A DNA stretch of 37,448 nt from an uncultured delta proteobacterium (lineage in GTDB: Bacteria; Myxococcota_A; Polyangia; Polyangiales; JADJMO01). Below, piece after piece: positions 1 to 37,448 of this stretch (positions are counted from its first letter, which is position 1; the number at the start of each line of letters is the position of its first letter). The stretch lies in the NCBI GenBank assembly GCA_903923175.1, contig CAIXWQ010001109.1, positions 1 through 37,448 of the forward strand, written 5' to 3'. The position numbers were made by a program, and so were the translations under genes. Under the pieces are notes generated by a model. That model had not been told where the DNA came from and did not search any database. It saw only the letters and a program-made list of their open reading frames with translations.

Positions 1-1187
1 CCGCCGCCGCCGCCGCCACCTCCGCCGCCGGCGCAGCCGCCCGACACGTGGGTCGTACCGCCGCCACCGCCGCCGCCGCCGTCGGTGGCTAGGTTGCCGT
101 CGCCGCCGTCCGCCGGCTGGTAGCCGTCGCCGTTGGCGCCGCCGAGCGCGCGGCCCGCGGCGCCGGGTGAGCCCGCGTTGCCGGGGCAGCCGTTCTGACC
201 GGCGACCCCCGCGGGGCAGCCCATCGTCGACGCCGGATCGAACGGCGGGCCACCGCGGCCGCACATCACGCCCGGCAGGGCGCCGTCGAGCCCGGGGATC
301 CCCCCGGTGCTGCCGCACGTGCAGGTCCCGCCCGCACCGCCGACGCTCACGGCCGAGCCGCCCGCGCCGCCCTTCACCGGGCTGGCGCCGGCCGAGCATG
401 CCTCGTCGGAGTCGCCGACGCTGCCGCCGACCCCCGCCGCCCCGACGGCCCCCTCGAGCCCCTTGCGGCCCGGCCCGCCTGGGCCCGCGTTGAACGTGCT
501 GGCGCGCGCGACGACGCGCTGCGAGCCGGAGACGAGCAGCCCGATCGAGCTCCCGCCGCCAGCGATGCCGTGCGGGGCGTTGACGACGAAGCTCTCGATC
601 CGGACCCCCGCGGTGATCCCCTTCGCGAGGATCCCCGGCGAGGTCGGGGCGTTCAGCGTGGTCGAGCCGCTCGGCTTCCAGCCGGCGCGGCAGTCGAGGC
701 CGCCATAGAGATCGACCGAGTCGACCGCCACCACCGACTCCGCGAAGGGCTCGTTGCAGACGAAGACGCGGTGGCGCACGGCGCCGGTGGCGCGCTGGAT
801 GGCCTTGGCGATCGTCCTGTACGGATGGTCGGCGGTGCCGGCGATGGCGGCCGGCGTGGTGTCGTCGCCGAGGCTCGCCGAGACGAAGAAGCCGAAGAGA
901 TCGGAGACCACGCACGCGTTGTCGAGGGGCGACTGCGAGGTGTCGCACGCCGCGCCGTCGACGTTCACGATCGCGTCGACCGGCGCGGCGTCGGACGTGC
1001 CTCCGCCGGTGTCGGTGGTGACCGCGTCGTCGCCCGCGCTCGTGTCGCTCGGCGTCGAGTCGGCGCCGGTGTCGGCCGCGCCGCCGGTGTCGGCCGCGCC
1101 GCCGCCGACGTTGAAGTCACCGCCGCTACAAGCGGCGAGCAGCGCGAGCACGGGAGCGAACGCGAGCGAGAGAGAGCGGAACCGCAT
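1..1187 (-). CDS. Secreted lipoprotein with very Gly-rich C-terminal region (partial; runs off left edge)
   Basis: Not in the ORF track because it is open at the edge. Reverse strand from ATG at 1187 reads MRFRSLSLAFAPVLALLAACSGGDFNVGGG...: signal peptide plus lipobox LLAAC. Later: DLYGGLDCRAGWKPSG and GPGGPGRKGLEGAVGAAGVGGSVG...GGGGGGGGG. Confidence 0.8.
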   Translation of the reverse strand, partial: MRFRSLSLAFAPVLALLAACSGGDFNVGGGAADTGGAADTGADSTPSDTSAGDDAVTTDTGGGTSDAAPVDAIVNVDGAACDTSQSPLDNACVVSDLFGFFVSASLGDDTTPAAIAGTADHPYRTIAKAIQRATGAVRHRVFVCNEPFAESVVAVDSVDLYGGLDCRAGWKPSGSTTLNAPTSPGILAKGITAGVRIESFVVNAPHGIAGGGSSIGLLVSGSQRVVARASTFNAGPGGPGRKGLEGAVGAAGVGGSVGDSDEACSAGASPVKGGAGGSAVSVGGAGGTCTCGSTGGIPGLDGALPGVMCGRGGPPFDPASTMGCPAGVAGQNGCPGNAGSPGAAGRALGGANGDGYQPADGGDGNLATDGGGGGGGGTTHVSGGCAGGGGGGGGG

Positions 1188-1281
1188 GCAGCCTCCGAAG
1201 CGAAGACGAGACGTGACCAGCCCGTCACCATAGCGCGCCGAGCCCATCTGGCGAGTTCGGTGCAACGAGCGGCCGATCGGT

Positions 1282-2259
1282 TCAGCCGAGGGAGCGCGTC
1301 TCGCCCACGGCGAGCTGCCAGCGTCGCGCGGCCGCCGAGGGGCCGGGCCCGTGCTCGTCCCACCACGCGGCGAAGCGCGCAGGGGGCTCGTCGAGCGGCT
1401 CGTCGGTCAGCTTGAAGGTCCCCCAGTGCATGCACACGAAGTTCTTCGCACCGAGCTCGAGGAACGCGCGCCCTGCCTCCTCGGGGCCCATGTGCTGCGG
1501 GCGCATGAACCAGTTCGGGTCGTAGGCGCCGATCGGCAGCATCGCCCAATCGATCGGCCCGACGCGCCGGCCGATCTCCGCGAAGTGGCGGAAGTAGCCG
1601 GTGTCGCCCGCGTGGTACGCCGTCCCCTCGGGCGCCTGCACGACCCAGCCGCCCCACAGCGCCGCGTCGCGATCGAACGGCGTGCGCATCGACCAGTGCT
1701 GCTGCGGCACCAGCGTGAAGCGGACGCTCTCGCCGCGCGCGCCGGGCCCGCGCACGTCGTGCGACTCCCACCAGCCGCGCTCGACGATCGGCCCCGTCAC
1801 CGTGCGCCGCAGGTAGCGCCCGACCTCGAGCGGCACGAGGTAGGTCGGCGCGGTGCCGCGCGCGCTCCGAGCGTGCGCGTCGAGCCGGCGGAGCGTGCAC
1901 AGATCGAGGTGATCGTGGTGCGCGTGCGAGATCAGCACGACGTCGACCGGCGGCGTCTGCTCGAGGGCGACCCCCGGCGCGACGTTGCGTCGCACGTCGA
2001 GCCCGAGGCGCTCGGCCCACACCGGGTCGGTCGCGATGCAGAGCCCGCCGAGGCGCAGCACGAAGGTCGAGTGGCCGATCCACGTCAGCGACGGCGCGAG
2101 CGACGCGAGCGCCACGCCGTCGTTGTCGACGCGCGGCGTCTCGCTCGGGCGCGCGCGATCGGGGCGGCGTCGCCCGGCGAGCGTGTCGAGCACCTGCCAG
2201 CGGAAGATGTCGAGAGGGCCGCGTTTCTCGTACGGATCGAGGTTCTCGAAGCGAGCCAC
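1282..2259 (-). CDS. MBL-fold metallo-hydrolase, NAPE-PLD/UlaG-like
   Basis: WIGHSTFVLRLGGLCIATDPVW, HAHHDHLD metal motif, YHAGDTGYF, HMGPEEAGRAF, MHWGTFKL. Confidence 0.9.
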   Translation of the reverse strand: MARFENLDPYEKRGPLDIFRWQVLDTLAGRRRPDRARPSETPRVDNDGVALASLAPSLTWIGHSTFVLRLGGLCIATDPVWAERLGLDVRRNVAPGVALEQTPPVDVVLISHAHHDHLDLCTLRRLDAHARSARGTAPTYLVPLEVGRYLRRTVTGPIVERGWWESHDVRGPGARGESVRFTLVPQQHWSMRTPFDRDAALWGGWVVQAPEGTAYHAGDTGYFRHFAEIGRRVGPIDWAMLPIGAYDPNWFMRPQHMGPEEAGRAFLELGAKNFVCMHWGTFKLTDEPLDEPPARFAAWWDEHGPGPSAAARRWQLAVGETRSLG

Positions 2260-2352
2260 GGGCCCACCATGGCGGGCGCCGCCGAGCGCGGCAACTTCGT
2301 CGAGCCCGCGGCGCGCCCGCCTCGCGCCCAGGACCCGCGGGCCGAGCGCGCG

Positions 2353-3348
2353 TCAGGCCGGGATCCTGGCCCGCACGAAGGCGCCGAGCGCGTCGATGGC
2401 CCGCTGCGCCGGCGGCAGCGTCGCGGCGAAGATCTGGAAGTCGTGGACCATCTCCGGCCACACCTCGAGCGTGACGTCGACGCCGGCCGCGCGCGCGCGC
2501 TCGGCGAAGCGCACCACCTGATCGCGCAGCATCTCGGCCGAGCCGACGTCGACCCGCAGCGGCGGCAGGCCGCCGAGCTCGGCGTGCGCGGGCGAGGCGA
2601 GCGGATCGCGCGCGTCGTGGCCGGCGAGGTACGCCTCGGCCCAGCGCACGAACATCCAAGGCTCGCCCCAGTCGTCGACGTTCGTCTCCAGGCTCCCGCC
2701 GCGCGCGTCGAGCTCGACCCACGGCGAGATCAGCGCCGCGGCCGCCGGCAGCGCGCCCCCCGCGTCGCGCAGGCGGAGCAAGGTCGCGACCGTCAGGCCG
2801 CCGCCGGCCGAGTCGCCCGCGAGCGCGACGCGCCGCGCGCCCACCGAGGCGACGATCGCGGTGGTCACGGCGACCGCGTCGTCGATCGCGGCGGGGAACG
2901 GGTGCTCGGGCGCGAGGCGGTAGCTCGGGAAGAACACGCGCGCCGCGCTCGCCTTGGCGACGCGCATCACGAGCTCGCGGTGCGAGGTGACCGAGCCGTA
3001 GATGTAGGAGCCGCCGTGCAGGTACACCATGACGGGCCCGCGCGCGTCGTCGTGCGCCGCGCTGCGAAACCACACGCCGGGCACGCCGGCGATCGCGTCG
3101 GCGCGCTCCTCGACGTCCGCGAGCCGCTTGCCGAGCGAGCCGAGCACCTCGCCGAACGCGCGCTGCTCCGCCCACGGGAGCCGCGCCTGGGCCACGTACT
3201 CGCGCCGCAGGAACGCGATCATCGCCTCGAGCGAGAGCGGCCAGCCGGGGCGGCGCGGTCCGCGACGCGCGCGGCGCAGCGCGGTCGAAGCGATCGCCGC
3301 CGCCAGCCGAGCGCCGAGCCGAGCCTTGATCGCGAGCGTCGAGGCCAT
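2353..3348 (-). CDS. Alpha/beta hydrolase (hormone-sensitive lipase-like, fold-3)
   Basis: VYLHGGSYIYGS oxyanion motif, LAGDSAGGGL nucleophile elbow, C-terminal MVHDFQIF. Confidence 0.9.
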   Translation of the reverse strand: MASTLAIKARLGARLAAAIASTALRRARRGPRRPGWPLSLEAMIAFLRREYVAQARLPWAEQRAFGEVLGSLGKRLADVEERADAIAGVPGVWFRSAAHDDARGPVMVYLHGGSYIYGSVTSHRELVMRVAKASAARVFFPSYRLAPEHPFPAAIDDAVAVTTAIVASVGARRVALAGDSAGGGLTVATLLRLRDAGGALPAAAALISPWVELDARGGSLETNVDDWGEPWMFVRWAEAYLAGHDARDPLASPAHAELGGLPPLRVDVGSAEMLRDQVVRFAERARAAGVDVTLEVWPEMVHDFQIFAATLPPAQRAIDALGAFVRARIPA

Positions 3349-3382
3349 CTGCGACCGCCTCTGCGCGGCTCACCCGCGCGCC

Positions 3383-3871
3383 TCAGCTGCGGCGGTCTTC
3401 GACGAACCGCAGGATCTTCGGATCGAGCACGAAGCGCAGCTTCACGCCGACGCCGTCGGAGGCGAGCCAGAGGCCCACCACCATCGCCTTCTGCATGCCG
3501 AGCGGAAGGGCCTCGCCGAGCAGCGCCGCGACCAGCATCGAGAGATCCGGCTCGTGGCCGACGACCATCACGCGCTTGCGCCCCTCGCGCGCCGCCGCGC
3601 GCACGAACGAGGCCGCGTCGCCGCGCGGCGCGAGCGCGCGATCGACCTCGACGCCGCTCGCGATCTTGGCGTTCGCGTTGACGATCTCGGCCGTCTGCAG
3701 CGCGCGCACGAGCGGGCTCGACACCACGTGGCGCGGCGCCTCGTCCTGCGCCGCAAGGAACTCGGCCACGTGGCGCACGCGCTCGCGCCCGGGCGCGGTG
3801 AGCGCGCGCGCGGCGTCTCCGCTCGGCGACGCGTCCTCGGCGGGGCCGTGTCGCATGACGTACAGCTTCAT
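3383..3871 (-). CDS. sixA: Phosphohistidine phosphatase SixA-like (histidine phosphatase family)
   Basis: MKLYVMRHGPAED, SSPLVRALQTAEI, VVGHEPDLSMLVAALLG. Confidence 0.85.
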   Translation of the reverse strand: MKLYVMRHGPAEDASPSGDAARALTAPGRERVRHVAEFLAAQDEAPRHVVSSPLVRALQTAEIVNANAKIASGVEVDRALAPRGDAASFVRAAAREGRKRVMVVGHEPDLSMLVAALLGEALPLGMQKAMVVGLWLASDGVGVKLRFVLDPKILRFVEDRRS

Positions 3872-3914
3872 GCTCGCGCGCCCCCTCGCCTGCCCGACGC
3901 CGTAGCGGAGAACT

Positions 3915-4886
3915 TCATTTCGCGAGGCCGAGATTACGACGCATCCGGGCCTGAGGCTCGTCTTCGTTCGGGACGAACGCGGTCCCGGTGATCTGCTCGT
4001 ACGCCTGCACGTAGCGCCGCGCCGCTTCGACGCGGATGTCGTCGGGGATGACGGGCGGCGGGCCGTCGCCCTTGTAGTCGACCGACGCGAGCCAGCGGCG
4101 CACGTACTCCTTGTCGAAGCTCTCCGGCTCCTCGCCCGCGGCGAAGCGCGCCGGGTACGTCTCCTGGAACCAGTAGCGCGAGCTGTCGGGGGTGTGGATC
4201 TCGTCGATCACCACCACCTGCCCGTCGGGGCGCACGCCGAGCTCGTACTTCGTGTCGGCGAGGATCAGGCCCCGCTCCGCCGCGTGCTTCGCGCCCGCCT
4301 CGAAGAGCGCCATCGCGATCTCGCCGGCGCGATCGAAGAGCTTCGGATCCATCTTGGTGCTGCGGAGGATCTCCTCGCGCGACGCGGTGACGTCGTGGTC
4401 GCCCTTCTCGGCCTTGGTCGAGGGGGTGAGGATCGGGCGCGGCAGCTTCTGGTTCTTCTTCATCCCGTCGGGGAGCGCGTGCCCGGCGAACTCGCGTTTG
4501 CCCGCGGCGTAGTGCGTCCAGATCGACGTGGAGGTCACGCCGGTCACGTACGAACGCACCACCATCTCGACCGGGATCGGCGCGCACTCGACGCACTCCA
4601 TGACCACCGGATCGGGGACGGAGAGCAGGTGGTTGGGCGCGACGTCGCGGGTCAGATCGAACCAGAACTTCGCCATCGAGGTGAGCAGCTCGCCCTTGTA
4701 GGGGAGCGTGCCGATCACGCGATCGAACGCGCTGATCCGGTCGGTGGCGACGACGAACCTGCGACCGTCGGCGGTCGAGTAGTTGTCGCGGACCTTGCCC
4801 TCGTACTTCTTGCCGAGGGCATCGAGCGCGGTCTTGTCGATGGTCTTCGAGAGACCGCGGCGGAGGAGCGCAACGTCGATCGGCAT
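3915..4886 (-). CDS. purC: Phosphoribosylaminoimidazole-succinocarboxamide synthase
   Basis: KYEGKVRDNYSTADGRRFVVATDRISAFDRVIGTLPYKGELLT, LILADTKYELG, IDEIHTPDSSRYW. Confidence 0.95.
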   Translation of the reverse strand: MPIDVALLRRGLSKTIDKTALDALGKKYEGKVRDNYSTADGRRFVVATDRISAFDRVIGTLPYKGELLTSMAKFWFDLTRDVAPNHLLSVPDPVVMECVECAPIPVEMVVRSYVTGVTSTSIWTHYAAGKREFAGHALPDGMKKNQKLPRPILTPSTKAEKGDHDVTASREEILRSTKMDPKLFDRAGEIAMALFEAGAKHAAERGLILADTKYELGVRPDGQVVVIDEIHTPDSSRYWFQETYPARFAAGEEPESFDKEYVRRWLASVDYKGDGPPPVIPDDIRVEAARRYVQAYEQITGTAFVPNEDEPQARMRRNLGLAK

Positions 4887-5058
4887 CGGAGCTCCGGGCG
4901 CCCGCGAGCATGGAGCGAGCGCGGGCGGGTCCTAACGCGACGGGAGGCGCAGGGGAAGGACGACGGCGCGCGCTGCCGCCGAGGCGCTCGCCGTCGCCGA
5001 GCGCGCGCACGAAACCGCGGGCGCCGCCGCGTCGACCAGGGCTACGATGCGCCTCCCG

Positions 5059-6459
5059 ATGCTGCTGCGCGATCCGGTTCACGATCTGGTGCGCTTCGAG
5101 GCCGAGGAGGAGGAGATCGTCCCGGCGCTCCTCGACGCGCCCGAGGTGCAGCGCCTGCGTCGCATCCGCCAGCTCGGCGTCACGCACCTGGTCTTCCCGG
5201 GCGCCGAGCACAGCCGCTTCACCCACGCCATCGGCGCCGCGCACGTCATGGTGCGGCTCATCCGTCGGCTGCGCGAGATCCACGACGAGCTCCCGTTCTG
5301 GCAGCGGCTCGCCTCCGATCGCGCCCGCGACGCGCTCGCCGCCGCGCTGCTCCACGACCTCGGGCACGGGCCGTACTCGCACCTGTTCGAGGAGGCCATC
5401 CCGGGCGCGCCGCACCACGAGTCGTGGTCGCTCGCGATCGTGCGCGACCCCGGCACGCGCGTGCACCAGGTGCTCGCCGCGCGCGACTCGGGGCTGCCGG
5501 AGCGCGTCGCCTCGCTCATCTCGGGCGGCGACGAGGACTCGCACGACGCGCCCGGCGCGAGCGCCTACCCGCTGCCCTACCTCGCGCACGCCGTCAGCGG
5601 CACGGTCGACGTCGATCGCTGCGACTACCTGCTGCGCGACGCGCACATGACCGGCGTGCGCTACGGGCTCTTCGATCTCGACTGGCTGCTGCGCTCGATC
5701 CGCTTCTCTCCCGTGGGCGTCGGCCCGGGCGACGGAGGGCCGCGGCTCGCCATCGACGGCATGAAGGGGCTGCCGGCGATCGAGGGCTTCTTCCTCGCGC
5801 GCCGCTTCATGTTCGAGCAGGTCTACCTGCACAAGGCCACGCGCGCCGCCGAGGTGCTCATCAAGGCGATCTTCGCCCGCGCCGCGCGCGCGCTCGAGGA
5901 CGGCACGCGGCTGCCGTTCGTGCCGGAGGCCATCCGCCTCGCCTCGCGCAAGGCGCCGGTGCCGCTCGGCGCCTACCTCGACCTCGACGACGTGGTGGTC
6001 GGCGCCGCGTTCGCCGCGTGGGAGTCGTGCGACGACCCCGTGCTCGCCGATCTCTGCCGCAGGCTGCGCCACCGGCGGCTCGGCAAGACGATCGCGATCT
6101 ACGACGCAGGGGGCCCGGGCGACGAGGCCGCGGCGATCGCGCGCGTCGTCGGAGCGGCACGCGAACGCACGCTCGCCGCGGGGCTCGACCCCGATCTGCA
6201 CGTCTACGTCGACGTGGCGGAGGACGGCGGCGGCTTCGGCGACGTCGCGGCCAGCGCACAGGCGCAGCTCGAGGTCGTGTTCGGCGATCTGCGAGCGCGA
6301 CCGCTGGCGGAGGTGTCGCCGATGCTCGCATCGCTGCGCAACACGCCCATCCGTCGCGTCCGGGTGGTGGTGCCCCCCGAGATCCGCGACGAGCTCGCGC
6401 AGGCGCTCGGCGGCACGCCTGCCTCCGCGCCCGTCTCCGCGCTCGTCTCCGCACGGTAA
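5059..6459 (+). CDS. HD-domain phosphohydrolase (dNTPase/SAMHD1-like)
   Basis: MLLRDPVHDLVRF, HSRFTHAIGAAHVM, LLHDLGHGPYSHLFE. Start 5059 chosen over 5047 because the upstream TACGAT (5043-5048) overlaps the 5047 ATG. Confidence 0.88.
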   Translation: MLLRDPVHDLVRFEAEEEEIVPALLDAPEVQRLRRIRQLGVTHLVFPGAEHSRFTHAIGAAHVMVRLIRRLREIHDELPFWQRLASDRARDALAAALLHDLGHGPYSHLFEEAIPGAPHHESWSLAIVRDPGTRVHQVLAARDSGLPERVASLISGGDEDSHDAPGASAYPLPYLAHAVSGTVDVDRCDYLLRDAHMTGVRYGLFDLDWLLRSIRFSPVGVGPGDGGPRLAIDGMKGLPAIEGFFLARRFMFEQVYLHKATRAAEVLIKAIFARAARALEDGTRLPFVPEAIRLASRKAPVPLGAYLDLDDVVVGAAFAAWESCDDPVLADLCRRLRHRRLGKTIAIYDAGGPGDEAAAIARVVGAARERTLAAGLDPDLHVYVDVAEDGGGFGDVAASAQAQLEVVFGDLRARPLAEVSPMLASLRNTPIRRVRVVVPPEIRDELAQALGGTPASAPVSALVSAR

Positions 6460-6597
6460 AGCGCGCCGCGCCGCGCACGGTTCACGCGTGCAGTCCAGCC
6501 GCTCGTGGGGACCGCCCCCCTTGAGCGTTCCCAGGCGCGCGTGCTACCCCAGTGAATCGGCTGTCGCGCGCCCGCGCGCGTCGACGGAGTTCACGGA

Positions 6598-7428
6598 ATG
6601 AAGGCCCCGTCGCCCCTCCTCGGCTTCAACAACAACTTCAAGCACAAGGGGGCCATTTATCACATTCAGACCGAGGACTCGGGCGTCAAGCACCCCCACA
6701 TCATCACGCACCTCTTCGCCGACGGCGGCCGCATCGTCAAATCCGTGAAGACCTCGTACGCGAGCGTCCTGCACGAGACGAACATGGCGGAGGTGGTCCG
6801 CAACATGATGAAGGAGCAGCACAAGGCGATGATCATCGCCTTGCGCGACGGCCAGTTCGATCCGGGCGGCGGCCAAGAGGTGAAGCTGCCGATGACCGGG
6901 CCCTTCGCCCAGGCGCAGCACCGCGGCGTCGGTCAGACGGGCGCGCACCCGGCCGTCAAGGAGCCCGCGGCGGCCGTGATCGTGCCGACCGTCTCCGCGC
7001 CGATCGCCCGCACGCCCGAGCCTCCGCCGGCGCACGCGCTCGACGTCGCCGCGCTCGAGCGCGCGGCCGCCGCCGTTTCGAGCAGCGCGCCGGTGCTCCG
7101 CGCCGACGACGATCTGCCGCCGCCGGCGACGTCGCTCCTCGGCCCGAAGCCGCGCGGCGAGTACCAGGAAGTGCAGAGGCCTCGCCCGTCGGTGCGCCCT
7201 GCCACGCGCCCGAGCGAGGCGCCGCGGCCCGTGTCTCGGCCGTCGACGCCGCCCGCGGGCGGCAAGGCGGGTCAGACGGGGCGCTACGCGACGTCGCGTC
7301 CAGCCTCGATCTTCGCGACCAACAAGCCGACCAGCGGCTCGCTCTTCGGCGAGGATCTCATCAGCGAGCGCTCGCTCGACGAGGTGATCCTCAGCTACCT
7401 CGCCGAGGATCTGGACGACAAGAAGTAG
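6598..7428 (+). CDS. Hypothetical protein with distinct N-terminal module, Pro/Ala-rich linker and C-terminal acidic motif
   Basis: Full-length ORF with upstream ggag; GFNNNFKHKGAIYHIQTEDSGVKHPHIITHLFADGGRIVKS and C-terminal LFGEDLISERSLDEVILSYLAEDL. Confidence 0.75.
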   Translation: MKAPSPLLGFNNNFKHKGAIYHIQTEDSGVKHPHIITHLFADGGRIVKSVKTSYASVLHETNMAEVVRNMMKEQHKAMIIALRDGQFDPGGGQEVKLPMTGPFAQAQHRGVGQTGAHPAVKEPAAAVIVPTVSAPIARTPEPPPAHALDVAALERAAAAVSSSAPVLRADDDLPPPATSLLGPKPRGEYQEVQRPRPSVRPATRPSEAPRPVSRPSTPPAGGKAGQTGRYATSRPASIFATNKPTSGSLFGEDLISERSLDEVILSYLAEDLDDKK

Positions 7429-7483
7429 GGCGCGCGCCTCACGCGGCTCGCGGCGATCACGGCGATCGCGCTGCTGACGTCGC

Positions 7484-8194
7484 TCACACCAGCGCGGCGA
7501 TCGCCGCGCGCGTCGCGGCGGTGAGCTCGTCGCGGCGCTCCATGCCGTAGTCGCGCGGATCGATCGGCGCGCCGAAGCGAACCTCGACCCGCGCCCCCTT
7601 GCGCACGTCGAACGACCCCGACCGCAGCACGTCCTCGGTGCCGCGCAGGCCGACCGGCAGGATGCGCAGGCCGGTCTCCAGGGCGAGCAGGAAGCCCCCC
7701 TTCTTGAACTCGCGGAGCGCGCCGTCGCGACTGCGCGTCCCCTCCGGCGCGATCCAGACGTTCACGCCGCTCTCGAGGCGCGCGCGCGCGACGGCGAGGC
7801 TCGCGATGGCGCGCGCGCGATCCTTCCGATCGATCTCGATGAAGCCCGCTGCGCGCATGGCCGGGCCCCAGAGCGGGATCTTGAACAGCTCGGTCTTGGT
7901 CACCATCCGCAGCGTGCGCGGGAACGCCTGGAACAGGACGGGGATGTCGTAGACGCTGCGGTGGTTCGACATCACCACGAACGTCTCGCCGGCCCGCTCC
8001 GCGCCGAGCGCCTCCAGCCCGAACGTCGAGAGCCGCACGTCGGCCTGCTCCAGCAAGCGGCGCGACCAGCGGGCGAGGCGCTCGTCGCACGCCTCGAGGG
8101 TGACGCGCCCGCGCAGCGCGTCGGCCACGGTCGGCACGCTGATGGCCAGGGTCTCGGCCATGCCGGCAAGCGCGAGGGCGTAACCGCTCTTCAT
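7484..8194 (-). CDS. 1-acyl-sn-glycerol-3-phosphate acyltransferase-like (PlsC family)
   Basis: SNHRSVYDIPVLF (NHx4D), FIEIDRKDR, APEGTRSRDG, PVGLRGTEDV. Confidence 0.92.
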   Translation of the reverse strand: MKSGYALALAGMAETLAISVPTVADALRGRVTLEACDERLARWSRRLLEQADVRLSTFGLEALGAERAGETFVVMSNHRSVYDIPVLFQAFPRTLRMVTKTELFKIPLWGPAMRAAGFIEIDRKDRARAIASLAVARARLESGVNVWIAPEGTRSRDGALREFKKGGFLLALETGLRILPVGLRGTEDVLRSGSFDVRKGARVEVRFGAPIDPRDYGMERRDELTAATRAAIAALV

Positions 8195-8294
8195 CGGTCG
8201 ACCAATCTAGCAGAGGCCGCGCGGCCTCCGCGCGCGTCGCCGCCTTCACACCTCGCGCCCCTCGCGCCCTTCGCGCCCCGCGCGCCGCGCGTGC

Positions 8295-10100
8295 TCAGCG
8301 CAACGACGACATGAACGCGAGCCGCGCGAGCGTCTCGACCGCGGGCTTGGCGAGATCGAGCGTGAGGAACGCGCCGCTCGGCGTACGCCCGACCGTGAAC
8401 GCGACCCCGTCGTTGGGCGGGGGCGGCGCCGCCATGTGCGTCCCCTTCACCAGCGGCATCACGCGCCCGGGGAAGACCACCAGCGCCCCGGCGAGCCCGG
8501 GCCCGAGCGCCTTCACCTGCGTCGCGAGCTCGCTCGACGCGCCGAGCGACTTGTCGCCCTTGTCGCCGAGCCCTTCGACGACGTGCGCGAACAGCTCGCG
8601 CGCGCCGGTGCCGATCACCACGAGCACGTCACCGCCCACGCCCGCGCCGCCGAGCCCGGGCGCCGGCGCCCACACGACGTCGGCCGACTCGGGGCCGCCC
8701 GGCTTGGCGGGCTCCGTCTTCTTGCGCGGCATCGGGATCGAAAGGACGTTCACCTCGAGCCCCGCGAGCGTCGCGGTCGAGAAGCTCGGCGCGGCGATGT
8801 CGGCGGCCGTGAGCTCGTCGCTCACCCCCTTGAGGGCGAAGACGGCCGCGAGGGCCTCCTTGAGCATCGCCGCCGCGGCCTTCGGATCCTTGGCGCCGAG
8901 GCGCAGCACCGCGCCGACGTGCGCGAGATCCTCGAAGACGATCGCCCCCGAGGCGAAGTCGCCGCGCGCGGCGTCCCACGCGGCGAGGAACTTCTGCATC
9001 TTGTCGCGGGCGTCCTTGGGGAGATCCTTGGGGTACGCAGCGGAGAGCAGCTCGAGGACGTCGGTCGACGAGGTCGCGCGATCGGACGCGCTCTCGGAGA
9101 GCGCGAACGCGGCGATCGAAGACGTCGGCAGCTTCAGGATCGACGAGGCGTCCTGGGTCGACCACGAGGCGATCGTCTTGCCGAAGCCGGAGGCCGGATC
9201 GGGGACGGCGACCTCGACGCGCAGCTTGATCGCGCCGTGGTCGGTGGTGAGCGCGAGGCGCGCGTCACCCGCGTCGGCGAGCCATTTCAGGCTGCGCTGG
9301 TTCTGCCGCACGAGCCACTCCGAGAGCAGCTCGACCGCCGACACCGGCGCGCCCCCCGCGCCCGCCGTGCCGCTCGTCTTCGCGCGCGCGAGGGCGTCCT
9401 TGCGGCGCTGCACCGCCGACTCGAGCGCCGTCTTCCAGAGCTCGAGCGCCGGCCCGCGCATGGCCGCCTGCGGCACCGAGACCACGACGTCGTCGGCCAG
9501 CGGCGGCCGCTGCGGCATCGTGCGCGTGACGTACGGCGCGAGCGCCCTGAGCGACTCGATCGAAGACGAGGCGACCAGGAAATTGCGGCGCACCGCGACG
9601 ATCTGGCTCCGCGGCTTGCTCGTGCCCTCGAAGATCGACGCGCCGAGCTCGGCGTCCTCGGTGCGCTTGAACGCGCCGGCCTGCAGCGCGGCGGCGACCT
9701 TGGTCGGGTCCTTGAGGGCGACCGACAGCGCGAAGGAGGTCGCCTCGGCGCGCTTGATGACCACGAAGCAGACCGGCTTGGTGCCGTCGATCTCGCGCGC
9801 GGCGTCCTTCGGGACGTGCAGCACGTCGGCGAAGAGCCCGCCGGCCTTGTCGGGGATGAGCAGGCTGATGGCGCGCAGCGAGGCGAGCATCGCGTCGGGC
9901 GACTTGATGACCCCCTCGGCGACGATTCCGTCGGGCGCCGGCACGGGCGCCTCGGCGACCTCCGCGTCGGGCTTGGTCTCGACGACGGCCGGGCTCGGCT
10001 TCTTGCAGGCGGGGGCGGAGGCCAGAACGGCGAGAGCGCCGAGCGCGCCGGAGAGGAGCGCGACGGAGCGCGCACGCCAGAGTCGACGGTCGAGACGCAT
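8295..10100 (-). CDS. Hypothetical secreted lipoprotein
   Basis: Signal peptide and cysteine (ALAVLASAPACKKPSP), 601 aa, continuous frame. No family recognised. Confidence 0.75.
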   Translation of the reverse strand: MRLDRRLWRARSVALLSGALGALAVLASAPACKKPSPAVVETKPDAEVAEAPVPAPDGIVAEGVIKSPDAMLASLRAISLLIPDKAGGLFADVLHVPKDAAREIDGTKPVCFVVIKRAEATSFALSVALKDPTKVAAALQAGAFKRTEDAELGASIFEGTSKPRSQIVAVRRNFLVASSSIESLRALAPYVTRTMPQRPPLADDVVVSVPQAAMRGPALELWKTALESAVQRRKDALARAKTSGTAGAGGAPVSAVELLSEWLVRQNQRSLKWLADAGDARLALTTDHGAIKLRVEVAVPDPASGFGKTIASWSTQDASSILKLPTSSIAAFALSESASDRATSSTDVLELLSAAYPKDLPKDARDKMQKFLAAWDAARGDFASGAIVFEDLAHVGAVLRLGAKDPKAAAAMLKEALAAVFALKGVSDELTAADIAAPSFSTATLAGLEVNVLSIPMPRKKTEPAKPGGPESADVVWAPAPGLGGAGVGGDVLVVIGTGARELFAHVVEGLGDKGDKSLGASSELATQVKALGPGLAGALVVFPGRVMPLVKGTHMAAPPPPNDGVAFTVGRTPSGAFLTLDLAKPAVETLARLAFMSSLR

Positions 10101-10243
10101 CGCCGGGGCGTACGATCGACGCGGCGGGCGCGCAAAAGAGCCCCGACCGTGGGCGCCGTGGGGCCGATCGCCGAGCGCGCCGCGCGCGGCAGGGCGGGCG
10201 CACGAAGCTTGCCGGCCCCCGCCGCAGCCGCTACCCCGGGCCC

Positions 10244-11674
10244 ATGGAGATCGCCGCCTCGGGTGGTGGGCACGTCGATACGCGCGGGAATCCCTACTCG
10301 GTGATCCTGCGCCTCGCCACGCCGACGATGATCGCGATGCTCTCGCAGAGCATCGTCAACGAGATCGACATCGTCTTCTTCGCCCACCTCCCCTGCCCCG
10401 AGTCCTCCAACGGCCAGGCGGCCCTCGCCCCGAGCCTCATCCTGCTGTGGGCCTTCGGCGGCTCGCTCTCGGCCATCGCGGTCGGCACGCAGGCGCTCAC
10501 CGCGCGCCGCTACGCCGAGCGCAAGCCCGAAGAGGCGGGCGCGGTGCTCACCAACGCGACGTTCTTCGCGCTCCTCGCGTCGGTGATCTTCGCCGGGCTC
10601 GGCTACGCCATCCTCAAGCCGCTGCTGCACGTGATGGTGAAGAACCCCGCCGCGGCGGAGTACGCGATCGGCTACTCGCAGTGGCGCTTCCTCGGCATCA
10701 CGTCGATGGCGCTCACCTTCGCGTTCAAGGCGTTCTTCGACGGCCTCGGCCGCACGCGCGTGCACATGGTCAGCGCGGTGCTGATGAACGTCGTGAACAT
10801 CGCGCTGTGCTGGCTGCTGATCTACGGCAACTGGGGCTTCCCGCGGATGGGCCCGCCCGGCGCCGGCCTCGCCGCGCTGATCAGCACCTGGGTCGGGCTC
10901 GGGATCATGATGATCTACGGCGCCGGCAAGGAGACGCGCTCGACCTTCAAGTGGATCGACTCCAAGAAGATCTCCAAGAAGCTCACCTGGGAGATCCTGC
11001 GGCTCGCGATCCCCGGCGGCGTGGCGACGATGGCCGTGATGGGCGGCTTCGGCTTCTTCCTCTTCGTGGTGAACAAGCTCGACGCCGTCACCGGCGGCAG
11101 CGTCGCCAAGGGGGCGTGCGGCCAGGCCGAGGCGGTGAACGGCGCGGCCTCGACCGCGATCATCGGCGTGCTCAAGCTCACCTTCACCGCGTGCCTCGCG
11201 TTCGGCACCGCGACGGCGACGATCGTCTCGCAGTCGCTCGGCGAGAAGGACCCCGACAAGGCCGCGCGCTTCGGCTGGAGCAGCGTGCGCCTCGGGCTCG
11301 TGATCTTCGGCATCGTCGGGCTCTGCGAGGGGCTCTTCTTCACCAAGGACATCCTCGGGTTCGTCTCGCACAGCGCCGCCGTGCAAGAGGCCGCGCTCGT
11401 GCCGATGCGCATGATGGGGCTCGCGACGCCGGTCATCGCGGTCGCGATGATCCTCACGCAGGCGCTCTTCGGCTCGGGCAACACGCGCTTCGTGATGATC
11501 GTGGAGCTGATCCTCCACTTCACGTGCCTGATGCCGCTCGCGTGGCTGCTCGGCATGACGCTCAACCTCGGGCTGCCGGGGATCTGGTCGAGCGCGATCG
11601 TCTACATCGTGGTGCTGGCCGGCGCGATGGTGTGGAAGTTCGCGGGCGGCGCCTGGAAGAAGACCGAGATCTGA
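10244..11674 (+). CDS. MATE family efflux transporter
   Basis: Multi-TM protein; LRLATPTMIAMLSQSIVNEIDIVFFAHL, ALTARRYAERKPEEAG, KAFFDGLGRTRVHMVSAVLMNVVNIALCWLLI. Confidence 0.88.
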   Translation: MEIAASGGGHVDTRGNPYSVILRLATPTMIAMLSQSIVNEIDIVFFAHLPCPESSNGQAALAPSLILLWAFGGSLSAIAVGTQALTARRYAERKPEEAGAVLTNATFFALLASVIFAGLGYAILKPLLHVMVKNPAAAEYAIGYSQWRFLGITSMALTFAFKAFFDGLGRTRVHMVSAVLMNVVNIALCWLLIYGNWGFPRMGPPGAGLAALISTWVGLGIMMIYGAGKETRSTFKWIDSKKISKKLTWEILRLAIPGGVATMAVMGGFGFFLFVVNKLDAVTGGSVAKGACGQAEAVNGAASTAIIGVLKLTFTACLAFGTATATIVSQSLGEKDPDKAARFGWSSVRLGLVIFGIVGLCEGLFFTKDILGFVSHSAAVQEAALVPMRMMGLATPVIAVAMILTQALFGSGNTRFVMIVELILHFTCLMPLAWLLGMTLNLGLPGIWSSAIVYIVVLAGAMVWKFAGGAWKKTEI

Positions 11675-11682
11675 GGCGCCCG

Positions 11683-12549
11683 ATGCGCGCGCGCAGCTCG
11701 CTCGTCGAAGCCCTCGCGCTCGTCGAAGCCCTCGCGCTCGCGGGCTCGGTCGGCGGCTGCAAGCAGGACGCCGCGGCCGCCGTGAACGACGCGGGCGTCG
11801 ACGGCTGCGCGGTGCTCTTCGGCAACCCCAACGATCAGACCGGGCTGAGCGACGCGCAGTGCCGGCCGACCTGCGCGTGCGGCGGCAGCGCGTTCACGCC
11901 GCCGACCTACGACGCCGCGTTCGTGCAGCGGCTGATCGACGGCTTCACCCTCGCGACGCCCTACGCCGAGCTCGGCGCCGATCCCTACGCCGGCCCCGCG
12001 CCCGGCGACGATCCGGCCGGGACCGTGTGCGCCGTGCTGCCGAGCGGCGACCCGAAGGCCACGCCGCGGCCGTACCAGCTCGTCACGTACCCCTCCGAGG
12101 ACGCCGCGCGCGCGGCGGGCGCCGCGGTCACGCACTTCGGCCACTGCGGCGTCTGCTCGCCGCTGGTCGACCTCGCGGTCTACGTCGCGCAGAACGATCT
12201 CACCGCGCCGGTGCGCGCGTGCGAGCTCGAGCAGCCGAGCGACGGCGGCAGCGCGCTGAGCGCCGACGTCGCGTGCCTGCAGAAGCTCGGCTTCGATCTG
12301 CCGTGCGCCGAGGCGTGGGCCTACGACACCGCGCACACGCGCAGCAAGTGCCTCTCGATCTGCCTCGCGAACCTCGATCAGCCGTACAACCTCGAGGACG
12401 GCACGCTCAACCCGTGCATCCAGTGCGACGAGGACGAGAGCGGCCCGGTGTTCAAGGCGGTCGCCGGCCGCACGCGCCGCAACTCGGGGCTCCCCAACGC
12501 CATCTGCCGACCGTGCAGCGAGGTCCGGCCGCTCGTGCACGCGTACTGA
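11683..12549 (+). CDS. Hypothetical Cys-rich lipoprotein
   Basis: ATG 9 nt after the MATE stop; MRARSSLVEALALVEALALAGSVGGCKQD (lipobox), many Cys residues (CRPTCACGG, CGVCSPLVD, CIQCDEDE). Confidence 0.7.
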   Translation: MRARSSLVEALALVEALALAGSVGGCKQDAAAAVNDAGVDGCAVLFGNPNDQTGLSDAQCRPTCACGGSAFTPPTYDAAFVQRLIDGFTLATPYAELGADPYAGPAPGDDPAGTVCAVLPSGDPKATPRPYQLVTYPSEDAARAAGAAVTHFGHCGVCSPLVDLAVYVAQNDLTAPVRACELEQPSDGGSALSADVACLQKLGFDLPCAEAWAYDTAHTRSKCLSICLANLDQPYNLEDGTLNPCIQCDEDESGPVFKAVAGRTRRNSGLPNAICRPCSEVRPLVHAY

Positions 12550-12627
12550 GCCTGGCGCTCGAGCGCGGCCAGGCGCTCGCTCGGGACGTGCGTGCTAGCG
12601 TCGGTGGAGAGGGGGGGGCGAGGAACG

Positions 12628-13608
12628 ATGACCGCCGATCGCTCGGTGCTCGACTGCATCGGCCACACCCCGCTCGTCGCGCTGCGGCACGTGTCGCGCG
12701 GGGCGCCGGTGCCGGTGCTGGTCAAGTGCGAGCACCTGAACCCGAGCGGCAGCGTGAAGGATCGGATCGCGCTGGCGATCGTCGACGACGCCGAGCGCCG
12801 CGGCGCGCTCGCTCCCGGCGCCACGCTGATCGAGGCCACCGCCGGCAACACCGGCCTCGGGCTCGCGTTGGTCGCGGCGGTGCGCGGCTACCGAGTCGTG
12901 TGCGTGATGCCGGAGAAGGTGTCGATCGACAAGCGCGCGGCGCTCGCGACGCTCGGCGCCGAGGTCGTCGTCACGCCGAACGCGCCGCCCGACAGCCCCG
13001 AGAACTTCCAGAACGTCACGCGGCGCCTCGCGGCCGAGCGCGGCTGGTTCCTCACCGATCAGTTCGGGAATCCGGCGAACCCGCGCGTCCACGAGGAGAC
13101 GACGGGGGTCGAGATCGCGGCGCAGACCGACGGGCGGATCGGCGCGTTCGTGGCGGGCGCGGGGACGGGCGGCACGATCACCGGCGTGGGTCGGTGCCTG
13201 CGTCGCCGCGCGCCCGGGGCGCTCGTGGTGCTCGCCGATCCGATTGGCTCCGGGCTCGCCCGCTGGGTGCGCGAGGGCGAGCTCGGCCCCGACGCGCCGT
13301 ATCAGGTGGAGGGGATCGGCACGAGCCGCCCACCCGCGGTGCTCGATCGCAGCGTGATCGACGACGCCGAGAGCGTGTCGGACGACGAGAGCTTCGCGAT
13401 GGCGCGGCGCTTGTGGCGCGAGGAGGGGCTCTTCGTCGGCGGCTCCTCGGGCACGGCGGTGGTCGCGGCGCTGCGGATGGCGTTCAGCGGGCGCGTGCGC
13501 GGGCCGGTCGTCGCACTGCTCGCCGACGCGCGCGATCGCTACGCGTCGCGCGCGTGGGCGTCGGTCGCCGCGTCGGTCGCCGCGCCGGTCGCCGCGCGCG
13601 GCGCATGA
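12628..13608 (+). CDS. PLP-dependent cysteine synthase / cystathionine beta-synthase-like protein
   Basis: NPSGSVKDRIAL (PLP lysine), ATAGNTGLGLALVAA, GAGTGGTITGVGR, VGGSSGTAV. Start 12628 follows a purine-rich GGAGAGGGGGGGGCGAGGAACG. Confidence 0.88.
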   Translation: MTADRSVLDCIGHTPLVALRHVSRGAPVPVLVKCEHLNPSGSVKDRIALAIVDDAERRGALAPGATLIEATAGNTGLGLALVAAVRGYRVVCVMPEKVSIDKRAALATLGAEVVVTPNAPPDSPENFQNVTRRLAAERGWFLTDQFGNPANPRVHEETTGVEIAAQTDGRIGAFVAGAGTGGTITGVGRCLRRRAPGALVVLADPIGSGLARWVREGELGPDAPYQVEGIGTSRPPAVLDRSVIDDAESVSDDESFAMARRLWREEGLFVGGSSGTAVVAALRMAFSGRVRGPVVALLADARDRYASRAWASVAASVAAPVAARGA

Positions 13609-13609
13609 C

Positions 13610-14239
13610 TCACTCGCGCGAGATGCTCTCGACCGCGGCGGCGAGCTCCTTCTCGAGCGCCGCCTCGCCCTCGAGCGAGTAGCCGAGGAAGAGCAGCAGC
13701 CCGCCGTGCCCCTTCGGCGCGTCGGCCACCAGCGCCACGCCGCGCGCGCGCTTGCCGCCGACGGTCGCCTTCTCGTAGTCCTGCCGCTCGAACGAGAGGC
13801 CGTGGATGGTCACGGTGCGCTTGGAGAGGCTCGAGTCGCCGACCTCGAGCTTCAGCAGGTCGAGGCCGATCTCGTACTTCTTGCGCGCGTCGGCGGCGCC
13901 GGACGCGCCGACGAGCAGGAACGCCGCCTTCGAGCGCACCTCGGTGCCGAGCACGAGCGCGCCCTGCTGGCCGAACTCCCACCCCTTCGGCACGCGGATG
14001 CGCGCGCCGAACCCCTCGACGTCCAGCCACTCGTCGGACTCGGCCACGCCCTTGCGCATGTCCTGGTCGGAGCCCTCGGCGTCGCCCTCGCCCTCGCCGT
14101 CGTGATGCGCGCGCCCCTCGCCGTGGGGGCGACGCTCGTGCCCCTTCGGCGTGCAGGCGAGCACGAGCGAGAGCGCGCACGCGGTGAGCGCGCCGAGCGC
14201 GCCGAGCGAGAAGCGCACGCGGCCACGAAGCGCCCGCAC
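13610..14239 (-). CDS. Hypothetical lipoprotein, tandem paralogue of the 14244-14855 gene
   Basis: GTG at 14239 lies 4 nt after the upstream gene's stop; [11 protein letters not shown] lipobox; [24 protein letters not shown] matches the neighbour's [24 protein letters not shown]. Confidence 0.75.
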
Positions 14240-14243
14240 CGGC

Positions 14244-14855
14244 TCAGTTCGCGGCGATGCTGTTGACGCTGTCACGCAGCTCCTCTTCGGTGTCCTCGTT
14301 CCCCGAGAGCGCGAAGCCGACGAAGATCACGTACTCGCCCTTGTGCCCGGGCGCGCCGCCGACGAGCGCGAGGGCGTGCGCGGGCTGCCCCTCGACCGAC
14401 GCGTGCGAGTAGTCGAGGCGCACGAAGTTGAGGCCGTTGATCTGGATCTTGCGCGGATCGCTGTCGGCGGCGCCGGTGGTGATCTTGAGGACCTCGATCG
14501 CCTTCTTGAGCTTGTCGCCCATGTCGTCGTCGTTGACCGCGCCGATGAACGCGAGCGAGCCGGTCGACTTCGGCGCGTTGGCGACGATGGCGATCCCCTG
14601 CTGCGCCCAGTTCCACCCCTGCGGGATGCGGACCTTGCCGCCGAACTTGTCGAGCGCGAGCCAGCTGTTCGGCCCGGCGACCCCCTGGCGGGTCTCCTCC
14701 TGCTTGGGCTTGGGCGCCGGCTCGCTGGTGTCGTCGTCGTCCGGTCCGGGGCGCGGCCGCGGCCGCTTGCCGTACTTCTTCGGCCCGCACGCGGCGATGA
14801 ACGAGAGCGCGACCGACGCGAGCACGAGGACCTTCAGCGAGCCGAACCAGCGCAT
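14244..14855 (-). CDS. Hypothetical lipoprotein, tandem paralogue of the 13610-14239 gene
   Basis: [42 protein letters not shown]: signal peptide and lipobox; GGAGG upstream of ATG 14855. Confidence 0.78.
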
Positions 14856-14947
14856 TTTCCGACCTCCGGCGCGTCGAGCGTACTTGGCGTCCGCGGGATC
14901 GTCGAGACGCATCCCGCGAACGTGGGGCCCGCGCGCGCGGCTTCGGG

Positions 14948-14995
14948 GCGCGCGTGCGAGCACGCCTCAGGACGCGCGTGCGAGCACGCCTCAGG
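14948..14995. repeat. 24-bp tandem repeat, two near-identical units plus a decayed third
   Basis: gcgcgcgtgcgagcacgcctcagg (14948-14971), acgcgcgtgcgagcacgcctcagg (14972-14995), then acacgcgtgcaaacacgcg. Confidence 0.95.
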
Positions 14996-16703
14996 ACACG
15001 CGTGCAAACACGCGACGCTTCTCCACGAACCCCATCGCCACCACCGCGAGCGTCGCGAGCCACCAGGGGACGTCGCCGACGATCTCGTAGACGGTCTTGC
15101 CGCGCATCCAGCGGATCTCGCCGCTGCGCGCGACCAGCTCGAACAGGGGGGTCTCGCCGCGCGAGCGGCCGGCGGCGTCGATCCACGCCGAGACGCCGGT
15201 GTTGGTCGCGCGCACGAGGAAGCGGTGGTGCTCGACCGCGCGGAACTTCGCGAGCGCGAGGTGGATGGTCGGCTCGGTGGATTTGCCGAACCAGGCGTCG
15301 TTGGTGAGGTTCACGAGCAGGTCGGGATCGCCGTGCCGGACCGCGCCGTTCACGAAGCCGGGGAGGATGTCCTCGTAGCAGATGAGCGTGGTGATCTTGT
15401 GCGCGACGCCGTTCTGCGTGAACGGGATGGCCTCGATGCTCGAGCCCTTGGAGAGCTGCCCGCTGTTGGGGCTCATCTCGTAGAGCTGCGGGAACCAGTC
15501 GCCGAAGGGGATGTATTCGCCGAACGCGAGCAGGTAGGTCTTGTCGTAGGCGCCGTCGATGCGGCCGTCGGGCTCGGCGAGCACGGCGGAGTTGAAGAAG
15601 AGCGGGTGATCCCCCTTCTTGCGGCGCTGGCCGAGCGGCAGCGGCGGCGTGCGATCGAGGATCACGCCGGTGAGCACCGGGGTCTTGATCGCGCGGGCGC
15701 CGGTGCGGTCGTACGGATCGCGCAGCACGGTGTCGTGCATCATCAAGGAGAGGTGCTCCTCGGAGAACGGGTAGGCGATCGCCGCCTCCGACCACACGAT
15801 GAGATCGGGGTGCTCCTCGGCCTCCAGGCGCAGCGTGGCGTCGCGGTGGAGCGGGCGCGGATCGCGGTGCTCGCTCCCCATGAGCCCCATGTTCCCCTGC
15901 ACGAGGCCGACCTTCGCCGAAGGGGCGGCGGCCATGGCGCGATCGACCATCGGCAGCCGCACGGCGCCGTAGCCGACGAGGATGGCCGGCCCCGCGAGCG
16001 CGGCGAGGACGCGTCGCCGATCGATCGGGCGACGATCGAGCCGGGCCCAGAACGGCTCGGCGAGCGCGAGGCTGCCGCCGGCGAGCGCGAGGCCGATGGC
16101 GATCGGCCCGCCGAGATCGGCGAGCTGCATGAGCAGCGGCACGGTGTGCGTCTGCGCGCCGGTGTACCAGGGGAAGAGCAGCGGGTAGGCGAGCTCGCTG
16201 GCGACGAACGCGAGCAGGAAGACCGTGGCCGCGGGCCACCCCTTGCGCGCGGCGCGGCCGTAGAGCCAGGCCATGAACGCCATGCGCCCGCCCTGGTAGC
16301 CGCAGAGCAGCAGCATGAAGAGCACGCACAGCGCGTCGGGGAAGCCGCTGAAGCTCTTGAGCATCCCGAAGAGCCAGTAGAAGCCGAGCACGTTGCAGGT
16401 GAGCCCCTGCAGCAGGCCGAGCCAGAGCGCGCGCCGCGGCGGCTGATCGTAGATGGCGACCATCAGCGGCGCCCAGCAGACGAACGCGAGCGGCCAGACG
16501 TCGATGCCGGGGAACGCCGCCCAGTAGAGGACGCCGGAGAACACCGCGAGCGCGGCGGCGGGGAGCGCCTTGAGACGCACGTGCGGCGCGCTCGAAATGG
16601 ACGACGCGCTCGAAGCGGACGGGCCGCTCTCCTTGGCCGAGGGCGGCGGCGCGGGCTCGTCGTTCGCGCGCGCGTCGGGCTTCGTCTCTTCGTCAGCGGT
16701 CAC
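14991..16703 (-). CDS. lnt: Apolipoprotein N-acyltransferase
   Basis: Multi-TM N-terminus; CN-hydrolase domain: [75 protein letters not shown] 16703 overlaps the stop of the upstream gene. Confidence 0.92.
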
Positions 16704-16908
16704 GGGGCTCCTCGGGTTCGGCGGCGTCTTCGCAGGGATGGGCGAGGAAATCGAGCACGCCGTCGACGAGCGGCCAACTCGCCGCGCAGGCGACGCATTC
16801 CACGCCCGCGTCCCGCGCGTCACGCGCGTCCCGCGAGACCAGCGCGCCGCCGCAGCGCGGGCAGGCGAGCAACGGCAACGCGTCGAGGAGCGCGGGGGGG
16901 AGGGGCAT
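16693..16908 (-). CDS. Trm112-like small zinc-ribbon protein
   Basis: [27 protein letters not shown]...[21 protein letters not shown]: two CxxC pairs and the typical PxxDGVxxFL ending. Confidence 0.85.
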
Positions 16909-17000
16909 GCGCGGCGAGCGCGAGCGTACACACCCGGCGGCGCGCGCGAACCGGGCCGCAGAGCCCCTGCCCCACAGGTGCGCTACCATCCAGGCACCGC

Positions 17001-18113
17001 ATGTCCCTCCGCATCGACACCGACCACGCCCGCTTCCGCGCGATCGTGCGCGGCAAGATCCGCCAGAACCTGCGGAAGTACATCTCGCAGGGGGAGCTGC
17101 TCGGCCGCAAAGGGAAGGAGGTCGTCTCGATCCCGATCCCGCAGATCGACATCCCGCGCTTCCGCTACGGCGACAAGCAGACGGGCGGAACCGGCCAAGG
17201 CGAGGGCGAGCCGGGCGACGCGCTCGGCGGCGGCGAGGAGCAGGAGGGCGACGGCGGCAAGAAGGCGGGCAAGGACGCCGGCGAGCACGTGCTCGAGGTC
17301 GACGTCACGCTCGACGAGCTCGCGCAGATCCTCGGTGAAGAGCTCGCGCTCCCCGACATCCAGAACAAGGGCAAGAGCAAGCTCATCAACGCGAAGGATC
17401 GCTACACCGGCATCCGGCGCGTGGGCCCCGAGTCGCTGCGCCACTTCAAGCGCACCTACCGCGAGGCGCTCAAGCGCCAGATCTCGAGCGACACCTACGA
17501 CGCCGAGAACCCGGTGATCATCCCGGTGCACGACGACCGGCGCTACCGCTCGTGGAAGACCGAGACCGAGCCGGTCGCCAACGCGGTCATCATCTACATG
17601 ATGGACGTGTCGGGCTCGATGGGCGACGAGCAGAAGGAGATCGTCCGCATCGAGAGCTTCTGGATCGATACGTGGCTGCGCGCCCAGTACAAGGGGATCG
17701 AGAGCCGCTTCATCATCCACGACGCCACCGCGCGCGAGGTCGATCGCGACACGTTCTTCCACACCCGCGAGTCGGGCGGCACGATGATCTCGAGCGCCTA
17801 CAAGCTGTGCGCGAAGATGATCGCCGACGACTACCCCGCGAGCGAGTGGAACATCTATCCGTACCACTTCAGCGACGGCGACAACTGGTCGATGGACGAC
17901 ACGCTCCAGTGCGTCGAGCTGATGAAGCGCGAGATCCTGCCGGCGGCGAACGTGTTCTCGTACGGGCAGGTCGAGAGCCCTTATGGGAGCGGCCAGTTCA
18001 TCAAGGATCTCCGCGAGCACTTCAGCGGCGACGAGCGCGTGATCGTGAGCGAGATCCGCGACAAGGACGCGATCGTCGGGTCGATCAAGGACTTCCTCGG
18101 CAAGGGGAAGTAG
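17001..18113 (+). CDS. DUF444 family protein (YeaH/YhbH-like, vWA fold)
   Basis: [74 protein letters not shown] (MIDAS); [12 protein letters not shown]; ends KDFLGKGK. Confidence 0.93.
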
Positions 18114-18156
18114 CGCCGGCGTCGACGCGCCGGGCCTTCGCGGGCGAGGGCGAGCC

Positions 18157-18179
18157 CGCGCGACCGCGCAGGTCGCGCG
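18157..18179 (+). terminator. Stem-loop downstream of DUF444 gene
   Basis: CGCGCGACC-gcgca-GGTCGCGCG, perfect 9-bp stem; no T tract. Confidence 0.35.
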
Positions 18180-18248
18180 CGCGCATGCGACGCGATCGAT
18201 GCCCGAATTCCCGCTTGGCTCGCGTCGCGGCCGCGTACCCTCGCGCGG

Positions 18249-18968
18249 ATGCGCCGCCCGCTCTGCCTCTGCGCCGTGTCCGCGCTGCTCGCCACCAGCC
18301 TCGCGCTCGCGCCGACGCGCGCGGCCTTCGCGAGCGACGAGGCGTCGCCCGCCGGTGCCGCATCGACGGCGCCCGCGACGCCCGCGCCGAGCGCGACGCC
18401 CGACGGGGACGTCACGGTGAAGCCCTCGACGCCGCTCGGCAGCGTGAAGGTCACGCTGCGCGGCGATCGACGGCTGCGGCTGGAGCACGAGGAGCTGGTC
18501 TCGGCCGACTCGACCGCGACCCGCTTCGCCGTCGTGTGCACCGCGCCCTGCGACGTGGTGGTGCCGAGCGCCTTCGGCTACCGCCTCAACGGCGAGGGGC
18601 TGCGCCCGAGCGGCAAGTTCACGCTCGACGTCGGCACGCACGTGATCGACGCGGATCTCGGCTCGAAGACGAGCTGGTCGATGGCGCCGTGGTTCGTGAT
18701 CGGCGGCCTCGCGCTCGCGGCCGGCGGCGGCGTGATGGCGTGGAAGGGGACGAACGACGCGTCGAGCTCCAGCACCGCGACGGTCGAGGGCGACACCACG
18801 CTGCGCGACGTGGGCTACGTGGTGCTCGGGGTCGGCGTCGTGATCGCGCTCGCGGGGACGATCGTGCTGGCCGCGAACGGCAACAGCGTCGAGATCGACG
18901 GCAAGGCGATCGCGTCGCGCAAGTCCGGGTCGGGGTTCGCGCTCACGCCCAACGGCTTCGTGTTCTGA
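18249..18968 (+). CDS. Secreted/membrane protein, duplicate copy A
   Basis: Signal peptide; CTAPCDVVVPSAFGYRLNGEGLRPSGKFTLDVGTHVIDADLG; two hydrophobic segments; C-terminus FALTPNGFVF identical to copy B. Confidence 0.8.
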   Translation: MRRPLCLCAVSALLATSLALAPTRAAFASDEASPAGAASTAPATPAPSATPDGDVTVKPSTPLGSVKVTLRGDRRLRLEHEELVSADSTATRFAVVCTAPCDVVVPSAFGYRLNGEGLRPSGKFTLDVGTHVIDADLGSKTSWSMAPWFVIGGLALAAGGGVMAWKGTNDASSSSTATVEGDTTLRDVGYVVLGVGVVIALAGTIVLAANGNSVEIDGKAIASRKSGSGFALTPNGFVF

Positions 18969-19065
18969 CTCGCGCGTCGTCCCGCGGCGCGGCGCCGGCG
19001 AGCCGCGAGCGTCAGCGAGCGGGGATTCCCGTCGCGGCCTCCGCCGCACACCGGGCCGGCATGGC

Positions 19066-19106
19066 GTCGGGCCGATCGAGGACTTCCTCGGCAAGGGGAA
19101 GCAACG
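19066..19106 (+). pseudogene. Remnant of the DUF444 gene 3' end (duplication scar)
   Basis: gtcgggccgatcgaggacttcctcggcaaggggaagcaacg matches 18075-18115 (gtcgggtcgatcaaggacttcctcggcaaggggaagtagcg) at 37/41 positions. Confidence 0.85.
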
Positions 19107-19210
19107 ACCCCGCGCGTCGGTCGCCGCCGCCTCGCCGATCTGCCTGTGGGCGATCAGCGAGCGCGCGCTTTGCCATTGTCCGATTGCGCCGTCGGCGATA
19201 CGCCCGGCGA

Positions 19211-20047
19211 ATGCCCCGCCGAACCGCGACCTCCGCGCTGTCGCTGCTCCTCGCCTCGGCGCTCGTGCTCGCGCCGATCCGCGGCGCCTTCGCCGCCGAC
19301 GACGCGACCGTCACCGTCTGGACCAAGGACGGCGGCATGTACCGCGGCGAGATCGTCGAGCGGGTGCCGGACGATCACGTGACGCTCAAGCTCGCCACCG
19401 GGGAGACGAAGCGGATCGAGTGGAAGGACGTGGAGCGGGACTCGACGACCGCGCCGAAGCCGACACCGACCGAGAACCGCGAGACGCCCCTGCCCGGCGG
19501 CGTGCGCGTGCACCTCGAGGGGCCCGAGCATGCGCGCCTCGAGCGACACCTGGGCAGCGGCTCCGTGTCGGCCACGGCGGGGTATGGCAGGTCCTACACG
19601 TCCTCGAGCGCGAGCGTCACGATCAGCTCGACCGCGTGCTACGCGCCGTGCGATCGGCTCATCCCCGAAGGCCGCTACTTCGCCGCCGCCGAAGGTCGGC
19701 GCAGCAGCGGCGTCTTCGACGTCACGGGGGGCGCGCACGAGATCGAGGCGGACCTGGGCAACCCGTACGCTTTCTGGGGCGGCGGCGTCGTCGCGGGCGC
19801 GGGCCTCGCGCTCATGGCCGTCGGCACCTGGTACTGGGGTTACGGCAGCGAAGACCCTTCCTACGTGACCGACAAGTCGCCGAGGACCTACGGCCTGTTG
19901 ATGATCGGCGTCGGGCTCGCCGCGACCGTCGGCGGCATCGTGATGGCGGTGAGGAACCGAAACGACGTGCGCGTCGACGGCGTCAGCGTCGCGAGGCGCC
20001 GCGAGCGATCGACCTTCGCGCTCACGCCCAACGGCTTCGTGTTCTGA
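19211..20047 (+). CDS. Secreted/membrane protein, duplicate copy B, with extra N-terminal Sm-like segment
   Basis: Signal peptide; VTVWTKDGGMYRGEIVERVPDDHVTLKLATGETKRIEWKDVE; CYAPCDRLIPEGRYF; two hydrophobic segments; C-terminus FALTPNGFVF. Confidence 0.82.
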   Translation: MPRRTATSALSLLLASALVLAPIRGAFAADDATVTVWTKDGGMYRGEIVERVPDDHVTLKLATGETKRIEWKDVERDSTTAPKPTPTENRETPLPGGVRVHLEGPEHARLERHLGSGSVSATAGYGRSYTSSSASVTISSTACYAPCDRLIPEGRYFAAAEGRRSSGVFDVTGGAHEIEADLGNPYAFWGGGVVAGAGLALMAVGTWYWGYGSEDPSYVTDKSPRTYGLLMIGVGLAATVGGIVMAVRNRNDVRVDGVSVARRRERSTFALTPNGFVF

Positions 20048-20656
20048 TCACCCCTCGTCGTCGCTCGGCGGTTCGCGCTTCGGGCCCCAGACGTTCACGA
20101 GGTCGAGCTCGATCGCGTCGAACGGCTCCGCGCGCACCTTCGCGTCGGCCGAGTACGCACCGACGACGAGCCAGGCGCCGTGCTCGAGGCGGTAGACCTC
20201 GAGCACTTGCGCCACCGGATCGATCAACCACAGGTGCCCGACTCCGTGCGCCGCATAGAGGGGCATCTTCTCGGCGCGATCGAACGCCGCGGTGCTCGGC
20301 GAGAGCACCTCGCAGCTCCAATCGGGGACGACGGTCAGCGGGCCGCGCGGCTGCGCGACGAATCGCTCCGCACGCCAGGCGGCCAGATCCGGCACGCGCA
20401 TCTCCTCGCCGAAGCGGATCCGCGGCTCGACCCGGAAGATCCAGCCCCCGGGGCCGCCGAGCCCGCGACGGAAGGGTCCGTGCAGCTCCCCGCCGAGCTC
20501 GGTCTGCGCGAGCGCGTGCGGATCGTTCGGCCGCGGATGCGTGACGATGTTCCCCGCAACGATCTCGCCGACGTGCCCCTCGGGCACGGCGAGCAGATCT
20601 CGCCAGAGCTCCTCGAAGCTCTTCGGAACGACAGGCAGCGGAGATGCAGCGGCCAT
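20048..20656 (-). CDS. Uma2 family (DUF820) putative endonuclease
   Basis: VPEGHVGEIVAGNIVTHPRPNDPHALAQTELGGEL, EMRVPDLAAWR, PDWSCEVLSPSTAAFDRAEKMPLYAAHGVGHLWLIDP. Confidence 0.9.
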   Translation of the reverse strand: MAAASPLPVVPKSFEELWRDLLAVPEGHVGEIVAGNIVTHPRPNDPHALAQTELGGELHGPFRRGLGGPGGWIFRVEPRIRFGEEMRVPDLAAWRAERFVAQPRGPLTVVPDWSCEVLSPSTAAFDRAEKMPLYAAHGVGHLWLIDPVAQVLEVYRLEHGAWLVVGAYSADAKVRAEPFDAIELDLVNVWGPKREPPSDDEG

Positions 20657-20687
20657 GATCGAACGATAGCGCAGCCGGGCGCCCGGG

Positions 20688-21167
20688 CTACGCCAGTCCG
20701 TTGAGCACCGCGAGCACGTCCTCGGCGTGCGTCTTGGTGTTCACCTTCGCCATCACGTGCGCGACCTTGCCGTCGGCGCCGATGACGAACGTGGTGCGCA
20801 CGATGCCCATGTACTTGCGGCCGGCCATCGTCTTCTCCTGCCACACGCCGTACTTGTCGCAGACCGCGTGGTCCTCGTCGGACAGCAGCGTGAAGTCGAG
20901 CCCGTCGCGCTCGGCGAACTTCGCGAGGCGCGCGGGGGCGTCGATGCTCACGCCGAGGACGACCGCCCCGGCCTTCTTGAACGCGGCCTTCGCGTCGCGC
21001 ACGCCGCACGCCTGCACGGTGCAGCCGGGCGTCATCGCCTTTGGGTAGAAGTAGAGGACGACCGGTTTGCCGGCGAAGTCCTTGAGCGAGACCTTCTCGC
21101 CAGACGGATCGAGCAGCGTGAACGCGGGCGCCTTCGCGCCGAGGCGCGGATGGGTGGAGAGCGTCAT
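20688..21167 (-). CDS. bcp: Peroxiredoxin (thioredoxin-dependent thiol peroxidase, Bcp/PrxQ)
   Basis: LGAKAPAFTLLDPSGEKVSLKDFAGKPVVLYFYPKAMTPGCTVQACGVRD. Start set to 21167, shorter than the track ORF. Confidence 0.92.
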   Translation of the reverse strand: MTLSTHPRLGAKAPAFTLLDPSGEKVSLKDFAGKPVVLYFYPKAMTPGCTVQACGVRDAKAAFKKAGAVVLGVSIDAPARLAKFAERDGLDFTLLSDEDHAVCDKYGVWQEKTMAGRKYMGIVRTTFVIGADGKVAHVMAKVNTKTHAEDVLAVLNGLA

Positions 21168-21219
21168 GGCCGCCGATGGTAGCCCGACCGAGGCGCCGTT
21201 CCGCTCGCATAGTGGCAAC

Positions 21220-21248
21220 TTGACACCACAACTGTCACGACACATCTT
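21220..21248 (+). promoter_or_regulatory. Candidate promoter/operator of the MerR-VIT operon
   Basis: TTGACA (21220-21225), 17-nt spacer, CATCTT (21243-21248); dyad TGACA-ccacaac-TGTCA (21221-21237). Confidence 0.4.
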
Positions 21249-21254
21249 GGGCTC

Positions 21255-21773
21255 GTGGCGATGGCCGTCTACAAGCTCGAGGATCTCGCGCGCCGCGCCG
21301 GCGTCTCGCCGCGCACGGTGCGCTACTACGTGCAGCGCGGGCTCGTTCCGGCGCCCGCGTTTCGCGGCCCGGACACCGCGTACGGCGAGGAGCACCTCGC
21401 GGCGCTGCTCGCGGTGAAGCGGCTGCAGGAGGACTTCTGGCCGCTCGACGCCATCGCCGGCGTCCTCGCGGGGCGCTCGATCGACGAGCTGCACCGCATC
21501 GGCGAGGGGACGCTCCAGCCGCGGCGCCCGAGCGCGCCGAACGCGAGCGAGCCTGAACCTGCACCCGCGCCGAAGAAGCGCGGCTCCACGCGAGAGCGCG
21601 AAGCGCCCCGCGAGGAGCCCGCGATCGCGCGGAGCAAGGGGGAGCGGGTCGAGCTCGCCCCCGGGCTCGAGCTCTGGATCGACGAGACGGCGCGCGACGC
21701 CACCAAGGGGCTGGTCGACGAGATCTTGCGGCTCGCACGCGAGCAGCGAACCAAGAAGGAGAGCGGACGATGA
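21255..21773 (+). CDS. MerR family transcriptional regulator (GTG 21255 or ATG 21261)
   Basis: YKLEDLARRAGVSPRTVRYYVQRGLVPAPAFRGPDTAYGEEHLAALLAVKRLQEDFWPLDAI: MerR winged HTH. Stop overlaps the next start (ATGA). Confidence 0.9.
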   Translation: MAMAVYKLEDLARRAGVSPRTVRYYVQRGLVPAPAFRGPDTAYGEEHLAALLAVKRLQEDFWPLDAIAGVLAGRSIDELHRIGEGTLQPRRPSAPNASEPEPAPAPKKRGSTREREAPREEPAIARSKGERVELAPGLELWIDETARDATKGLVDEILRLAREQRTKKESGR

Positions 21774-24415
21774 GCGAGCGGCCTATCGGACTGTCGACGA
21801 ACGCGGGCGTGCCGGTGCCGTTGAAGGCGGTGGAGATCGCGGGCGAGATCGTCGCGCCGCACGTGATGCTGCGCGTGCGTCAGCGCTACGTGAACGTCGA
21901 GGCGCGGCCGATCGAGGCCATCTACACCTTCCCGTTGCCGGCCGAGGCGGCGGTGGTGGGCTTCGCCTTCGAGAGCGGCGGGCGGCGCGTCGAAGGCGTG
22001 GTGCGCGAGCGCGAAGAGGCCTTCAAGCAGTACGACGAGGCGCTGGTGCAAGGGCACGGCGCGGCGCTGCTCGATCAGGAGCGCGACGACGTCTTCACCT
22101 GCGCGGTCGGCAACGTGAACCCGGGCGAAGAGGCCGTGATCGAGATCGCGATCGTGGCGCGCACCGAGCGCGCCGGCGAGGCGCTGCGGCTGAAGATCCC
22201 GACGCTGGTGGCGCCCCGGTACGTCCCGGGCGCGCCCGTCGGTCACCGCGAAGGGCACGGCGCCGCCGAGCCGACCGATCGCGTCCCCGACGCCGATCGG
22301 ATCTCGCCGCCGATCTCGAAGACCGGCGAGGTCGAGTATCGCGCGACGCTCGCGCTCACGGTGCACGCGGGCGAAGGGGCGGAGATCAGCTCGCCGTCGC
22401 ACGCCATCGTGGTCACGCGCGACGGCGCGATCGCGCGCGTCTCTTTCGCGGCGGGTGCGACCCGGCTGGATCGCGATCTCGTGCTCTCGATCGAGGCCGG
22501 CGAGCGCGCGCCGATCGAAGCGCTTGTGGCGCACCGCGCAGGCGACGCGCCGGGGTACGTCGCGCTCACGCAGGTGCCGGATCTCGGCGTGCGCGCGGCG
22601 AAGGCGAGCCTCTCGGTGGTGTTCCTGCTCGACCGCTCGGGCTCGATGGGCGGCGACTCGATCGAGGAGGCGCGCCGCGCGCTGCGGCTCTGCCTGCGCC
22701 ACCTGCGCGAGGGCGATCGCTTCTCGATCCTCGCGTTCGACGACTCGCTCGAGAGCTTCGCGAAGGAGCCGGTGCCGCTGACGGCGAAGACGCTCGCGCA
22801 GGCCGACGCGTGGATCGCGAGCGTCGACGCGCGCGGCGGGACCGAACTGCTCGCGCCGCTCGTCGAGGCGGCGAAGCTCGCGCGCGACGGCGTGATCGTC
22901 CTGCTCACCGACGGGCAGGTCGGCAACGAGGACGAGATCGCCGCGGCCGTGCTGGGCGGCGCCGGCCAGCGCTGCGAGGCGCGCGTCTACTCGTTCGGCA
23001 TCGGCACCAACGTGAGCGACGCGCTGCTGCGCAAGCTCGCGCGCGCCACCGGCGGCGCGATCGAGTCGATCCACCCCGGCGAGCGGATCGACGAGAAGGT
23101 CGTCGCCGTCTTCGCCCGCGCGATCGCGCGGCGCGTGCGCGACGTGCGCGTGGTCTGCGACGGCTTCGAGCTCGACGAGCTCACGCCGCTGCCGGACGGC
23201 GCGCTCGCCGATCTCGTCGACGGCGAGCCGTGGACGCTCTTCGCGCGCTACGCGAAGCCGGGCGTGGGGAGGCTCGAGCTGCGCGGCACGCTCGACGGAG
23301 AGGCGTGGCTGCAGGTCGTGCCGGTGGAGCTGCCGGACGCGGCGTCGACGCCGGCGGTGCCCAAATTGTGGGCCCGCGAGCGCGTGCGCGATCTCGAGGG
23401 GCAGACGCTCGCCGGGCGGCGCGCCGAGGCGATGAAGGCGCGCATCGTGGCGCTCGGCGTCGAGCACGGGCTCGCCACCCGCCACACGTCGTTCGTGGCG
23501 ATCGAGCTGCGTGGCGAGGATCGCAAGACGCGCGAGGCGGCCGAGGCTCGGCCCGTGCCGGTGAACGCGCCGGCGGGCTGGACGATGTTCGGCGCCGACC
23601 CGAAGCCGGTCGCCCGCGGGCGCTCGATGCAGATGTCGATGGGCATGGCGCCGGGCGGATTCCCGCCGCCGGCTCCGTGCGCGATGCCGATGCCGACGCG
23701 GATGCCGATGCCGCAGGCCGCGATGCCCGCGTTCGCGGGCGCGGTGGCGCCTTCGTCGGCGCGCACGGGCGGCGGCGGCGAAGGCGGCGGCGGATCGCCG
23801 CTCAAGAAGCGGGCGAAGCGCGTGGTGGACTCGCTGCGCATGGCGTTCGGCGGATCGCCGCCGCCGCCCGCGCCGAGCGACGTCGGGACGATCGCCTACC
23901 ACGCTCCGATCACCGGCGCGCCGCCCGCGATGCCTGCGCGAGAAGCAGAGGCCGCGCTCGACGAGCTCGCGGCGTTCGACGCGCCCGAGCCGGCGCCGAG
24001 CCCCGCGCCGAAGGACGGCGGCGTCGACGCCTGGTCGATCGTCGAGCGCCAGCAGCTCTCGGGGCTGTGGCACGACGGCGCTCCCGGCGATTGCGACGGG
24101 GACGCGCGTGCGGCGCGCGCGACCGTCGAGGCGCTGATCCGGCTCCTCGGCGGCGGGATCACCAGCGCGCACCCGCTCTACGGCGAGCCGGTGCGCAAGG
24201 CGATCGAGGCCCTGCTGCAGCTGCTGCCGCGCCTCGCGCGCGCGCGTGCCGAGGATCGCGCGCTCTGCACGCGCGCGCTGGCGGTCGCGTGGCTCGCGGC
24301 CGAGGGGAAGCGCACCCGGAGGGTCGTGCGCGCGGCGATCGACGCGCTCGCCCCCGAGCTCGCCACCCGCCTCGACGACGAGGCGGCGCTGAGGGCCGAG
24401 GTCGCGCAGGGCTGA
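21770..24415 (+). CDS. VIT domain and vWA domain protein
   Basis: VIT: VRQRYVNVEARPIEAIYTFPLPAEAAVVGFAFESGGRRVEGVVREREEAFKQYDEAL; vWA MIDAS: VVFLLDRSGSMGGDSIEEA; Met/Pro-rich linker; helical C-terminus. Confidence 0.93.
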   Translation: MSERPIGLSTNAGVPVPLKAVEIAGEIVAPHVMLRVRQRYVNVEARPIEAIYTFPLPAEAAVVGFAFESGGRRVEGVVREREEAFKQYDEALVQGHGAALLDQERDDVFTCAVGNVNPGEEAVIEIAIVARTERAGEALRLKIPTLVAPRYVPGAPVGHREGHGAAEPTDRVPDADRISPPISKTGEVEYRATLALTVHAGEGAEISSPSHAIVVTRDGAIARVSFAAGATRLDRDLVLSIEAGERAPIEALVAHRAGDAPGYVALTQVPDLGVRAAKASLSVVFLLDRSGSMGGDSIEEARRALRLCLRHLREGDRFSILAFDDSLESFAKEPVPLTAKTLAQADAWIASVDARGGTELLAPLVEAAKLARDGVIVLLTDGQVGNEDEIAAAVLGGAGQRCEARVYSFGIGTNVSDALLRKLARATGGAIESIHPGERIDEKVVAVFARAIARRVRDVRVVCDGFELDELTPLPDGALADLVDGEPWTLFARYAKPGVGRLELRGTLDGEAWLQVVPVELPDAASTPAVPKLWARERVRDLEGQTLAGRRAEAMKARIVALGVEHGLATRHTSFVAIELRGEDRKTREAAEARPVPVNAPAGWTMFGADPKPVARGRSMQMSMGMAPGGFPPPAPCAMPMPTRMPMPQAAMPAFAGAVAPSSARTGGGGEGGGGSPLKKRAKRVVDSLRMAFGGSPPPPAPSDVGTIAYHAPITGAPPAMPAREAEAALDELAAFDAPEPAPSPAPKDGGVDAWSIVERQQLSGLWHDGAPGDCDGDARAARATVEALIRLLGGGITSAHPLYGEPVRKAIEALLQLLPRLARARAEDRALCTRALAVAWLAAEGKRTRRVVRAAIDALAPELATRLDDEAALRAEVAQG

Positions 24416-24435
24416 CGAGGCGAGACGGCACGACG

Positions 24436-24470
24436 ACGCGCACGCTGCGTACGACGCGCGGCGTGCGCGT
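24436..24470 (+). terminator. Stem-loop downstream of VIT/vWA gene
   Basis: ACGCGCACGC (24436-24445) / GCGTGCGCGT (24461-24470): perfect 10-bp inverted repeat, 15-nt loop, no T tract. Confidence 0.35.
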
Positions 24471-24545
24471 GCGGCGTCGCCAGTCGACACGCACGCGAGC
24501 GCGTGGGCGCTGGCACCGCGCTTGCTGCGTCTCTCCATCGCCTCG

Positions 24546-24983
24546 ATGGGCGATCTCTCGGCACTGGTCTCCGCGCACCGCGGCGCGTTCGTCGCGCTGA
24601 GCGTCGGCTCGACCGTGGTCACGGTCGGGTTGGTCGCGCTCGCGCCCTGGGTGATGTTGAGGCTCCCCGCCGATCACTTCGTGCGCCCCCGTCAGGACGG
24701 CGGAGCGCTCCGGCGCGCCGCGCGCGTCGCGGTGGGCGTGGTGCTCCTGCTGCTCGGCGCCGCGATGCTCGTCCTCCCCGGGCAAGGCGTGCTCACGATG
24801 CTGGTCGGGGTCTCGCTGCTCGGCCTGCCGATCGAGCGCGCCGTCGCGCGCTTCATGCTCCGCAGGCCCGGCGTCGCGCGCACGCTCAACCGGATCCGGA
24901 CGCGGGCGGGCAAGCCCCCCTTCGTGTTCGGCGACGCCGACGACGCGACGCCCGGCTCACCCGCCGGGTCGAGCCGTCGGTAG
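24546..24983 (+). CDS. Small membrane protein, PGPGW-like
   Basis: Hydrophobic segments; VVLLLLGAAMLVLPGQGVLTMLVGVSLLGLPIERAVARFMLRRPGV. Start could be TTG 24522. Confidence 0.7.
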   Translation: MGDLSALVSAHRGAFVALSVGSTVVTVGLVALAPWVMLRLPADHFVRPRQDGGALRRAARVAVGVVLLLLGAAMLVLPGQGVLTMLVGVSLLGLPIERAVARFMLRRPGVARTLNRIRTRAGKPPFVFGDADDATPGSPAGSSRR

Positions 24984-24997
24984 CCGGCTCTTCGCGC

Positions 24998-25924
24998 TCA
25001 GGACGGCGAGCCGTCATGGGGCGTGTCGGGCTCGACGAAGAGCCAGACGACGTCCGGGTGGGCCGCGCGCAGCTCCGCCTCGTAGGCGTTGATGGCGTCG
25101 CAGAGCCCGTCGACGTCGAGATCGCGCGAGAACGAGAGCTTGATCGCGACCAGCACCTCGTGCGGCCCCTGCTGCACGGTGATGAGGTCGAGCACACTGT
25201 CGACCTTCGGCTGCCGCAGCGCGATGGCGCGCGCGTCGAGGGCGATCGCGGGATCGGCCGACTCGCCGACGAGCAGCGAGACGACCTCGATGGCGAGGAA
25301 GGCCGCGACGCCGATCAGCACCAGGCCGATCACCACGCTGCCGCCGCCGTCCCAGCGGCCGTCGCCGGTCCACCAGGCCATCACCAGCGCGATCATCGCG
25401 AACAGGAGGCCGAGCACCGCGGCGGCGTTCTCGCCGAAGACGACGACGAGATCCGAGTCCTTGGTGTCGTGCAGGATCCGCAGGAACGGCTTGCCGGGCG
25501 CCCCCTTCTTCAGATCACGCATGTTCGACAGCGCCGCCGAGCCCTCCAGGAGGAGCGAGACGCCGAGGATCACGAGGCCGAGCCCCACGCGCTCGACCGG
25601 CTCGGGCGCGCGGATCTTGTGCAGCCCCTCGTAGACCGAGAAGACGCCGCCGCCGGCGAAGATCATGAGCGCGACCACGAACGACCAGAAGTAGAGGCTG
25701 CGCCCGTAGCCGAGCGGGTGCGACGCGTCGGCGGGCTTGCGCGCGGCGCGCACGCCGACTAGCAGCAGCAGCTGGTTGCCGCAGTCGGCGAAGGAGTGGA
25801 TGGCCTCGGCGAGCATCGAGCCCGACCTGGTGAGCACCGCCGCGCCGGTCTTGATGACGGCGATGACGAGGTTGACCCCGAGCGACTGGATGATGTGCTT
25901 CGTCGAGTGCTCCTCGGCCGGCAT
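24998..25924 (-). CDS. Cation diffusion facilitator (CDF) family transporter
   Basis: LTRSGSMLAEAIHSFADCGNQLLLLVGVRAARKPADASHPLGYGRSLYFWSFVVAL; C-terminal cytoplasmic domain. Confidence 0.93.
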   Translation of the reverse strand: MPAEEHSTKHIIQSLGVNLVIAVIKTGAAVLTRSGSMLAEAIHSFADCGNQLLLLVGVRAARKPADASHPLGYGRSLYFWSFVVALMIFAGGGVFSVYEGLHKIRAPEPVERVGLGLVILGVSLLLEGSAALSNMRDLKKGAPGKPFLRILHDTKDSDLVVVFGENAAAVLGLLFAMIALVMAWWTGDGRWDGGGSVVIGLVLIGVAAFLAIEVVSLLVGESADPAIALDARAIALRQPKVDSVLDLITVQQGPHEVLVAIKLSFSRDLDVDGLCDAINAYEAELRAAHPDVVWLFVEPDTPHDGSPS

Positions 25925-25990
25925 CGATGGAATCTTGATCGGCGCGAGGGCGAGAGGGCAAGCGATTCGGGCGCGCGCGCGCGCCTCAGG

Positions 25991-26806
25991 TCACTTGCGC
26001 GGGATCTTCGACACCGGGCCGGCCCTCGCGAGGAGATCGTCGAGGGCCGCGTAGTCGAGCTTCGCCACGTACTCGCCCTCCGCGAACGAGCCGAGCGCGT
26101 AGGGGGCGAAGTAGAACGCGATCGACGCGTCTTCGAGCACGAACGTGCCGAGCATCGGCTCGACCGCGTCCGCGCCGAGCGGGTCCCAGCCGTCGGCCTT
26201 CTTGCGCACGTTTACCTGCTTGGCGATGCGCTCGCTCAGCGGCTTCTTCCAGAGCTTGGTGTCGTCGAAGAGGTCCTCGAGGTTCAGCTCGCGCACCTTG
26301 CGCCCCTCGATCGCGAACGTGCGGCCGCCGGTGCCGTACATGCCGTGCGCGCCGCCGACGTACTCCGAGCCGGCGCAGGCGAAGCTGACGATCGTCGGCG
26401 ACACGTGCGCGGCGGTGCACCGGTCGACGAGCTCCCAGCTCTCGAGGTTGAAGGTCGCGGGGTCCGCCTTCGCTTCCTTCCACTGCTTCTCGAAGTCGGT
26501 GCGGCTCGCCCGCGCCTGGTTCTCGAAGGCGGCCGAGAGATCCTTCGCGACCGTCGCGCACGCCGACTCGAACTCGGGGAACTCGAGCTCGATCTTCGGC
26601 ACTTTGACGGTGACGCGCTTCGCCTTCCACGTGGGCGGCTCCGCGCCGCCGAGACACGGGTCTTGGTCTCCGACCTTCTTCGGCTTCTTCGGCTTCGCTT
26701 CGTCGTTGGAGGCCTCGTCGGGCTTGGCCTCGTCCCGGCCCTTGCGGGGGCAGCCACCGAGGGTGACGACGAGCATGGACGCGACGAGCGTGTGCGAGCG
26801 GGGCAT
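25991..26806 (-). CDS. Hypothetical lipoprotein, DUF3298/RsiV-like
   Basis: MPRSHTLVASMLVVTLGGCPRKGRDE lipobox; VSFACAGSEYVGGAHGMYGTGGRTFAIEGRKVRELNLEDLFDD; IAFYFAPYALGSFAEGEYV. Start 26806 preferred over 26893. Confidence 0.75.
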   Translation of the reverse strand: MPRSHTLVASMLVVTLGGCPRKGRDEAKPDEASNDEAKPKKPKKVGDQDPCLGGAEPPTWKAKRVTVKVPKIELEFPEFESACATVAKDLSAAFENQARASRTDFEKQWKEAKADPATFNLESWELVDRCTAAHVSPTIVSFACAGSEYVGGAHGMYGTGGRTFAIEGRKVRELNLEDLFDDTKLWKKPLSERIAKQVNVRKKADGWDPLGADAVEPMLGTFVLEDASIAFYFAPYALGSFAEGEYVAKLDYAALDDLLARAGPVSKIPRK

Positions 26807-26904
26807 CGCGGTGATCGTAGAACGTCGACGCGACGGCGGCGCTTCCCATCGGCGCGCGACCAGACGGCGCGCGGCGGCGGATGGCGCTAGCATCGAGAGA
26901 GCCC

Positions 26905-28467
26905 ATGCCCGAGTTCGCCCTCAAGACGGCCCTCCCCGCCTACCTCCGCAAGGAGCAGGACCGCATCGAAGCGGTCGCCCGCAAGGCGGGGCTCGACTTC
27001 TTCCCGATCGTCTACGAGATGCTCTCGTACGACCAGATGAACGAGATCGCCGCGTTCACCGGGTTCCCCGCGCGCTACCCGCACTGGCGCTTCGGCATGG
27101 AGTACGAGCAGCTCTCGAAGAGCTACGAGTACGGCGCGTCGAAGATCTACGAGATGGTCATCAATAACAACCCCTCGTTCGCCTACCTGCTCGAGGGCAA
27201 CTCGTTGGTCGATCAGAAGATGGTCATGTGCCACGTGAGCGGGCACGTCGACTTCTTCAAGAACAACTTCGCCTTCCGCGCCACCGACCTCGACGCGCGC
27301 GGCCAGGTCGTGCAGCCGACGCGGCAGAGCGAGATCTACGATCCGAACCGCAAGTGGATCGACAAGATGGCGAACCACGGCTCGCGCATCTCGCGGCAGA
27401 TCGCCAAGTACGGCATCGAGAAGGTGGAGCCGTTCATCGACGCCTGCCTGTCGCTCGAGAACCTGGTGGATCCCTACGATCCCTTCAAGGCCCGCGCGCC
27501 GGCGCGCACCGAGGAGGACGACGAGGCCGCCGCCAACGAGGAGGTCCCGCGGCTGCGCGCGAAGTCCTACATGGACTCGTTCATCAACCCCGACGAGTAC
27601 ATCGAGGCGCAGCGCAAGAAGATGCAGGACGCGCGCGACAAACCGAAGAAGCACCCCGAGCGCCCCGAGCGCGACGTGCTCCGCTTCCTGCTCGAGAACG
27701 CGCCGCTCGAGCGCTGGGAGCGCGACGTCCTCGAGATCATCCGCGAGGAGGCCTACTACTTCATCCCGCAGATGCAGACGAAGATCATGAACGAGGGGTG
27801 GGCCAGCTACTGGCACTCCAAGCTCATGACCGGCGCCATCGGCCAGGCCGACGAGATCCTCGACTACGCCGATCGCAACGCCGGCGTCATGGCGACCTCA
27901 CCCGGCAAGCTCAACCCGTACAAGCTCGGGGTCGAGCTCTATCGCGACGTCGAGGAGCGGTGGAACCGCGGGATGTTCGGCAAGGACTGGGAGGAGTGCG
28001 ACGACCTCCAGGCGAAGAACCACTGGGACCTCCGCCTCGGCCTCGGGTTCCAGAAGATCCTGCAGGTGCGCGCGCTCTACAACGACGTGACCTTCCTCGA
28101 CGAGTTCCTCACGCCCGAGTTCGCGCGCCGGCACAAGCTGTTCTCGTTCGGCTACAACCAGCGCAACGAGCGCTACGAGATCGAGTCGCGCGAGTTCAAG
28201 CAGGTCAAGGAGAAGCTCCTCTTCCAGCTCACGAACTTCGGCAACCCGTTCATCTACGTCGACGACGCGAACTTCGACAACCGCGGCGAGCTGCTGCTCC
28301 GCCACGACCACCAGGGGGTCGATCTCAAGATCGACTACGCCCGCGAGGTCATGGCCGCGCTGGTGCGCGTGTGGAAGCGCCCGGTGGCCGTGCTGACCAA
28401 GACCGAGGACAAGCAGGTGATGCTCCGCTTCGACGGCAAGGAGCACACGAGCAAGCCGGTGCGCTGA
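26905..28467 (+). CDS. SpoVR family protein
   Basis: [102 protein letters not shown]. Confidence 0.96.
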
Positions 28468-28470
28468 GCG

Positions 28471-28498
28471 TCACCCCCAGCGCGGAGCCCGGGGGTGA
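28471..28498 (+). terminator. Stem-loop just after the SpoVR stop
   Basis: TCACCCCC-agcgcggagccc-GGGGGTGA, perfect 8-bp stem 3 nt after the stop; no T tract. Confidence 0.45.
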
Positions 28499-28562
28499 GG
28501 TGTTCCAAGCCGGACGGCGAGGGCCAAACCTTTTGGCCGCGTCGGCCGTCTAAGTAGATGAA

Positions 28563-28755
28563 AGTCGCAGGCACCACCGAGAAGGCCGCGGGTCGCGGCG
28601 CCCTCACGGGTGTGTGGTGGCAGGGTTCGGTTCGACTCCGAGGCCTGCGATCCGGGAACCTGGTCACACAGACCGGTTCGCCTTCGAGAGCAGAGACGAC
28701 GCGTGTGCCCGAGCTTCCCCCGGCGACAGTCCGGAGGAGGCTCGGCGGTATTTTT
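28563..28755 (+). ncRNA. Candidate structured intergenic RNA with tRNA-like fold
   Basis: TCGCAGGC (28565-28572) pairs GCCTGCGA (28643-28650); T-arm-like TTCGG-TTCGACT-CCGAG (28626-28642); hairpins GCCGCG-GGT-CGCGGC and CCC-TCAC-GGG; GAACC(T)GGTC-ACACA-GACCGGTTC; terminator at the 3' end; -10-like TAAGTA at 28551. Confidence 0.42.
28709..28755 (+). terminator. Rho-independent terminator
   Basis: CCGAGCTTCCCCCGG-cgacagt-CCGGAGGAGGCTCGG, 14 of 15 positions paired (one G-T), followed by cggtaTTTTT. Confidence 0.75.
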
Positions 28756-28829
28756 GCGAGGCGCTGCGACGCGACGCTGCGCGACGCCGCGCGACGCAGC
28801 GTTGGCCGACGCGGCTACCGATGACGCGG

Positions 28830-30545
28830 CTACGGATGACGCCGACGCCCGCCCGTCCACCACGCGACGATCGCGTCGCGGCCGACGTGCGCGCACCACA
28901 GCAGGAAGCCGAGCACGAAGGCGAGCACCGCGACGACGCCGCGCCATTGCCAGTTCGAGGTGAGCGCGAGGCCGGCCGCGACGTTGAGCGAGGCGATGAT
29001 GATGGCGCTGAACAGCCGGCGCCCGTGGCGATCGAACGAGGGCTCGAGCTTCGCCTCGACCGTCTGCACCTGCAGGCGCCCCATGCGTAGATCGTCGAGC
29101 ACCTCGCGCAGGTGGAACGGCAGGTCGCGCGCCATGCCGGCGTAGCGCGTCGCGCCGCGCAGCAGCTCGTTGGCGAGGTCCTCCGGGTTGAGCCGCTTCT
29201 GCAGGTGCTTGAGGAAGAGCGGCTCGGCGGCCGCGAGGATGTCGAGGTCGGGGTCGAGCTGCTTGCCGATGCCGTCGATGGTGAGCAGCGCCTTGCCGGC
29301 CATCAGGAAGTCGGGCGACACCTCGATGCCGAACTTGGTCGCGCCCTCGATGATGTCGCTGAGCAGCGCGCCGGGATCGATCTCCTTGAGCGTGCGGCCG
29401 AGGTGCTTCTCGGCGCGCATCGACGCCTCGGTGCGATAGGCGTCGAGGTCGACCTTGCGCGTGGGCTGGCCCATCGCGTACAGCGCGTCGGCGACGGCGA
29501 CCGAGTCCCTGCGCGCGGCGGCGGCGAGGAGGATCACCGCCTTGTCACGCAGGTCGGGCGAGAGCCGACCGACCATGCCGAGGTCGATCAGGCCGAGCAC
29601 GGGGTGCTCCGGCGTGCCGAGGATGATGATGTTGCCGGGGTGCGGATCGGCGTGGAAGAAGCCGTCCTCGAAGGCCATCTTGGCGATCACGCCGACCGAG
29701 TCGTGCGCGATGCGCTTGCCGTCGAACCCCGCGGCGACCGCCTCGACCAGCTTCTTGCCGTCGAAGAACTCGAGCGTGAGCACGCGCTTGCTGGAGACGC
29801 CGCGGTACGCCTTGGGGAAGCGCACGTGCGGGTGCCCCTCGAAGTTGCGGCGGAAGCGATCGCCGTTCTGCGCCTCGATGCCGAAGTCGAGCTCGGCGGT
29901 GATGGTGCGCTCGAACTGCTGCACCATGCCGATCGGGTTGACGGTGCGCAGCTCCTCGACCGAGCGATCGGCGACCTGCGCGAGCAGGTTGAGCAGCTCG
30001 AGATCGCGCTCGACCAGCTCCTTCACGCCGGGGCGCTGCACCTTGACCACGACCTCGCGCTCTCGCTTGGCGCCGGGCGAGCCGTCTTCGTTCGCGGGGG
30101 GCTCGTCGAATTCGGCGGCGAGCCGGGCGCGGTGCACCTGACCGATCGACGCGGTGGCGAGCGGCGCGTCGTCGAACCGCACGAAGACCTCGGACACCGG
30201 CCGCCCGAGCGAGAGCTCGATCTCGTGGCGCACCGCCTCGGCCGAGATCGGCTCGACGTCGTCCTGGAGCTTCGCGAGCTCGTCCACGAGCGCGGGCGGC
30301 AGCACGTCCTTTCGCGTGGAGGCGATCTGGCCGAGCTTGATGAAGCACGGCCCGAGATCCATGAGCGCGAGGCGCACGCGGATGGGCCAGTTGCTCTTGG
30401 CGTCGTCGCCGGGCGCAGCGCCGCGCGGCGCGAAGCTCGAGAGCCCCATGCGGTGCAAGAGCTCGCCGAAGCCGTGCTTCGAGAGCACAGAGGCGATTTC
30501 GCGCAGGCGTCCGAGGTCGCGGGCGGCGGTGAGGATCGAGGCCAT
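28830..30545 (-). CDS. ABC1/UbiB (AarF) atypical kinase family protein
   Basis: GPCFIKLGQIASTRKDVLPPALVDELAKLQDDVEPI, ATASIGQVHRARL, DGFFHADPHPGNIIILG, LIDLGMVGRLS; C-terminal TM segment. Confidence 0.95.
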   Translation of the reverse strand: MASILTAARDLGRLREIASVLSKHGFGELLHRMGLSSFAPRGAAPGDDAKSNWPIRVRLALMDLGPCFIKLGQIASTRKDVLPPALVDELAKLQDDVEPISAEAVRHEIELSLGRPVSEVFVRFDDAPLATASIGQVHRARLAAEFDEPPANEDGSPGAKREREVVVKVQRPGVKELVERDLELLNLLAQVADRSVEELRTVNPIGMVQQFERTITAELDFGIEAQNGDRFRRNFEGHPHVRFPKAYRGVSSKRVLTLEFFDGKKLVEAVAAGFDGKRIAHDSVGVIAKMAFEDGFFHADPHPGNIIILGTPEHPVLGLIDLGMVGRLSPDLRDKAVILLAAAARRDSVAVADALYAMGQPTRKVDLDAYRTEASMRAEKHLGRTLKEIDPGALLSDIIEGATKFGIEVSPDFLMAGKALLTIDGIGKQLDPDLDILAAAEPLFLKHLQKRLNPEDLANELLRGATRYAGMARDLPFHLREVLDDLRMGRLQVQTVEAKLEPSFDRHGRRLFSAIIIASLNVAAGLALTSNWQWRGVVAVLAFVLGFLLWCAHVGRDAIVAWWTGGRRRHP

Positions 30546-30607
30546 CGAGCCGGCGAGCGTACGCCGAAATGACGCGCGTCACGCGGCCGGGGAGATCGCG
30601 GCGGCGA

Positions 30608-31102
30608 TCAGGTGGCGCGGAGCAGCGCCTCGGACGAGTCGAGCGTCAGCGCGGCGACGTCGCCCGGCACCTTCGCGAGATCGATCGACTTGCCGCCGAC
30701 GTAGCGCATGCCGCCGCCGTCGCGCAGGAACTCCGCGCGCTCCACGAACGAGACGTCGCGCCCGCGCTGGAAGATGCGCGCGACGTACAGCACGCGGGCG
30801 ACGCCGTCGGGGTCGGCCGCCTCGCCGCGCGCGTCGAGGAGCGTGAGCCCCATGTAGCGGTACGCGTTGCTGGCGACGCGCAGCGCGACGAGCACCTGGT
30901 CGCGCCCACGGTCGCGGTCGGCGTTCTGGGGGTGGAGCGTGCTCCAGAGGAACTCGATCTCGCCGAGCGCGAACGCCGCGTAGCGCGCGCGCACGAGCGT
31001 CGGCGCGTCCTGCGGGTCGGACTCGCCTTTGTGGAATGGGTGGCAGCAGCTGCCGTAGGTCTTGCCGGAGGTGCAGGGGCAGGGCTTGGAGCGAGGGAGC
31101 AT
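30608..31102 (-). CDS. YchJ-like protein with SEC-C-type zinc motif
   Basis: SKPCPCTSGKTYGSCCHPFHKGE; LVRARYAAFALGEIEFLWSTLHPQ. Confidence 0.88.
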   Translation of the reverse strand: MLPRSKPCPCTSGKTYGSCCHPFHKGESDPQDAPTLVRARYAAFALGEIEFLWSTLHPQNADRDRGRDQVLVALRVASNAYRYMGLTLLDARGEAADPDGVARVLYVARIFQRGRDVSFVERAEFLRDGGGMRYVGGKSIDLAKVPGDVAALTLDSSEALLRAT

Positions 31103-31194
31103 GGCGCGGGCCGTAGAATGGAGTGGAGCGCAGCGCCGCGCGAGGCCAAAGCGGCGTCTCCCCGCGCGGGTCGGCGTGGTAGCCTCGAGGGCGC

Positions 31195-32559
31195 ATGCGC
31201 GTCCGCATCGTAGGCGCCGGGTACGTCGGCTTGTGCACCGCGGCGAGCCTGGCGTACCTCGGGCACGAGGTCACCTGCGTCGACGTCGACCCCGAGAAGA
31301 TCGCCGGCCTCGTCCGGGGCGAGCTGCCGATCTACGAGCCGCACCTCGCGGAGCTGCTCGCGGTGGCGCCGATCCCGGTGCGGTTCGCCGTCCCCGACGA
31401 CGCGAACGCGGCGAGCGCGGGCCCGCCCGAGCTCGTGTTCATCGCGGTCGGCACGCCCCCCGGCGCCGACGGTAGCCCCGATCTGAAGCAGGTCGCGGCG
31501 GCGGTCCGCACGATCACGCAGTCGCTCGGCGACGGGCTCACGGTGGTCGTGAACAAGTCGACGGTGCCCGTCGGCAGCGGCAACTGGGTCGGCTCGCTGA
31601 TCGACGACGCGCAGCCGCCCGGCGCGCGCACGGCAACGGTGGTGGTCGCCTCCAATCCCGAGTTCCTCCGCGAGGGCTCGGCGCTGATGGACTCGCTCTA
31701 CCCCGATCGCATCGTCGTCGGCTCCGACGACGCGCGCGCGATCGAGGCGCTCGTGCGGCTCTACCAGCCGCTGATCGAGCAGGATTTCGCGCCGCCGCCG
31801 TTCCTGCCGCGCCCGGCGCGCACCGGGCGCGTGCCGCTGGTGACGACCGATCTCGCCTCGGCAGAGCTCATCAAGTACGCCTCCAACGCGTTCCTCGCGC
31901 TGAAGATCAGCTTCATCAACCAGATCGCCGAGCTGAGCGAGCGCGTCGGCGCCGACATCGAATCGGTGAGCCGCGCGCTCGGGCTCGACGCGCGCATCGG
32001 CAGCGCCTTCCTGCAGGCCGGGCTCGGCTGGGGTGGCTCGTGCTTCGGCAAGGACACCGCGGCGCTGGTCGCGACCGCGCACGAGTACGGCCTCTCGATG
32101 TCGATCGTCGAGGCCGCGCGCGAGGTGAACTACCACCAGCGCGCGCGCATCGTCGAGCGGCTGCTCGCCGAGCTCAAGATCATGAAAGGGCGCACGATCG
32201 GGCTGCTCGGGCTCGCGTTCAAGCCGCAGACCGACGACCTGCGCGACGCCCCCTCGGTCGACATCGCGCGGCGGCTGCTCGCGCGCGGCGCGAAGGTGCG
32301 CGTGCACGATCCGGTGGCGCTGCCGCGCGCGCGGCGAGAGCTCGCCGACGTCGCCTTCGAGCTGTGCGACACCGTCGACTCGGTGTTCCGCGGGGCCGAC
32401 GCGGTGGTGCTCGTGACCGAGTGGCCCGAGTACGCGCAGCTCGACTGGGCGCGCTGCGCCAAGGCGATGCGCACCCCGCTGCTCCTCGACGGCCGCAACG
32501 CGCTCCCGCGCGACGCGCTCACCGCCGCGGGCCTGCGCTACTTCGCGGTGGGGCGCTGA
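31195..32559 (+). CDS. ugd: UDP-glucose 6-dehydrogenase
   Basis: MRVRIVGAGYVGLCTAASLAYLGHEVTCVDVDPEKI, NKSTVPVGSGNW, SNPEFLREGSA, GLGWGGSCFGKD, GLAFKPQTDDLRDAPS. Confidence 0.95.
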   Translation: MRVRIVGAGYVGLCTAASLAYLGHEVTCVDVDPEKIAGLVRGELPIYEPHLAELLAVAPIPVRFAVPDDANAASAGPPELVFIAVGTPPGADGSPDLKQVAAAVRTITQSLGDGLTVVVNKSTVPVGSGNWVGSLIDDAQPPGARTATVVVASNPEFLREGSALMDSLYPDRIVVGSDDARAIEALVRLYQPLIEQDFAPPPFLPRPARTGRVPLVTTDLASAELIKYASNAFLALKISFINQIAELSERVGADIESVSRALGLDARIGSAFLQAGLGWGGSCFGKDTAALVATAHEYGLSMSIVEAAREVNYHQRARIVERLLAELKIMKGRTIGLLGLAFKPQTDDLRDAPSVDIARRLLARGAKVRVHDPVALPRARRELADVAFELCDTVDSVFRGADAVVLVTEWPEYAQLDWARCAKAMRTPLLLDGRNALPRDALTAAGLRYFAVGR

Positions 32560-33494
32560 TGCGGATCCTGCTGGCCGGGGCCGCGGGGTTCATCGGCAGC
32601 CACCTCTCGACGCGCTTCGTCGCCGACGGGCACGAGGTCGTCGGCGTCGACGATCTCAGCACCGGGCGCCGCCAGAACCTCGCGCACCTCGCGGGCGAGC
32701 CCCGCTTCACGTTCCTCGAGCACGACGTCTGCGCGCCGCTGGCGCTCGCCGGCGAGCTCGACTGGGTCCTGCATTTCGCCTGCAACGCCTCGCCGCCGAA
32801 GTACCTGGCGCGGCCGCTCGAGACGCTGCGCGTCTGCTCCGAGGGGTCGAGCCGCCTGCTCGAGCTCGCGGCCGCGCGCGGCGCGAAGTTCCTGCTCGCG
32901 AGCACCAGCGAGGTCTACGGCGATCCGCTGGTGCACCCGCAGGACGAGGCGTACTTCGGCAACGTCAACCCGATTGGCCCGCGCAGCGTCTACGACGAAG
33001 GCAAGCGCTTCGCCGAGGCGCTCACCACGGCCCACCACCGCGCGCGCGGCACGCCGGTGCGCATCGTGCGGATCTTCAACACCTACGGCCCGCGCATGGA
33101 TCCGGACGACGGGCGCGTGGTGACCGCGTTCGTGTCGCAGGCGCTGCGCGGCGAGCCGCTGACCATGCACGGCGACGGCCTGCAGACGCGCAGCCTTCAG
33201 TACGTCGACGATCTCGTGGAGGGGATCGTGCGGCTGATGGCCTGCGACCACGCGGGGCCGGTGAACCTCGGCAACCCCGAGGAGCTCACCGTCCACGACA
33301 TCGCGAAGCTCGTGGCCGAGCTGGTCGGCGTCGAGGCGCGCCTCGCGCACCTCCCCGCGATGGTCGACGATCCGCGCAGCCGCAGGCCCGACATCCGGCT
33401 CGCGCGCGCGCTGCTCGGCTGGGCGCCGCAGATCGGCGCGCGCGAAGGGCTGCGCCGGACGATCGCCGCCATGCGCGCCGACGCCGCGCTCTGA
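32559..33494 (+). CDS. UDP-glucuronate decarboxylase-like SDR epimerase (UXS)
   Basis: LLAGAAGFIGSHLSTRFV, LASTSEVYGDPLVHPQDEAYFGNVNPIGPRSVYDEGKRFAEAL, RIFNTYGPRMDPDDGRVVTAFV. Start overlaps the ugd stop (TGATG). Confidence 0.9.
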   Translation: MRILLAGAAGFIGSHLSTRFVADGHEVVGVDDLSTGRRQNLAHLAGEPRFTFLEHDVCAPLALAGELDWVLHFACNASPPKYLARPLETLRVCSEGSSRLLELAAARGAKFLLASTSEVYGDPLVHPQDEAYFGNVNPIGPRSVYDEGKRFAEALTTAHHRARGTPVRIVRIFNTYGPRMDPDDGRVVTAFVSQALRGEPLTMHGDGLQTRSLQYVDDLVEGIVRLMACDHAGPVNLGNPEELTVHDIAKLVAELVGVEARLAHLPAMVDDPRSRRPDIRLARALLGWAPQIGAREGLRRTIAAMRADAAL

Positions 33495-33503
33495 CGGCGC
33501 CCG

Positions 33504-34946
33504 TCACCCCTTGGCGGGGACGAGCCCGGTCTCGTCGATCACGGCCGACTCCTGGTAGCTCTCGTAGTCGGTGTTCACCGCCCACAGATCGTGGCGCGCG
33601 CCCTTGTCGATCTTCTCGGCGGCGAGCAGGCCCATCAGGATGCTGTGGTCCTGGTTGTTGTACTTGAAGGCGCCGCCGCGGCCGATCGGCAGCAGGCTGT
33701 CGTACTTCTTCAGGTGATCGACGACGGTGGCGACGCGCTCGCGGTAGCCGCGGTCGTAGACCGGGTAGCAGCGCGGGATGCGCACGACCGCGCCGTCGAG
33801 CACGCGGGCGCCGCGGATCAGGCCCGTCTGGCCGATCTCGCGCGTCGCGCGGGCGACCAGCACCGCGTCGTCCTCGGTCCACGCGGCGTCGCCGTCGTTG
33901 CACCAGTACTCGAGCGCGAGGATCGAGCTGTTCGCCTCGCCGTAGAGCTCCTTCGTCCAGTTGCGGAAGTTGGTCACGCGCCCGGTCTGCAGGTCGGCCG
34001 AGTGCACGTAGAGCCACTGATCGGGGAAGAGCGCGGCGCCGTCGACGTGCAGGTAGACGAGGATGGTGTTGCGGAAGCGCAGCCGCTCGCTCGCGCGCAG
34101 CACGTCGGCCGGCACGTCGGGGAGCTTCTGCACCAGCGTGCTCAGCGGCATCGAGGAGACGACGAAATCGAAGGGCTGCGCGGGGCGATCGGCGAAGGTG
34201 ATGGTCGCGCCCGCCTGCCCCGGCCGCGCGTCGACGCCGAGCACCGGCGTGCTCACGTGGACCTCGCCGCCGCGCGCGCGCACGGCCTCGGCCATGCGCT
34301 CGTAGACGACGCCGGTGCCGCCGGTGGGGTAGGCGAAGCGATCGACGAGCGTCTTGTGCTTGGCGCCGCCGCCGCCGAAGAGCGCGGATTTCGCCGCCTC
34401 GAGCAGCGAGAGCTTCTTGATGCGCTGCGCGGCGAAATCGCTGTCGAGCTCCTGGCAGGAGATCCCCCAGAGCTTCTCGCTGTAGGTCTTGAAGAAGATC
34501 TCGAACAGCCGCCGGCCGAAGCGCGCGACCACCCAGTCCTCGAACGAGTCGAGGCTCTTCGGCGGCCGCAGCCGCGTGCGCCCGTAGCTCGCGACGCAGC
34601 GCCCCGCCTCGAGCAGCCCGAGCGTCTTGAGCGCGTCGCCGGCCTGCAGCGGGTAGTGGAAGAACTTGCCGGAGTAGAAGATGCGCGTGAGCCGATCGAC
34701 CATGCGGTAGTCGCGCCCGACGACCTCCAGCCAGAGGCGGTTGACCCGCGCGTCCGAGCTGAAGAAGCGGTGCGGCCCGAGATCGACCCGCTGCCCGAAG
34801 AGCGGGAGGGTGCGCGCCATGCCGCCGACGTGCGGCGAGGCCTCGAACAGCCGCACGCGGTGCCCCGCCTTCGCGAGCTCGTACGCCGCCGTGGCGCCCG
34901 CGGGCCCCGCTCCGATCACGCCGACGTCGAGCACGCGGTTCGCCAT
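33504..34946 (-). CDS. FAD-dependent oxidoreductase, UDP-galactopyranose mutase / protoporphyrinogen oxidase-like
   Basis: DVGVIGAGPAGATAAYELAKAGHRVRLFEASPHVGGMART (FAD-binding), VDLGPHRFFSSDARVN, YSEKLWGISCQELDSDFAAQRI, FAYPTGGTGVVYERMAEA. Confidence 0.82.
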   Translation of the reverse strand: MANRVLDVGVIGAGPAGATAAYELAKAGHRVRLFEASPHVGGMARTLPLFGQRVDLGPHRFFSSDARVNRLWLEVVGRDYRMVDRLTRIFYSGKFFHYPLQAGDALKTLGLLEAGRCVASYGRTRLRPPKSLDSFEDWVVARFGRRLFEIFFKTYSEKLWGISCQELDSDFAAQRIKKLSLLEAAKSALFGGGGAKHKTLVDRFAYPTGGTGVVYERMAEAVRARGGEVHVSTPVLGVDARPGQAGATITFADRPAQPFDFVVSSMPLSTLVQKLPDVPADVLRASERLRFRNTILVYLHVDGAALFPDQWLYVHSADLQTGRVTNFRNWTKELYGEANSSILALEYWCNDGDAAWTEDDAVLVARATREIGQTGLIRGARVLDGAVVRIPRCYPVYDRGYRERVATVVDHLKKYDSLLPIGRGGAFKYNNQDHSILMGLLAAEKIDKGARHDLWAVNTDYESYQESAVIDETGLVPAKG

Positions 34947-35006
34947 GCGCTGGTCCCTCGAGCCTTCTTGGTGGCGGCCGAGCGTAGCAGCTCGGTCGGC
35001 CCGGCG

Positions 35007-35085
35007 CGCCTCGACACGCCTCACGACGCGCCTCACGACGCGCCTCACGACGCGCCTCGAGACACGCCTCACGACGCGCCTCACG
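35007..35085. repeat. 12-bp tandem repeat array (about 6.5 units)
   Basis: CGCCTCACGACG perfect at 35017, 35029, 35041 and 35065; variants at 35007 and 35053; partial at 35077. Confidence 0.95.
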
Positions 35086-35115
35086 GCCGAGCGCGGCGCT
35101 ATGCTCGTCGCGCCC

Positions 35116-36105
35116 ATGACCACCCCGCGCAAGGTTCTCGTGGCCGGCGGCGCCGGCTACGTCGGCAGCCACACGTGCAAGGCCCTCCACGAAGCCGGCG
35201 TGACGCCGGTGACCTACGACGATCTCAGCGCCGGCCACCGCGAGCTCGTCCGCTGGGGCCCGCTCGTCGAGGGGAACCTCGCCGACACCGAGCGCGTGCG
35301 CGCGGCGCTCCGGGAGCACGGCTGCGACGCCGTGGTGCACTTCGCCGCGTTCGCGTACGTGGGCGAGTCGGTCGTCGCGCCGCGCAAGTACGTGCGCAAC
35401 AACGTGTGCAACACCGTCTCGCTGCTCGACGCGATGCTCGACGAGGGGGTGCGCACGCTCGTGTTCTCGTCGACGTGCGCCGTGTACGGCGTGCCGAAGG
35501 AGCTCCCGATCCACGAGGGGCTGCCGCTCGCGCCGATCAACCCGTACGGCGAGACGAAGCGCTACGTCGAGGACATCCTGCGCGCGTACCACCGCGCCTA
35601 CGATCTGCGCTTCACGGCCCTGCGCTACTTCAACGCCGCCGGCGCCGACCCCGCGCTCGAGATCGGCGAGCTGCACGACCCCGAGACGCACCTGATCCCG
35701 CTCGCGATCGACGCCGCGCTCGGGCGCCGCCCGCCCGTGCAGGTCCTCGGCACCGACTACGACACCCCCGACGGCACCGCGGTGCGCGACTACGTCCACG
35801 TGACCGACCTCGCGCAGGCGCACGTGCAGGCGCTCGCCCGCCTGCGCGGCGGCGCCGAGCCGCTCGTCGCCAACCTCGGCACCGGCCGCGGCCACTCGGT
35901 CCGCGAGGTCTTCGCGGCCATCGAGCGCGTGCTGGGCGTGCCGGTGCCGCACGTGAACGCGCCGCGGCGCGCCGGCGATCCCGCCACGCTCGTCGCCGAC
36001 GCGAAGCTCGCGCGCGCCGAGCTCGGCTTCGCGCCGAGCCACTCGTCGATCGACACCATCGTCGACACCGCCGCGCGCTGGGCGAAGACGCGCGCGACGG
36101 GCTGA
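35116..36105 (+). CDS. galE: UDP-glucose 4-epimerase
   Basis: VLVAGGAGYVGSHTCKALHEAG, VVHFAAFAYVGESVVAPRKYVRNNV, STCAVYG, NPYGETKRYVEDIL, RYFNAAGADP. Confidence 0.94.
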   Translation: MTTPRKVLVAGGAGYVGSHTCKALHEAGVTPVTYDDLSAGHRELVRWGPLVEGNLADTERVRAALREHGCDAVVHFAAFAYVGESVVAPRKYVRNNVCNTVSLLDAMLDEGVRTLVFSSTCAVYGVPKELPIHEGLPLAPINPYGETKRYVEDILRAYHRAYDLRFTALRYFNAAGADPALEIGELHDPETHLIPLAIDAALGRRPPVQVLGTDYDTPDGTAVRDYVHVTDLAQAHVQALARLRGGAEPLVANLGTGRGHSVREVFAAIERVLGVPVPHVNAPRRAGDPATLVADAKLARAELGFAPSHSSIDTIVDTAARWAKTRATG

Positions 36106-36117
36106 CGCCCGCCCGGA

Positions 36118-37448
36118 CTAGAGCGCGCCGGGGGCGAACGGATCGTGGAGCCCGCGCTCGTGCGCGGTCGACGGGGTGTAGAGCCCCTTCTGGTCGTCGA
36201 TCTTCCACGGGCGCGCGAGCAGCGCCTCGGCGTCCTTGCACTCGAAGAGCTGCGGCCGCACCGGCTGCCCGCCGAGGCGGTAGTAGAAGCAGGTGCGATC
36301 GGCGTACCGCTGGCGCAGCTTGCGCGCGAAGCTCGGCGTCAGCCGCGGGTAGGTCACGACGTCGTCCGAGTCGCTCCGGTAGCGGAAGGGGAACCCGTCG
36401 TCGAACCACGCGCGCGGGATCGACTCGGCCCGCTGCGTCTCGACGAGCAGCAGCGAGTGGCGCGGCAGCGCGTCGAGGATCTGCTCGAACGGCGCGTGCA
36501 CGGCCTCGATCATCCGGTGCATGCGCGCCACGTGCTCGGCGAGGAACGTCGTGGTGCCGAGCGCGAGGCTCGTCCCCACCAGCGCGAGGGCGAGCGTCGG
36601 CCGGCGCTCCACGCTCGCGTCGATGGCGTGCGCGCCGAGCAGCGACGCCGGCAGCAGCAGCTCGTAGTGGTAGATCGGCCCGGTGTCGGACACGCCGGTC
36701 GTGTGATAGGCGAACATGAACGCGAGCGTCGCGGCGCCGCCGAGGAGCCAGGGGAGCGCGCCCGCGCGCGGCCGGCCGACGCGCAGCCAGACCACCAGCA
36801 GCCCGAGGCTCGCGGGCCAGCCGAGCCACCAGCCGTTGAACCGCACCGCGACGACGAGCTGGTTCTGCAGCGCGCTCCACGGCGTGTGGCGATAGCTCGG
36901 CAGGTGCTCGAAGACCTGCACGAAGCCGTAGCGCTCGATCGGCAGGTACAGATTCCAGGGGAGCGTGAGCGCGTGGCCGGTGAGCGCGCGGTCGTAGAGC
37001 GCGATGGCGACGACCCACGCGCCGCCGCTGGCGAAGAGCGCGATCAGGCCGAGCACGCGTCGCTTGCGCGCGAGCGCCACGAGCGTGAACAGCCCGAGCA
37101 CGCCGCCCATCGCGAGGCCCGTCTGCGGGCGCACGGCCATGACGAAGCCGACCGCGAGGCCGACGATCGTCGCGCCGCGCACCGGGCGATCGCCGGCGGC
37201 GAGCTGCAGCCCGCGCCCCGCCGCCGCGAGCCCGAACAGCGCGCTCGGCTGCGAGAGCCCGAGCGGCGTGGTGAGCAGGAACATCGGCGAGACGGCGAGC
37301 AGGATGGTCGCCCAGCACGCCACGCGCTCGCCCGCGTCGTGCGCGACGATGCGATACCAGAGCCACAGCGTCGCGCCGGCCATCGGGACGTGCAGCAGCG
37401 CGGGGAGGCCGACCAGCACGCCGAGCATCTGCACGAGCGGCTCGCCGA
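36118..37448 (-). CDS. Multi-TM protein, GT39/ArnT-like glycosyltransferase or related (partial; runs off right edge)
   Basis: Frame stays open to the edge (GEPLVQMLGVLVGLPALLHVPMAGATLWLWY), repeated TM segments, periplasmic-like C-terminus. Confidence 0.6.
   Translation of the reverse strand, partial: GEPLVQMLGVLVGLPALLHVPMAGATLWLWYRIVAHDAGERVACWATILLAVSPMFLLTTPLGLSQPSALFGLAAAGRGLQLAAGDRPVRGATIVGLAVGFVMAVRPQTGLAMGGVLGLFTLVALARKRRVLGLIALFASGGAWVVAIALYDRALTGHALTLPWNLYLPIERYGFVQVFEHLPSYRHTPWSALQNQLVVAVRFNGWWLGWPASLGLLVVWLRVGRPRAGALPWLLGGAATLAFMFAYHTTGVSDTGPIYHYELLLPASLLGAHAIDASVERRPTLALALVGTSLALGTTTFLAEHVARMHRMIEAVHAPFEQILDALPRHSLLLVETQRAESIPRAWFDDGFPFRYRSDSDDVVTYPRLTPSFARKLRQRYADRTCFYYRLGGQPVRPQLFECKDAEALLARPWKIDDQKGLYTPSTAHERGLHDPFAPGAL

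Follow-up and report, generated by a model that had tools for sequence, protein, structure and literature searches.

A tRNA-shaped RNA without an anticodon arm, predicted from intergenic DNA of myxobacteria

We describe an RNA of about 90 nt, uncatalogued so far, which as judged from comparative sequence analysis reproduces a tRNA's acceptor end and elbow but has no anticodon. It is intergenic and is found in some myxobacteria. In the window, by which we mean the whole stretch of 37,448 nt that was analysed, the element measures about 86 nt and lies on the plus strand (Table 1). We lean toward the view that it is a stand-alone RNA acting in trans, that it mimics tRNA in the acceptor/T-arm half and the elbow while lacking the anticodon, and that it is mostly controlled by sigma-54.

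Table 1. Parts of the RNA and nearby features in the window
Feature	Position	Strand	Evidence
Conserved tRNA-like RNA	28565..28650, model span 28564-28654	+	R2 95.5 bits, E 3.9e-15 per genome
Acceptor-like stem, 5' strand UCGCAGGC	28565..28572	+	Compensatory changes in 3/8 pairs
Helix P2, 5' strand ACCAC, partner 28614-28618	28573..28577	+	Compensatory changes in 5/5 pairs
Linker CGAGAAG	28578..28584	+	AA invariant across aligned copies (column composition)
D-arm-like hairpin, 5 bp, loop GGGUC	28585..28599	+	4/5 pairs compensatory; loop GG invariant, 21/21
Short hairpin, 4 bp and variable 4-nt loop, at the place of the anticodon arm in tRNA	28600..28611	+	95.5% of cells paired
Helix P2, 3' strand GUGGU	28614..28618	+	Covariation alignment
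Linker, P2 to T-arm	28619..28625	+	Length varies in alignment
T-arm, 5 bp, loop UUCGACU	28626..28642	+	3/5 pairs compensatory; T-loop nearly invariant
Acceptor-like stem, 3' strand GCCUGCGA, final A at discriminator position	28643..28650	+	Covariation alignment
3' tail UCC	28651..28653	+	A-CC-N in most copies
TGGC at about -24, with no -12 GC at the right spacing	28534..28537	+	Sigma-54 scoring
Imperfect terminator-like hairpin, then T5	28690..28755	+	Visible in window; inconsistent in relatives

The original prediction gave this RNA a length of about 190 nt, which is not supported: the conserved part measures about 90 nt. A DNA search (BLAST) of relatives returned matches that cover only positions 28564-28654 of the window. 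They came from the window's own genome, at a second place, and from four further genomes in its family; the RNA is present in all five sampled genomes of that family. Covariance models were built from six sequences and then from 21, and a covariance search of the order found 25 places in 20 of the 184 genomes, two of the places being an identical sequence at two contig ends of one genome. Most carriers have one or two intergenic copies, two being the maximum, and copies are retained at corresponding loci in related genomes. Absences are not firm, because no more than 11-23 candidates per genome are scored in the initial stage of the search. Samples of the class and phylum outside the order yielded zero true matches; the sole weak match there (L104) is a tRNA-Pro within a tRNA array. 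An exact pattern run against GTDB species genomes hit 17 contigs, every one from a MAG, with titles naming Myxococcales, Polyangiaceae, Myxococcaceae or Deltaproteobacteria. Plasmids gave no matches and annotated phages only chance-level ones. Three loci scoring 42-48 bits (L034, L035 and L063) seem to form a divergent subtype, marked by a CCCGG-GGGA(T)-CCGGG hairpin. This subtype is present in G158 and G159, 13-Mb genomes in a single contig each that may come from cultured strains.

Folding energy does not settle whether the RNA is real. A 216-nt region folds better than 200 of 200 shuffles (z -3.5) and the 91-nt core by itself is unremarkable (z -1.5), so comparative evidence is needed to decide. 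That evidence is strong. Across the 27 pairs of five helices in an alignment of 22 sequences, 99.0% of cells are paired, and 16 of the 27 pairs show compensatory changes, against 0-5 when partners are slid and a mean of 7.7 in shuffled alignments. Although a model guided the later alignments, the first one, of six sequences, was unfitted and already shows 100% pairing and six compensatory pairs. RNAalifold recovered the same structure independently, and the pairs that score highest in mutual information are located within the five helices. A structured RNA was therefore rightly predicted here: it has 22 homologues, and its outer stem and covariation are retained in relatives.

The helices are an acceptor-like stem of 7-8 bp, the enclosing helix P2, a hairpin with a GG loop, a short hairpin and a T-arm. 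Read 5' to 3', the acceptor strand is followed by P2, an A-rich linker, the GG hairpin, the short variable hairpin and the closing strand of P2, after which come a linker, the T-arm, the 3' strand of the acceptor and A-CC-N. The 8-bp outer stem (28565-28572 with 28643-28650) and the 5-bp T-arm with its TTCGACT loop (28626-28642) are both where the original prediction placed them, and the stack of 13 bp that it described is found as 8+5 bp in most copies and 7+5 in two. Its two inner hairpins, of 5 bp and 4 bp, are also present, but they are not a simple pair since the 5-bp helix P2 encloses them. Several G-U pairs fit the plus strand only, which fixes the transcribed strand. The GG loop and the T-loop resemble a tRNA elbow, a likeness of loops that is no proof of docking. 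One could argue that such an element is a decayed tRNA or a repeat kept by chance, given its tRNA-like parts, its copy number of up to two per genome and its patchy spread. We find this barely credible, because compensatory changes occur in all five helices, the distance to the promoter is fixed, the loops are invariant and corresponding loci are retained in related genomes.

Two hallmarks of tRNA, the acceptor stem and a T-arm with a canonical T-loop, are present. An anticodon arm of 5 bp with a 7-nt loop is absent, and the short hairpin that stands in its place is, by its predicted shape, unfit to serve as one, so decoding is excluded by anatomy. ARAGORN likewise finds 0 genes in the window, and the view that this is not a working tRNA holds. 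Most copies end in A-CC-N, which recalls the host tRNA genes, where CCA is likewise encoded in part; most copies do not encode CCA in full.

This end brings us to the main rival of our reading, that the RNA is tRNA-like, non-decoding and charged: it would carry a CCA tail, be aminoacylated (C1-G72 and A73 as in tRNA-Pro) and donate its amino acid outside the ribosome. With a 7-bp reading of the acceptor, C1-G72 occurs in all aligned copies and A73-CC in most, the host tRNA-Pro genes have the same kind of end, and the best match of the model outside the family is a tRNA-Pro. That resemblance may, however, stem from the CG ends alone. CCA is incompletely encoded, identity elements are few, the anticodon is missing, and no conserved neighbour encodes an enzyme that transfers amino-acyl groups. 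We regard a charged donor as unlikely, though it deserves to be kept in mind.

How the RNA is switched on is suggested by the DNA in front of it. A sigma-54-type -24/-12 site (GG-N10-GC) precedes the RNA in 15 of 23 copies; it is of the TGGCRYG-N5-TGC type, with its C 13-15 nt ahead of the start of the model. The sigma-54 weight matrix was written to match the general consensus. The background is one site per 1090 nt, giving a binomial probability of 2e-33, though the copies are related. Two loci of the divergent subtype, L035 and L063, retain the promoter element at the same distance. The TAAGTA proposed as a -10 box does exist in the window (28551-28556), but it is not supported as a shared feature: most copies carry the sigma-54-type site at its fixed distance instead. 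Control is not uniform, since a good sigma-54 site is missing from the remaining eight copies, the window copy among them. In the window copy no well-spaced site was found, the TGGC of Table 1 included, and a consensus scan of the window found zero sigma-70 promoters. Four genomes have two distinct copies, and in each a well-placed site stands at one copy at most. The dyad YGAC-N6-GTCR, a tentative enhancer-site motif spotted post hoc, occurs 7 times against 1.6 expected, or about fourfold. No arrangement of sigma-54 site plus dyad was seen at tRNA arrays. An AT-rich box like GAAAAGTTTTCC lies about 30-50 nt before the RNA in the window (about 28526-28536) and at L022, L023, L029, L030, L031 and L038.

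Gene neighbourhood is not conserved: among 23 loci only a frequent kinase-like cluster and a few locus pairs recur. The neighbours differ at nearly every locus, and some, such as the gene downstream in the window and at several other loci, are convergent, so the RNA is an independent gene. The suggestion that its transcript is separate from that of spoVR is borne out by the unrelated neighbours of copies elsewhere. Downstream, the second bulged hairpin and the terminator-like hairpin of the original prediction (about 28656-28755) can be found in the sequence, but they are not conserved and are not part of the element. Other copies are not consistently followed by a hairpin plus T, and comparable downstream hairpins occur in 59 of 184 random windows. 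The hairpin at 28690-28755 with its T5 may still mark the end of the window transcript, outside the conserved element. A GC-rich near-palindrome (28767-28812) lies directly downstream of the stretch covered by the original prediction.

A copy of the RNA is also carried by an uncultured phage, on an IMG/VR contig of 99.5 kb, where it scores 95.6 bits and lies near genes matching the terminase large subunit and the portal protein. The sigma-54-type sequence TGGCATGGCGTGTGCT stands at the same distance from it as in the bacterial copies. The phage RNA sits about 60 nt ahead of a helix-turn-helix gene, and this alone might recommend a cis-acting leader or riboswitch. We consider that highly improbable, since the downstream gene is convergent in the window and at several loci and the downstream genes are unrelated. 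About 13-16 motifs of the TTGGCATSNNNYGTGCTATA type, nearly identical to one another, lie within 20 kb, and the promoter of the phage copy is one of them. These motifs also hold an extended -10-like TGCTATAA, so the use of sigma-54 in the phage is not certain. Between 2487 and 9846 of L105 (IMGVR_UViG_3300037851_000192) the TTGGCATSNNNYGTGCTATA motifs occur on both strands, mostly directly before an ATG, and they have the look of a phage promoter used repeatedly, whose mRNAs would be nearly leaderless. The same promoter was sought in other phages and the idea dropped: the pattern matches single sites in other contigs, probably by chance.

Taking the trans-acting mimic as our working explanation, events would run as follows. 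RNA polymerase with sigma-54, together with an enhancer-binding protein, would turn the RNA on. The transcript would begin at most a few nt from the acceptor stem, leaving little or nothing to trim at the 5' end, and the 3' end would be trimmed and then completed with CCA as in tRNA. The product would occupy proteins that bind the acceptor end or the elbow, and its partner could be an enzyme of processing, modification or charging, or one that attacks tRNA. The outcome would be either a decoy or regulator, or a charged non-decoding RNA; we prefer the former because decoding is excluded by anatomy and because a phage carries the RNA. A broader claim can be made only tentatively: that myxobacteria and a phage have an inducible class of non-decoding tRNAs, switched on by sigma-54, matured like tRNA and CCA-tailed, which under stress or infection either tie up the enzymes of tRNA metabolism or supply them. 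With a sigma-54-type promoter at many bacterial copies and at the phage copy, a role in tRNA metabolism or in conflict between phage and host is directly testable, and a covariance model of the RNA now exists.

The RNA is a family without a match in Rfam 15, tRNA-shaped but with an anatomy that excludes decoding. A search of Rfam with the window and 20 homologue loci returned no family, tRNA-Sec included, at gathering or at permissive thresholds, in keeping with the original prediction, which recognised no known family. A literature search, mostly of open-access texts, found no such family described.

The bacterial Y RNA YrlA (RF02553) is also a noncoding tRNA mimic, with a tRNA-like domain. 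The gene of YrlA lies in an RNA repair operon that is activated by RtcR together with sigma-54 (PMC7790460). It is thus fair to ask whether our RNA is a Y RNA, a relative of YrlA and partner of Ro60. With its tRNA mimicry and its sigma-54-type control it calls to mind the rsr-yrlBA-rtcBA operon (PMC7790460), and several carriers have divergent TROVE genes. Against this, RF02553 gives only sub-cut-off matches in five carrier genomes and none of them is the present RNA. Those in G000 and G002 lie elsewhere, on contigs that also hold a divergent TROVE gene and an array of tRNA genes; the present RNA is a gene apart. TROVE matches are missing from some carriers, no clear RtcR was found in the carriers of the window's own family, and the RNA is never beside a TROVE gene, the nearest case being about 5 kb apart in G009. 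We therefore think a Y RNA very unlikely. A link to the RNA repair operon was likewise set aside: TROVE occurs in 52 of 184 genomes of the order and RtcR in 70 of 184, and neither tracks the RNA. Arrays of 20, 25 and 35 tRNA genes lie near divergent TROVE (Ro60-like) genes at L097 (5539-12219, G000:C296), L098 and L102.

Three other systems invite comparison. The pseudo-tRNA tRNAOther of Bacillus cereus is reported to be tRNA-like and outside translation, and its deletion to lead to a cellular phenotype (PMC3399842); compared with that description, the present family differs in not being a cloverleaf. With tmRNA the RNA shares the acceptor, the T-arm and the absence of an anticodon arm, but it is only about 90 nt long and the ARAGORN and Rfam tests for tmRNA are negative. 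The nearest relevant Rfam model is tRNA-Sec (RF01852), whose cut-off is 47 bits; the RNA scores 16.9. Like tRNA-Sec, the RNA has an 8-bp acceptor on a 5-bp T-arm, a stack of 13 bp, with a canonical T-loop; unlike it, the RNA has no anticodon arm and has the extra helix P2.
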